Below are positions 1 through 64,000 of a DNA stretch of 64,000 nt, piece after piece. Made by a program: the position numbers and the translations under genes. Positions within the stretch are counted from its first letter, which is position 1. Every line of letters starts with the position of its first letter. The notes below the pieces were generated by a model. It saw nothing but the letters and a program-made list of their open reading frames with translations. It had not been told where the DNA came from and ran no database searches. Source of the DNA: Kiritimatiellia bacterium (GTDB lineage: Bacteria; Verrucomicrobiota; Kiritimatiellia; UBA8416; YA12-FULL-48-11); the NCBI GenBank assembly GCA_028716365.1, contig JAQUPZ010000007.1, positions 248,001 to 312,000 of the forward strand, written 5' to 3'.

Positions 1-1
1 A

Positions 2-505
2 TGGGCTTACAGTGAGAATTGGAACGCAGGAGGTAACACTACATCCCTGGTATCTAAAACAGAAGGTGGAGGATATAACTTCCAAATGGCGGGTGGGAAT
101 TTTGAATGGCTGGTATATCGCAATGGTGGGTATTTATACACTAGGTGTCCAGTGGCTAGCCTGAGTGATGGTTGGCATTATTTTGTTGGAACTTACGATG
201 GTCAATATGCAAATTTGTATGTTGATGGTATGTTGGTAAGTAACAGTGTTCCGGGGGGTACCTATCCCATAGCTTATGCGAATTTGAATAGTCTAATCAT
301 GGGAGGTGAGGCATCGGTGGGGATGACTCCGGCTGGTGGGGCAACATATTTCAATGGGAAAATTGACGAGGTCCGTAACTGCAATGTTGCCAATTCCTCC
401 AACTGGATTTGGGCGTGTTACTTGAATCAGGCTTCAAACAATGACTTCAATGCTTTTGGTCTTATTCGCAAAATTGGCAAAGGTACTGTGATTATAGTCA
501 GGTAG
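2..505 (+). CDS. LamG/concanavalin A-like domain protein, C-terminal part (5' end outside window)
   Basis: Frame 2 is open from the window edge (WAYSENWNAGGNTTSLVSKTEGGGYNFQMAGG...); LamG-like 'DGWHYFVGTYDGQYANLYVDGMLVSN' and 'KIDEVRNCNVANSS'. Confidence 0.8.
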   Translation, partial: WAYSENWNAGGNTTSLVSKTEGGGYNFQMAGGNFEWLVYRNGGYLYTRCPVASLSDGWHYFVGTYDGQYANLYVDGMLVSNSVPGGTYPIAYANLNSLIMGGEASVGMTPAGGATYFNGKIDEVRNCNVANSSNWIWACYLNQASNNDFNAFGLIRKIGKGTVIIVR

Positions 506-545
506 TAACGTCTATCTTGGAAATAATAAAATATCCAATTTACCT

Positions 546-639
546 CTCTGCCAAATAGCGATAAAAATGTAGTTTAATGACAGAGCCATCTCTCTTAGCC
601 CATATTCCGCGGTGACTTTGGCAGAGGGTGGGTTTTTTT
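546..639 (+). promoter_or_regulatory. Possible structured leader/terminator: 10-bp long-range inverted repeat followed by T7
   Basis: CTCTGCCAAA (546-555) is the exact reverse complement of TTTGGCAGAG (617-626); T7 at 633-639; lies between the LamG gene and the ABC operon start at 717. Confidence 0.35.
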
Positions 640-716
640 GTATGAAAATTAGTGAAAAATATCTCCGGCAGACTAGCCGATCCAGATTTATCTGAAAAAG
701 AAGGGAAGAATAGTCA

Positions 717-2690
717 GTGCTGAAACTGTTGAGGAACATCTGGCTGGGTGTATCCCTGATCTTATTGGCTTCCGGACTCCTGCTGTTGTCTGACCTTGAC
801 CGCAGGCGGGGTGCAAAGAAATCTTCCAAGGCTCTTCCTCGCCTGGCCGTGATGCAGTGGGCTTCGACGGATCTGCTCGATCAAATCGTAAAGGGGTTTA
901 TTGAAGGATTGCGTCAGCAGGGCTTCGAGCACGGTCGTACTGCCGATATCCGTTTTCTGAATGCGTCTGGCGACAATTCCACCGGCAATGTAATGGCGCG
1001 CGATCTGGTCGGTGGGTCATATGACTTGGTACTGACTGCCAGCACACTCGCATTGCAGGCGGTAGCCAAGGCAAATACTCCCGGACGAGTTATTCATGTC
1101 TTCGGCGGAGTGACAGATCCATACGGCGCTGGAGTTGGTATTACCGGCCCCAAACCAGATCAGCACCCTGGCCACCTGGTCGGCGTTGGGACGTTTCAGC
1201 CGGTCGATCGAGCCATACGGATCGCCCGCAAGATGAATCCCAAACTGCGCAAAATCGGAGTGGCGTGGAGTCCGGGTGAAAGTAACTCCGAGGCCTGTGT
1301 CCTCAAAGCACGGTCCACATGCAAGGATCTCGGCATTGAACTGATCGAGGCTAATGTCGGTAACACCTCGGAAGTACCCGAAGCCATTCGTTCAATACTG
1401 GCTCGAGGTTCGGAAGCTGTCTGGGTAGGCGGTGACACTGTGGCTATTTCCGCAATCAGCGCCATTGTTTCCTCCGCCCGCGCCTTGAAGGTTCCCGTGT
1501 TCACAAATGATCCAAACGATACCGCTGATAAGGGTGTAATCTTCGGCGTGGGTGCTTCATATCATAAAGTGGGTGTCGCGGTTGGCGAGATCGCGGGAAA
1601 GATCCTGAACGGAACCTCGCCAAAATCCTTTGGAGTTGAAAACCTGGTACCTGAGGTGCTGACGGTTAATGAAACGCTTGTAAAGGAATTTGAAGGGTGG
1701 TCAATACCTGAGGAGATTCACGCTCAAGCCATGGCATCGACAAATGTTACCGGGACTGCCGCAGTGCCATCCAGCCAGGTTCCTGCACGGTGCTGGGAAA
1801 TAAGGATTGCCCGTTACAACGATGCACAATTCTCGGCAGATACATGGCGGGGCATTATGGACGGATTCAAAAAACAGGGCCTACAGGAAGGGCGCGACTT
1901 CAATGTGCGTTGTTTGAATGCACAGGGAGATATTACGACAATGACAAGCATCATGACAGCGATCCGCGCCGAGCGACCCGATCTTGTCATGACCATCTCC
2001 ACGCCCGCATTACAGGCGGCGCTGAGGCAGATAGGCGATCTTCCCATTGTCTTTGCGTGTGTGGCCGATGCTGTTCGCGCCGGTGCAGGCAAGTCTGATT
2101 CTGATCATTTGCCGAATGTGACTGGAATCACCACTCTTTCCCCCTTCGCGTCAATGGCCCAGTTGATCAGGAAGTCCGTCCCGAATGTCCGCGCCGTTGG
2201 CACATTATTTTCACCCGGTGAGGTTAACGCGGCACTGAACCGCCAGTGGTTTGCCGAAGCACTTGAAAGGGAAGGGCTGAAACTGGTTTCCGTTCCTGTC
2301 AACAATAGTGCGGAAACTGCAGAGGCGACAAGCGTGATGCTCCGTTCTGATATACAGATCGTATGCCAGATCATGGACAATACCGCCCGGCCCGGATTTG
2401 CCCAAATTGCAAAACGGGCGAAAGATGCCTGCCTGCCTTTTTTCTGTTTCGACAGCTCTGGGATCCGCGAAGGGGCGACTCTGGGACTGGGTCGGGATTA
2501 CTACTATTCCGGCGCGGAAGCCTCCGAAGTCGCCGTACAGGTGCTCCGTGGCGCCAAACCCGCGCAAATCCCCATCACCAATACCCGCACCGAAATTATA
2601 GTGGTCAATCAGGACCTGATCAGGAAATACGGTATTGTCCTGTCTCCGGAATATCTTAAGAAGGCGCAGATAGTAAAGAGAGAGGAATGA
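717..2690 (+). CDS. ABC transporter substrate-binding protein with two tandem ABC_sub_bind (COG2984-like) domains
   Basis: GTG start, N-terminal hydrophobic segment; two similar halves (LAVMQWASTDLLDQIVKGFIEGLRQQGFEHGRTADIRFLNASGDNST / IRIARYNDAQFSADTWRGIMDGFKKQGLQEGRDFNVRCLNAQGDITT). Confidence 0.85.
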   Translation: MLKLLRNIWLGVSLILLASGLLLLSDLDRRRGAKKSSKALPRLAVMQWASTDLLDQIVKGFIEGLRQQGFEHGRTADIRFLNASGDNSTGNVMARDLVGGSYDLVLTASTLALQAVAKANTPGRVIHVFGGVTDPYGAGVGITGPKPDQHPGHLVGVGTFQPVDRAIRIARKMNPKLRKIGVAWSPGESNSEACVLKARSTCKDLGIELIEANVGNTSEVPEAIRSILARGSEAVWVGGDTVAISAISAIVSSARALKVPVFTNDPNDTADKGVIFGVGASYHKVGVAVGEIAGKILNGTSPKSFGVENLVPEVLTVNETLVKEFEGWSIPEEIHAQAMASTNVTGTAAVPSSQVPARCWEIRIARYNDAQFSADTWRGIMDGFKKQGLQEGRDFNVRCLNAQGDITTMTSIMTAIRAERPDLVMTISTPALQAALRQIGDLPIVFACVADAVRAGAGKSDSDHLPNVTGITTLSPFASMAQLIRKSVPNVRAVGTLFSPGEVNAALNRQWFAEALEREGLKLVSVPVNNSAETAEATSVMLRSDIQIVCQIMDNTARPGFAQIAKRAKDACLPFFCFDSSGIREGATLGLGRDYYYSGAEASEVAVQVLRGAKPAQIPITNTRTEIIVVNQDLIRKYGIVLSPEYLKKAQIVKREE

Positions 2691-2691
2691 C

Positions 2692-3945
2692 ATGCAGTTT
2701 GAAACAACGATAAAGGGAAATTGCGCAGTCCTCAAGGTCACCGGACGTTTGGATGCCGCCTGGGCGGATCATTTCCATGGCGCAGTTCAGGAAACCATTC
2801 GCGACGGACACCACCACGTACAAATCGACGCCTCAGGACTGGAATATCTCAGCTCGGCCGGTATCCGTTCATTACTTCGCATCCAGCGGGAACTTGCCGC
2901 TGTGAAAGGTTCGTTCGGGATTATTCATGCCTCCACCTTTGTGGCGGACACGCTGCGTCTTTCCGGATTGCAGCAGCTAATGTTGTCAGAACCAGAACAT
3001 TCAGAAAAAGAAACAATGCGATGTGAGGCTGTGGCGCCTTGTGTCGAGGTTCAGCCCGTACCAGGCATTTGCTTCGAAAAACATCCTATTGCGACGAAGG
3101 GGCGGATAACGGTACGGAGGAACTGCCGCTGGAAACCCTGGCAGCCGGTACACAATGACGATGCAGTGGAAATCAGTTTTACCCGCAATGTTTTTGGACT
3201 TGGGATAGGGGCTCCAGGGAAAGATGTTGATGACGCACGTACCCGCTTCGGTGAATTCATTGCCGCATCCGGTCATCTTGTCTGGTTACCAGGTGACGGT
3301 GAGGATACGCCCGATTACCTTGAACAGGCCGAACGCTTCGTACCCAGGCTGCAGGTCATTCAGTCGCTTACGGGGGATGGAGACTTCTCACATCTGCTGC
3401 GATTCTCTCCTGAGAAGAAGGGTAATTTCCTGAATCTTTCCGACCTCTTCCTGCAGATTCTTCAAACTACCCAGTCCAATGCCGCGGCAATGATCGGTCT
3501 TGTCGAGGTCGAAGGACTTGTTGGCGCAGCAATATCCCGTTCTCCTGGCCTTATTCAGGCGACCGACCGACCTGCTGACTTTCCGGAAATACGCAACTGG
3601 TTGAGATTCTGCGGAGAACGGATCCACCGTCAGGCCCAGGCTCTTGTCGTCGCATTCCTTAGCCGGGATCCAGCCCACGTTTCGGTTTCAGATCTGTCTC
3701 CTTTGCCGTCAAGGCCGGGAATCCGTGCCCATGCACATGCGGTCATTCTGCCATACCGTCCGCTCCAACAGGGAATCCTGGAACTTGAACCGTCGGTACG
3801 TGCAGTTTTCGAGGACAACGAACCCATCGGTCTTCTTCATCTGATCGAAGATGACCGGCCTGCCATTGGTCTCGGACAGAGCGCGTTCATCCGTGGAGCA
3901 TGCTGGTGTGCACCATTTCAATTTTCAAAGGAGCCATTGCAATGA
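2692..3945 (+). CDS. STAS-domain protein with a ~300-aa C-terminal extension
   Basis: N-terminal ~100 aa STAS-like (VLKVTGRLDAAWADHF...VQIDASGLEYLSSAGIRSLLRIQREL); embedded between ABC SBP and permease genes. Confidence 0.75.
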   Translation: MQFETTIKGNCAVLKVTGRLDAAWADHFHGAVQETIRDGHHHVQIDASGLEYLSSAGIRSLLRIQRELAAVKGSFGIIHASTFVADTLRLSGLQQLMLSEPEHSEKETMRCEAVAPCVEVQPVPGICFEKHPIATKGRITVRRNCRWKPWQPVHNDDAVEISFTRNVFGLGIGAPGKDVDDARTRFGEFIAASGHLVWLPGDGEDTPDYLEQAERFVPRLQVIQSLTGDGDFSHLLRFSPEKKGNFLNLSDLFLQILQTTQSNAAAMIGLVEVEGLVGAAISRSPGLIQATDRPADFPEIRNWLRFCGERIHRQAQALVVAFLSRDPAHVSVSDLSPLPSRPGIRAHAHAVILPYRPLQQGILELEPSVRAVFEDNEPIGLLHLIEDDRPAIGLGQSAFIRGACWCAPFQFSKEPLQ

Positions 3946-4883
3946 CCCTCGTAATAGGCGCTTTTACCATAGGACTTATCCTGTCACTGCTTTCAATGGG
4001 GGTGTGGATAAGTTTCCGCATACTGCGCTATTGCGACATCACCGTTGACGGATCCATCACCCTGGGTGCATCGGTTGCAGCCGTGATGCTGATAAACGGA
4101 TGGTCGCCATGGACCGCCACCATTGCCGCGACGCTGGCCGGTGGCGTAGCTGGTTTCACGACCGGCGTACTCCATACTAAATTCCGCATCCATGAACTTC
4201 TCGCGGGTATCCTGGTTATGACCGCCCTTTATTCGGTCAACCTCCGTGTCATGGGCCGGAGTAACGTGCCGCTGATTAACGTGGAGAACATCGCCTCTCC
4301 GGTCGCTGGGATACTGACCCGCAGTACTGGCGGAGCCGATTCGATCAGTCTGCTTGGCTGGTCGGTTCCCGTACTGGATGCCGCCATGCTCATCACAGTC
4401 TTGATCATAACAGCGATAGTTGCCTTGCTTATCCACCGGTTTCTCCTGACCCACCTGGGCACGGCCATGCGCGCTGCCGGCGAAAACCCGCAGATGGTCC
4501 GGGCACAGGGAGTAAATAATCAGGTGATGGTCGTATTTGGATTGGTTTGCTCTAATGCCCTGGTTGGAATGTCAGGCGCACTGCTCGCGCAATACCAGGG
4601 CTTTACCGATGTGCAGATGGGCATTGGTATGATTGTGTGGGGGTTGGCCAGTATCATTATCGGTGAAGCGTTGGTTGCACGGAGTACTCCTGGGCTTGCC
4701 CTGTGCGGTGCAATAATGGGCACGATCCTCTTTCGCCTGCTCGTGGCAATCGCCCTGCGATGGGGGCTCAACCCAAACGACCTGAAACTGGTCACTGCAG
4801 TCTTTGTCTTTTCGGCGCTGGTACTCCCTGGTTGGGTGAAGTATTTCCTCCGAAAACGTTCCAAGGAGAAATTACATGATTAG
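3942..4883 (+). CDS. ABC transporter permease (BPD_transp_2 / COG4120-like)
   Basis: ATGA overlap with the upstream stop; multi-TM; 'DGSITLGASVAAVMLINGWSPWTATIAATLAGGVAGFTTGVLHTKFRIHELLAGILVMTALYSVNLRVMGRSNVPL'. The supplied ORF starts at 3900 but 3942 fits better. Confidence 0.9.
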   Translation: MTLVIGAFTIGLILSLLSMGVWISFRILRYCDITVDGSITLGASVAAVMLINGWSPWTATIAATLAGGVAGFTTGVLHTKFRIHELLAGILVMTALYSVNLRVMGRSNVPLINVENIASPVAGILTRSTGGADSISLLGWSVPVLDAAMLITVLIITAIVALLIHRFLLTHLGTAMRAAGENPQMVRAQGVNNQVMVVFGLVCSNALVGMSGALLAQYQGFTDVQMGIGMIVWGLASIIIGEALVARSTPGLALCGAIMGTILFRLLVAIALRWGLNPNDLKLVTAVFVFSALVLPGWVKYFLRKRSKEKLHD

Positions 4884-5688
4884 TATCCGCAGTCTGGAAA
4901 AAACTTTTTTCCCTAATACCCCGAATGAGGTTCGGGCCCTTTGCGGGATCGATCTGGATATTCCCGAGGGTTGTTTTGCCGGAATCATCGGCACCAACGG
5001 TTCCGGGAAAAGTACGTTACTCAATGCCATAGCGGGAGCATTTGAGCCAGACCAGGGCGAGATTTTCATCGACCAGCAGAATATTACGCATTGGGCGGAG
5101 CACCGGCGTGCCCGCCTCATCGGAAGGGTATTTCAAAACCCGTTCGCAGGTACGGCTGCTGACATGACGATCGCGGAAAACGTGGTAATGGCCATGCGCC
5201 GAGGGTGTAAGCGCGGTCTGGGCCTGGCGCTTCGCCATTCCGTCCGCGACGAAATTGCCGACCGGATCCGCTCGCTCAAGATGGGATTGGAAAACCGGCT
5301 GGACAACCCCATGGGAACACTCTCAGGCGGCCAGCGTCAGGCACTCACGCTTCTCATGGCCACATGGCTGCGCCCACATCTCCTCCTGCTCGACGAACAT
5401 ACCGCCGCTCTCGATCCCAAGAGCGCCGCACAGGTGGCCGAACTCACACTAGAAATCGTCCGCCGCGAAAAACTGACCGCACTGATGGTCACCCATTCAA
5501 TGCAACAGGCCGTACAACTTCCGGAACACATCATTATGATGCACAGGGGACAGATCGTCCGACAGTTTGGTGGCCAGGAAAAAGCCCGTGTCCGCGTTCC
5601 CGATCTTCTCGCTGCCTTTGATCACGTCCGCAGACGGGAACAACTTGATCCGGCCGTGGCTGAAATTCTCGCAAAGCAATATGTCTGA
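4876..5688 (+). CDS. ABC transporter ATP-binding protein (COG1101-like)
   Basis: Walker A GTNGSGKST, signature LSGGQRQ, Walker B LLLLDEHTAAL; ATG overlaps the permease stop. Confidence 0.93.
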   Translation: MISIRSLEKTFFPNTPNEVRALCGIDLDIPEGCFAGIIGTNGSGKSTLLNAIAGAFEPDQGEIFIDQQNITHWAEHRRARLIGRVFQNPFAGTAADMTIAENVVMAMRRGCKRGLGLALRHSVRDEIADRIRSLKMGLENRLDNPMGTLSGGQRQALTLLMATWLRPHLLLLDEHTAALDPKSAAQVAELTLEIVRREKLTALMVTHSMQQAVQLPEHIIMMHRGQIVRQFGGQEKARVRVPDLLAAFDHVRRREQLDPAVAEILAKQYV

Positions 5689-5893
5689 ACAAGGTATTTC
5701 CCGTCCCAGAATCAAAATAAAAACATCCTCAAAATAATGTTATGACTTTTGTTACGTTGACCACTGTTGTTGGCTTTTGATACAGACTAAAAACCCTGAT
5801 AAATTGAATATAATTTATGTTTTTTATGGACTACGAATCGGAAAGTTACTGGTTCAGCTCCAATCAGGTGTATGATATAGATGTTGTTTTACC

Positions 5894-5922
5894 TTGAATG
5901 ATCTTTAAACAGCGGATAATCT
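5894..5922 (+). promoter_or_regulatory. Candidate sigma70-type promoter for tRNA-fMet
   Basis: TTGAAT-N17-TAATCT about 30 nt upstream of the tRNA 5' end. Confidence 0.35.
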
Positions 5923-5951
5923 ATTTTTAGATCTGATTGAAATTTATTAAT

Positions 5952-6028
<77 letters not shown>

Positions 6029-6038
6029 GCCTTCGCGT

Positions 6039-6066
6039 AACGGCCAGCCGGAAACGGCTGGCCGTT
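6039..6066 (+). terminator. Hairpin terminator after tRNA-fMet
   Basis: AACGGCCAGCCG-GAAA-CGGCTGGCCGTT: perfect 12-bp stem with a GNRA tetraloop, followed by a moderately T-rich stretch (CTTGCTTC). Confidence 0.65.
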
Positions 6067-6169
6067 CTTGCTTCGGTTGGCACAGCCAGTGGAAGGGCGA
6101 AAACCTTAATACCCGGTCTTTTTTGTTGCTTGGTTTTCGGGTAGGATGTTGTGCTATACTTGCAAAGTT

Positions 6170-7195
6170 ATGAAAGAAATCGTTCAGGAAATAAATGATA
6201 TACGCAGACAATGGGGTAAAAAACTTCTGATTCTTGGACACCACTATCAGCGGCCATCTGTCCTGTGTCATGCCGATGAACTTGGTGACTCACTTGAACT
6301 TTCCAGAAAGGCGGCCAGTCATTCTGAAGCGGAACGCATTGTCTTTTGCGGAGTAAAGTTCATGGCAGAGTCTGCTGATATTCTTACAAACCGTAATCAA
6401 ACAGTTTACATGCCGGATATATCCGCGGGTTGTCCAATGGCAAATATGGCCGATGCAGATGAAATGACGGAATCCTGGAAGATGCTTGAATCTCATGGCG
6501 GAGAATGGCTGCCGGTTGTGTACGTTAACAGTTCTGCGGAAATCAAGGCCTGTTGTGGTAAATGGGGCGGTAGTACGTGTACTTCCAGTAATGCATCAAA
6601 AGTATTCAAGTGGGTATTTGCCCAGGGTAAAAAGGTTTTTTTCCTTCCGGATGAGCATTTGGGTATAAATACGGCATATGACATGGGAATCCCGGATAAT
6701 GAGGTGCTTTTATACGATCCAGGAAAACAGAATGGCGGTATAAGAACAGAGGAACTCGCCAGGGCAAAAGTTATTGTCTGGAAAGGTTTTTGTCTCGTTC
6801 ATGTTGCTTTCAAACCTGAACATGTTATTGAGGCCCGGAAAAAGTTTCCTGATGCAAAGATCATTGTTCATCCTGAAACGCCCCGGGAAGTTGTGCGAAT
6901 GTGTGATGCGCACGGCTCAACATCACAGATAATCAAATATGTGGAGGCGGCTGCCGCTGGATCTACGATTATTGTAGGAACGGAACTCAATCTGGTTGAT
7001 CGTCTTGCCGCCGAGCAGAAGTGCCGGGTAACGGTCAAAGCCCTGTCGTCTTCTGTGTGTGCCAACATGGCTAAAACAAATGCAAATAACCTGCTGGCTT
7101 TGTTGAAAGAATGGCCTGCACGGAATGAAGTGCATGTGCCTGAATCTGTTGCTGTTGATGCACGCAAATCGCTCACAACCATGTTGAACCTGTGA
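6170..7195 (+). CDS. nadA: Quinolinate synthase
   Basis: GHHYQRPSVLCHADELGDSLELSRKAA, VNSSAEIKACC, SNASKVF, LPDEHLGINTA: NadA-typical. The supplied ORF begins at 6146; MKEIVQ start preferred. Confidence 0.93.
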   Translation: MKEIVQEINDIRRQWGKKLLILGHHYQRPSVLCHADELGDSLELSRKAASHSEAERIVFCGVKFMAESADILTNRNQTVYMPDISAGCPMANMADADEMTESWKMLESHGGEWLPVVYVNSSAEIKACCGKWGGSTCTSSNASKVFKWVFAQGKKVFFLPDEHLGINTAYDMGIPDNEVLLYDPGKQNGGIRTEELARAKVIVWKGFCLVHVAFKPEHVIEARKKFPDAKIIVHPETPREVVRMCDAHGSTSQIIKYVEAAAAGSTIIVGTELNLVDRLAAEQKCRVTVKALSSSVCANMAKTNANNLLALLKEWPARNEVHVPESVAVDARKSLTTMLNL

Positions 7196-9246
7196 ACTCC
7201 TCATTCAAACTGAAGGCTTCTTTTAAACCAACCGGTGACCAGCCGGGTGCGATAGAAGCATTGTACGCGGGATTGGCTGGAGGTCAGCGTTTCCAGGTGC
7301 TCGAAGGTGTTACCGGATCCGGTAAGACTTTCACGATGGCTAATGTAATTGAACGTCTTGGCCGGCCAACGCTAGTAATTTCTCATAACAAGACACTGGC
7401 GGCACAATTGTATGGTGAATTCAAGAGTTTTTTCCCCGACAATGCCGTTGAATATTTTGTAAGCTACTATGATTATTATCAGCCTGAGGCTTACATTCCG
7501 CAGACCGATACTTATATCGAGAAGGATGCGTCGATAAACAAGGAAATCGAACGGCTGAGATTGTCGGCCACGAACTCACTGCTCTGCCGTAAGGATGTAA
7601 TTATAGTCGCTTCAGTTTCGTGTATATACGGTTTGGGTTCGCCGGAAGATTATATCGGCATGCTTGTCCAGGTGGAAAAAGGCAGGGAATACGAGCGGGA
7701 TTCCATACTTAGCAGGCTGGTTGATATTCAATATACAAGAAATGATTATGAACCTGAGCCCGGTACTTTCAGGGTTCGAGGAGATACTGTTGATGTTTTT
7801 CCGTCGTATTCAAAAAAAGGAATAAGGATGGATTTCTTCGGGGATGAAATTGGAAGCATAAAACAAATCGATGTGCTTACAGGACAAACTGAAGCAACGC
7901 TTGAGAAGGCAGTTATTTCTCCTGCCAAACACTTTGTAATGCCGAAGGACAAAATTCAGCCGGCGATCGCACGTATTCTTCTTGAATTGAAAGATCGTGT
8001 TGCCTGGTTTGAAAAGGAAAATAAATTACTGGAAGCACAACGAATACAACAAAGGACAATGTACGACATAGAGATGTTAAAAGAGCTGGGATACTGTTCC
8101 GGCATTGAGAATTATTCACGTCATCTGAGCGGCAGGGCGGAAGGTGAGCCTCCGGCAACTCTTATCAGCTATTTTGAAGACGAATTCCTTACGATAGTGG
8201 ACGAATCACATGTTACAATTCCTCAGTTGCGTGGAATGTACAATGGAGACAGATCGCGAAAGGTGACGTTGGTTGAACATGGTTTTCGTCTGCCTTCGGC
8301 GTTGGATAACCGGCCTTTGAATTTTGATGAATTTCTCAAGTCTGTTGGACAGGTAGTATTCACAACGGCAACACCAGGGCCGTTCGAATTAGAGGTCGGT
8401 AAGAAATCTGTGCCGCAATTGATCCGGCCAACCGGGCTGATTGATCCACCTGTGGAGGTCAGGCCCCTGAAGGGCCAGATTGACGACCTGATGGAAGAGG
8501 TCAAGGCACATGCGGAACGCGGAGAAAGGGTGCTTGTCACTACATTGACAAAGCGTACGGCAGAGGACCTGTCGGCGTACATGAGGAATGCCGGTCTTAA
8601 GGTTGAGTATTTGCATTCGGATATTGATGCCATTGAGCGTGTGGAAGTTTTGCGTGGACTGCGAATGGCGAAATTTGACTGTGTGGTTGGTATTAACCTG
8701 CTGAGAGAAGGACTGGATTTGCCGGAAGTTGCTCTTGTGGCCGTATTGGATGCGGACAAAGAAGGTTTCCTCAGGTCGGCAACTTCCCTGATTCAGGTGG
8801 CAGGACGCACTGCGAGGCATATAAACGGCAAAGTGATTTTGTACGCTGACACAATAACGGATTCAATGCGCAGAATGATGGATGTTACCATACGGCGCCG
8901 TAATGTTCAGATGGAATATAATAAACTTCACAATATAACTCCCAAAAGTGTTGCCAGAAGTATGGATGCTGAACTTGTCGTGCGGAGAGAATCAGAAGAA
9001 ATTGAAAAAAACGTTGTCAGGGAAACTGGCTTGGAATACGACGTTTTCAAGACTATCCGGGAAATTGAGAAAGAGATGCTTGAAGCTGCGGAGGCACTGG
9101 AATTTGAACGTGCGGCGATATTGAGGGATGAATTAAGGGAACTGAAGACGATGACCAACGAGGTTAATTCTAGGGATCGGTCTTTGCCGAAAAGTACACA
9201 TCAAGATTCTACACGAAAAAAAAGAGGGCTTCATAACATCCGATAA
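7192..9246 (+). CDS. uvrB: Excinuclease ABC subunit B
   Basis: GVTGSGKTFTMANVI, beta-hairpin YYDYYQPEAYIPQTDTYIEKDASINKEIERLR, C-terminal UvrC-interacting motif; GTG start overlaps the nadA stop. Confidence 0.97.
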   Translation: MNSSFKLKASFKPTGDQPGAIEALYAGLAGGQRFQVLEGVTGSGKTFTMANVIERLGRPTLVISHNKTLAAQLYGEFKSFFPDNAVEYFVSYYDYYQPEAYIPQTDTYIEKDASINKEIERLRLSATNSLLCRKDVIIVASVSCIYGLGSPEDYIGMLVQVEKGREYERDSILSRLVDIQYTRNDYEPEPGTFRVRGDTVDVFPSYSKKGIRMDFFGDEIGSIKQIDVLTGQTEATLEKAVISPAKHFVMPKDKIQPAIARILLELKDRVAWFEKENKLLEAQRIQQRTMYDIEMLKELGYCSGIENYSRHLSGRAEGEPPATLISYFEDEFLTIVDESHVTIPQLRGMYNGDRSRKVTLVEHGFRLPSALDNRPLNFDEFLKSVGQVVFTTATPGPFELEVGKKSVPQLIRPTGLIDPPVEVRPLKGQIDDLMEEVKAHAERGERVLVTTLTKRTAEDLSAYMRNAGLKVEYLHSDIDAIERVEVLRGLRMAKFDCVVGINLLREGLDLPEVALVAVLDADKEGFLRSATSLIQVAGRTARHINGKVILYADTITDSMRRMMDVTIRRRNVQMEYNKLHNITPKSVARSMDAELVVRRESEEIEKNVVRETGLEYDVFKTIREIEKEMLEAAEALEFERAAILRDELRELKTMTNEVNSRDRSLPKSTHQDSTRKKRGLHNIR

Positions 9247-9279
9247 ATGGATGAATAACGGTATGTTGAATCAAATATT

Positions 9280-10080
9280 TTATGGCAATGGAGTGAGCTG
9301 TTTTTTCCTGTGGCTAAACCGTACATACTGGGTGTAGCCGGCTTCTCTGGCAAGTTGTAGTGCCTCATCAAATGCGTAACCTACCTCGCCGGGTTGGTGA
9401 GCATCAGATCCAAAACAGATGGGGATTTTTCTTTCATGTGCCATCTGGAGAATCAATAAAGAAGGGTATATTTCGCCGATTGTTTTCCGGAGACCCGCTG
9501 TGTTGAGTTCGATGGCCATATTGGCGGAAGCAATACGATCAAGGGCAGGTTTGGCAAGTTCCTTGAGAATTTTGTCGGTGGGTTTGTGACCGAATTTTTT
9601 CGGAATATCCAGATGGCCAATAACGTCATAAAGACGCGTATTTGCAAGTTTACCAAGTAATTCCAGGTATTCCCGCCAGGTATTAGGGATATCAACAGAA
9701 TCCCATATGCTGCGTTCTTCAGGATTGTCGAATCCCCAGTCTCTGATGTAGTGAATTGAACCTATAACAAGATCGAAGTCCTGTTCGGAGAGCCACGGGT
9801 AAAGGATTTTCTCGCAATCCTGGTAGTAGTCGGCTTCCACCCCAAAAAGGACGTATGGATTCCTGCTGTTCTTTCGAAGTTCTTTGATAGTGTCATGGTA
9901 AAATGGATATTTGTCCATATCCATGCGATGTTTTGAATCGTAACCGTCCGGGGCAGGGACATGGTCGGTGAAACATATTTCGGTTATACCATTCTTATTC
10001 GCTGCTTCTATGTATTCAGCGATTTCACCTGTGGCATGTTTACATAAAAATGTATGTATGTGTGAATCTGTAAGCATCAT
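9280..10080 (-). CDS. PHP-family histidinol-phosphatase-like protein
   Basis: MLTDSHIHTFLCKHATGEIAEYIEAA...FTDHVP...FGVEADYY...GSIHYI...GHLDIPKKFG...GSDAHQPGEVG. Confidence 0.85.
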   Translation of the reverse strand: MMLTDSHIHTFLCKHATGEIAEYIEAANKNGITEICFTDHVPAPDGYDSKHRMDMDKYPFYHDTIKELRKNSRNPYVLFGVEADYYQDCEKILYPWLSEQDFDLVIGSIHYIRDWGFDNPEERSIWDSVDIPNTWREYLELLGKLANTRLYDVIGHLDIPKKFGHKPTDKILKELAKPALDRIASANMAIELNTAGLRKTIGEIYPSLLILQMAHERKIPICFGSDAHQPGEVGYAFDEALQLAREAGYTQYVRFSHRKKQLTPLP

Positions 10081-10110
10081 TTCCGTTCATTTGAAAAGTG
10101 TCACATTACA

Positions 10111-11613
10111 TTAGGTATTTCTTGATCGCAAGCGGTAATTATCTTCCCCGTGTTGAAGAATATATTTTTTTACCGTTCTTCTGTCCAAACCTGAACGTCG
10201 CGCCACTTCTTCGTAAGTTCCGAAGCGATCGTAAAGTAATTTTGCATAATCAATCAACAAATCCTCTGCAGTATAAGACCCGTTTTCTATTCTACTGGTG
10301 ATGTTCGTCTGTAGATCATGAGAGATGGTCTTTATGTCGCCAGCATAGTTATGTGTCAGGAGGATTCGTCTGACGCACTGCTCTAATTCTCTCACATTTC
10401 CGGGCCATGTGTAATTCCGGCCAGGGTTCGTATCCATTGTTTTTCTTATCATGGCGGTCAATTCTGGGTCACTTTGTCGCGTAATTTTTTGTATAGTTAT
10501 CGAAAGCAGTTCATCAAGTTCGCTTGAATCTTCACTGATTCTTTGTCTCAAGGGAGGCACGATAATTATATCTGAACACAAGCGATAGAAGAAATCGTTA
10601 CGGAAAAGTTCCTTGCGGCGGAGTTCATCAATTGGCTTGTTGCTCGCTGCTATGACCCTGCCATGAAAACGTTTTTTCTCGTGACTTCCGACGGGTGAAA
10701 ACATGCGGTCCTGGAGTACATGCAGTAGTTTGATCTGAACTGGAATCGATACATCGCCAATTTCATCCAGAAAGATGGCACCGTGGGGACTGCAACGGGA
10801 AAATATTCCTTCATGTGCCTCAACGGCACCGGTAAATGCGCCCTTCCTGTGCCCGAATAGTTCTGATTCAATAAGTGATTCAGGAAACTGTGACAGATTT
10901 ATCGCTGTAAAGGAGCGCATAAAACTTTCAGAAAAACAGTTTTTCTTATCGTCAAATGGTATAAACCCTGAACGACCAATGGCAGTTGCCGCTGTACCTT
11001 TCCCTGTGCCGGTTTCACCAAGAAGAAAAGTTGAGAAATCCTCCATGCGGTTCCACAGGTATTTCTCGTACATCTGCATATCGTGGGTGAAGACATTATT
11101 CCACAGTGACATACGCAGCTGTTTCATTGATGGGCTTTGCCCTATAAGAAGAGTATTGATGAAGTAGAAAGCCCTCCTTAATTGGTAAAACATGGCGAAA
11201 TACCACATTGCATCCATTTGTGTGAAACCACGGTTACAAAGGGTATCCAGTGTATCTTTTGCGAAGGCTGCAGGGCACGATACTTCACCGGCTTTGATCT
11301 GGGTCTGGATCAGTTCGTCGAATTTGTCAGCAAATGAATGAAAGATGTCAAAGAGGTGGGCATATCTAATAATTCGCTGATCTTCGGAAGAGATACCTCT
11401 TGATCCCTTTTTTTCTGGTCTGATCTTTTCAAGAAAGTTGTGAACGCGCGCAAGAACAGTATCCAGCGGATTACCTGTTCCGTTTTTATCGGACAGCCCT
11501 GCAATTTTCAGGTCAAGCTGGGTTCTTTCCTCGCTGAAGGGGTTTGCAAAAGCTGCGCGTGTTACGAGGGTTAGGAATTCGCGTTGTTCTGCCTCAAAGG
11601 ATAATGTCTTCAT
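10111..11613 (-). CDS. Sigma54-dependent transcriptional activator (bEBP) with uncharacterised N-terminal region
   Basis: Walker A GETGTGKG, GAFTGA loop (ELFGHRKGAFTGAVEAHEG), AIFLDEIGD, WPGNVRELEQCVRRI, C-terminal Fis-like HTH (YEEVARRSGLDRRTVKKYI). No receiver domain recognised. TTG at 11619 is an alternative start. Confidence 0.92.
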   Translation of the reverse strand: MKTLSFEAEQREFLTLVTRAAFANPFSEERTQLDLKIAGLSDKNGTGNPLDTVLARVHNFLEKIRPEKKGSRGISSEDQRIIRYAHLFDIFHSFADKFDELIQTQIKAGEVSCPAAFAKDTLDTLCNRGFTQMDAMWYFAMFYQLRRAFYFINTLLIGQSPSMKQLRMSLWNNVFTHDMQMYEKYLWNRMEDFSTFLLGETGTGKGTAATAIGRSGFIPFDDKKNCFSESFMRSFTAINLSQFPESLIESELFGHRKGAFTGAVEAHEGIFSRCSPHGAIFLDEIGDVSIPVQIKLLHVLQDRMFSPVGSHEKKRFHGRVIAASNKPIDELRRKELFRNDFFYRLCSDIIIVPPLRQRISEDSSELDELLSITIQKITRQSDPELTAMIRKTMDTNPGRNYTWPGNVRELEQCVRRILLTHNYAGDIKTISHDLQTNITSRIENGSYTAEDLLIDYAKLLYDRFGTYEEVARRSGLDRRTVKKYILQHGEDNYRLRSRNT

Positions 11614-11632
11614 GTACAAATAATGTACGTCA

Positions 11633-11653
11633 TATAGACATTTTATGTCTATA
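11633..11653. promoter_or_regulatory. Perfect palindrome, candidate enhancer/UAS for the sigma54 activator
   Basis: TATAGACAT-TTT-ATGTCTATA (9-3-9) in the divergent intergenic region, about 85 bp upstream of the -24 element. Confidence 0.5.
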
Positions 11654-11735
11654 ACAAATAATACCCGTCAGACCTAATATTTACGTTTTACTGATTTTAT
11701 TAGGGAATCATGAAATCCCCGACATTGGAATTTAT

Positions 11736-11750
11736 TGGCACGGAGAGTGC
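11736..11750 (+). promoter_or_regulatory. Sigma54 (-24/-12) promoter
   Basis: TGGCACGGAGAGTGC versus consensus TGGCACGNNNNTTGC; invariant GG-N10-GC spacing; about 60 nt upstream of the 11811 start; divergent from a bEBP gene. Confidence 0.75.
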
Positions 11751-11810
11751 GATAATGGAGGTCCATGCAAACAGAACAAGATTCAATAATCAGGAATTTA
11801 AAGGTGATAC

Positions 11811-12698
11811 ATGATTAACGAGCTTTATTTCTATGGTAAAATTATTGCCTTCCTGCTGAAGGGCAACGTCGTTCGACCTGAAATAATACAACGTGATTAC
11901 GACAAACTTAGCCGTACATATGACGACTACTTTTCTCGCTACGTTGGCAAATATTCCAGGGAATTGGTCAGGAGGCTGGAATTGGCGCCGGGGAGCAAGG
12001 TGGTTGATCTTGCTTGTGGAACCGGGACCTTGAGCCTTGCGATTGCAGAATCCGTTGGTGAGAAGGGCAAGGTTACGGGCGTTGACCGTTCGCAGGGCAT
12101 GCTGGCTGTTGCCGAGAAGAAGTGCAGGGCTAGGGGCTTCAGCAACACGACGTTCGTTGAGGCCGACATAAGAGATGTCTTCACAGGATTTGAAGACAAT
12201 TCGCTTGATGCCGTTACGTGCGGTTGGGCGATAGGATATGTAAATCCACAAGACTTGGTCAGTGCAGCTGCGAGAAAAATCAGAAATGGCGGCAAGATTG
12301 GTCTTATTGAAAACGTGAGGGATACGCTTGCCCCGATCCGAAAGACTGCCGTCAAGGTGGCTCAGGAGCTACCCAGGCATTTCAACCAGCTGATGGATCT
12401 TCACTTCCGACTTCCGAAGGATTCCGGGGATATCAAGAGCCTCTTCATGGGTGCCGACCTTCAAGTTCTGGATTCGTGGGAAGGAGATGAGAAGTTTGAG
12501 TTTCGGAGCGGCGAAGAGGTCCTGAACTGGGTTTTACATACAGGAGCCAGCGCCGGGTTTGACACGGTAATGGACAGGGCGGCGAAGAAGGAATGTGACG
12601 AATTGTTTGTAAGGTTGATCGAAAAGGATTTTCTAAGAGATGGCCGAATTGTTGTTACGCACAAGTTTGCTGCAGGAATAGCGCAGAAGGAGGAATAA
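11811..12698 (+). CDS. Class I SAM-dependent methyltransferase
   Basis: YDKLSRTYDDYFSRYVGKYSRELVRRLELAPGSKVVDLACGTGTLSLAIAESVGEKGKVTGVDRSQGML. Confidence 0.88.
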   Translation: MINELYFYGKIIAFLLKGNVVRPEIIQRDYDKLSRTYDDYFSRYVGKYSRELVRRLELAPGSKVVDLACGTGTLSLAIAESVGEKGKVTGVDRSQGMLAVAEKKCRARGFSNTTFVEADIRDVFTGFEDNSLDAVTCGWAIGYVNPQDLVSAAARKIRNGGKIGLIENVRDTLAPIRKTAVKVAQELPRHFNQLMDLHFRLPKDSGDIKSLFMGADLQVLDSWEGDEKFEFRSGEEVLNWVLHTGASAGFDTVMDRAAKKECDELFVRLIEKDFLRDGRIVVTHKFAAGIAQKEE

Positions 12699-12702
12699 CA
12701 CC

Positions 12703-12798
12703 ATGTACCTTTCCAAAATTGAGAAAGAAATTGCTTTGTTGGAAACATTGAAGATGAAAGAATCAGGCGCTTGCCGCTGCCGGTTTTGTGGAAGATAA
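12703..12798 (+). CDS. Putative 31-aa mini-ORF (MYLSKIEKEIALLETLKMKESGACRCRFCGR)
   Basis: Strong SD (AAGGAGG) 9 nt before ATG; terminates inside the start region of the radical SAM ORF. May instead be the 5' part of a frameshifted radical SAM gene. Confidence 0.35.
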   Translation: MYLSKIEKEIALLETLKMKESGACRCRFCGR

Positions 12799-13988
12799 GG
12801 AGTCTTCTGAACGAGGAGAAATTCACGAGGCTTAACGGCAAAGTAGTAATCAATTCATTTCTGCCGCCTTTTCCAAGTGAGGCATTTAACAGATTGGGAC
12901 GAAGTATCCACTCGCTAATGGAGCACAAGGCAATACCCTTATCGGCATATATCTCTGTAACCAGTAAATGCAGATATAACTGCTGGCATTGCAGCAAGAC
13001 TCGAAGAACCGGCGAGGACATGTCGCGCGAAACGATCCTGTCACTTGTCAAGGATCTCCAGGAAATGGGAGTCTGTATTGTAGGGTTTACAGGTGGCGAA
13101 CCGATGTTGCGTGAAGATATGGGGGAAATCATTGGCTCGCTTGATGACAGGTCGGTTTCCATTCTGTTCACGTCCGGAGACGGTGTTACTAAGCAGAGAG
13201 GAAGAAAATTGAAGGAAATGGGGCTTTTTGGCGCCGCAGTGAGTTTGGATCATTACGAGCCGGCTATTCATGATGAACGCCGAGGTAAGAAAGGGGCATT
13301 TGAGACGGCGCTCAATGCGATCCGTATTTTCAGGGATAACGGTATGTACACCATGATCCAGCTTGTGGCAACAAAGGAGATGGCAGGGGATCAGGCGTTT
13401 GAACGTTACCTTGAGCTTGCCGGCAAACTAGGGGTACATGAAATCCGGCTGTTGGAACCTATGCCGACCGGCAACCTGATCGGTTGTGCGGGGAAGTGTA
13501 TGTTGAACGATAGTGAAAGAGCTACATTGAGACAATTGCATATCAAAACCAACAATCAGAAGGATATTACGAAGGTCTGCGCGTTTGCACATATTGAACA
13601 CAAGGAATTGTATGGCTGCGGGGCAGGGTTTCAACATCTCTATATTGATGCACAGGGGAATGTATGCCCCTGTGATTTCACGCCGGTTTCTTTCGGAAAT
13701 ATCAACAAAGAGAAGGTAAGTCTAATCTGGTCCCATTTGAACAAGGCGTTTGGCCGGCCTGGCTGTAAATGTTTCCTTCTGGAGAATGCCGATAAGCTGA
13801 ATCAGGCGTTTACTGGGACACTGCCGATAGAGTATACTAAAATCCGGAATTTGTGCCGCTTTCCGAAAGAGGGAGAACTGCCGGAATATTACAGAGTGCT
13901 GGGCTGGAAGAGTGAGTGTAATTGTTCTACAGGATTATCCTGGCAAGGGGAGGGAGTGAGCCGTGCTTTCGTATGCTCAAAAGCTTAG
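12771..13988 (+). CDS. Radical SAM protein with SPASM-like C-terminal cysteines
   Basis: CRYNCWHC (CxxxCxxC), GFTGGEPMLR, C-terminal CGAGFQHLYIDAQGNVCPCDFTPVSFGNI...GCKC. Start (TTG 12771) uncertain. Confidence 0.88.
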   Translation: MPLPVLWKIRSLLNEEKFTRLNGKVVINSFLPPFPSEAFNRLGRSIHSLMEHKAIPLSAYISVTSKCRYNCWHCSKTRRTGEDMSRETILSLVKDLQEMGVCIVGFTGGEPMLREDMGEIIGSLDDRSVSILFTSGDGVTKQRGRKLKEMGLFGAAVSLDHYEPAIHDERRGKKGAFETALNAIRIFRDNGMYTMIQLVATKEMAGDQAFERYLELAGKLGVHEIRLLEPMPTGNLIGCAGKCMLNDSERATLRQLHIKTNNQKDITKVCAFAHIEHKELYGCGAGFQHLYIDAQGNVCPCDFTPVSFGNINKEKVSLIWSHLNKAFGRPGCKCFLLENADKLNQAFTGTLPIEYTKIRNLCRFPKEGELPEYYRVLGWKSECNCSTGLSWQGEGVSRAFVCSKA

Positions 13989-16900
13989 TCGGTCGTTTGC
14001 TTGGTTGAACGTCACGCAGTTTCTCGGCGCGTTGAACGACAATGTGTTCAAGCTTATGCTGATTTATCTGCTGGTAAATGTCATGGGCGAGGAGCACCGT
14101 ACGGGGATAGTGGCGCTTGCTTTCGGACTTTTCGTAGTGCCGTTCCTTCTCTTCTCTCACGCCGCTGGCGTACTTGCCGACAGGATCAGTAAGAGGACGA
14201 TCATAGTAACCGTCAAGTTTATCGAGGTGGCCATAATGCTGATGGGCTGTGTTGCGGTCTTGACGCAGAACTCTATAGGATTGTTCAGTATTCTTTTCCT
14301 GCTGGGCTGCCATAGCACGTTGTTCAGCCCATCAAAATTCGGGATTATTCCGGAGCTTGTTCCCATCGAAAAACTGTCAATCGCCAACAGCTTCATTGAA
14401 GGTTTGACTTACATTGCGATCATCATAGGTACTTTCCTTCCGTCTTTCTTTTTGAAAGCCCTCGGTGGAACTTCCTTCGGACTCGTCTGCCTGTGCTTCT
14501 GTCTTGCCTGCGTAGGTGTTGTGACGAGCTTTGGAGTTGAGAAGACACCTGCGGCGGGGTCCTCAAAGAAATTTTCCCCCTGGTTCCTGCTGGAGATATT
14601 CAAGACGTTGAAAGAAACATCAAAAGACCGCCATCTTTTCCTGGCGATTACCGGTGCGGCGTATTTCCTTTTCCTCGGGGCCTTTATCCAACAGGACGTC
14701 CTGCTTTATGGGCAGGATTGCCTGGGCATGGACATCGAGGAAAGCGGATACCTTTTTCCGGTGGCAGCTCTTGGAATTGGAGCCGGCGCACTGCTTGCCG
14801 GGAAGCTGTCGGGAAGGAACATAGAGTTTGGGATTGTTCCGATAGGGGCCCTCGGTTTGACAATGGCGTGTGTCACCCTCGGATTAATGCCGCCATCGCT
14901 TAAGGGAACGCTAGTGCTTATTACTTTTATAGGAGTCTGTTGCGGTCTTTTCATTGTTCCTCTCAACGCTTTCATACAATATCGCAGCCCTGCTGACCGG
15001 CGCGGAGAGATACTGGCGTGTACAAACTTCCTGAGTTTTCTCGGCGTTGCATTGTCTGCAGGTATTTTCATGCTGTTAAATGGTGTTCTCGGGCTGACAG
15101 CAGGCCAGTGTTTTGTCACTGTTGGCGTGATGACCGGCATCCTCGCGGCGATTGCGATTGTTGTGCTGCCTGATTTTCTGATTCGTTGCGTAACAGTAAT
15201 AATTACCAAGTGTTTCTATAGGATAAACACAATCGGGTTGGAGAATCTGCCGATAGATGGTGGTGCTCTTCTGGTTTCGAATCATGTCACTTGGGTTGAT
15301 GCCCTGCTTATTTCGGCGACTGGCCAGAGGCGTATTCGCTTCATGATGGATCGTCATATTTACCAGAACAGATGGCTGAATCCGTTATTCAGGCTGATGG
15401 GTGTTATTCCTATATCCGTTGCGGATGGTCCAAGAGCCGTGCTGGGATCCCTTAAGAAGGCACGCGAGGAACTTGATGCCGGGTATATGGTCTGTATCTT
15501 TGCTGAAGGCGCCTTAACCCGTAATGGCAATACACGTGATTTTAAACCAGGCCTTGAGCGTATCGTAAAAGGATCCAGCCATCCGATTATCCCTGTATAT
15601 ATTGGTGGTGCGTGGGGCAGTATTTTCAGCTATTTCCATGCTCGGTTACTTGGCGGTTTACCCAGAGTGCTCCCGTATCCAGTTTCGGTGATCTTTGGAG
15701 CACCTATGCTCGCGACTTCCACATCGACACAGGTAAGAGAGGCGGTGATAGAACTTTCTACAAGGTTGTTTGATTTTAAGAAAGACAGAAATAGATCCCT
15801 GGCCGGATTGTTTGTGTCCAGGGCAAGGCGCAGGTGGTTTGCGACGGCGCTTGGCGATACTACGGGGAAGCGTCTTACTTTTGGGAAGACTCTGATTTCC
15901 GCCATTGCCTTGTCACGGGAAATTAACGCTATTTCTTCCGGTCAGGACAAGATAGGCATAATCATGCCGGCGTCAGTTGGCGGGGCGTTGGTTAATGTCG
16001 CGGTTACCCTGCTGGGTAAAGTGCCGGTGAATCTCAACTTCACCAGTTCAGCCGAATCGGTTTCATCAGCCATCCGGCAGTGCGGAATGAAAACGATCAT
16101 TTCTTCGCGGGCCTTTGCGGCGAAACTTGAAGGCTTTGTTATGCCCGAAGGGACTGTTTTTCTTGAAGATATTGCAGCGCGAATCACTCCTGCCTCAAAG
16201 ATAATTGCAACGATACAAGCCATGATTGTCCCGGTGAGGTTACTGATGCGCCACAGGAAGGTGGGACCGGATGACATTGCTACAATTATTTTCTCGTCTG
16301 GCAGCACGGGAGATCCCAAAGGCATCATGCTGAGCAATCACAACATTATTTCGAACGTGGAATCTTTCCTGATGATAATGCATTTCGGGCGCATGGACGG
16401 AATGTGCGGCGTTTTGCCTTTTTTTCACTCTTTTGGCTTCACGACTACGCTGTGGTGCCCGCTGCTTAAGGGGTTCCGCGTGTTCTATCACCCGAACCCG
16501 GTTGAAGGAACCAAGATTGCTGAACTTGTACGCGAGAACAAGCTGACCGTGTTGCTTTCCACACCTACTTTTCTAATGTCATATATCCGGCGCGCAACCA
16601 GGAAGGATTTTGCCAGCCTGCATATTGTTGTTACGGGTGCTGAGAAGTTAAAGAAGAAGGTAGCGGATCACTTTGAGCAGCAGTTTGGAGTGAGACCACT
16701 GCAAGGTTACGGGACAACTGAGCTGTCGCCGGTTGCGGCATTGAATGTTCCTGATGTCAAGATTGACGGAGTCAAACAGGTTGGGACCAAGGAGGGAAGC
16801 ATAGGACAGCCGATACCAGGCGTTGCGATGACGATCGTTGATCCGGATTCGGGCGCTGTCGTTCCTGAAGGCGGCCAGGGACTGTTACTTGTTAAAGGGC

Positions 16901-17382
16901 CCAATGTGATGCTGGGCTACCTGAATAGCCCGGAGAAGACCGCTGAAGTTATCAAGGATGGCTGGTACAACACTGGAGACATAGCGAAGATTGACAACGA
17001 CGGTTTTGTATTTCTGCATGATCGCCTGTCGCGGTACAGTAAGATCGGCGGCGAGATGGTGCCCCACATGGCGGTGGAGGATAAAATATTTCACCAGCTT
17101 GGAGCCGTGGGCCATGTTATCTACGTGACCGCAATACCCGACGAGAGGAAAGGGGAACAGCTGATCCTGTTCCATACCGATGAGGCTGGGGATTCGGATA
17201 GTCTTTACAGGATCATTGCGGAGAGTGATCTCCCGAACCTGTGGAAACCGCGCCGCGAAAATATTATAAGGATTGAAACAATGCCTACATTGGGGTCCGG
17301 CAAACTGGATCAGAAGAAACTGAAACAAAAAGCACAGGAGTTTGCAGCCAGGCAGCAAACGTGCTCGGGGAATTATGAATAA
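13963..17382 (+). CDS. Trifunctional fusion: MFS/LplT-like transporter - PlsC acyltransferase - acyl-AMP ligase (Aas-like)
   Basis: N-terminal ~400 aa multi-TM MFS; NHVTWVDALLIS and FAEGALTRNGNTRDFKPG acyltransferase motifs; IIFSSGSTGDPKGIMLSNHNI AMP-binding motif; C-terminal YNTGDIAKIDNDGF. Confidence 0.9.
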   Translation: MLSYAQKLSRSFAWLNVTQFLGALNDNVFKLMLIYLLVNVMGEEHRTGIVALAFGLFVVPFLLFSHAAGVLADRISKRTIIVTVKFIEVAIMLMGCVAVLTQNSIGLFSILFLLGCHSTLFSPSKFGIIPELVPIEKLSIANSFIEGLTYIAIIIGTFLPSFFLKALGGTSFGLVCLCFCLACVGVVTSFGVEKTPAAGSSKKFSPWFLLEIFKTLKETSKDRHLFLAITGAAYFLFLGAFIQQDVLLYGQDCLGMDIEESGYLFPVAALGIGAGALLAGKLSGRNIEFGIVPIGALGLTMACVTLGLMPPSLKGTLVLITFIGVCCGLFIVPLNAFIQYRSPADRRGEILACTNFLSFLGVALSAGIFMLLNGVLGLTAGQCFVTVGVMTGILAAIAIVVLPDFLIRCVTVIITKCFYRINTIGLENLPIDGGALLVSNHVTWVDALLISATGQRRIRFMMDRHIYQNRWLNPLFRLMGVIPISVADGPRAVLGSLKKAREELDAGYMVCIFAEGALTRNGNTRDFKPGLERIVKGSSHPIIPVYIGGAWGSIFSYFHARLLGGLPRVLPYPVSVIFGAPMLATSTSTQVREAVIELSTRLFDFKKDRNRSLAGLFVSRARRRWFATALGDTTGKRLTFGKTLISAIALSREINAISSGQDKIGIIMPASVGGALVNVAVTLLGKVPVNLNFTSSAESVSSAIRQCGMKTIISSRAFAAKLEGFVMPEGTVFLEDIAARITPASKIIATIQAMIVPVRLLMRHRKVGPDDIATIIFSSGSTGDPKGIMLSNHNIISNVESFLMIMHFGRMDGMCGVLPFFHSFGFTTTLWCPLLKGFRVFYHPNPVEGTKIAELVRENKLTVLLSTPTFLMSYIRRATRKDFASLHIVVTGAEKLKKKVADHFEQQFGVRPLQGYGTTELSPVAALNVPDVKIDGVKQVGTKEGSIGQPIPGVAMTIVDPDSGAVVPEGGQGLLLVKGPNVMLGYLNSPEKTAEVIKDGWYNTGDIAKIDNDGFVFLHDRLSRYSKIGGEMVPHMAVEDKIFHQLGAVGHVIYVTAIPDERKGEQLILFHTDEAGDSDSLYRIIAESDLPNLWKPRRENIIRIETMPTLGSGKLDQKKLKQKAQEFAARQQTCSGNYE

Positions 17383-19834
17383 AATTTTTTTAAGGATTGT
17401 TAATGTTATTCTTTTCCTGTTTCTGGTTTTCATTCTCGCGGGTTGCACGAGCATGGAAATGAAAGGGACACCTTTCTATACAGGCGAATACGAATTGCGG
17501 AAAGGACCAGCGGAAGACCGGGTAAATGTATGGCCGTTAATGTATTACCGTGACCCCGCCTTGTCGGTCCTTTGGCCAACAGTTGAGCTTACGGACGATC
17601 ATTTTGCCATAAGGCCACTGATGTCTGTCTACGGTTTGGGCGGGAAGGATAAGGAATACAATGTTCTTTGGCCTCTGGGGCAGTTTGACTTCAAAGCCGG
17701 GAACAGCCGGATATTTCCGTTTTTCTGGGGGAAAGATTACTTTACGGCTTTTCCTCTTTACTGGCATTTTGATCATCCTTTTGCCAGTGATGGATATGAT
17801 GGACTGATTCCGTTATGGTCCTATTATGCCGACAAGCATGGTTACAGCCTTTATATGCCGTGGCCGATAATACGCATCAAGCAGACAGACGGCGGGAGCG
17901 GCTGGCATCTCTGGCCACTGGCAGGAAATTACAGTCATGATGATGGTTATTACCGATTCCTCTTCTGGCCACTGGGACATCAATGGTCCGATCATGATGG
18001 TGTCGAATCCGGTAATTCTCTTATTCCACTCTACCTCAGGAGCAAGGACAAGGAAGGCTCTGCGTTTTTCTCGTTACCGTGGTCATCCGGGAATGACGCC
18101 GACGGCTCAAGCTGGCAGCTGACTCCGCCTTTGTTCTACCATTCGTCCGATGAGAAGGATGGTTCGATGTTTCTGTCACCCCTGTACTGTCAGGGAAGTG
18201 ATGTTTCGGGAAGTGATAAGTGGAGTCTGTTGTTGCCACTTTACTACCATTCAAAGGACGCAAACGGCAGCATGTTTGTTTCCCTGCCGTGGTTGTCAGG
18301 CGAAGATGCCGGAGGGAACGGCTGGCATCTGGTTCCGCCTCTTTTTTTCCGGGAGAAAGGGAAGTTTCATGATTTGCTTCTGACCCCACTGTATTCGCAC
18401 GGTCAGTCCGGTGAAGGGAAGAAGAGGTGGAGCATGATGCTGCCATTATATTATGAGAGTGAATTGGATAATGAGCGGCTTTTTACAACGATCCTTGGCG
18501 GATACAGCAGTGATTTCAGCGGAAGAAAATGGATGATTTATCCGCTACTATCAGGTGGTAAACGGGGAGAAGATAGCGGCGATTTATGGCTGGCGGCTCC
18601 TTTTGTCCACGCGCGATGGAACAAGGATCATGTTTCCAGTCACATCATGCCGCTGTATTACTGGGACGGCGAGGACAGGACGTTTGTTTCGCCGGTTTAT
18701 GCACGTTGGCGGACGGAAACTGGCCGAATAACGGGGCTTGTTCCGCCTGCCTTGTCGTGGTTTACGGGCGGTGACAGGCGAAATGATTTGTGGATTGCAG
18801 GTCCGCTGGCGCATTTCAGCTGGGGTGAAGATGCTGGATCCAGTCACGTGTTTCCGTTGTTCTATAATGACGGCAAGGAAGAGACTATTGTTTCTCTGCC
18901 AATCGCCAGATGGAAGTCAGAAGGCAGGTCAAATATTGTCTACCCGTTGCTGTTGTCAGGTTATTCTACGGATGGAACGGACATGGATATAATCGCTCTT
19001 CTCGGGTTGTTCCATAACAAGTGGAATCCCGACGTTACGAAGAGGAGCGGACATCTCTTGCCGCTGTACTATTACGAAGATAAGACATTTTATACCCCGC
19101 TGTTCGGATGGAAGAACGAGAAGTGTGATGGTTTCTATTATCCCCTTACGCCGATTCTTGGCGTGAAGACCGGCGATTTCTGGGGTGGATGGTTGTTCCC
19201 TCTATGCTCATACGGCAGGGAGCGCCAGACGGGGGAAATTGACGGGACTTTCCTGTGGGGCATGTACTGGCGTGACAAACAGGAATCAGGGTCTGTCTTT
19301 TTTCCTGTTTACGGCTACTGGAACGATGGCTCGCTTGAAAGCGTGACCCATACGAACAGGACTGGCAGCTACGGTACGACTTTTGTCTCTTTTCCTGCAT
19401 GCTGGTACAAGAACAGGGTGCAGGTTCGGACAGATAAGGCTGGCAGGGAGAGGATCACCAACCGCATGGAAAACGGATTCTTTCCATTGTGGAACTATTC
19501 GGATGTTGAGAGCCCTGCCGACGGGAAGGCAGACGTCAACGCCAGCGTATTTCTCCTTCTTTGCGATTACAAACGCGAGGTCAGGCCTGTGAAGAATGAT
19601 GCACAGGCAAAAGACGAATATACCAGGGCGAGGATTTTATGGCGACTCTGGCACTATGAACGTTCTAACGACGATGTAAGCGTTGATGTGTTTCCGGCGA
19701 TAACATACGACAGGAAGAGCGGTAAATTCAGGAAGGTGTCTTTCCTGTGGCGGTTCTTCAGGTACGAAAGGGACGAGAAAGGGAAAAAGGCGGATATCAT
19801 ATTCATCCCCGTGATACGGACGGGAGTGAAATGA
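17375..19834 (+). CDS. Lipoprotein built of degenerate WPL/PLYY-type repeats
   Basis: Lipobox VFILAG-C; repeated units such as LLPLYYHSKDANGSMFVSLPWLSGEDAGGNGW; start MNKIFLRIVN at 17375. Confidence 0.8.
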   Translation: MNKIFLRIVNVILFLFLVFILAGCTSMEMKGTPFYTGEYELRKGPAEDRVNVWPLMYYRDPALSVLWPTVELTDDHFAIRPLMSVYGLGGKDKEYNVLWPLGQFDFKAGNSRIFPFFWGKDYFTAFPLYWHFDHPFASDGYDGLIPLWSYYADKHGYSLYMPWPIIRIKQTDGGSGWHLWPLAGNYSHDDGYYRFLFWPLGHQWSDHDGVESGNSLIPLYLRSKDKEGSAFFSLPWSSGNDADGSSWQLTPPLFYHSSDEKDGSMFLSPLYCQGSDVSGSDKWSLLLPLYYHSKDANGSMFVSLPWLSGEDAGGNGWHLVPPLFFREKGKFHDLLLTPLYSHGQSGEGKKRWSMMLPLYYESELDNERLFTTILGGYSSDFSGRKWMIYPLLSGGKRGEDSGDLWLAAPFVHARWNKDHVSSHIMPLYYWDGEDRTFVSPVYARWRTETGRITGLVPPALSWFTGGDRRNDLWIAGPLAHFSWGEDAGSSHVFPLFYNDGKEETIVSLPIARWKSEGRSNIVYPLLLSGYSTDGTDMDIIALLGLFHNKWNPDVTKRSGHLLPLYYYEDKTFYTPLFGWKNEKCDGFYYPLTPILGVKTGDFWGGWLFPLCSYGRERQTGEIDGTFLWGMYWRDKQESGSVFFPVYGYWNDGSLESVTHTNRTGSYGTTFVSFPACWYKNRVQVRTDKAGRERITNRMENGFFPLWNYSDVESPADGKADVNASVFLLLCDYKREVRPVKNDAQAKDEYTRARILWRLWHYERSNDDVSVDVFPAITYDRKSGKFRKVSFLWRFFRYERDEKGKKADIIFIPVIRTGVK

Positions 19835-19847
19835 TGGGTGGAATCGG

Positions 19848-20483
19848 ATGACTGAGATACAGCAAATACCTTTGGCTTTACTGGTCGTGCTTACAGGCGC
19901 ATTGAGTTACCTGGCTGGCTGCTTCTGTACAGGTTACTATTTTGTCCGTTTCAAAACAGGCAAGGACTTGAGAACGATTGGTTCCGGTACGGTCGGGGCC
20001 AGAAATGCAGGCCGGGAACTGGGTAAGACCGGCTTCGCCGTAACATTTCTTGGAGATCTGTTCAAGGGAGTTTTGGCAGTCTCCGCAACAAGGATGTTGG
20101 TATCATTGCCGTTGATGACAGCGTTGTCACTGGTTGCGGTTGTCTTGGGGCATGTGTTCCCAGCTCAGCTCCATTTCCGGGGTGGTAAGGGATATGCAAC
20201 GTTGACGGGTGGTGTGCTTGCGTTAAGTCCTAAACTTGTACTGATACTGTTTCTTTGTGTCGTTTTGTGCGGGGTCGTCACACGGCTGTACAAGCCATGC
20301 GGCCTGATGGCGCTTGCCCTTTTGCCATTTGCCTCAATACCTGTGATTAGGGAATTGGAATGTCTTGTCGGAATATCAATTGCGGTCGTGATTGTTCTCG
20401 CGGCCCACAGGAAGAATATTGCCGCCGGACTCAATTTGCTGTTTTGCCGTCGCGTGGAGAAGGATATTTCCTTAAAGAGGTGA
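19848..20483 (+). CDS. plsY: Glycerol-3-phosphate acyltransferase PlsY-like membrane protein
   Basis: GSGTVGARNAGRELGKTGFAVTFLGDLFKG, FPAQLHFRGGKGYATLTGGVLAL: PlsY-like motifs in altered form. Confidence 0.85.
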   Translation: MTEIQQIPLALLVVLTGALSYLAGCFCTGYYFVRFKTGKDLRTIGSGTVGARNAGRELGKTGFAVTFLGDLFKGVLAVSATRMLVSLPLMTALSLVAVVLGHVFPAQLHFRGGKGYATLTGGVLALSPKLVLILFLCVVLCGVVTRLYKPCGLMALALLPFASIPVIRELECLVGISIAVVIVLAAHRKNIAAGLNLLFCRRVEKDISLKR

Positions 20484-20489
20484 CAGGAT

Positions 20490-22133
20490 ATGCAATCGCT
20501 TGTTTTCAGGATAGCCTCTGAACAGTGGGAGTTTGAAGAAATTCACAAGCTCAATTATGAGACTTTCGTGGATGAGATTCCTCAGCATGGACGTAACCCG
20601 GACCGGAAGCTGGTTGATAAATTTCACGATCAGAATACCTATGCCATTTGCCTGTTGAACGGGCAATTGACGGGGATGCTCGCCCTTCGAGGACAAAGGC
20701 CATTTTCTCTTGATTTTAAACTGGAAAATCTCGATTCATATCTTCCGTGTGGACGATCAGTCTGTGAGATTCGTCTGCTTGCTGTGAGGAAGAACATGAG
20801 GAATGGCGGTATTTTCCATGGTCTGATTAAAATGGCGATGAAGTATTTCGAAGAGCACGGGTATGACCTTGCAGTGATTTCCGGGACGACAAGGCAGCAG
20901 AAACTATATCGCCACATGGGCTTCATTCCTTTTGGCCCGCTTGTGGGTAAGCAAGGAGCTCTCTATCAGCCTATGTATCTGTCGATTGAATCTTTTCGCG
21001 AAAAGGTTGAGAGTGTTTCGGACAATGGCAATGATCCCGGAGTAAAAGATGCTACATGCGGCAAAGCCAACAGTGCGGGGAAAAAGCCATTTGTGAATCT
21101 CATGCCCGGGCCTGTTCAGGTCCACCAGAATGTGCTTGATGCATTTCGGGTGGAGCCGTTTTCCCATCGTTCCGACCATTTCATCGCGGAGTTCAAAGAA
21201 ACCAAGCGCATGCTGTGTGAGCTGGTTGGGACGCTCCATGCGGAGATTTTCCAGGGGAGCGGAACACTCGCTAACGATGTCATCGCGGCAGAGCTGTCTC
21301 TTGGACATTTTCGCGGGTTGATTCTTGTCAACGGCGAGTTTGGTGAAAGGCTGGTGGATCATGCCGAACGGCAGGAATTGGAATTTGATGTTATCCGATC
21401 GGGGTGGGGCGATCCTTTCGACTACAGCTTGGTGGAACAACATCTAGAGAAACACGATAGCGTCGAATGGATTTGGTTTGTTCATTGCGAGACATCCACA
21501 GGAGTTCTTAATGATTTACCGGGAATTCTTGGCATTTGCAGGAAGCGCGGAATAAAAGTCTGTGTTGATGCCATCAGCTCGATCGGTACATTGCCTGTTG
21601 CGCTTGGTGATGTGTATCTTGCTTCCTGTGTCAGCGGCAAGGGGCTCGCATCGCTCCCTGGCCTGGCGGTTGTATTCCATAACCATGAAATCGCTTCAGG
21701 TGGCAGAAAGGTACCGCGTTATTATGACCTGGGTTATTATGCTGCTGCCAAAGGTGTCCCATTCACATTTTCATCGAATATGCTTCATGCCTTCAGGGCG
21801 GCGTTAAAACGGTTTAGGTCGGATTCCCGGTTCAAAATGATAAGACAGATGTCGGAGTGGCTCAGGGGTGAGATGCGAAAACGCGGTCACAGGATTCTTG
21901 CATCGGATAATTGTGCATCTCCAGCAGTGACCACCATTGTTTTGCCGCCATCCGTCAGTTCCCGCCAGATAGGGCTGCGACTGGAGGAAAGAGGATGCCT
22001 TCTGAGCTGTAACAGCGAGTATCTGTTGAAGCGGAACTGGTTGCAGATTTGCCTGATGGGTGAGTGCTCGCTTGAGAATCTTGCATGGGCAGTTGACCAG
22101 TTGTCTGATGTAGGCGAGGAGAATATTGCATGA
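20490..22133 (+). CDS. GNAT (FeeM/PEP-CTERM-type acyltransferase-like) - class V aminotransferase fusion
   Basis: N-terminal GNAT-like region (EIRLLAVRKNMRNGGIFHGLIKMAMKYFEEHGYDLAVIS...YRHMGF); C-terminal PhnW/AGT-like PLP fold (NLMPGPVQVHQNVLDAF, CETSTGVLNDL, VDAISSIGTLPVAL, SGKGLASLPGLAVVF). Confidence 0.82.
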   Translation: MQSLVFRIASEQWEFEEIHKLNYETFVDEIPQHGRNPDRKLVDKFHDQNTYAICLLNGQLTGMLALRGQRPFSLDFKLENLDSYLPCGRSVCEIRLLAVRKNMRNGGIFHGLIKMAMKYFEEHGYDLAVISGTTRQQKLYRHMGFIPFGPLVGKQGALYQPMYLSIESFREKVESVSDNGNDPGVKDATCGKANSAGKKPFVNLMPGPVQVHQNVLDAFRVEPFSHRSDHFIAEFKETKRMLCELVGTLHAEIFQGSGTLANDVIAAELSLGHFRGLILVNGEFGERLVDHAERQELEFDVIRSGWGDPFDYSLVEQHLEKHDSVEWIWFVHCETSTGVLNDLPGILGICRKRGIKVCVDAISSIGTLPVALGDVYLASCVSGKGLASLPGLAVVFHNHEIASGGRKVPRYYDLGYYAAAKGVPFTFSSNMLHAFRAALKRFRSDSRFKMIRQMSEWLRGEMRKRGHRILASDNCASPAVTTIVLPPSVSSRQIGLRLEERGCLLSCNSEYLLKRNWLQICLMGECSLENLAWAVDQLSDVGEENIA

Positions 22134-22846
22134 CCAGTACGTTTATGCTGGGGAAAAAGATTATGGAGACAGGTTGCCCACAGCGGACAGAAAATGTCCT
22201 TTACTCTACGCCGGAACTCCTGGCTGTCATTGTCTGCGGGGCCGGGCATGTTCTGATTGAAGTGTTTTCGGATGGTATAAGCAGCGGGACCGGTTCGATA
22301 ACCAGGCCTCAGCATTATTACAATATTACTGCATTTGTTCTATGGGGTATCTACCTGTTATGGCAGCTTGCCAGGGTACATGGTATCGCTCAGGAATGGG
22401 GCTTCAGGAAGGAAGGATTCGTCAGAACAATCAAGGCCTGCTTGATATTTGCTTTGTTTGCCATGATCCCATTGCTGATATACAGCTGGAGATATTCAAG
22501 ATTTCCTTTGCCGGTTACCTTCTGGCTGGTCATGGCCCTCTACCCGGTATGGGGACTGGGCCAGCAGTTTGCCCTGCAGGCGTTGATCACTAGGAATCTC
22601 AGAACATTTGTGCCGGGCCTTTGGTCCAGGATACTGACAGCATCAGTGATTTTCAGTGTGGCGCATTTCCCGAATTACTGGCTGATGGTTCTGACGCTGA
22701 TTGCCGGCGTAGCTTTCAGCTGGATTTATGAGAAATACCGTAACCTGTGGGCCATAGGAATTGTTCATGGTTTTCTGGGCGCATTGGCGTATTATCTGGT
22801 GTTGGGAGATGATCCGGGAGCGGAGATCCTGGGGTTGTTCCGGTGA
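22130..22846 (+). CDS. CPBP-like intramembrane protein with non-canonical motif 1
   Basis: Multi-TM; FSVAHFPN (FxxxH motif), IGIVHGFLGALAYY; motif 1 position reads GQQFALQ rather than EExxxR. Confidence 0.6.
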   Translation: MTSTFMLGKKIMETGCPQRTENVLYSTPELLAVIVCGAGHVLIEVFSDGISSGTGSITRPQHYYNITAFVLWGIYLLWQLARVHGIAQEWGFRKEGFVRTIKACLIFALFAMIPLLIYSWRYSRFPLPVTFWLVMALYPVWGLGQQFALQALITRNLRTFVPGLWSRILTASVIFSVAHFPNYWLMVLTLIAGVAFSWIYEKYRNLWAIGIVHGFLGALAYYLVLGDDPGAEILGLFR

Positions 22847-23745
22847 GTGGGTGTGACAAAAAGGCGAGGTCTTCAGTAATGGAAATAATTTGGATGATTG
22901 TACGGATCAGCATAGGAGTGTATGTCGGGCTTTGCCTCTTCGTTTTCCTTGGGCAGTCACGCTATGTCTATTATCCGGACCGGACCGTCGACAACACACC
23001 GGACAGCGCTGGCCTTGAATTTGACAACGTGAGTGTCCCGACGCAGGATGGCGAAACAATTACCGGCTGGTTTGTTCCTGTCGGTAAAGGCGGCGGCGAA
23101 GCTGGAAAATCATTGTCGGTGTTGTTGTGCCACGGTAATGGCGGCAATATTGGTGACAGGGTGGATCAGGTAAAAATATTCCATAACATGGGGTTCAACG
23201 TGTTGATTTTTGATTACCGCGGTTATGGAACCAGCACCGGCAAGCCCACGGAGAAGGGTACGTATTACGATGCCTTGGCGGCATGGAACTACCTGAAGGT
23301 CCCAAAAGGGATTGAGTCGAAACATATCGTGGTGTTCGGACAATCGCTTGGCGGTGCTGTCGCAAGCTGGCTGGCGGAGCAGGTCAATCCAGGCGCTCTT
23401 ATCCTTGAGTCGACGTTAACATCGGCGCTGGATATGGGTGCGAGAATGTTTCCTTACCTGCCAGTGTGGCTGTTCTGCACGTTTAAGTATGACAGCCTGT
23501 CGAAGATGGGAAATATCCATTGCCCCGTGATCGTGGCGCACAGCCGTGACGATGAGACCATTCCTTTTGAGCACGGCCAGAAACTATTCAAGGCGGCAAA
23601 TGAACCGAAGTTGTTTATTGAAATAGGGGGCGAGCACAATTCCAGTGGGATTGAATTTGATTCTTCATACAGAACTGTTGCCGTAGAATTTTTAAAGAAG
23701 AACATGGTTAATGATTCGGCGCATAAAACGGGAGAAAAGCAATGA
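22843..23745 (+). CDS. Membrane-anchored alpha/beta hydrolase
   Basis: N-terminal TM; HGNGGN, DYRGYGTSTGKPTEKG, FGQSLGGAVASWLAEQ, HSRDDETIPFEHG. Confidence 0.88.
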   Translation: MSGCDKKARSSVMEIIWMIVRISIGVYVGLCLFVFLGQSRYVYYPDRTVDNTPDSAGLEFDNVSVPTQDGETITGWFVPVGKGGGEAGKSLSVLLCHGNGGNIGDRVDQVKIFHNMGFNVLIFDYRGYGTSTGKPTEKGTYYDALAAWNYLKVPKGIESKHIVVFGQSLGGAVASWLAEQVNPGALILESTLTSALDMGARMFPYLPVWLFCTFKYDSLSKMGNIHCPVIVAHSRDDETIPFEHGQKLFKAANEPKLFIEIGGEHNSSGIEFDSSYRTVAVEFLKKNMVNDSAHKTGEKQ

Positions 23746-26210
23746 GCGTATGGCTTTTTATTCTATTATTGGTCAACACCATCATCCTGATCCTCGTTAA
23801 ACGGAATGTGAAAAAGCTGGAAGAGAAGGGACAGATGCTGTCTTCGCGGGTTGAATACTTGAACCAGGAGGTCAGGGACTTTTTGAACAATCTCCGCCCT
23901 GGCGGACCAAAAGCACAGGATCTTACAACAACAAAACAGCAGCAACCGGTTATACAGGAATTCACGGACAAAGAAAAACCACGGCAGGCCGCGGCGCCAG
24001 TTACAGCCGTACCTGGTACAAAGCCCGTTCAACCGCCCCCAATGCATGTATTCACAGAGGAGCCTGCAATTGTGCCAAGACCTGTGACTGTGGGTGCCGG
24101 ACAACAGTCCGGGTTTGCGGAATCGGCAAGGGAAGTGCTTGGAAAGATATGGCGCTGGATTGTTTATGGCGATGAGAACAGGCATGAGGGTGTGAGTACA
24201 GAGGTGGCAGTTGCGACTACCTGGCTGATAAGGGTCGGGGTGATTGTTGTGGTTGTTGGGGTGATCTATTTCCTGAAATGGTCGCTCGAGCGTGACCTGA
24301 TTTCCCCGGCAGCGCGGGTTGGCGTAAGCATGATAGCGGGTATTTCCCTGTTGGTATTCGGATTGAAGCTCTTGGGCAAGAAGTATCATCTCATGGGGCA
24401 GGGTCTCCTTGGTGGCGGTTTGCTGATCCTTTATGCAAGTTCCTTTTCAGCGGGACCGGTTTATCACCTGTTTGGATCATCATCAATGATAGCGGCATTT
24501 GCGCTTATGATTCTTGTGACAGCGGCTGCGGGGATTGTGGCGGTGAGAACCGATTCTCTGCTGGTTGCCGTGATCGGTATCGCTGGCGGTTATATGACGC
24601 CGGTGATGCTTCGGACCAGCACACCGAATTTGCCGGGTTTCTATTCCTATATCCTGCTGTTGAGCCTCGGAATAATGGCCATAGCTTACTATAAACAGTG
24701 GCGGCTTCTTAACTACCTTGGTTTCATCGGTACGTATGTTCTGTTCTTTGCCTCGCTGGATAAGGTGTATAAGCCTGATGATTTTATGCTGGCAATGTCG
24801 TTTGTCACGGCCTTCCTGGTGGTTCATTCGTCGATTGTTTACCTGCACAACATTGCCAGGGGTAATAAGAGCACGACGCTTGAAATAATCCATCTTGTCG
24901 CCAATGCCCTGCTTTTTGCCTGGGCGGCGTACTGGCTGATTCACGGGAAATACGGCAGGCCGTATCCGGCGATAATGTCGCTGGGTCTCGCCATCTTTTA
25001 CATTACCCATGTCCTGGTATTCCTGAAAAAGAAACTGGCCGACCGGGTTCTGCTTGTAGCCTTGATTGCGCTGGCCGGAACATTCACAACGTGGACGCTC
25101 CCACTGATATTCGAGAAGGAGACACTCACCATCAGCCTTTCGCTTCTTGCACTGATGTTTTTGTGGCTTGGCAGGAAGCTGAACAGCAACTTTCTCGAAA
25201 ACCTGGGACATGTTGTATATTGCGTTGTATTCTTCCGTCTCATCTACTGGGATATCCCGCGCAATTTTGCACTTATGCCCAAGGTAGACGAACCGATATC
25301 CGAATACTGGAAGCACATGGTCGGGCGGTTGTGGATATTCGGCATTTCCATCGGTTCTGTCATTGCCGGTTTCTTTATCCAACGAAAGAGGATAGAACCT
25401 GGTGCCGAATTAGCGGTTTCTGTGGCGAACAATACGCCGCAGATCATTGGCCGCGAGGTGGCGGGCGGTGCTTTCTACTGGTTCGCGATCCTGTTCGTGT
25501 TTCTTTTTGCCCATCTCGAGCTCAATACCATGTTCATGTATTTCAGCGAGTTCAGACTACCGGTCCTGACCGTGCTGTGGTGCGCGATGGGTTTCTACTT
25601 CTTCAACAGATACCTTGCGGGTGATGCACAGGACAAGATTGCACTTTATGCCATGTGTATTTTTCTGATGCTGGCTGTGTTGAAAATCTTTGTCTTTGAC
25701 CTCACATCGTGGCATTTCTGTGACCGGCTTGTCTATGACATGGAATATAATTTCCTTTATGCCGGGACCAGGCTGTTGGATTTCGGTGTGTTGATAGCGA
25801 TGTTCCTGACTGTATGGCAGCTTGTCGGCGTAAAGCGAGGTGACTGGGTGATAACATCGGCATTCGGGTACGGCGCATTATTCCTTCTGTTTGTCTATGC
25901 GACACTGGAGTTGAATAGCCTCCTGTTCTGTAAAATGGCTAAATTTCAGAAGGGCGGAATATCGATACTATGGGCTTTATTCGCGATAGGATTCATCTCG
26001 GGTGGCATCTGGAAGAATATCACGGCACTGCGATACCTTGGCCTGGCCCTATTTGCGGTTGTTGCGGGGAAGGTGTTCCTTGTCGACCTGTCGGGCATGG
26101 AAATGATTTACCGCGTGGTAGCATTTGTTGCCGTCGGGATTATCCTGCTGCTAGGGGCTTTTGCATATCTGTATTCCGGAAAGAAATTCATGAAAGGCGG
26201 ACGAACGTGA
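23742..26210 (+). CDS. DUF2339-type polytopic membrane protein
   Basis: Coiled-coil N-terminus, then many TMs beginning TWLIRVGVIVVVVGVIYFLKWSLERDLISPAARVGVSMIAG (typical of DUF2339). Confidence 0.8.
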   Translation: MSVWLFILLLVNTIILILVKRNVKKLEEKGQMLSSRVEYLNQEVRDFLNNLRPGGPKAQDLTTTKQQQPVIQEFTDKEKPRQAAAPVTAVPGTKPVQPPPMHVFTEEPAIVPRPVTVGAGQQSGFAESAREVLGKIWRWIVYGDENRHEGVSTEVAVATTWLIRVGVIVVVVGVIYFLKWSLERDLISPAARVGVSMIAGISLLVFGLKLLGKKYHLMGQGLLGGGLLILYASSFSAGPVYHLFGSSSMIAAFALMILVTAAAGIVAVRTDSLLVAVIGIAGGYMTPVMLRTSTPNLPGFYSYILLLSLGIMAIAYYKQWRLLNYLGFIGTYVLFFASLDKVYKPDDFMLAMSFVTAFLVVHSSIVYLHNIARGNKSTTLEIIHLVANALLFAWAAYWLIHGKYGRPYPAIMSLGLAIFYITHVLVFLKKKLADRVLLVALIALAGTFTTWTLPLIFEKETLTISLSLLALMFLWLGRKLNSNFLENLGHVVYCVVFFRLIYWDIPRNFALMPKVDEPISEYWKHMVGRLWIFGISIGSVIAGFFIQRKRIEPGAELAVSVANNTPQIIGREVAGGAFYWFAILFVFLFAHLELNTMFMYFSEFRLPVLTVLWCAMGFYFFNRYLAGDAQDKIALYAMCIFLMLAVLKIFVFDLTSWHFCDRLVYDMEYNFLYAGTRLLDFGVLIAMFLTVWQLVGVKRGDWVITSAFGYGALFLLFVYATLELNSLLFCKMAKFQKGGISILWALFAIGFISGGIWKNITALRYLGLALFAVVAGKVFLVDLSGMEMIYRVVAFVAVGIILLLGAFAYLYSGKKFMKGGRT

Positions 26211-27637
26211 AAACGAAGCGGAAATCTATTCAAAAAAATATTATTCGGATGCACACGGCGGCAGCAGCGCTGACAGTCGCGTTTATTACGTCATTGTTCT
26301 GGTACAGCATGGCACCAGGCGCAACAGACACTAGGCTTTTCCCTTTCACCAAGGACGTGACCTTGCCCACCGGGGCGGCAAAGAAGGTTGCAGTCTTCAG
26401 TTTGGACGAGGAAATATTTGCGTCAACGGATGACAGGTATTCAAACATGCGGCTATTCGACGACAAGGATAACGAAAAACCTTTTCTTGTCCGGACAGCA
26501 AGAACGACGAAGACCGAGACGACTGAACACATGGTCGAAATGGAGACTGTAGGTTTCCAGAAACTTCCTGACAACAGGGTTGAGATGATTTATTCAAAGA
26601 GAGAAAAAGACAGGAAGAGGCTGCCGTCGGTGATTGTATTTGTGTCGGCGTTAAAGAATTACGAGAAACAGGTGACGATATGGGGAAGCAATGACCGGGA
26701 TTCATGGCAAATCCTGGTCGAGAACCAGCCGATATTTGATTATTCTAAATTCATTGCTTTGCGAAACTGCAGAATTGAGATCAACGCAGGAAACTTTACC
26801 TACTACAAAATCAATGTTTCTAATATTACGGAGAATCAACAGTCACCGCTTGTAAGTATTGCCCGTGAAACCAGGAATGGCAGTTTAATCAGCGAGGTTG
26901 AAAAGAGCAGTTTCAGGCGTGAAGATTTCCGGATAGACAGGGTGGATTTTTTCGAGAAAAAAGAGACGGCTGTCCGCGATCAGACTCTCAAGCGTTTATA
27001 TTCAGTGAGTGCTTTGAACGTAACGAATAACGTCAAAGAAAAAACGACGGTCATTACTTTTGAAACCTGCAGAACACCAATTATGGCATTGAAAATATTA
27101 ACTGGTTCCTCAAATTTCAGCCGTTCAATCAAGATTGAATGTCCTGAAGACAGGGCAGGGGCGGATGGAGCCTCGCGGTATATTGTGTCTTCCAGTATCA
27201 GCAGGATTGATGTCGGCGGATTTAAACAGGAGAATACACAAGTTGCTTTGGGCAGTGTGATCCGGAATAAAAGGTATCGTATTACGATAAGCAATCAGGA
27301 CAGCCCTCCGTTGGATATTTCCGGAATTGAGGCAGAAGGAGAAATTTGCGAGGCTGTATTCTTTCCTGAACAGTCAGTTGTGTTACGGACTATGTATGGT
27401 GCGAAAAGTGTCGACATTCCAAGCTACGATATTGCACAGGTTCTTGCGAAGGTTGAAAGCGCAGATGCTGATGTTTGTTCCGTTACCATGCAAAAAACAA
27501 ATCCTGCCTATGTCCAGATTGCCAGGCGATACATCGAAGGACGGAAATTGCTTCTTGTGGCAGTTCTGTTAGTGGTTGTTGGACTTGTTTGGGTAATAGC
27601 CAGAGCATCAAGAAGCGTCGATTCGACGAAATTATAG
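26207..27637 (+). CDS. DUF3999-like secreted/membrane-anchored protein
   Basis: GTG start overlaps upstream TGA; signal/TM N-terminus; FPFTKDVTLPTGAAKKVAVFSLDEEIFASTDDRYSNMRLFDDKDNEKPFLVRT; C-terminal TM; adjacency to DUF2339. Confidence 0.7.
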   Translation: MKTKRKSIQKNIIRMHTAAAALTVAFITSLFWYSMAPGATDTRLFPFTKDVTLPTGAAKKVAVFSLDEEIFASTDDRYSNMRLFDDKDNEKPFLVRTARTTKTETTEHMVEMETVGFQKLPDNRVEMIYSKREKDRKRLPSVIVFVSALKNYEKQVTIWGSNDRDSWQILVENQPIFDYSKFIALRNCRIEINAGNFTYYKINVSNITENQQSPLVSIARETRNGSLISEVEKSSFRREDFRIDRVDFFEKKETAVRDQTLKRLYSVSALNVTNNVKEKTTVITFETCRTPIMALKILTGSSNFSRSIKIECPEDRAGADGASRYIVSSSISRIDVGGFKQENTQVALGSVIRNKRYRITISNQDSPPLDISGIEAEGEICEAVFFPEQSVVLRTMYGAKSVDIPSYDIAQVLAKVESADADVCSVTMQKTNPAYVQIARRYIEGRKLLLVAVLLVVVGLVWVIARASRSVDSTKL

Positions 27638-27682
27638 TTAAAATATCTTCATAATTTTTTAAACAATTGGAAGGAGCAAAAT

Positions 27683-28819
27683 ATGTTTCAGAGGATTATT
27701 TTCAGAACCGTTCTTGGTTGTGTGTTAGTAATCTTTTGCGTGGCCGCCGTCAGCACCAATCAGCCACCCCAGTTGAAACCGATATTAAAAGACCCGGCAC
27801 ACGCCAATTTGTCTGACTGGGCTCAGCAACGTAAAGAGATCATCAATCAATGGCTGGCGGCGCTGGGGACACCTGACCGCTATGATTATACACCAGAACA
27901 GAAAATGGCTGAGGAATTTGAGACTCCTGATTTCAAGGGGATCATATATCTGCAGCGTACTGGTCCTGAATCCAGTCAGAAAGTGCTGTTGATGATTCCG
28001 CTTAATCTGAAAAAACCGGCACCCGGTGTAATTATCCCGTTTTATCATCCGGATGGAATGTGCGGTTATGATCTGGCAAATAAAACAAGAACGACAGCTG
28101 AGAAAAATGTAACGTACTTCGGTTTGCATCTGGTAAAGCAGGGATATGTTGTGGCAAGTTGTGAGGCTTATCCTTTCAATCTGATTCCACTGCCGGCCGA
28201 ATGCAAGAACCGCGATGACTTCAAAGTGTGGCGGTTTGCGGCGGATTATTTGAACAAGCGTTATCCATCATGGACTGGAGTAGGCAAACTTACTTATGAT
28301 ACCCGTAAGGCAATCGATCTGCTGGTTTCTTCCGGGCTGGTTGATACAAACAAACTGGCGATAATGGGACATTCATTGGGTGGGAAAATGGCATTTTATA
28401 CCGGATGTCTTGATGAGCGAATAAATGTAATTGTCGGAAATGATTTTGGAATCGGTTGGGATTTCACTAATTGGTCTGATCCCTGGTATTTTGGCGAGAA
28501 ACTTAAGAAGATGCGTGCAGACGGACTTGAGCATCATCAACTTCTGGCCTGTAAAGCTCCGGCACCATTTCTACTAATAGCTGGTCAAACTGATCATGAT
28601 GGCAGCCGGGCATATCTCAATGAGGCGAGAAAAGTTTATGATCTTTATAATGCCGGGAACAATATTGAGTTCATTAATCATAAGTCCGGGCACCGTCCAT
28701 CTTGGGACGCTCTTAGACGTACCTATGTATGGATGGCGGAAAAACTGGGAATTCCGCAACCGGATCTAAAGTTTCTCGACGAGTTGGAACAGCAGGAGTC
28801 ACAGGCAAAGAAAAAATGA
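27683..28819 (+). CDS. Secreted alpha/beta hydrolase (dienelactone hydrolase/acetyl xylan esterase-like)
   Basis: Signal peptide; LAIMGHSLGGKMAFYTGCLDERI; C-terminal GHRPSWDALRRTYVWM. Confidence 0.78.
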   Translation: MFQRIIFRTVLGCVLVIFCVAAVSTNQPPQLKPILKDPAHANLSDWAQQRKEIINQWLAALGTPDRYDYTPEQKMAEEFETPDFKGIIYLQRTGPESSQKVLLMIPLNLKKPAPGVIIPFYHPDGMCGYDLANKTRTTAEKNVTYFGLHLVKQGYVVASCEAYPFNLIPLPAECKNRDDFKVWRFAADYLNKRYPSWTGVGKLTYDTRKAIDLLVSSGLVDTNKLAIMGHSLGGKMAFYTGCLDERINVIVGNDFGIGWDFTNWSDPWYFGEKLKKMRADGLEHHQLLACKAPAPFLLIAGQTDHDGSRAYLNEARKVYDLYNAGNNIEFINHKSGHRPSWDALRRTYVWMAEKLGIPQPDLKFLDELEQQESQAKKK

Positions 28820-28840
28820 AACTCTACAGACTGAAGCTTC

Positions 28841-28878
28841 TTTGCCGTTGACACTTTATGGGTTGGTGTGCAGAATTC
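28841..28878 (+). promoter_or_regulatory. Copy 1 of a recurrent promoter-like motif
   Basis: TTTGCCGTTGACACTTTATGGGTTGGTGTGCAGAATTC; TTGACA (28848-28853)-N17-CAGAAT (28871-28876). Confidence 0.6.
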
Positions 28879-28924
28879 TTTCAACAAAACGAATCCTTGT
28901 GATCTTCCGCGAAAGGAGCAAAAC

Positions 28925-31900
28925 ATGTTCCGTCGAATTCGAATCTATTTCAAAAGCTGGTTTCTTTGTTTATGGTTAATTTTCTGTGTTGTGACCGTCA
29001 GTAGTACAGTGGCTGCGCAATCTTCGGGGCTCTCAGCATCAACTGACTTGATCCTGCAAAAAGGCAAGATTAATGGCGGTTTATGCGTTCAAATTGGTTG
29101 TGATGATATCGCAATACCTCTTGAACTTGCGCGTACCGGTCGTTTCCTTGCACAGATACTCGATACGGATGCTACCCGTGTGGGTCGAGCCCGGGACCAA
29201 ATACATTCCCAGGGGGCTTACGGCCTTGTTTCGGTGGATACGATCAAATCTCCTGCGAAATTACCATATACTGAAAACCTCGTTGATTTATTGATTATCC
29301 GGTCCGGCCCGGCGTTAAATAATGTTTTGTTTGCCGAAGTGACCCGTGTGTTGAGACCGGGTGGAATTGTTGTTCTGATAAACACAGAGGGAAAGGAATC
29401 CGTATTAAAAGAAGCAGGGTTTCAAGATGTAGGTACATTGCAAGCGGATAAGCCATGTTTGGCAGGTTGTAAACCGCGGCCAGTGACAATGGGTGATTGG
29501 ACACATCCCCGACACAGTGCCGATGGTAATACGGTTTCCAGTGATACGCTGGTGGGTCCGCCCCGCCGTGTTCGATGGGTGACTGGCCCTGAACGTGAGA
29601 ACAGCCGTTTAATCACGTCTGCCGGGATGAATTTTTATGCCGACATTCTTGCGCGGGATTCATTCAATGGCCTTCGAATCTGGCAGCGTCCGCTAAAGGC
29701 CAGTGGACCGGCGATTCCAGTGGCGGAAGGCGGGTTGTTATTTGTAGTTACTGAGAAGAAACTTCTGGCCCTTGATGGTATCACTGGTACAACCGTTCGA
29801 GAATATCCTGAAGCCGGCACGCCAAGGGATTTAATGGTGACCAATGGTGTGTTGGTTGCTGTTGATGCCATGTCAATCAAGGCACTGGATGTTGCAACGG
29901 GTAAATTACGATGGAAATTCGATGTATCGGATCCACGTTCTGTGATTGCCGGTGATAATGCGGTTTATTTCTTGAAGGGTTCCCTGCTGAGTTTTGTAAG
30001 ACCCGAGGTGGTCAGTCTTGATTTGAATAACGGTCAGGTTCGTTGGCAGAAAAAAGATTATCCTTGGAATCCTCTGGGCCCGGGTATCCGCCGGATGGTT
30101 TATCACCGTGGATTGCTGGTTTATGAAGTATCCACGCTGAATAATGACAAGCCGGGTAATTCGATTCATGTCGTATCCGCTGATGATGGTCATCTGCTCT
30201 GGAGTCGTGAATTTATTCCAAGCATGAACCATGTGAAACAGGCAAGAGCGATGTTTATTGACGATATGTTGTGGGTGTTGGATCACCTTACCGCCATGGC
30301 ATTGGATCCGAAAACAGGGGAAGTGAAGAAAAAGTTTCCAGCCGGCCTTTGCCATTGTTTTCCTCCGGTAGCAACCCCGCGATACATGTTTTCCGGCGAA
30401 ATGGAATTGACGGATCTGAACAGCGGCCTGCTTGATGCCAATCGGATCACCAAGGCGAATTGCAGTCCGGATTACGGATGGATACCAGCCGACGGATTGA
30501 TTTATGTCTGTCCAAAGCACTGTGTTTGCTGGCCTATGCTGCGCGGGTTCCTGGCCATGGCGCCTGCTTTGCCAGGCAGCAGTATTAAGAAAGATGTCAG
30601 ACCGGCCGATTTTGTATTCGAAAAAGGAGTTAATACGTCGATCTCGAACATTTCAGCACCTGCCGATGAATGGCCATGTTATCGTCGGGATTCATGGCGA
30701 AGTGGCAGTATTTCCACGCCGGTTCCGGCGCAACTGAAACCTTTATGGACAGCAAAAATGGGTGACTGGCCGGAAGGAACTATTGTTGAAGACTGGCGCG
30801 ATAACCCGTTTATACGTGGTCCGGTTACTGCTCCGGTAGTTGCATGTGGTAAAGTGTTTGTGGCCCGACCTGATGCGCATCAAATTGTGGCCTTGGATAT
30901 GCAGTCAGGGGAAGTCAAGTGGCGCTTTACGGCCAACGGTCGCATTGATACGGCGCCGACGATCCATCGCGGGTTATGTCTGTTTGGTACAAAAAGTGGT
31001 TGGGTCTATTGCCTGAATGCCGGAGACGGGCAGCAGATATGGCGGTTACGTACGGCACCAAACGATGAACGAATTATTGCCTATGGTCAGATTGAATCAC
31101 CGTGGCCGGTACCGGGCAGTGTACTGGTCGTGGATAACGTGGCATATTTTGCGGCCGGACGTCATCCGCTTGCCGATGGAGGTATTCTTGTGTTTGCTGT
31201 GGAGCCTTCCAGCGGCAAAATCCGCTGGGTAAAACGACTCGATTCGCTGACGAACAAGCATTTTTATGGTACTGTCGGCAAACATTTCTATGCTTCCAAC
31301 AGCCTTGAATTCGATAATTTCAATCTTCTTCAGCAGGAAGATGATTCAGTCTCCATGTCGCGCTGGTTGTTCAATCGTGAGAATGGCCAGATGAACTCTA
31401 AGTTAAAGGATGCGTTCCTTCTGGCCAAAACGGGCGGATCCGGTGTGATGGTCCAGCGTGCATGCTGGGGTTATGCACCCCGTCACATGCCACGTCATAG
31501 ACGCGAAACACCTACACGCGGGCTGTCGGTTTTCCGTGACAACACGCTCCTTGGCAGTCTGGATGACGGACGTACTGTTTATCGCAGGGATTTTCATCTC
31601 GACCGTGCTGAGAAATTTGATCCGACATGGTTGACCGGTTGGGCTGCCGGCGAAAATGCCAACAAAGGAATCGGAGAATTCTGGTTGAGTCACCGTCTAT
31701 TTAAAAAGGCAACTTGGTCAGTTCCCATTTTTACCGAGGATGAACCGAAACAGAAAGTGGCGGCAATGGTACTGGCGGGCGACCGCCTGTTTACTGTGGG
31801 CATAGAAGGTGGCCTGACGGTCATGTCGACAACTGATGGTGGGGTCATTACTCGCATGCCTTTGGAAAAACCTGTTTGGGATGGCATGGCCGCAGCTGGT

Positions 31901-31957
31901 GGAAAGTTGTTTGTGTCCACACAGAATGGAGATGTGATCTGCCTGGGTGGAGAATAG
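28925..31957 (+). CDS. Secreted PQQ-like beta-propeller protein with N-terminal methyltransferase-like domain
   Basis: Signal peptide; GGLCVQIGCDDIAIPLELARTGRF...VTRVLRPGGIVVLIN (Rossmann MTase-like); PQQ-type repeats (LALDGITGTTVREY, KALDVATGKLRWKF, ALDMQSGEVKWRF, YCLNAGDGQQIWRLRT). Confidence 0.82.
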   Translation: MFRRIRIYFKSWFLCLWLIFCVVTVSSTVAAQSSGLSASTDLILQKGKINGGLCVQIGCDDIAIPLELARTGRFLAQILDTDATRVGRARDQIHSQGAYGLVSVDTIKSPAKLPYTENLVDLLIIRSGPALNNVLFAEVTRVLRPGGIVVLINTEGKESVLKEAGFQDVGTLQADKPCLAGCKPRPVTMGDWTHPRHSADGNTVSSDTLVGPPRRVRWVTGPERENSRLITSAGMNFYADILARDSFNGLRIWQRPLKASGPAIPVAEGGLLFVVTEKKLLALDGITGTTVREYPEAGTPRDLMVTNGVLVAVDAMSIKALDVATGKLRWKFDVSDPRSVIAGDNAVYFLKGSLLSFVRPEVVSLDLNNGQVRWQKKDYPWNPLGPGIRRMVYHRGLLVYEVSTLNNDKPGNSIHVVSADDGHLLWSREFIPSMNHVKQARAMFIDDMLWVLDHLTAMALDPKTGEVKKKFPAGLCHCFPPVATPRYMFSGEMELTDLNSGLLDANRITKANCSPDYGWIPADGLIYVCPKHCVCWPMLRGFLAMAPALPGSSIKKDVRPADFVFEKGVNTSISNISAPADEWPCYRRDSWRSGSISTPVPAQLKPLWTAKMGDWPEGTIVEDWRDNPFIRGPVTAPVVACGKVFVARPDAHQIVALDMQSGEVKWRFTANGRIDTAPTIHRGLCLFGTKSGWVYCLNAGDGQQIWRLRTAPNDERIIAYGQIESPWPVPGSVLVVDNVAYFAAGRHPLADGGILVFAVEPSSGKIRWVKRLDSLTNKHFYGTVGKHFYASNSLEFDNFNLLQQEDDSVSMSRWLFNRENGQMNSKLKDAFLLAKTGGSGVMVQRACWGYAPRHMPRHRRETPTRGLSVFRDNTLLGSLDDGRTVYRRDFHLDRAEKFDPTWLTGWAAGENANKGIGEFWLSHRLFKKATWSVPIFTEDEPKQKVAAMVLAGDRLFTVGIEGGLTVMSTTDGGVITRMPLEKPVWDGMAAAGGKLFVSTQNGDVICLGGE

Positions 31958-31964
31958 GACGTAC

Positions 31965-32825
31965 ATGAAATACATATCCATTCTGTTATGCGGTTGTGTG
32001 TTCATATCTGTTTCATGTCTTAATAACTTTGCCACAGAGAAAATGCCGGCAGGCTGCATAGTCACAAATATTTCCTATTATGACGAGAACGACCTTGCAA
32101 GCGCTGATGATTACCAGAAAGAACAGTGCAGACTGGATCTTTGTTATCCGACAAACAAAACCGGGTTTGCCACAGTAGTGTGGTTTCACGGCGGTGGACT
32201 TACCAAAGGACGTCGTCACTTTCCTGCACTGAAAGCGCCGGAAATTGCAATTGCAGCTGTAGGCTACCGTCTTTCACCAAAGGGCAAGTTGCCTTCATTT
32301 ATAGAAGATGCTGCAGCAGCCACAGCCTGGGTGATAAGGAATATCGGGCAATACGGCGGAGACTCCAACAAGGTGTTCATTTCAGGCCATTCGGCAGGTG
32401 GTTACCTTACGGCAATGATCGGTATGGATCCAAAGTGGTTGGCAGCCTGCGGCATTTCAAACCAACAACTTGCGGGTTTGATCCCCGTCAGTGCACAGGT
32501 GACAACCCATTTCCATGTGAAAAAACTCCGTGGCGACAAAGGCCCCGAATACCGTCCTATAATTGATGAATACGCTCCACTCTATCACAGCGCCAGTAAT
32601 CTGCCTCCTATCTGCCTGATTCTTGGCGACAGGAAGATCGAATATAAGAACCGTGTCGAGGAGAACGAACTACTTGCTGCAAGTCTGCGTAATCTTGGCC
32701 ATCCGTGTGTCGAATTCTACGAGATGGGTGGACTCGATCACGGCACGGTGGGAGAAGGCGGAATGGTTGTCATGCGCCAGTTCATCAGGAAAATCCTCAA
32801 AACAATGAATTCCCGGACAAGGTAA
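31965..32825 (+). CDS. Secreted alpha/beta hydrolase (esterase/lipase-like)
   Basis: Signal peptide; VVWFHGGGLTKGRR oxyanion-hole motif; VFISGHSAGGYLTAMIG; DHGTV. Confidence 0.85.
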   Translation: MKYISILLCGCVFISVSCLNNFATEKMPAGCIVTNISYYDENDLASADDYQKEQCRLDLCYPTNKTGFATVVWFHGGGLTKGRRHFPALKAPEIAIAAVGYRLSPKGKLPSFIEDAAAATAWVIRNIGQYGGDSNKVFISGHSAGGYLTAMIGMDPKWLAACGISNQQLAGLIPVSAQVTTHFHVKKLRGDKGPEYRPIIDEYAPLYHSASNLPPICLILGDRKIEYKNRVEENELLAASLRNLGHPCVEFYEMGGLDHGTVGEGGMVVMRQFIRKILKTMNSRTR

Positions 32826-32854
32826 AGTGAAATACAACAAAAGGAGAACCAGCA

Positions 32855-34354
32855 ATGAATCGACGTGAATTTATTAAAACCGGTGTGGGTGCTACAACCG
32901 GAGCGGCGCTTGTTTCCGGATGTGCGAACATATCTATTCATTCCAATATTTCACCAATAAATACAGGGACACCGGCCATTCTCAGTTCGTATACAGCGCA
33001 GGATCAACGACGGAGGCTGGAAAACATTGGCATGGCTCACCGCGCCATCCGTAACTGCATGCGTCAACATCTGATTACGGATTATCTACCGGGCCATTGT
33101 GTCTATAATCTCGGTGAGTATCCGGCCCGTAAACCGTGGGATCCGGACGATTGGGACGAACGGGAGTTGGATAAGCTGCGTGACGATGGTATCCGTCTAA
33201 TCCAGTTGCACGAGGAATGGAATGATTCGCAGCGGCTCAATGGTGCCGACAAATATTCGCCGGTGAATCCCGCCGGGTTCCGGCGGTTTGTGGACATGGT
33301 TCACAGGAGAGGGATGAAGCTCATAGTGTATGTTTCCACCGGTTTTTTCCAGCGGACTGATCCTGATTTCCGCGAAGAATGGGCGCGCAAGCAGGACCTC
33401 GTTGAGATTTACTTCCGCTATGCGCGGTGTTCGCCGGCCAGTCCGGCTTGGCGCGCGTATTTGTTGCCGCGGCTGATGCGCATTCTCGACGATTATGGTG
33501 TAGACGGTTTGTACAACGATGCGGGTTACATCAAGCTCTGGAACAACCGCCAGCCGCCGACGCAGGACGAGGTGATGGCGTTCGACGAGAGCCTGACGAA
33601 CGACGGCGCAGAGTGTGACCTGCTGGCGCTCATCTATGCCGAGGTTAAACGTCGCGGCGGGCTGGTCAAGCTCCACATTAGTGGAACCAACCGGCCGCAG
33701 ACCGATCTGAAGGTTTATGATTATCTCTGGGTCGGCGAAGGTGGCCGAGATGGCGACAAGTTGCGCGAGATCGTCAAGAACCATCCGCCATACGTCGCGC
33801 CGTGTCTCGACATGAGCCGCGCGAAAATTGACAGCGAAGACGAATTATATCTGCACACGATTCCTTACATGCAGTTCCCCGTGTTACTGGCGGGTCGGCC
33901 ATTCACGGGCGAGCGCGCAATGGTGCCCGGTATCAACTATCCGCCGGAGGAGAAATGCTTCTGGACGCGCCACCTGCGCGCAATGGCTAAACATTACAAA
34001 GAGCACCCGGATGGCCCGCACAGTTACGGTTGGTGGGACTCATGCCCCGGCCGCCCCGAGGCACGCCTGACGCACGCGCGCTGGCTCAAACAGTATCTGC
34101 CAATGGTTGAGGAGGGTACATATGCCTGGCTGGAGATTGCCGACTCCGACCTGTTTACAGGGGCATTGCCCAAGGGGCTGTGTGCATCGGTTTTTGCTAA
34201 TCGGGAATTATATCTGGTGCTCGCAAATTATGAGCAGACCGCAGTAAGTGTCGCAACGAGGGATGCCTATATACAGGTTACTGGTTCTTCTGCTGAACCC
34301 AAAAAGGAATGGAATATTCCGGGACGTTCGCTCCGGATCCTAAGGCATTCGTAA
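32855..34354 (+). CDS. Putative secreted TIM-barrel glycoside hydrolase-like protein
   Basis: MNRREFIKTGVGATTGAALVSGCA (Tat/lipoprotein-like N-terminus); barrel-like RRGMKLIVYVSTGFFQ, DYGVDGLYNDAGYIKLWNN. Confidence 0.55.
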   Translation: MNRREFIKTGVGATTGAALVSGCANISIHSNISPINTGTPAILSSYTAQDQRRRLENIGMAHRAIRNCMRQHLITDYLPGHCVYNLGEYPARKPWDPDDWDERELDKLRDDGIRLIQLHEEWNDSQRLNGADKYSPVNPAGFRRFVDMVHRRGMKLIVYVSTGFFQRTDPDFREEWARKQDLVEIYFRYARCSPASPAWRAYLLPRLMRILDDYGVDGLYNDAGYIKLWNNRQPPTQDEVMAFDESLTNDGAECDLLALIYAEVKRRGGLVKLHISGTNRPQTDLKVYDYLWVGEGGRDGDKLREIVKNHPPYVAPCLDMSRAKIDSEDELYLHTIPYMQFPVLLAGRPFTGERAMVPGINYPPEEKCFWTRHLRAMAKHYKEHPDGPHSYGWWDSCPGRPEARLTHARWLKQYLPMVEEGTYAWLEIADSDLFTGALPKGLCASVFANRELYLVLANYEQTAVSVATRDAYIQVTGSSAEPKKEWNIPGRSLRILRHS

Positions 34355-34368
34355 CTTCGCAAACAGTT

Positions 34369-34407
34369 TTTGCCGTTGACACTTGGGATATGTCGGTGCC
34401 AGAATTC
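34369..34407 (+). promoter_or_regulatory. Copy 2 of a recurrent promoter-like motif
   Basis: TTTGCCGTTGACACTTGGGATATGTCGGTGCCAGAATTC; TTGACA (34376-34381)-N18-CAGAAT. Confidence 0.6.
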
Positions 34408-34502
34408 AGTTAAAAGGTAGTAATATAAGGTATATTACTCCGATTTCAGCGTTACATAATCCATAGTGGTACAATTATAAACCATTAAGAAAGGATCAGG
34501 AT

Positions 34503-35525
34503 ATGATCAACGTAGGTATTGTAGGTCTTGGCTTCATGGGCGTAACACATATCAAAGCGTATCGAAAAATCCAGGGAGTTCGTATTGCCGGGATCTGTGA
34601 TGCAGTACGCCTGCCGGTTGACGGCGATTTCTCGAAAATCAGTGGTAATATCGGTGATTCCGATCCTGTCAAACTCGATATGAGTCAGGTAAAGGCCACA
34701 AAGAATATGGATGATCTGCTGAAAGATCCGTCCATCGATCTGATCGATCTTTGTGTTCCAACGCTAGCACATGCGAAGCTGGCGGTTACCGCACTCAAAG
34801 CTGGGAAACATGTTATGTGTGAAAAGCCGATGGCGCGGAATGCGACCCAAGCCCGTGAAATTGCAGATGCAGCGGCATCGGCAAAAGGTTTCTTTATGCC
34901 AGGCATGTGTCTTCGTTTCTGGCCGGAGTGGGCGTGGGTGAAGAAGGCGATGGATAATAAAGCGTATGGACGCGTACTTGCCGCGCGTTTCCGTCGTGTT
35001 GGTACTGTGCCGACATGGGGGAAGGAACATTTCCTGGACGGTACTAAATCCGGCGGTGCGTTACTGGATTTGCATATTCACGATACGGATTTTGTGCAAT
35101 TCTGTTTCGGCCGGCCAAAAGCAGTGTTTTCCACTGGGTTCACTCTTCTCAGCGGTGCAATTGACCATGTTGTTACGCAATACCAGGTGGAAAGTGGAGC
35201 ATGTGTTTCGGCAGAGGGCGGCTGGGTGATGACCGATGGCTTTAGCTTCAATATGGCTTATACATTTATTTTTGAGAATGCCACGGTGGACTATGATCTT
35301 ACGCGAGGTGCGGATGCATTGCGCCTGTTTGAAAAGGGACAGAGCCCGCGTACCATTAAATGTGAAGGCGGTGACGGATATATCGGTGAGCTCAGTCACA
35401 TGGTCGAATGTATCAACACAAAACGTCCGCCAAGTATTGTAACAGCACGCGACGGTCAGAGCGCGGTGGAAATCTGCGAAGCTGAAGAGAAGTCGATTAA
35501 AACCGGAAAGTTAGTCCGGTTATAA
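34503..35525 (+). CDS. Gfo/Idh/MocA family oxidoreductase
   Basis: VGIVGLGFMGVTHIKAYRKIQGVRIAGICD; GKHVMCEKPMARNATQAREIADAA. Confidence 0.93.
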   Translation: MINVGIVGLGFMGVTHIKAYRKIQGVRIAGICDAVRLPVDGDFSKISGNIGDSDPVKLDMSQVKATKNMDDLLKDPSIDLIDLCVPTLAHAKLAVTALKAGKHVMCEKPMARNATQAREIADAAASAKGFFMPGMCLRFWPEWAWVKKAMDNKAYGRVLAARFRRVGTVPTWGKEHFLDGTKSGGALLDLHIHDTDFVQFCFGRPKAVFSTGFTLLSGAIDHVVTQYQVESGACVSAEGGWVMTDGFSFNMAYTFIFENATVDYDLTRGADALRLFEKGQSPRTIKCEGGDGYIGELSHMVECINTKRPPSIVTARDGQSAVEICEAEEKSIKTGKLVRL

Positions 35526-35558
35526 GAAAATTTTATGGGCCAAATCCCGTAAAATTTC
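35526..35558 (+). terminator. Hairpin, possible bidirectional terminator
   Basis: AAATTTTATGGG-CCAAAT-CCCGTAAAATTT: 12-bp stem with one G-U; directly after the 35525 stop. Confidence 0.55.
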
Positions 35559-35629
35559 TCGTCAGTCCGCCGTGTTTATGGATTATAATTTTCATCTGCG
35601 TCGGTATTTTGCCCGATGGCAGATGATGT

Positions 35630-36559
35630 ATGAGTTCTGAAGTGAAAAAAAAGGTCCTTTTTTCCACCCACATTGAAACCAGTGTAAAAAATGGTCATTT
35701 GATTGCGGCCAGGTTTGAACAAGCAGGAATACAGCTTGTCGAAACCCAGTTAGTGGATTCCGGTCGTATAACTTTTGATGACTATTTCTTTTCGCGAAAT
35801 GAAGCAGAAAAAAGATTGACCGAACTGTTTCCGCTGTTAATGCAATGGATCGGTGCAAAAAGATTCACCATACGAGTTCGACGGATAATCGAACGTGACT
35901 GGAGTGAGTCATGGAAAAAGTCATTTCATACTGCAAGGGTTTCTCGTCGGATAGTGATTAAACCATCCTGGGAGAAATACAAACCTGTTCCTGGTGACTG
36001 TGTTGTCAAACTTGATCCCGGAATGAGTTTTGGTACGGGTTTGCATCCCACGACACGGGCATGTCTTTGTTTTATTGACAAATTGGCGGAGAAGGGTATG
36101 GCGGGTAAATCTTTTCTGGATGCCGGTTGTGGATCTGGCGTGTTGGCGATTGCAGCGGCGAAACTTGGATTCGCAAGAGTTGTTGCAGTGGACAATGACC
36201 CTTTGGCAGTAAAAGCGGCACAGGAGAATTGCCGGATAAATGGTGTTTCTGAAATCGTAAGTTGTCTGCATGCAGATTTGTCGACCGTAAGGTTGAAGGA
36301 AACATTCAGTATTGTAGCTGCTAATATGTTTGAATCGGAACACGAACGATTCATGAAAACCATTTCAAATGCTGTTTCTGATAAACAACAGGGATATCTT
36401 CTCATTGCAGGGATACTGAAAAAGCAATATTCCGGAGTTTTAAGAATGTATATGAAGCAAGGATTTGTTGAAATCAAGTCTTCGCAACAGAAAGAATGGA
36501 AAAACGGAATGCTCCGGAAACTGCCCGGTTTGGGATGTCGTTTGTACAGCGTTCAATAA
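35630..36559 (+). CDS. prmA: Ribosomal protein L11 methyltransferase
   Basis: LDPGMSFGTGLHPTTRACL, FLDAGCGSGVLAIAAAKLG, AVDNDPLAVKAAQENC. Confidence 0.9.
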   Translation: MSSEVKKKVLFSTHIETSVKNGHLIAARFEQAGIQLVETQLVDSGRITFDDYFFSRNEAEKRLTELFPLLMQWIGAKRFTIRVRRIIERDWSESWKKSFHTARVSRRIVIKPSWEKYKPVPGDCVVKLDPGMSFGTGLHPTTRACLCFIDKLAEKGMAGKSFLDAGCGSGVLAIAAAKLGFARVVAVDNDPLAVKAAQENCRINGVSEIVSCLHADLSTVRLKETFSIVAANMFESEHERFMKTISNAVSDKQQGYLLIAGILKKQYSGVLRMYMKQGFVEIKSSQQKEWKNGMLRKLPGLGCRLYSVQ

Positions 36560-36719
36560 AGCGGGTGTAAAACGGCATGTCGTCTGGATTAAAGTAAAGG
36601 ATCTTTTCAGAGTTACAGGCATAAGATTCCTCCATTTAAACCACCTTACCTTTAAATTTGGATTGGGAAAAAGAAAGTGACTATAGGGTAACGCCGTGGT
36701 AAGAAGCAAAACTCAATAA

Positions 36720-39947
<3,228 letters not shown>

Positions 39948-40072
39948 ATGCCGCTTTGCAATAGACTTATTAACCCTGCAAAACACCATATTTTTCTAAT
40001 AAAATTGACACATTTGTGGAAATAGAAGAAAATAAGTTTTGAAAACTGATAGCATTGTCAATTTGGAGTCTT

Positions 40073-43000
40073 ATGAGGTTATGTAGGGCAAGGCCTGTGA
40101 GGGAGATGACAGGTCGGATGTTGAGTTTTGTGTGGAAACTGTGTCCGGTTATAGGGGGTTTTTGTCTCTTATTTACCGTTTCAAGCGCTCTTGCGGTAGT
40201 TCGTATCTCTGAAATCGTCGCAAATCCGGCGACTCGTCTGTTACAACCGTCATCAAACAATCTCTTCCAGGTAGGGGGTGGTACACCATGGCTACAACCT
40301 TCTTTCGATGATATGGATTGGAGTACTGCCGTCGGCCCCTTTGGCTTTGGCACCAATTATAACACCGACCTCTCCCTTTGGCGTTCGGGGACGATATTCT
40401 CATTGTATATGCGTCGATCTTTCCTGGTTGATAGTGTAACTGCAACTAATGCTGATGCAGTCAGTTTTACAATTGATTTTGACAGTGGATTTGTTGCCTA
40501 TTTAAACGGGCGCGAAATACTTCGCAAGAATCTTGGTGCGAAAAACAGTTTTGTTTACTTTGACGAGCCGGCCTTCAATTATCGCAAGGGCGGAAGCAAC
40601 ATGACTTGGGTGATAGGTGTGTCGTCGAACCTGTTTGTGTCCGGTACTAATGTTTTGGCTGTTCAGGTCCATAATTACTCGAACCAGACATTTACAGCAT
40701 CGCCGGGAATCAGCGTAAATACCGTAACGGGCGATGTCACATTGGTTAGTCCTTCCAATCAGTGGCGCTATTTTGTTGGATCTCATGAGCCATCTGGTGG
40801 AATTGTCGAAGGAGTAAACCCACCGGCAGGTATCCGGGGGCTGGAATGGTCTCTTCTCTCGTTCGATGCTGGCGAGTGGCCGTCGGGACCCGGTGGTATT
40901 GGCTATGGTGATGGTGACGATGCTACTGATGTTTACAGCCAGATGTATAATGTGTGTGTATCGCTTTATATGCGTCAGGAATTCGTTGTTTCAGAAGTCG
41001 ATGCCGCCCTTACCAACAAGCTTTCATTTATTGTTAACTTTGATGATGGTTATATTGCTTATCTCAATGGAAATGAAATTTCACGCACTAACATGGGTGC
41101 TGTCGGTTCATTTGTTCCATATAATACTGCGGCAACAGCCGGACATGAAGCAGGTGTATCGATCACGAATGTCCTCGCCGCGGCTAATGTGCTGCTGGTG
41201 CCCGGCACCAATGTGCTGGCAATTCAGGCGGCTAATCAGGCCCCCAGTAGTAGCGATCTCTCAATGATTCCTGATCTGCGTATAAATGGTGGGACATGGC
41301 TTGTAAACCATGCTAACATTTGGAAATATTTCGTCGGTACCAGTTCGCCCGTCGAAGAATCAGAAGAAGATCTGGTACCTTACGAACCTGTATTTGCCGA
41401 CTGGGTGGAACTTTGGAACGACAGTACTTCGTCCGTAAGTCTGGCAGGCTGGAGTTTGACGGACAACAAGGATGATGTGGGTGACTGGCGGTTTCCGACA
41501 AATGCATTGTTGTTGCCTAATGGTCGGCTGGTAGTGTTGTGTACCGGGCTTGATATTACAAATTCATCGGCCTCAGTCTGGCATACAAGTTTTAAGCTTG
41601 ATCCCGATGGCGAATATATCGGCCTCTATGATGCAGCCGATACGCTGGTAAGTGAAATTACGCCGAAGTATCCATCGCAGTCCCTGTTTCATAGTTATGG
41701 ATTTAACGAAACAAATGGGACCTGGCGTTATTATTCTTCGCCAACGCCTGGTGCAATCAATTCCGGTCCGTCCTACGAAGGAATGTGTGCGACACCGGTT
41801 TTTCTCACGCCCGGCGGTTTTCACTTGTATGATATTCTGGTCGATATTACCTCGGCTACACCGAGTTCGGCCATCCGCCTTACATTTGATGGTTCGGAAC
41901 CTACTCAAATGTCGATGCTTTACGGCGGGTGTGGGACGTTAGGAATATCAGCGGCCACTACTATCCGAGCCCGTGCATTTCGTGATGGATGGATTCCTTC
42001 GTCGACAGCAACCCGGACATTTCTTGTGAATCTACCGGTGTTACTTCGGGATGCACCGGCAATTGCGCTGACAGGAGACTGGAAGGAGTCGATCCATAAA
42101 TCAAACGGTGTCACTTCCATCGTTGGCGGAACATGGACTAACGCAGGAATATGGGCAGCAACATCGATGGATGACTTTAACATTCCAGTTAAACATGGAC
42201 GACCATATGAACGTCCGCTTTCTGTAGAGTATTTAGTGCCCAACGGTAAGGCGTACCAGATAGATGCAGGCATCCGGGCTGCCGGCAGTGCCTACACGCG
42301 GCCCCGCTATATACTTCAGAATATGTCGACCCAATGGTACAGTAATGCGTCCGTGAATAAACCAGCCTTAAACCTTTACTTCAGGTCGGAATACGGAAAT
42401 GAGCCATACACTATTCCATTCGGAATAGACGGTGAAATGATTGATTTCGAAAGTATGCGTCTTCGCGGGGGACATAATGACTGGGATACGCCCTTTATCC
42501 GTGATGAGCTTTGCCGGCGATTGCTTACCGATACGGGACAAGCATCGTCCCGGGGTGGGATAGTGTCGCTGTTTGTAAACAGTGTCTTCAGGTGCTATTA
42601 CAATCCCTGCCAGCGTTACGATACGGACTTTCTGCGAACTTATCATGGTGGAACGAACGAATGGGATATTAAGAATCATGCGGGTATTACTTCGGGCGAT
42701 GCCATCGAATGGAGTAAGATATTGAGCTATGCGGCGACCAAAAACCTGACTATTCAAACTAATTACCAGACAATGGCATCGATGCTGGACATGGAGAACC
42801 TTTGTGATTACATGCTTGTTAATATTTATGCCGCAATGTCTGATTGGCCAGGCAATAATTACTACACTGCCCGGGAAAGAACTACAGAAGGCAAATGGCG
42901 CTTTTATGTGTGGGATGCCGAGGGAGGTTTCGGAGGATTCGGACGTACTCCCGGCTATATGATTATCACATCTAACTGGGTGTCATTCGTCAGCAGTAGC

Positions 43001-45379
43001 TACAACGCATCCGCATACTTGTTTGCCAAGTTACGTACAAATGGTGAATTTCGGTTATTATTTGCTGACCGGGCATACGAGCATTTGTTCAATGATGGTG
43101 CTCTGACATCTTCTAATATTCTATTTCACGTAGAGGATTTACGTGCTCAAGTTGACCCGCTGCGTAAATACGTTCGTAATGCAGGGATCAACACGTCGAG
43201 TTTTACAAACTGGGTGAATAACCGGTTGCCATATGTTATTGCCGATATGCAGAACTTTGGTCTTTGGCCGGCATTGGCCCCTCCGCTGATTTCCCCGTTT
43301 GGCGGGCCCGCAACAAATGGAACGCAGATTACTATCTCAAACACCAATGGAGTGGGAACGATTTATTATGCTCTTGATGGAATCGATCCCAGGGCAATGG
43401 GTGGAGCTGTTGTAGGTACACAGTATACGGTGCCTCTGGTACTCGATAAGTCTACAACCATAAAAGCGCGCGTTTTGAACGGCACCAACTGGAGTGCATT
43501 GGCACGTGAAGAGTACTTTACCGATCCGCCACCACTGGTGATCACTGAAATAATGTATAATCCGGCCTCTAATGGAGTGGAATTTATCGAATTGTTTAAT
43601 GCCGGTGACAAGACCATTGATCTTTCCCCTGTCAGCTTTACCAATGGTATTGCGTTCAATTTCAGTGATGGAAATGTCCCTCGGATTGCGGCCGGTGAGT
43701 ATGTTGTGGTTGTGCAGGATCTGGCGTTATTTGCAACCAACTACAATACAAATACGATTAATGTGGCGGGTGTGTATTATGACAAGCTGAGCAATGGCGG
43801 AGAAGAAATTGACCTAGCCCATAGCTTCTTCGGTGTGCTGCAGAAGTTTGATTATAGAGACGACTGGTATCCAAACACTGATGGTGGAGGCTTCTCCCTG
43901 ACGCTCAGGGATACTGCAACTCCAACCAATCTCATGGGACTCAAGACTTCATGGAAGCCCAGTTCCATAATCGGCGGTTCTCCGGGCGCACCTGATCCGG
44001 GCGGGGTACCATTGCCCGGAACTGTGGTGATCAATGAACTGCTCTCCCATACAGATGCTTCACCTGTGGGCGACTGGGTGGAGTTATACAACACGACAAA
44101 TGTGCCAATTGATATCGGCGGGTGGTATCTGAGCGACAATCATGATAATCCGTATCAATATCAAATTCCGTCGAATACATGGATCGGGGCCGGGGGGTTC
44201 CTCGTGTTCAATGCCACAAACCATTTCGATAATCCCACGAATGCGTCACCCTTTGCTTATAGTGAATACGGTGAAGAAGTCGTGCTTTCATCGGGATTTG
44301 ATTCGAGTAACCGGCCTACTGGCTATATGGAAGTTGAGGATTTCGACGCCGCAGAACGCGAAATAACGTTCGGACGGTATATCCGCAGTGATGGTGACAA
44401 GGATTTTGTGGTGCAGGTTTCGTCGACACCTGGAGCGGTAAATTCCGGCCCAAGGATCGGGCCTCTGGTTATATCACAGATTCTCTATGAACCAGCGAGT
44501 AATGCCATCGAGTATATCGAATTCTACAACCTCTCCTCGTCAAATACCCTGTTATACGATCCATTGGCCCCGACCAACACGTGGCGGATCGAAGGTGCCG
44601 TAGATTATAGTTTTCCAACCGGAATGTTTGTTTATCCGTTCTCTAACATGATCGTATGCGCAACCAATGCGGCGGCTTTTCGCACGTATCATGGTTTGAG
44701 CACGAACCAGCCGGTCTTTGGCCCCTTCACTGGATCACTCGATAATGCCGGTGAAAACATACGGCTGATGAGACCGTTGGAGTTCGAATTTACAAACATG
44801 CCTTTTTCCATGGTTGACCGGGTCGCATATGATAATACGTCACCATGGCCCGTGCCGCCGCAGGCCGGCTATTCAATTGAAAGGATCCGTATGGCAGAAT
44901 ATGGCAACGATCCTGTGAACTGGCGACTGGGTTCGCTTAGCGGAACGCCGGGCCCCAGGATTGACGAGGACAGCGATGGTGATGGAATCCCCGATGTCTG
45001 GGAAGCGGCGTATGGCAAGGATTTTACGAATTCGGTCGACGGTATGCTTGACGGTGATTCCGATGGTCATGGTAACAACTATGAATATATAGCGGGGACA
45101 AATCCTACTAACCAGGATGATGTGTTCACAATAGCAATATCCATTTCGAACGAGCAGTTTGTTGTTTCCTTCCTTGCGCGCAGGAGCGAAGGTATCGGCT
45201 ATGAGAAATATAATCGCCGGTATTCACTCGAATATCTGACGAACCTGATGTCGATCAACTGGGTCCGCTCCGTTATGTGTTCAAACCTGCTTGGCAGTAA
45301 CCAGGTCTTCCAGTTGCTGGATACGCCAACTAACAATCCTCTATATTATCGTGGAAAAGTCTGGCTCGAACAGAAATAA
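40073..45379 (+). CDS. Giant secreted LTD / chitobiase-C-like / CotH-kinase-like / TSP3-like protein
   Basis: Two N-terminal ~150-aa repeats (ADAVSFTIDFDSGFVAYLNGREI / TNKLSFIVNFDDGYIAYLNGNEI); LTD-like DWVELWNDSTSSVSLAGWSLTDN and others; CotH-like LRLRGGHNDWDTPFIRDELCRRLL; TSP3-like DEDSDGDGIPDVWE. Confidence 0.82.
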   Translation: MRLCRARPVREMTGRMLSFVWKLCPVIGGFCLLFTVSSALAVVRISEIVANPATRLLQPSSNNLFQVGGGTPWLQPSFDDMDWSTAVGPFGFGTNYNTDLSLWRSGTIFSLYMRRSFLVDSVTATNADAVSFTIDFDSGFVAYLNGREILRKNLGAKNSFVYFDEPAFNYRKGGSNMTWVIGVSSNLFVSGTNVLAVQVHNYSNQTFTASPGISVNTVTGDVTLVSPSNQWRYFVGSHEPSGGIVEGVNPPAGIRGLEWSLLSFDAGEWPSGPGGIGYGDGDDATDVYSQMYNVCVSLYMRQEFVVSEVDAALTNKLSFIVNFDDGYIAYLNGNEISRTNMGAVGSFVPYNTAATAGHEAGVSITNVLAAANVLLVPGTNVLAIQAANQAPSSSDLSMIPDLRINGGTWLVNHANIWKYFVGTSSPVEESEEDLVPYEPVFADWVELWNDSTSSVSLAGWSLTDNKDDVGDWRFPTNALLLPNGRLVVLCTGLDITNSSASVWHTSFKLDPDGEYIGLYDAADTLVSEITPKYPSQSLFHSYGFNETNGTWRYYSSPTPGAINSGPSYEGMCATPVFLTPGGFHLYDILVDITSATPSSAIRLTFDGSEPTQMSMLYGGCGTLGISAATTIRARAFRDGWIPSSTATRTFLVNLPVLLRDAPAIALTGDWKESIHKSNGVTSIVGGTWTNAGIWAATSMDDFNIPVKHGRPYERPLSVEYLVPNGKAYQIDAGIRAAGSAYTRPRYILQNMSTQWYSNASVNKPALNLYFRSEYGNEPYTIPFGIDGEMIDFESMRLRGGHNDWDTPFIRDELCRRLLTDTGQASSRGGIVSLFVNSVFRCYYNPCQRYDTDFLRTYHGGTNEWDIKNHAGITSGDAIEWSKILSYAATKNLTIQTNYQTMASMLDMENLCDYMLVNIYAAMSDWPGNNYYTARERTTEGKWRFYVWDAEGGFGGFGRTPGYMIITSNWVSFVSSSYNASAYLFAKLRTNGEFRLLFADRAYEHLFNDGALTSSNILFHVEDLRAQVDPLRKYVRNAGINTSSFTNWVNNRLPYVIADMQNFGLWPALAPPLISPFGGPATNGTQITISNTNGVGTIYYALDGIDPRAMGGAVVGTQYTVPLVLDKSTTIKARVLNGTNWSALAREEYFTDPPPLVITEIMYNPASNGVEFIELFNAGDKTIDLSPVSFTNGIAFNFSDGNVPRIAAGEYVVVVQDLALFATNYNTNTINVAGVYYDKLSNGGEEIDLAHSFFGVLQKFDYRDDWYPNTDGGGFSLTLRDTATPTNLMGLKTSWKPSSIIGGSPGAPDPGGVPLPGTVVINELLSHTDASPVGDWVELYNTTNVPIDIGGWYLSDNHDNPYQYQIPSNTWIGAGGFLVFNATNHFDNPTNASPFAYSEYGEEVVLSSGFDSSNRPTGYMEVEDFDAAEREITFGRYIRSDGDKDFVVQVSSTPGAVNSGPRIGPLVISQILYEPASNAIEYIEFYNLSSSNTLLYDPLAPTNTWRIEGAVDYSFPTGMFVYPFSNMIVCATNAAAFRTYHGLSTNQPVFGPFTGSLDNAGENIRLMRPLEFEFTNMPFSMVDRVAYDNTSPWPVPPQAGYSIERIRMAEYGNDPVNWRLGSLSGTPGPRIDEDSDGDGIPDVWEAAYGKDFTNSVDGMLDGDSDGHGNNYEYIAGTNPTNQDDVFTIAISISNEQFVVSFLARRSEGIGYEKYNRRYSLEYLTNLMSINWVRSVMCSNLLGSNQVFQLLDTPTNNPLYYRGKVWLEQK

Positions 45380-45383
45380 AAAT

Positions 45384-47339
45384 TCACGTTCCTGCCTGTT
45401 TAAGTATGGATTCAAGTTCGGTGGAATCATGTTCCCACTGACGGGTGGTCTCATCAATGTCATATTGGACCTGTTTTAACCTTTTACCCAGGCTCTCAAA
45501 ATCTAGTCCGATTTTTGAATTGGCTGTGTCCTGAAGTGCGGCAGTAAGGAGGTACAGCTGGTTCTCGAGGCTCTCAATCTTTTTCTCCTGTTGGGCAATC
45601 TTCTTCTTGAGATCTTTTGTGAGATTGTAAAGTTCCTGACGCTGAAGAGCGCGTTCCTGCCTGAGTGCTTTCCGACTGTTCACGGCCGGTTTACTTTCTT
45701 TTTTTTCAGAAACAACAGCTATTGTTGCCATTTCTGCCTCTGTTTTTTCGCGGAAATAGTCATATCCGCCAGGAAAACGGCGGATATTCTGCGGAACCAT
45801 GGCAATGATTCGGGTGGCAATCTTTCGAACAAATTCAATGTCATGACTAACAAGCAGAAGCGTACCTTTGTAAACGATGAGCGCCTGTTCCAATGCCTCA
45901 CGGGAAGGAATATCAAGATGTGTTGTCGGCTCGTCGAGCAGCATGAAATTGGGCGCCCTTAGAAGCATGCAGGCCAGAGAAAGCCGCATCTTCTCGCCGC
46001 CACTGAGTACTTGGACCTGCTTTTCAATAGTGTCGCCCGGAAACAGGAAACTGCCGAGAACGGACCTTATATCCACTTCTCTCATGCCCGGCGCGGCGTT
46101 TCTAGTTGATTCAAAGACTGTTTTCCGAGGATCCATGGTTTCTGCAAGGTCTTGGGCCTGGTACCCGACCACAACCTTGTGCCCTGAAACACGTCGACCT
46201 TCTTTTAGAGGCAAACGCCCGGCCAGTGCACGCAAGAGTGTACTCTTACCCATGCCATTAAGTCCAACCAGCGCGGTTTTCTCGCCTTTTTCGATTCTCA
46301 GATCAACATGGCGTAATACCCATGTTTTATCGTCGTAACTGATGCCGGCATCATCGAACCTTGCCACTTCCTGTCCGCAGTGTTGTGGTTCCGGAAGTCT
46401 TATTTTCGGTGGCCTAACGGCAATTGAAGGTACAATAATTTCTTCCATTTTTTCCAACTTCTTAATCATGCTTTGTACCAGTGATGCCTTGGTGTTTTTT
46501 GCGCGGAACCGTTCGATAAATCTTTCAGCCTGTGCAATCTGGCGATCCTGATTTTTCTTTGCCGCAAGAAGCTGTTCATGACGGACAGTCCTCTGGCGGA
46601 CATATTCATCATAGTTTCCCGAATATCGTGTTGCCTTGCCACCGGATACTTCGATGGTAACGTTGGTCAAAGTTTTCAGAAGATAACGATCGTGGGAAAT
46701 CAAGAGAAGTGTTCCGGGATATTCGCGGAGAAATCGCTGAAGCCATTCAACGGCCGGGATATCGAGGAAGTTGGTTGGTTCATCGAGGAGAAAAAGATCA
46801 GGCTGAGATGCGAGTGCACGGCCCAGTTCTGCACGCATCTGCCAGCCGCCACTGAAAGAGCGAAACGGCTTATCGAGATCTTCAATAGAAAACCCGAGTC
46901 CCCCCAGTATGGTTTTAACCCGGGTAGTCAACTCGTATCCGCCTCGGTGTTCGAGTTCCGTCTGCAGCGTGCCCAGGCGTTCAAGCATCTGATTACGTTC
47001 ATTACCCGTTGAAGAGGACAGGGCGGTCTCAATTGAATCGATTTCCCTGTGAATATCCCGGACGGTGAACATGGCATTTTCAGCGTAAGTCAGCAGTGAA
47101 TGGTCGATGTTTTGCGGACGAAGCTGTTGATGCAGGTATCCGATAGAAAGATTTCTGGGTATGTTAATTTCACCTTTATCCGGCTGAAGTTCACTGGACA
47201 AAAGACTGAAAATTGTGCTTTTGCCGGCGCCGTTAGGTCCGACAATTCCAACACGTTCCCCGGCGCTGATCCGGAATGAGACCCTGTCCAGCACTGTCTG
47301 TGTACCAAAGGATATTGAAACATCAAGAAAATCAATCAC
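45384..47339 (-). CDS. ABC-F family ATPase (two ABC domains, C-terminal coiled coil)
   Basis: GPNGAGKST, SFSGGWQMRAELGRALASQPDLFLLDEPTNFLD, LNGMGKSTLL, LSGGEKMRLSLA, LLDEPTTHLD. GTG 47339 start (VIDFLDVSISFG) preferred over 47483. Confidence 0.92.
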   Translation of the reverse strand: MIDFLDVSISFGTQTVLDRVSFRISAGERVGIVGPNGAGKSTIFSLLSSELQPDKGEINIPRNLSIGYLHQQLRPQNIDHSLLTYAENAMFTVRDIHREIDSIETALSSSTGNERNQMLERLGTLQTELEHRGGYELTTRVKTILGGLGFSIEDLDKPFRSFSGGWQMRAELGRALASQPDLFLLDEPTNFLDIPAVEWLQRFLREYPGTLLLISHDRYLLKTLTNVTIEVSGGKATRYSGNYDEYVRQRTVRHEQLLAAKKNQDRQIAQAERFIERFRAKNTKASLVQSMIKKLEKMEEIIVPSIAVRPPKIRLPEPQHCGQEVARFDDAGISYDDKTWVLRHVDLRIEKGEKTALVGLNGMGKSTLLRALAGRLPLKEGRRVSGHKVVVGYQAQDLAETMDPRKTVFESTRNAAPGMREVDIRSVLGSFLFPGDTIEKQVQVLSGGEKMRLSLACMLLRAPNFMLLDEPTTHLDIPSREALEQALIVYKGTLLLVSHDIEFVRKIATRIIAMVPQNIRRFPGGYDYFREKTEAEMATIAVVSEKKESKPAVNSRKALRQERALQRQELYNLTKDLKKKIAQQEKKIESLENQLYLLTAALQDTANSKIGLDFESLGKRLKQVQYDIDETTRQWEHDSTELESILKQAGT

Positions 47340-47505
47340 GGTTGGTAATATTCCGAATCCAGTGAAAACAATCAAGGAAGATGACACGTTGATTTCTGGG
47401 TGCGTGTCGGCAAGCATGTATTGCGCGTTTCTGGAGAAATCTTTTGCGTGATCCAGCCTTCGTCTAGAGACTACGGCGGACAAGTATTACCCGCTTTGCT
47501 TTGTT

Positions 47506-47547
47506 GCCGATGGGCGGCGCGTATATTTATACAGCGCCGCCATCGGC
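47506..47547. repeat. Strong imperfect inverted repeat
   Basis: GCCGATGGGCGGCGC-GTATATTTATACA-GCGCCGCCATCGGC; arms complementary with one bulged G. Confidence 0.6.
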
Positions 47548-47658
47548 GCCTTGCAAACCGGGCAATCTGCTGCAAAATCTTTCTTCGAAGATAGAAACGC
47601 GCAATACGGTCTACATTCCGCGAGGATGCGGAAAAAGAGCAGAAAAATGTGAGCCGTG

Positions 47659-48800
47659 TCAGTTATACCGGCCTTCGTCTTTGGCGGCTTCGATCATTGC
47701 CACGACATTTTCTCGCGGCGTCCCTTTTTCGAGGTAATCCGAGGTTGAGAAAATAAAACGTCCGCCGGGTTTACCAGTGCGGACGATTTGACGTGTTGCG
47801 GCATCCACTTCAGCAGGTGTTGCATGTTTCAGGAAATCAACCTGGTCGATATTACCAAGCAGGCAGATACGATTACCGATTGCCGCCTTGACTTCTGCCA
47901 GCCGGTTATCACCGCGGGGCGGTTCCGCAACCGTTTCCCAAACTGTCATGCCGAGCTCGCGGTAATTTTCGTACAATGTTTTGGCGTAACCACAGTTATG
48001 ATATACGGTAAATTTACCTGTACCGTGGACGGCATTAATCACGCGTTTTTCGTACGGCTGGACAAAATTTCTGAAGAAATCCGAACTGGTAGTTGTGCTG
48101 TTGGCCATGTGTCCCTGGAACCCGATGCAATCGATCGCCGTTTCTGCCACGACAGTATTGTAGCTGCACATGGCATCAGCAACTTTGCCCATTAATTCGC
48201 GGTATAAAGTTTCGTTTTCATACGGCATTACATAAAAATTGTCCAGGCCGCACAAATCGGCACAGAAATTAAACGTTCCAGCCCATCCCCAGGGAGCAAG
48301 TACACCGCGAGTTCCGATAATCCGCTGCCAGGCGGAAGCGGTTTCGGATATCTCCCTGCGGTCCTGATCGCTCAGCGGTGGCATGTATTTAAGGAAACAT
48401 TCCATGTCGTCACTGTCCTGTAACAGGTAGCGTACAACCATGAATCTGACTCCAGAGGTAGCTGCGCCGGACTCGGGACCGACTTCTTCCTGTGTCAGCG
48501 TCCGGCCGGGAGTGATAATTTCCGTTCGCCGACGAATCATGCCGTTTTCACGGGATTCGGAATTTCGAAGTTCCCAGCTGGTATAACTTCTTCGAAAGAA
48601 GTGGGGTGTTTCAAACGCGCGATGTTTGGCCATCAGGTCGAAATCCAGTTCGTTCGCGAGCTCAACTGCATCGATAACGCGGTCGAGTTTTGATTTTTGC
48701 GGATAGTACCATGAAAGGTATTCTTCCTGTACGAAAGGAGAAACCGGCACACGGTCCGGAATCTCACCACGCAAGGTTGCCAGCAATCGTTCCCTGGATG

Positions 48801-48804
<4 letters not shown>
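47659..48804 (-). CDS. Uroporphyrinogen decarboxylase (UroD/MtaA-like) family protein
   Basis: MTSRERLLATLRGEIPDRVPVSPF; HNCGYAKTLYENYRELGM; LLGNIDQVDFL; GGRFIFSTSDYLEKGTPRENV. Confidence 0.85.
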
Positions 48805-50156
<1,352 letters not shown>

Positions 50157-50255
50157 AATGATACTCCTTTCGATTTCTTGGACAGTTACAATACTCCAAA
50201 ACATGAAACGTATAAAATTTTAATAGCTAGCATTTCAAGCCATCTGTCGGTTCTG

Positions 50256-51152
50256 CTATTTCCGATTTTTCAGCCGTTTTTTCTTCGAGGACTTTTCGCT
50301 TCCGCCGGCTGGCAGACAATGGTGGGCAGTTGCTCCGAAGAACCGTTTGAATGCGCGACTGAAGTCATGCGGATGTCGATAACCAAGTTCGTAAGCAACC
50401 TGTTTGACCGAGGTATGTCCGGTTTCCAGTTTTGTCCGTGCCATTTGCATGCGCCATCTAAGCACAAACTGTTTCGGACTTTTGCCGGCATGTTTGTGGA
50501 AAAGGTCTTTTAAAGCTGTGGCCGAAATCTGCAGATACTCGCAAAGCCGTCGTATGGGATCGCGTTCCATGGGGTTGTTTCGCAGAAATTCGATGGCTAA
50601 TTTCATGCGGTATGGTGCGTTTGGCGTTTGTCTGCAGCCCATGATCCGGGCAAGGCAAATGTCCAGGTCAAACCGTTCCTTCTGTAGAGACAGAAAGGCT
50701 ATTTTGTCTGGGAAGGCAACTTCGCGAACACAGTTCGCATTAATTGTAACAAGATGACGAAGTGTAACCCGATCGGGTTTAAAGATCAGGTATTTAGCCG
50801 GCAGTGGCTGGAGTGCTGAATGCAACGGCGCTGTTCGCCAGACCCATGTGAGAATCTTACATCGTTTGAGGGGTTTGTCCGTCCAGCCATACGCACAATC
50901 GGGGTGTATTATCATGACACTACCGGTCGGTATCCTTTGTGAACCGTTTTTGGTCGTCAATTGTGGAGTTCCTTCGAGGACGGCCATGTATACCCACCCG
51001 TCGTGCATTGCGATAGGGATGGGGTTTTCCGCAAACCAGCGATGTCCCCACGAGAGGTATAGCAGGTCCCAGCCTTCCGGGTTTTCGGGAAGCCATCGTG
51101 GCCGTCCTACCGGCGGCAGATAAATAAGACGCGGATATACCTTTTCGGCCAT
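50256..51152 (-). CDS. AraC-family transcriptional regulator
   Basis: Cupin-like N-terminal half; C-terminal double HTH (RRLCEYLQISATALKDLFHKHAGKSPKQFVLRWRMQMARTKLETGHTSVKQVAYELGYRHPHDFSRAFKRFFG). Confidence 0.92.
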   Translation of the reverse strand: MAEKVYPRLIYLPPVGRPRWLPENPEGWDLLYLSWGHRWFAENPIPIAMHDGWVYMAVLEGTPQLTTKNGSQRIPTGSVMIIHPDCAYGWTDKPLKRCKILTWVWRTAPLHSALQPLPAKYLIFKPDRVTLRHLVTINANCVREVAFPDKIAFLSLQKERFDLDICLARIMGCRQTPNAPYRMKLAIEFLRNNPMERDPIRRLCEYLQISATALKDLFHKHAGKSPKQFVLRWRMQMARTKLETGHTSVKQVAYELGYRHPHDFSRAFKRFFGATAHHCLPAGGSEKSSKKKRLKNRK

Positions 51153-51230
51153 ATTGACTTCCGGTCATCACTGCGATTCGCAAATTACAAACGTAAGATT
51201 AGTACATCATCTCTCTGCAAAATTATTTTA

Positions 51231-51268
51231 TAATTCTGGCACTGCAATACCGCAGGTGTCAACGGCCA
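51231..51268 (-). promoter_or_regulatory. Copy 3 of a recurrent promoter-like motif, oriented toward the AraC-type gene
   Basis: Minus strand: TTGGCCGTTGACACCTGCGGTATTGCAGTGCCAGAATTA; TTGACA-N18-CAGAAT. Confidence 0.6.
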
Positions 51269-51356
51269 AAAAAAGATCATTTCTTCTGTTGACGTTACAG
51301 TCGAGTTGCAGTAATGTTACTCGTATCACTAATGGTACTAATAAAAGGAGACCTCT

Positions 51357-52856
51357 ATGAGTCACAACTGTTGTACATGTCTGTCGCGCCGTCAGTGTCT
51401 TGGTCTGCTGTCGTCTGCCGCTATTGGTCTGACACTTGGGAAGGAGTCTCAAGCCTCGCTGTGGGGTTCCCGAAAACCAGCACCTGATTATGTTGATATA
51501 GACAAGATTCGTCCGCATCCCAAAGTATGTGTTGCGTATGCAGTTCTTGAAGAGAAACGGCCATACTGGCTCGGCTGGCCGGGAACATCGTATGATCTGG
51601 ATGCCCGCCAGAAAGAATATAAGGCAAAATTTGATGATTCATGCAAACGTCTCGGCATTGATGCAGAATGTGAACCACAACCTATTAATAATGACGACGG
51701 TGTTACAGCTTTCATTAATAAATTAAAGGATAAGAAGCCTGATGGGGTATTCATAACACTTCAAAGTATTTTTGACTGGCCGAGAATCAAGAAAATTCAC
51801 GGTGAAGCCGGGGTACCGGTAATTGTTTTTGCGCCTGTTGGAGTCTGTTTTACAGGGCATGTTCGCGATATCTCGCATCAGATAGGTGCTTATGTTGTTT
51901 CATCTCTTGATTGGTCTGCAGCTGAGGACGGCCTGCGGATGATCCGCGCGAAAAGGATGTACGAGGAAACGCGTGTTTTGTGGATACGTTCCGACAAGCG
52001 CGCAGATACCGTAATGGACAAGCTGGGCATGAAGATAAGGGCGATTCCACGAAATACGTTCAACGAGCTGTTTGATAAAATGCCTGAAAATGAGGAAGTA
52101 AAAGATGTATCCGCGGACATGCGGCATGCTGCAAAAAGAATTGTGGAACCGACGAAGCAGGACTGTCTTAATGCCGCACGTGTCTATACGACGGCGAAAC
52201 GCCTGATGGCGGATGAACAGGCAAATGCACTGTCGATGGATTGCCTGGGAATGGTCAGTTCCAAGGTCATGCCAACGCCGCCTTGCGGAGCGTGGGCAAG
52301 ATTCCAGGATGAAGGTATTACCGCTGGTTGTGAAGCGGACATGCACGGGGCAATTTCGCTGATGTTGTCCAGCTACCTGCTGGGAAGGCCTGGTTATATG
52401 AACGATCCGGTACCCGAGACCGCTAAAAATCTGCTAATTGCCTCGCACTGTGTGTCTGGCACCAGGATCCGTGGTTTTGACAAGCCGTCGGTCACGCATA
52501 TTCTGCGGAGCCATTCTGAATCGAACCTGGGTGTGTCGATTCAGGTGATATGGCCTGTTGGTGAACCGGTTACTTTGTTGAATTTGTCCAGTCCACCAAA
52601 TGAAATAATAGTTGATACAGGAACCGTTGTTGGTAACGTGGATACGCCCCCGGCAGGTGGATGCCGTACCTCGGTTGAGATCCGGATGGATAACGTGGAA
52701 GATGCAAGAGACGTGAAAGGTTTCCACCAGGTGGTTGTGCTGGGGAACCATAAGCGTATTGTTGAAGGTTTCTGTCAGCTTTATGGCATAAATGTTGTTC
52801 GCTCACCGGAGCATTCTGATTATCAGAAAAAAGAACCGGCCAAGCCGAAAGCCTGA
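51357..52856 (+). CDS. Secreted L-fucose/L-arabinose isomerase-like protein
   Basis: CTCLSRRQCLGLLSSAAIG signal; EADMHGAISLMLSSYLLGRPGYMNDPV; paralogous with the next gene. Confidence 0.65.
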   Translation: MSHNCCTCLSRRQCLGLLSSAAIGLTLGKESQASLWGSRKPAPDYVDIDKIRPHPKVCVAYAVLEEKRPYWLGWPGTSYDLDARQKEYKAKFDDSCKRLGIDAECEPQPINNDDGVTAFINKLKDKKPDGVFITLQSIFDWPRIKKIHGEAGVPVIVFAPVGVCFTGHVRDISHQIGAYVVSSLDWSAAEDGLRMIRAKRMYEETRVLWIRSDKRADTVMDKLGMKIRAIPRNTFNELFDKMPENEEVKDVSADMRHAAKRIVEPTKQDCLNAARVYTTAKRLMADEQANALSMDCLGMVSSKVMPTPPCGAWARFQDEGITAGCEADMHGAISLMLSSYLLGRPGYMNDPVPETAKNLLIASHCVSGTRIRGFDKPSVTHILRSHSESNLGVSIQVIWPVGEPVTLLNLSSPPNEIIVDTGTVVGNVDTPPAGGCRTSVEIRMDNVEDARDVKGFHQVVVLGNHKRIVEGFCQLYGINVVRSPEHSDYQKKEPAKPKA

Positions 52857-52990
52857 GATTAACAACGACTGGTTTTGCTTGTTTTTAACTGGAACAAAGT
52901 ACTGGGGCCGGGAGGAATTGTTTGTATGGGACTTCAGTTTCTGGTCATAGCTACAAGGGGAAAAGACATAAAAAGAAAAAGGAGATTACC

Positions 52991-54553
52991 ATGCAGAAAA
53001 GTGGTGTTGGTTTTGGATGTAGGGCTTGTGGATTGAGTCGGCGTCAATTTTTGTCCGGATGTGCGGCCTGCATCGGCAGCGCTGGACTTGTACTGCCAGT
53101 CCGGAATCTGATTGCAGCAGATGATGCCGGAAAAATCCGCATTCATATTGTGTATTCACTTCATGGGCCGAAACAGGAAAGACCTGACTGGCCGAACAAG
53201 GGATTTGATTTTGTCCCCGTCATGGATCGAATCAAAAGTGAACTGACGAAAAGTTGTCCCGGCTTTGAGTTTGTTTCTTCGATGGCCACCGGGGAAGCCG
53301 AAGCCAAAAAGATTCTGGAAGATGATAAATCAAAGAACTTTGATGGTTATCTTGTTTATCAAATGAACTGCTGGAATAAAGTGGTTCAGACAATAGCGAC
53401 CTCGGGCAAACCGGTACTTTATGCCGACTTCCAGTTTGGCGGAAGTGGCGGTTTCCTGGTTTACACGGCTGGATTCATCCGTAAAAATGCCTCGAACGTT
53501 GGTTTTGTTGCTTCGTCGCGGATTGAGGACCTCGTTGAAGCGGTAAAGTGTTTTGAACTCGTGAAAAAAGGCGGCTCGATCTCCGATTTTACAGCGGCCA
53601 CCGCCAAGGTACGAATGAACAAAACTCCAAAGCCAGGTGATCTAACCTGCAAACCGGACAAACTGAAGTGCCTTTCAACCGATGAGTGTCTCAAGAAGAT
53701 GAAGGAATCAAAGATACTTGCCGTCCGCAGTAATACGCCGGGACCGTCCAGCACTGTACTGGGTATACCGCTCGTTAATCTGGCATTCTCGGAAATTAAC
53801 GAGGCATGGAAAGCGGCGGACAAAAATGAATCCCGTGCTGTTGCCGATCGCTGGCAGAAGACTGCAGCGACTGTTGTTGATGTCAGCAGGGAAACCCTTG
53901 AGACCTCTGCGGCAATGTATCTCGGGATGAAATCGGTATTGAAGAAACACGGAGCAAATGCCATAACGATTAACTGCCTGGGCGGTTTTTATGGAGGGCA
54001 TATCCATGCCTATCCGTGTCTTGGGTTCTACGAATTATTGAATGAAGGGCTGGTAGGGGCATGCGAATGCGATGTTCGCTCCACAGCCACGATGGTTGCG
54101 ATGACAGCGTTAACCCAGGGGCGCCCTGGTTATATTTCTGATCCTATAATTGATACCGCAAAGGGGCATATTGTTTATGCGCACTGCGTGGCTTCGAATA
54201 AGGCTTTTGGACCGCAGGGGGAAACAAATCCGTTCCAGATTCTTACGCACTCTGAAGATCGGCAAGGTGCGTCGGTACGTTCGGTATTGCCGGTAGGTTA
54301 TCTTACTTCAACCCTTGAAGCCGACCAGGGACGTAAGGAAATTCTCTTTCACCGGAGCCGGGCGGTGGCAAATGATCCAGATGATCGTGCCTGCCGTACG
54401 AAGCTGGCCGGGGAACCTCTTGGTGATATAGAAAAACTTTTCACTTCGTGGGACCAATGGGGCTGGCACCGGGTCACATATTATGGTGATCTCAAGGACC
54501 CCGTCTACGCTCTGGCAGATGCGATGGGTTTCAAAGTTGTTGAAGAGGCATAA
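52991..54553 (+). CDS. Secreted L-fucose/L-arabinose isomerase-like protein, paralogue
   Basis: CRACGLSRRQFLSGCAACIGSAGLVLP Tat-like signal; INCLGGFYGGHIHAYPCLGFYELLNEGLVGACECDVRSTATMVAMTALTQGRPGYISDPIIDTAKGHIVYAHCVAS. Confidence 0.65.
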   Translation: MQKSGVGFGCRACGLSRRQFLSGCAACIGSAGLVLPVRNLIAADDAGKIRIHIVYSLHGPKQERPDWPNKGFDFVPVMDRIKSELTKSCPGFEFVSSMATGEAEAKKILEDDKSKNFDGYLVYQMNCWNKVVQTIATSGKPVLYADFQFGGSGGFLVYTAGFIRKNASNVGFVASSRIEDLVEAVKCFELVKKGGSISDFTAATAKVRMNKTPKPGDLTCKPDKLKCLSTDECLKKMKESKILAVRSNTPGPSSTVLGIPLVNLAFSEINEAWKAADKNESRAVADRWQKTAATVVDVSRETLETSAAMYLGMKSVLKKHGANAITINCLGGFYGGHIHAYPCLGFYELLNEGLVGACECDVRSTATMVAMTALTQGRPGYISDPIIDTAKGHIVYAHCVASNKAFGPQGETNPFQILTHSEDRQGASVRSVLPVGYLTSTLEADQGRKEILFHRSRAVANDPDDRACRTKLAGEPLGDIEKLFTSWDQWGWHRVTYYGDLKDPVYALADAMGFKVVEEA

Positions 54554-54564
54554 ATATTCTGTTT

Positions 54565-55386
54565 ATGACAAATAGAAAACATCGATCAGGACGACCAGTG
54601 CCGGTTGGTACAGATAGTGAAAAGAATGGTTGTGTTACACCGGCGCTGGATCGCGGGCTTGCAGTACTGGAATTGCTGGTTAATTGTAATACTCCGTTAC
54701 GTGCCATTGATATGGCCCAGGAGTTGAAAATACCAAAGGGTAGTCTTGGCCGTATTCTCAAGAACCTGGTGGATCGTGGTTACCTGGAACGTGATGACCG
54801 GACCATGACTTTTACCCTTACGTCGAAGTTGCTGACCATGGGCAGTTTGACGGTGTGCGAGAGCCATCTGATTGAAAAATCGCTGGATGTCATGAGGGAC
54901 CTTCGTGACCAGACACTGGAAATGGTCATGATCCAGGTTCCATTGAATGATCTGGAAGGCGTTGTGCTGAACACCATACCTTCCCGTCACCAGGTCCGGC
55001 TGATGGTTGATCCGGGTACTCATTTTGAATTTCACAACACTGCCCCGGGAAAATCTATTCTGGCTTTTCTACCGGAAAAAGATTTTGAACGGATCATTGC
55101 GGGTATCAAACTTACTCGAACTACGGATAGAACGATTACGAGCAAGGAAGAGCTTCGCCGAGAGATAGAGGAAACACGCGAACGCGGATATGCCATGGAT
55201 AAGGGGGAATGTGTTGAAGGTATTTTCTGCGTCAGTGCTCCAATCTATGACAGGAATAAGCACCTCGCGGCTACTTTGACGATGACGGGGCCATCGACCC
55301 GTTTATCGGTTACAAAATTGAAAGAAATGGCTCCACTGGTTATTGCACATGCCAACGAGATATCACGCCGTTTAGGATATGTGTAA
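54565..55386 (+). CDS. IclR-family transcriptional regulator
   Basis: ALDRGLAVLELLVNCNTPLRAIDMAQELKIPKGSLGRILKNLVDRGYLERDD; HFEFHNTAPGKSILAFLPEKD. Confidence 0.92.
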   Translation: MTNRKHRSGRPVPVGTDSEKNGCVTPALDRGLAVLELLVNCNTPLRAIDMAQELKIPKGSLGRILKNLVDRGYLERDDRTMTFTLTSKLLTMGSLTVCESHLIEKSLDVMRDLRDQTLEMVMIQVPLNDLEGVVLNTIPSRHQVRLMVDPGTHFEFHNTAPGKSILAFLPEKDFERIIAGIKLTRTTDRTITSKEELRREIEETRERGYAMDKGECVEGIFCVSAPIYDRNKHLAATLTMTGPSTRLSVTKLKEMAPLVIAHANEISRRLGYV

Positions 55387-55508
55387 GTCAATTTTGCGCC
55401 CTTAAAACCGAAAAATTGATTCCTCTGCACGTGATGTTAATACCTTGCAATTATATTCATTCGGTATTGCGAAATGAGGTTTAGGGTCAACGAGAGGGAT
55501 CAATAAGA

Positions 55509-55537
55509 CTGTTGACCTCATCCACTTCAAACTGTTA
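55509..55537 (+). promoter_or_regulatory. Candidate sigma70-type promoter for the PIG-L gene
   Basis: TTGACC-N17-TTAAAA within the 55387-55611 gap; coordinates approximate. Confidence 0.35.
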
Positions 55538-55611
55538 AAAACATACATAATTTGGTCAAATCAGCATTAGAAATTTTAACAACGAGTATATCTCAGAAAT
55601 GGAGAAAACTG

Positions 55612-56586
55612 GTGAAAAATAAAACTGTTGGTTCAATGATATTTGTTTCGGTAACAGCGTTGTTGATGTTTGTATTGTGCAATAGTCCAGTTTATGCGGC
55701 ACAAGGGGATTTGTCCACTTCTCCTCTTGCCAGTGAACGGGCTTCTGCTGTGACTTCGGCTGAAAAGGGTAAGTTACGTATCATTGCTTTTGGCGCACAT
55801 CCTGATGATTGCGAAATCAGGGCAGGTGGCGTGGCGGCAATGTGGGCGGCCAAGGGGCATAAGGTCAAATTTGTTTCGACCACCAATGGAGATGTTGGCC
55901 ACTGGAAAAGTGCAGGTGGTCCGCTTGCCGTCCGGCGTCTGGCAGAGGTTAGAGAAGCGGCCAAAATTCTTGGCATCGAAACTGAGGTACTTGATATTCA
56001 CGATGGTGAACTTATGCCCACCCTGGAAAACAGGCGCACAATTACAAGGATGATCCGGGAATGGAAAGCAGATATTGTTCTCGCGCATCGTTCTAATGAT
56101 TACCATCCGGATCATCGTTATACAGGTATCCTGGTGCAGGATGCGGCGTTTATGGTGACAGTTCCTTTCTTCTGTCCGGATGTGCCGCACCTTTCCGCAA
56201 ACCCGATCTTTCTGTATTTTTCCGATAATTTTCAAAAACCTAATCCTTTCCAACCAGACATAGTAGTTTCACTCGACAGTATAATTGATAAAAAGTTGGA
56301 CGCCCTTCTTACGCTCGAATCGCAATTTATAGAAGGTTGTGTTTCCGGACACGAGGGATTGATTCCCAAGAATGAACAGGAACGTGTTGTCCGTTTCAAT
56401 ACAGTTCGTAATAGTTTTCGAGGTCGGTTCGAATCCATAGCCAGTAAATACCGGTCTAAGCTGGTCGAGATGTACGGTGAAGAAGCAGGCGGGAAAGTTA
56501 AATGTGCTGAGGCGTTTGAGCTTTGTGAATACGGCCGTCGGCCATCAATTACCGATCTTAAAAAAGTTTTTGGGATCACAAATTAA
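55612..56586 (+). CDS. Secreted PIG-L/LmbE-type deacetylase
   Basis: Signal peptide; FGAHPDDCEIRAGGVAAMWAAKGHKVKFVSTTNGDVGH; HRSNDYHPDHRYTGILVQDAAF. GTG 55612 preferred over 55552. Confidence 0.88.
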   Translation: MKNKTVGSMIFVSVTALLMFVLCNSPVYAAQGDLSTSPLASERASAVTSAEKGKLRIIAFGAHPDDCEIRAGGVAAMWAAKGHKVKFVSTTNGDVGHWKSAGGPLAVRRLAEVREAAKILGIETEVLDIHDGELMPTLENRRTITRMIREWKADIVLAHRSNDYHPDHRYTGILVQDAAFMVTVPFFCPDVPHLSANPIFLYFSDNFQKPNPFQPDIVVSLDSIIDKKLDALLTLESQFIEGCVSGHEGLIPKNEQERVVRFNTVRNSFRGRFESIASKYRSKLVEMYGEEAGGKVKCAEAFELCEYGRRPSITDLKKVFGITN

Positions 56587-56673
56587 TCAAACCAATAATT
56601 TTTACTGCTGAATCAGAAGTATCGGGGCGAGAGAAAATCTGATCCGGTTTTCATGTAGATTGTGATGTTGACT

Positions 56674-56691
56674 GTTGAAGTTGTATTCAAC
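56674..56691. promoter_or_regulatory. Operator-like inverted repeat upstream of the Gfo/Idh/MocA gene
   Basis: GTTGAA-GTTGTA-TTCAAC, downstream of a TTGACT box, 25 nt before the ATG at 56716. Confidence 0.35.
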
Positions 56692-56715
56692 ATTTGAATG
56701 GGAGGGTATGATGTC

Positions 56716-58008
56716 ATGAAGGAAGTGAAACCTTTGCGAATAGCATGTATTGGTTGTGGAGCAAGAGCACAGACCTATACGCAACTGATGGTCAAGCGAC
56801 CGGATCGTTTCCAGGTTGTTGCGGGTGCCGATCTCGTACCGGAACGTGTAGAAAAAATGCGTAAAATATCGAATAATCCTGGATTCCAGGGTTTTTCAGA
56901 TATTGACAAATTGTTTGCGGTAAAGAATCTTGCAGACGTGATTATTATCGCCACTCAGGATAATTATCACTACATCCCATGCGGTCGCGCACTGGAGCTT
57001 GGTTATAATGTTCTGCTGGAAAAGCCAATTGCAACGCAGGTTGACCAGGTGCTTGAAGTCGAACGTCTCGCCCTCAGGGCGAACCGGCGCGTGATGGTTT
57101 GTTTTGTTCTGCGTTTTGCGGCGTTCTACCGGAAGGTGAAGGAGATCATTGATTCCGGTGCGCTGGGTGAGATTGTTTCCATCCAGGCCAATGAGGGTGT
57201 GATGCCCTGGCACCAGGCGCATTCATTTGTCCGTGGCCACTGGTCTGTTGTTGGCAAAAGTTCGCCCATGATTCTTTCGAAGTGCTGCCATGACACCGAT
57301 ATTGTCTACTGGCTGGTGGGACGTCGTTGCAGGAAGATAGCCAGTTTTGGATCACTTGAATACTTCCGTTCTGAACGTGCACCGGCAGGAGCGCCAGCCC
57401 GGTGTACGGATGGCTGTCCTGTGGGCAAGGAATGTCCTTATAACGCTCTTCGTTATGCCGGTGATATGCGGGATCCATGGCTGGGTATGGTGTATGACCG
57501 TGCGCAGGAAGCCAGCCCCGAAGCAATTACTTCCTGGCTGAAGACAAGTCCATGGGGCCGTTGCGTATATCATTGTGATAATGATGCAGTAGACCGGCAG
57601 GTGCTTGCGATGGAATTTGAGGGCGGTGTGACAGGAACCTTCACGATGACAGCTTTTGCATATGGCCGCCATATAGAGGTCTACGGCACGCGTGGTGTTC
57701 TCAAGGGAGGAGAAACGTATCGTCAACATTTTGGTTCACACTTGGTATTGATTCCGCACGAAGGAGAGGTCAGCCGTTATACAGTTCAAGCTGAAGATGG
57801 CGGTTACGAATTACATGGCGGTGGAGATCCGGGCCTGGTCAACGCGCTCTATGAAGAAATGACAAAACCTGATGGCGCACCGCTGGAAGCGGCCATTTCT
57901 TCGACAGTTCACGGTCATATTATTGGTTTTGCTGCAGAAGAAGCGCGTCAAACTGGACAAACTGTTGATATTGAACAATTTCAGAAAATGCATCTGAAGA
58001 AAAAGTAG
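56716..58008 (+). CDS. Gfo/Idh/MocA family oxidoreductase
   Basis: LRIACIGCGARAQTYTQLMVKRPDRFQVVAGADLVPERV; NVLLEKPIATQVDQVLEVERLA; GGAGGG SD 9 nt upstream. Confidence 0.93.
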   Translation: MKEVKPLRIACIGCGARAQTYTQLMVKRPDRFQVVAGADLVPERVEKMRKISNNPGFQGFSDIDKLFAVKNLADVIIIATQDNYHYIPCGRALELGYNVLLEKPIATQVDQVLEVERLALRANRRVMVCFVLRFAAFYRKVKEIIDSGALGEIVSIQANEGVMPWHQAHSFVRGHWSVVGKSSPMILSKCCHDTDIVYWLVGRRCRKIASFGSLEYFRSERAPAGAPARCTDGCPVGKECPYNALRYAGDMRDPWLGMVYDRAQEASPEAITSWLKTSPWGRCVYHCDNDAVDRQVLAMEFEGGVTGTFTMTAFAYGRHIEVYGTRGVLKGGETYRQHFGSHLVLIPHEGEVSRYTVQAEDGGYELHGGGDPGLVNALYEEMTKPDGAPLEAAISSTVHGHIIGFAAEEARQTGQTVDIEQFQKMHLKKK

Positions 58009-58080
58009 TACGTAATAAAAATCGCATAAAAATCTGTTACTTAACGTGTTGGAACATAGAAACTCTCTGGTGAATAAAAT

Positions 58081-59127
58081 ATGAATTTCATTACTATGGT
58101 TTGCAAAAAATCAATCTTGTATGTTTTTATCCCCATACTTTTGTTTGGGGCCGGATGTTTGATGTCGACCTGTAGTCTTGTGGACGAATTAAATTCTCCG
58201 GATCCAGCGCAACGGCGTAGTGCTGTGATCGAAGTCGCACGCAAGAAATCGGCGGATAGTGTTCTGAATTTGACTAAGGCATTGAACGATTCGAATGCTG
58301 TGGTACGTCATACGGCGGCACGAGAACTCCGGAAGATGGGTATGCTGGCGATCGGGTCTTTAACTAAGGCCTTACAGAATTCCGACCCGGAAATCCGTAT
58401 GACAGCATTCCTTGCATTAAACGATCTGGGGATGTTGAAGATTGAGAATATCGCTTTTGCCATTAAGGATAATGACAGTGTGGCAATGCGTATGAGTGCC
58501 GTGGAGATATTGGCGAGAATGCCCCAATCAAAAGAAACAAGGGATTTACTTGGGATGGCGTCAAAGGACGAATCAAGGACGGTTAAGGAACTCGCATCAA
58601 AAGCGCTTAATTTCTTCCCGTTCTTTCGAGAAGCTGAGTCCATTCGGGACCATGCAGATCAGATAATCAATGTAATTCAGACAATTCCGCTACCTGCCGA
58701 TGGCTGGAAACTGAAGTTTGACCCGCAGAGAAATGGACATACACAGAAATGGTTTGTCCCTAAATTGGATGAAACAGACTGGGCTCCAGTGAGTATCGAC
58801 AGGTTCTGGGATGATTTCGGATTCAAAAACAACACGGGGATTGGCTGGTATCGCGGCCGGTTCGTATTGCCTGAGAAGCCGAAGATGAATGCCGTTGAAT
58901 TGAGTTTTGGAGCAGTCGACGAGACGGCCTGGATATGGATTAACGGTACGTATGCCGGACAGCACGATATTGGACCGAATGGAAGGGATGTATCATTCCG
59001 GATTGATGTCACATCGTTTTTAAAATGGGGCACGGAAAATCAGATCACTATCCGTGTGCTTAACACGGCAATGACAGGCGGCATCTGGAAACCCGTAACG
59101 CTTGAAGTGATCAGGCTTGGGAACTAA
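58081..59127 (+). CDS. HEAT-repeat lipoprotein with C-terminal GH2-like jelly-roll domain
   Basis: N-terminal lipobox-like segment; HEAT-like SPDPAQRRSAVIEVARKK...VVRHTAARELRKMG...DPEIRMTAFLALNDLG; C-terminal GWYRGRFVLPEKPKMNAVELSFGAVDETAWIWINGTYAGQHD. Confidence 0.75.
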   Translation: MNFITMVCKKSILYVFIPILLFGAGCLMSTCSLVDELNSPDPAQRRSAVIEVARKKSADSVLNLTKALNDSNAVVRHTAARELRKMGMLAIGSLTKALQNSDPEIRMTAFLALNDLGMLKIENIAFAIKDNDSVAMRMSAVEILARMPQSKETRDLLGMASKDESRTVKELASKALNFFPFFREAESIRDHADQIINVIQTIPLPADGWKLKFDPQRNGHTQKWFVPKLDETDWAPVSIDRFWDDFGFKNNTGIGWYRGRFVLPEKPKMNAVELSFGAVDETAWIWINGTYAGQHDIGPNGRDVSFRIDVTSFLKWGTENQITIRVLNTAMTGGIWKPVTLEVIRLGN

Positions 59128-59199
59128 AGATTGAGACAGGGAAGATTTCTCGCTGAATTCATTAGCGGTTTTAAATCATACTGGGTAACAGGTTTCAAT

Positions 59200-62100
59200 A
59201 TGGAGGCGAATATGTCGATGGATATTTTCTTCTGCGGCAGGAAGTTGTCATGTGTAATTCTGATATCTTGCATGGTGTTTTCCGGAGGACAAGCACAGGA
59301 ACAAGAATTACAGCCATGGCAGAAACCATATAGTGGAGTTGAAGCAACTGGTGAATCAGTATTGGGATTATGGCAATTCTCGCCGGGTACTGAGACTGTG
59401 GATGCTTCGGGGAAAGGACATGACCTGAAACTGCGCGGTACGGGGATCTTCAATAAAGACGGTCATTTTGGTTCGTGTCTGGAGACTTTTGCATCTGTCA
59501 ATGGTGACAAAGCTACGGGTGCAGAGGTGGCGAACAGTACCGGTATGACACCAGCTGGCGCATTTACCCTCGAGATGTGGATCAAACCGAAGCCGGAATT
59601 TGAGGAATATACAAAGGGTGTTTGGTTGCTTGATAAGATGTATGTCAACTACAAGCATACATCTCCAAACATGGAGTATATGCGTGACTATGCTTTACTC
59701 CTCAACCAGCCTGTCAAGGGTGAGCGTACGCTTCTTGTGTATCTTGGTTTCAAAGATGATATGGTTTCGTATACTTCGCGACCTGTCCGGTTTGCGCCTG
59801 ATGTCTGGCATCATATTGCATTTACTTACGATGGGACCGGAGACGGCAGATTCTTCTGTGACGGCGAATCGATTGGAGGAGGTAATTATCCCGGCCGCAA
59901 GGCGGTTGTTCCTGGTACACGCTCCATTGTGATCGGTGATCGTATCGGCAGTAGTTATGGCGGGTTTCCGGGATTCATTTCGCAGGTACGTATCTGCAAC
60001 CGTGCCTTAAAATTCTATTCCGGCATGATTGGTCTTTCTGCTTCCGGCCGGACTTCTTTTATTCGTATGGAGAAGAATGGCCGTGCTGAATGGACGGTTG
60101 CCAGCAATATGGGTTCACCACTGGTTGGTGCCACACTTGTCGTGGATATTGCCGGCGTTGGTGTACAACGATTACCCATTCACACGGTTGAGGCGGGTAC
60201 TGAGCTAAAGCTAAATTCCATCATTGATACACGAGGCCGGCCCGGGCAGTACACGATGAATGGCAGGATTGAAGGAGCCGATGGCAAAGTGTTTGCATCC
60301 CAGGTTACTGTGCCTCTTACGATTGTACCCCGGCCATTACCGTTCCGGATGCCTGTGGTCATGTGGGGTGGACCGGACATCAGGGATGAAAAGGTGTTTC
60401 GAGTCGTAAAGCACATAGGATTTACACATAGTCTGAACAGTCCTCATGTGGATCAAGAGCGGATATGGAATACCGGTGAACCTAATGAAGCAGAATCAGA
60501 CGCTTCTTACAAGCAGTTGCTTGACTATGCCTTGGCCAATGACTACGGGATTGCCGCAAATCCCGGGCCAGCGCGGTGGATTGGTCAGACAAAAAAGGAG
60601 TTTTTGCGAGTGGATCGCAGTGGCAAGCCATACACTGATAAACATGTTGAAGTAAATCCCTGTGGTCTCTATCCAGGTGCGATTGATTTCTGTTACAACG
60701 TTGGCGCTTCGATTGCACGGAATTATGGTGCATATCCCGGTCTGCAGGCCGCGTTAATTCATTCGGAAGTTCGTGACAGTAGCCAGCTTTGTTTTCACGA
60801 ATGTGACCGGGCGGCTTTTCGAGCATATGCCGGATTTGATATCCCTGATCAGGTTAACAGCAAGCATGGTGTGAACTACAAGGGGATCAGTGATTTCCCG
60901 GCGGATCATATTATTCCGGACAATTATCCGTTACTTACTTATTACCGCTGGTTCTGGAAGCAGGGTGATGGGTGGAACCAGATTCATTCAGCAGTGCACC
61001 GAGGTCTGAAGTCCACGGGGAGAACAGACATATGGACCTGGTTTGATCCGGCTGTGCGGGTTCCGAGCGTGTATGGCAGTGGTGGTGAGGTCGACATGGT
61101 ATCACAATGGACTTATTCATACCCGGACCCAATCAGGATCGGCCTTGCTACGGATGAATTATTTACCATGGCGGGCGGATCGAAGACACCACAGAAGGTG
61201 ATGAAGATGACACAGATCATCTGGTACCGGACACAAACCGCGCCCAAACCCAAACCCGGCGAAGAAGGGAAAGCCCCCAAGTCGTCCTGGCAGGATACCG
61301 TTCCAGAAGCCGACTTCCTGACGATTGCTCCAGATCATTTGCGCGTAGCATTCTGGTCCATGATATCCCGACCCGTCAGGGGGATCATGTATCACGGCTG
61401 GCAGTCACTGGTGGATACCGGCGCAAAAAAGGGATATTGCTTCACGCATCCTGAAACGCAGGAAGTTCTGGCACAACTCACGCGTGATGTTGTGAAGCCG
61501 CTGGGACCAACACTGCTTCAAGTGCCGGATCGTAAAAGTGATATAGGCTATCTTGAAAGTTTTGCATCTCAGATGTTTGCCGGTAAAGGTTCTTGGGGTT
61601 GGAGCGGTGACGACATGTATCTCGTTATGCAGTATGCCCAGCTTCAGCCGCGGATTCTCTACGAAGAGACTGTTGTTGAGCGGGGATTGGACGGACTCAA
61701 AGTCCTCGTCATGCCCGATTGTGATGTACTGCCCAGGAGTGTGGCGGAAAAGGTGAAGAAGTTCCAGCAGAGCGGTGGTCTTGTTATTGCGGATGAATTT
61801 TTAACTCCAGCTATCGTTCCCGATATCCGTCTGGCCAAGTATAAACGTGTCGGTAAGGCAGATGTAGATAAAGCGGCTATTCAGGCTAAAGCTGCTGAGC
61901 TTCGAAAAGAACTTGACCCATTCTATCGACGCGCCTCGGATTCCTCGAACATCGATGTTATTACACGTGTCCGCCGTTATGATACGACGGATTACCTGTT
62001 TGCTGTTAATGACTTGCGCCAGTATGGAAATTATGTCGGGCAGTGGAGGTTGGTGATGGAGAAGGGTTTGTCGACCAGCTCATTGCTGTTGTTGGATCGC

Positions 62101-62529
62101 CCGGGTGGATATATATATGATCTGACTATAGGGAAAAACGTTCCGGCGGTTGTAAAAGACGGAAAATTGCAGATTGAACGTCACTTTGGACCAGGTGACG
62201 GTACGGTATTCATGATAACTGAGCGTGCAATTTCGGAAATCAAGTTGAAGATACCACGTAAAGTAAAACTCGGGAAATCGGCCGGTATCAGGATTACAGT
62301 GGTGGATAAGGATAATAAACCTATCGATGCAGTTATACCGGTACAGTTGGATGTATGTGATGCTGGAGGCAAGCCGGCTGAGTTCAGTGGTTTTTATGGC
62401 GCCAAAGACGGTCGTGTCGATGTGACGCTTGATTTGGCTGCTAACGATTCTCCGGGTGAATGGCGTATCAAGGTCAGGGAGCTTGCTTCGGGAAAGACAG
62501 CCGAACAAACTTTAAATGTAATGAAATAG
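59200..62529 (+). CDS. Secreted LamG + GH42-like glycoside hydrolase
   Basis: LamG (MTPAGAFTLEMWIKPKPEF, VWHHIAFTYDGTGDGRFFCDGESIGGG); GH42 trimerisation/GATase-like region (RGLDGLKVLVMPDCDVLPRSVAEKVKKFQQSGGLVIADEFLTP). Start among 59131/59200/59212 uncertain. Confidence 0.65.
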   Translation: MEANMSMDIFFCGRKLSCVILISCMVFSGGQAQEQELQPWQKPYSGVEATGESVLGLWQFSPGTETVDASGKGHDLKLRGTGIFNKDGHFGSCLETFASVNGDKATGAEVANSTGMTPAGAFTLEMWIKPKPEFEEYTKGVWLLDKMYVNYKHTSPNMEYMRDYALLLNQPVKGERTLLVYLGFKDDMVSYTSRPVRFAPDVWHHIAFTYDGTGDGRFFCDGESIGGGNYPGRKAVVPGTRSIVIGDRIGSSYGGFPGFISQVRICNRALKFYSGMIGLSASGRTSFIRMEKNGRAEWTVASNMGSPLVGATLVVDIAGVGVQRLPIHTVEAGTELKLNSIIDTRGRPGQYTMNGRIEGADGKVFASQVTVPLTIVPRPLPFRMPVVMWGGPDIRDEKVFRVVKHIGFTHSLNSPHVDQERIWNTGEPNEAESDASYKQLLDYALANDYGIAANPGPARWIGQTKKEFLRVDRSGKPYTDKHVEVNPCGLYPGAIDFCYNVGASIARNYGAYPGLQAALIHSEVRDSSQLCFHECDRAAFRAYAGFDIPDQVNSKHGVNYKGISDFPADHIIPDNYPLLTYYRWFWKQGDGWNQIHSAVHRGLKSTGRTDIWTWFDPAVRVPSVYGSGGEVDMVSQWTYSYPDPIRIGLATDELFTMAGGSKTPQKVMKMTQIIWYRTQTAPKPKPGEEGKAPKSSWQDTVPEADFLTIAPDHLRVAFWSMISRPVRGIMYHGWQSLVDTGAKKGYCFTHPETQEVLAQLTRDVVKPLGPTLLQVPDRKSDIGYLESFASQMFAGKGSWGWSGDDMYLVMQYAQLQPRILYEETVVERGLDGLKVLVMPDCDVLPRSVAEKVKKFQQSGGLVIADEFLTPAIVPDIRLAKYKRVGKADVDKAAIQAKAAELRKELDPFYRRASDSSNIDVITRVRRYDTTDYLFAVNDLRQYGNYVGQWRLVMEKGLSTSSLLLLDRPGGYIYDLTIGKNVPAVVKDGKLQIERHFGPGDGTVFMITERAISEIKLKIPRKVKLGKSAGIRITVVDKDNKPIDAVIPVQLDVCDAGGKPAEFSGFYGAKDGRVDVTLDLAANDSPGEWRIKVRELASGKTAEQTLNVMK

Positions 62530-62556
62530 GCTGTTTGCGATTACAGGAATTGATTT

Positions 62557-63309
62557 ATGAATCCTGATCGAATGCAAAAGCAATTTTTCCGGAGGCTGGG
62601 TGATGCCGGGATGGTTTGTAGATTATTTGAGACTCTTCCGGATGTTTATTTTTTTGTCAAAAACAGCAAAGGACAGATAGTTGCTGCAAATGCAAACTTT
62701 GCGAAAAGAATGGGTGGTAAAGAGGAACGAGATATCATAGGGAAAACAGGTTTTGACCTTTGCCCGGAGGAACTTGCCAGGAAGTATGAAGCGGATGACC
62801 AGCAGGTCATGCAGACGGGCAAGGCTTTGATAAACCGTATAGAGTTGAACCAGGACAGCGATGGTTCTGTTGACTGGCTGGTTACGAATAAGATTCCTTT
62901 ATACGGTAAGAACGGCAAGACTATTGGGATTGCCGGAGTGGCAAGGAATGTAAAAGAAGCTGATATTTTTTTTCAGCCTTATGACCGGTTGGCAAAGGTG
63001 ATTCAACTAATTTCAAAAGAGTTCAACAGGAATATCAATGTTGCTGAACTGGCGGCTATGGTGCATATGTCGCTGAGTCAGTTTGAGCGGAAATTCCGAA
63101 AAGTATTCAGAATGTCACCTCGTCAATACATCATGAATACCAGAATAAATAATGCTTGCGTTAAAATGGGTGACAGTAGCAAGAGTCTCACTGAAATTGC
63201 CTTGGAGGTGGGTTTCTACGATCATAGTGCATTTACCAAGCAGTTTGTCGGATATATGGGCATGACACCCAAGGCTTACAGAAAGAAATTCATGCCGTCT
63301 TCGGAATGA
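62557..63309 (+). CDS. PAS domain + AraC-type HTH regulator
   Basis: DVYFFVKNSKGQIVAANANFAKRMGGKEERDIIGKTGFDLCPEELA (PAS); INVAELAAMVHMSLSQFERKFRKVFRMSPRQYIMNTRIN...LTEIALEVGFYDHSAFTKQFVGYMGMTPKAYRKKF. Confidence 0.93.
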   Translation: MNPDRMQKQFFRRLGDAGMVCRLFETLPDVYFFVKNSKGQIVAANANFAKRMGGKEERDIIGKTGFDLCPEELARKYEADDQQVMQTGKALINRIELNQDSDGSVDWLVTNKIPLYGKNGKTIGIAGVARNVKEADIFFQPYDRLAKVIQLISKEFNRNINVAELAAMVHMSLSQFERKFRKVFRMSPRQYIMNTRINNACVKMGDSSKSLTEIALEVGFYDHSAFTKQFVGYMGMTPKAYRKKFMPSSE

Positions 63310-63318
63310 GAATTTTGT

Positions 63319-64000
63319 TCATCGTTGATTTCCATGATTCGCCACTTCCTGGAAGAGTTTCAGGGTCTTATCGACGGTTGTTCTTATATTGAAAACTGTG
63401 GTGATTCTATTTCGCGCATTTTCTCCCATATCATGTAGTTTATCAGGATGATCTGCCAAATAAGATATTGCTTTGGCTAGAGCCTGCGGGTCGCCGGGCG
63501 GAATAACCAAGCCGCTTTCATTATTTATTACCAACTCCGGCATACCTCCAACGTCAGTTACGATCGCTGGTACTCCCTGGGCCATTGCTTCAATTACGGA
63601 TCTTGGCAGACCCTCCCGGGCGACTGACGGCATGATAAAGACATTACAGGTTCCTGCGATTGCGGCTGCATCGTTGCGAATACCGGTGAAGTGAATCCGT
63701 TTGGAAATTGCCGGAGATGAGGCCAGCTGTGTTATCCTTGGATCTTTGACCTCTCCCACAAGAAGAAAATGGAAATCACGATTCGCAGGCAGGTGTTGAA
63801 CTGATTTTAAAAGGACATCAACACCTTTAACCGGACGCATGCTACCGGTAAAGCAGATGGTAAAGGCATTCTGTGGAATCCCGAAATTCGAGAGAGCGGG
63901 CGGCTTCATGACTGAATACCATGCTGGGTCATGTCCCTTGTAAATAGTTATAAGCCGTGATGACGGGATATTCAGCGAGAGTAAATATTTTCGGACGGCT
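63319..64000 (-). CDS. Glycosyltransferase family 4-like, 5' truncated by window edge
   Basis: ICFTGSMRPVKGVDVLLKSVQHL...VFIMPSVAREGLPRSVIEAMAQGVPAIVTDVGGMPELVINNESGLVIPPGD; minus frame stays open to the edge (VRKYLLSLNIPSSRLITIYKGHDPAWYSV upstream of the listed M). Confidence 0.88.
   Translation of the reverse strand, partial: AVRKYLLSLNIPSSRLITIYKGHDPAWYSVMKPPALSNFGIPQNAFTICFTGSMRPVKGVDVLLKSVQHLPANRDFHFLLVGEVKDPRITQLASSPAISKRIHFTGIRNDAAAIAGTCNVFIMPSVAREGLPRSVIEAMAQGVPAIVTDVGGMPELVINNESGLVIPPGDPQALAKAISYLADHPDKLHDMGENARNRITTVFNIRTTVDKTLKLFQEVANHGNQR

Follow-up and report, generated by a model that had tools for sequence, protein, structure and literature searches.

A GNAT–aminotransferase fusion beside a divergent PlsY paralogue, a candidate two-gene module for phospholipids with an amide-linked chain

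The window, by which is meant the whole 64,000-nucleotide stretch of Kiritimatiellia DNA that was analysed, carries an uninterrupted open reading frame of 547 aa occupying exactly positions 20490–22133 of the forward strand, in which an N-terminal GNAT domain is joined to a C-terminal class V aminotransferase domain (Table 1). Immediately upstream lies the gene for a divergent paralogue of the acyltransferase PlsY, referred to here as PlsY2. The fusion starts 6 bases past the PlsY2 stop codon, and the Shine-Dalgarno-like stretch lies 6 bases ahead of the fusion ATG. A first-pass annotation made from the sequence had reported PlsC and PlsY nearby. The PlsY is indeed present as the adjacent paralogue, but the PlsC is not a free enzyme and belongs to a fusion of LplT, PlsC and acyl-ACP synthetase (Aas) that lies 3 kb upstream. 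An Aas-type gene was found near the fusion in eight of the loci compared, as in the window, and a role of its product in acyl supply or remodelling is possible.

Table 1. Genes, domains and residues discussed in the text, with their positions in the window.
Feature	Position	Strand	Basis
Aas-type LplT-PlsC-acyl-ACP synthetase	13963..17382	+	NF006386, 1349 bits (cut-off 1221)
PlsY2, divergent PlsY paralogue ending 6 bases before fusion	19848..20483	+	PF02660, 123.8 bits; altered acceptor-site residues
PlsY2 Arg52, at aaPlsY Thr41 (acyl-phosphate carbonyl contact)	20001..20003	+	alignment to aaPlsY
PlsY2 Gly152, at aaPlsY Ser142 (G3P 2-OH contact)	20301..20303	+	alignment to aaPlsY
AAGAGGTGA, Shine-Dalgarno-like stretch of fusion, overlapping PlsY2 stop codon	20475..20483	+	read from sequence
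GNAT-aminotransferase fusion, 547 aa	20490..22133	+	uninterrupted ORF; Pfam and NCBIfam models; orthologues; AF2
GNAT (FeeM/N-acyl amide synthase-like) domain, residues 1-177	20490..21020	+	PF21926 above cut-off; AF2 pLDDT 94.9; TM-scores
Disordered interdomain linker, residues 178-196	21021..21077	+	pLDDT below 50
Class V aminotransferase domain (AGT/PhnW-like), residues 197-547	21078..22130	+	Aminotran_5; Foldseek match 7e7g
His226-Arg227, aligned with SerC His-Arg pair (E. coli His41/Arg42; SHR of SerC)	21165..21170	+	SerC alignment
Asp360, PLP pyridine-N partner	21567..21569	+	invariant; role taken from class V fold
Lys384, PLP Schiff-base lysine	21639..21641	+	invariant, 73/73 and 39/39 Bacilli
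Gln519, in place of substrate-carboxylate Arg	22044..22046	+	alignments with 7e7g, 1vjo, 2dr1 and SerC

Between the Aas-type gene and PlsY2 lies a gene for an 830-aa protein (17342–19834) with repeated WPL/PLYY motifs and a sub-cut-off match to the Leptospira LA_1737 family (36.4 of 60 bits), which was not found at other fusion loci. The fusion is followed by genes for a CAAX-type protease, an alpha/beta hydrolase and a long membrane protein (22130–26210), whose 4-base overlaps indicate that the operon probably continues past the fusion; these genes were not conserved at other fusion loci. Elsewhere, the window opens with the tail (1–505; L061:2–12406) of a reading frame exceeding 4,100 codons, which starts outside it, and a 1029-aa ORF (28868–31957) has, by eye, an N-terminal SAM-methyltransferase-like region and PQQ-type repeats. 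Besides PlsY and Aas, recurrent neighbour clusters were mostly limited to related organisms, the exception being an ABC-transporter-like protein at seven loci (cluster 9; L065:3375–5033 and six others) in Verrucomicrobiota, Acidobacteriota and Desulfosporosinus.

Both halves of the fusion were recognised by family models, with the FeeM family (PF21926) matching residues 19–152 at 40.2 bits (cut-off 27) and Aminotran_5 matching residues 225–502 at 34.4 bits (cut-off 21.5). The AlphaFold2 model, built with 73 homologues, has a mean pLDDT of 92.8 and consists of two confident domains separated by the linker, while its pTM of 0.69 means that the relative placement of the two domains is not fixed. 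The earlier description of a FeeM-type acyltransferase fused to a class V PLP enzyme was thus upheld, and the domain-boundary and fold prediction it proposed as a check placed the GNAT domain at residues 1–177, the linker at 178–196 and the aminotransferase domain at 197–547. The AGT/PhnW-like character of the latter was also recovered, at about 350 aa rather than the 360 first estimated.

The isolated GNAT domain was modelled with a pLDDT of 94.9. Its query-normalised TM-scores were highest with the AHL synthases BjaI, LasI and TofI (0.75–0.79, BjaI being 0.79), followed by FeeM (2g0b; 0.70–0.73), whereas the acetyltransferases among the matches listed reached 0.56–0.68. Glu93, Arg95 and Arg104 are invariant in the alignment of fusions, and the pyrophosphate loop (P-loop) that binds CoA is degenerate and not conserved. 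These data support a GNAT domain of the FeeM type and not of the CoA type; the unconserved loop is also consistent with long-chain acyl-ACP as the donor. Stand-alone GNATs with 58–61% identity to this domain occur at L044:15642–16244 and L045:2973–3734, the former convergent with a gene resembling CdsA by eye, and no matching PLP domain was found in either genome.

In the aminotransferase domain the SGKGLASLPG lysine motif, which the first-pass annotation had pointed out, was located at residues 382–391. Its Lys384 is invariant, as are Asp360, Glu334 and Ser336, and the ETST and GEFG loops are intact. With the PLP lysine, the aspartate and the fold all in place, the domain belongs to the class V aminotransferases; the best Foldseek match was the AEP transaminase 7e7g (TMt 0.88), other AGT/PhnW structures also superposed, and TMt values against transaminases were 0.8–0.9. 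The best NCBIfam model, PhnW-AepZ (residues 204–540), scored 150 bits, far under its equivalog cut-off of 360.8.

The substrate site of this domain differs from that of its relatives. His226 (kept in 72 of 73 fusions) and Arg227 (73 of 73) align with the His-Arg pair that SerC uses to bind phosphoserine at its phosphate. In E. coli SerC the pair also touches a bound substrate analogue at its side-chain carboxylate (PMC6797613), and it is present too in AGT-like enzymes with unphosphorylated substrates. Gln519 takes the place of the substrate-carboxylate-binding arginine, Arg347 of AGT1, which has been described as common to all aminotransferases (PMC6797613); the equivalent arginine of PhnW lies in an xFRxGxxG motif. 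This glutamine is invariant in 112 of 112 fusions (73 of 73 plus 39 of 39 from Bacilli). The SerC alignment at this position has an hhalign probability of only 34%, yet its motifs are in register at both ends. A PEP mutase over the cut-off was found in none of 10 fusion genomes checked, six of which gave no match whatever, and AEP is for this reason an unlikely head group. The missing PEP mutase disfavours phosphonate head groups, although a catabolic PhnW role would need no such enzyme.

Adjacent but unfused GNAT and class V aminotransferase genes were seen at five loci (L046:10811–12414, L047:8376–10168, L048:9175–10778, L049:9319–10523 and L050:8769–10366), with 27–35% identity to the two halves of the fusion and Glu at the position of Gln519. 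The PLP gene of L049 is cut short and its PLP domain probably interrupted. With Glu at position 519 and no PlsY found near any of them, these pairs are distant cousins and were set aside as support for the chemistry. Related MarR-family regulator genes lie directly before the split pair of L048 (8708–9178) and before an Aas-fusion pair (L037:14055–14549), and a regulator common to these two loci is possible.

Among 289 genomes of the window's phylum, the full fusion was present in 14, the window's own counted, and the 13 others carry full-length copies with 43–50% identity; two further genomes (G223 and G132) have GNAT-only genes that are 57–60% identical. A profile scan confirmed at least 568 relatives in named genomes, and 80 of these were kept. 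They came from Verrucomicrobiota, Kiritimatiellota, Planctomycetota, Thermodesulfobacteriota, Myxococcota, Acidobacteriota, Chloroflexota, Thermomicrobiota, Gemmatimonadota, Pseudomonadota, Bacillota, Sumerlaeota, Krumholzibacteriota and Hydrogenedentota. Several dozen further fusions were found among 400 Bacilli genomes, and with the Bacilli included the fusion was examined in at least 13 bacterial phyla. The 13 other genomes and the many relatives exclude chance or mis-assembly, and the fusion is confirmed as real. A tree built from the PLP domain separates the fusions from the ordinary class V enzymes that served as outgroup, and phyla are in part intermixed; given many weak inner branches and the meeting of long branches, no evolutionary history is claimed from it.

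Immediately before the fusion, on the same strand, stands a gene for a PlsY homologue in 72 of the 94 non-Bacilli loci fetched (69 of 91 once three duplicate records are removed). Bacilli show this arrangement at 30 of 40 loci, with a PlsY copy that is often far more diverged. The two genes often overlap by 4 bases or abut, and about a quarter of the fusion loci are without PlsY2. Orthologues that never keep company with lipid genes had been named at the outset as a refutation of the lipid reading; this refutation failed, since they do so in about three quarters of loci and in many phyla, and the lipid connection is far stronger than could be seen from the window alone. Apparent triple PlsY–GNAT–aminotransferase fusions (L067, L087, L094, L126) were rejected, as they are out-of-frame upstream extensions only and PlsY is a separate overlapping gene. 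The genome of the window has a second PlsY (G000:C3:234855). Pair-bearing genomes in general hold one further, canonical PlsY and most pairless fusion genomes the canonical copy only, which argues that PlsY2 is an additional enzyme dedicated to the fusion locus; exceptions are G015, whose one copy is the linked one, and the genomes of L073 and L120, which have none.

PlsY2 is a member of the PlsY family (PF02660 cut-off 24.1 bits) with the framework of motifs 1–3, and scores 111.3 bits against the 137.2 of the TIGR00023 equivalog. In Aquifex PlsY the clamp on the G3P phosphate consists of Ser35, Arg45, Lys104 and Asn180, while Ser142 and His177 touch the 2-OH of G3P, and Thr41 touches the carbonyl of the acyl phosphate (PMC5700162). 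Of these, 101 linked PlsY2 proteins keep Ser35 in 99, Arg45 in 96, Lys or Arg at 104 in 100, His177 in all 101 and Asn180 in 58. The position of Ser142 holds Ser in 1 of 101 (mostly Gly, as in the window) versus 22 of 26 canonical copies, leaving the G3P pocket incomplete, and that of Thr41 holds Thr in 15 of 101 (mostly Arg) versus 26 of 27 canonical copies. The loss of Thr41 in most PlsY2 suggests that their acyl donor or activity may differ, and shared ancestry could be a partial cause of the residue changes.

Gln519 with the retained His-Arg pair and, independently, a PlsY2 phosphate clamp that is mostly kept without Ser142 point to a phosphorylated three-carbon unit with no carboxylate and no plain 2-OH. 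Dihydroxyacetone phosphate (DHAP) and its amination product serinol phosphate would fit such a substrate, with a phosphate but lacking an alpha-carboxylate, and such an acceptor, G3P-like except at C2. There is precedent for such a reaction, as RtxA transaminates DHAP to serinol phosphate (PMC3222319) and the human class V enzyme PSAT1 does so slowly (PMC9283133). We infer DHAP as substrate, the acyl donor, the order of steps and the final lipid as the chemistry that best explains the domains of the fusion, its conserved catalytic residues, the adjacent PlsY paralogue and the altered acceptor sites of both enzymes. The PLP domain would aminate a phosphorylated three-carbon ketone at C2, most likely DHAP with an amino donor, to give serinol phosphate; the fused GNAT would capture this amine by attaching a long-chain acyl group, with acyl-ACP the probable donor, to give N-acyl-serinol phosphate; and PlsY2 would esterify the free hydroxyl. 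The resulting 1-O-acyl-2-N-acyl serinol phosphate would be a phosphatidic acid analogue whose C2 chain is held by an amide, able to enter phospholipid synthesis. Alternatively, acylation of DHAP by PlsY2 may come first, followed by amination of acyl-DHAP in the PLP domain, with an identical product. That amination and N-acylation reside in one polypeptide, as first proposed, is supported at the level of predicted domain function, and joining them would capture the amine ahead of diffusion or acyl migration.

We put the chances of such a two-gene lipid module, leading from DHAP through N-acylation and PlsY2 O-acylation to an amide analogue of phosphatidic acid, at about even. The replacement by Gln519 leaves the hold on the carboxylate of an amino-acid donor unexplained and counts against the DHAP scheme, as do the occurrence of the His-Arg pair in enzymes with unphosphorylated substrates, the frequent loss of Thr41 and the retention of the clamp residue Asn180 in just 58 of 101 PlsY2. 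The quarter of loci without PlsY2 and the GNAT-only genes of G223 and G132 show that the O-acylation step is not universal and that the same holds for the PLP partner; loci without PlsY2 may end with the N-acyl product, or rely on Aas or the canonical PlsY instead.

The loci without PlsY2 agree with a pathway that stops at N-acyl serinol or the phosphate of this amide, which would be secreted or act as a signal, with PlsY2 as an accessory that, for example, supplies or consumes acyl phosphate. The nearest known product, a precedent for this reading and for the serinol phosphate scheme alike, is the N-acyl serinol of Gemella, where an NAS makes N-palmitoyl serinol (PMC11271093). We consider this reading rather unlikely, as the pairing is conserved and the specifically altered PlsY2 acceptor site, with most of its phosphate clamp, points to a related phosphorylated acceptor. 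It is improbable that the PLP domain makes an alpha-amino acid which the GNAT N-acylates, yielding an ornithine-lipid-like aminolipid O-acylated by PlsC/PlsY. Members of the FeeM family do acylate amino acids and lipid genes adjoin the fusion, but Gln is invariant where a carboxylate Arg would be expected, the OlsB model reaches just 12.7 of 350 bits, and the partner is not OlsA/PlsC but a paralogue of PlsY, an enzyme whose chemistry takes a phosphate-bearing acceptor and whose phosphate clamp PlsY2 mostly keeps. The ornithine-lipid logic of the first-pass annotation is accordingly not supported, leaving its interpretation as a whole partly supported, and serinol phosphate is a more likely head group than an amino acid. 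The loss of the carboxylate Arg, and the Glu found there in the diverged split homologues, would also suit a lyase or other PLP enzyme that frees the amine acceptor from a different precursor; with Lys384, Asp360 and both loops intact and a fold matching transaminases, we give this a low probability. Finally, an N-acylated phosphonolipid built on 2-aminoethylphosphonate is very improbable, since the best family model and the best fold match are indeed PhnW-like but the PhnW-AepZ score is low, the equivalent Arg is Gln and PEP mutase is missing.

The pairing of fusion and PlsY across many phyla suggests an undescribed route to phospholipids with an amide-linked fatty chain, and a literature search found no description of the fusion with a PlsY module. 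That serinol phosphate-backbone phospholipids, with an amide instead of the sn-2 ester, are made by PlsY2 and the fusion as a widespread bacterial pathway is a tentative proposal, to which we give somewhat less than even chances. The exchange of amide for ester is known from GlcN3N lipid A, and these lipids would be its proposed phospholipid counterpart. If the proposal is true, many bacteria, cultured Bacilli and Desulfobacterota included, would make a phospholipid backbone not derived from glycerol-3-phosphate. Such an amide backbone would withstand esterases and phospholipases A2, the lipid (about 1 Da lighter) would be misread in lipidomics as ordinary PA or PE, and microbial N-acyl serinol signalling lipids would be tied to membrane biosynthesis. 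Even with a wrong head group, a conserved module has been defined.

When compared with known systems, the Gemella N-acyl serinol synthase (hm-NAS) gene described by Cohen and colleagues in 2017 reportedly carries an aminotransferase domain as well. As described in two papers (PMC11271093, PMC10666787), the enzyme resembles the fusion in its NAS/GNAT chemistry and in forming the amide of a C2-amino three-carbon unit; neither paper reports a PlsY partner, and the product is regarded as a signalling amide and not a phospholipid precursor. FeeM N-acyl amino acid synthase and the AHL synthases have in common with the fusion the fold, the PF21926 match, the degenerate CoA loop and the ExR motif, but they are stand-alone enzymes acting on an amino acid or SAM. 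The class V aminotransferases PhnW, AGT1 and SerC share the fold, PLP lysine, Asp, ETST loop and SerC-type His-Arg pair, the fusion differing by its invariant Gln for the carboxylate Arg and by the attached GNAT. RtxA, the dihydroxyacetone phosphate aminotransferase, would correspond to the proposed first reaction, DHAP to serinol phosphate, but is fused to a sulfhydrylase-like domain and serves rhizobitoxine without acyl transfer. The OlsB/OlsA system of ornithine lipids likewise has two steps, N- and then O-acylation, whereas the module described here has no OlsB match, would make its amine in situ and has an O-acylation partner of the PlsY type. PlsY2 itself is like the glycerol-3-phosphate acyltransferase PlsY in its PF02660 match, its His177 and a phosphate clamp that is mostly kept, but it has lost Ser142 and mostly Thr41, and it is nearly always an extra, non-canonical copy beside the fusion.
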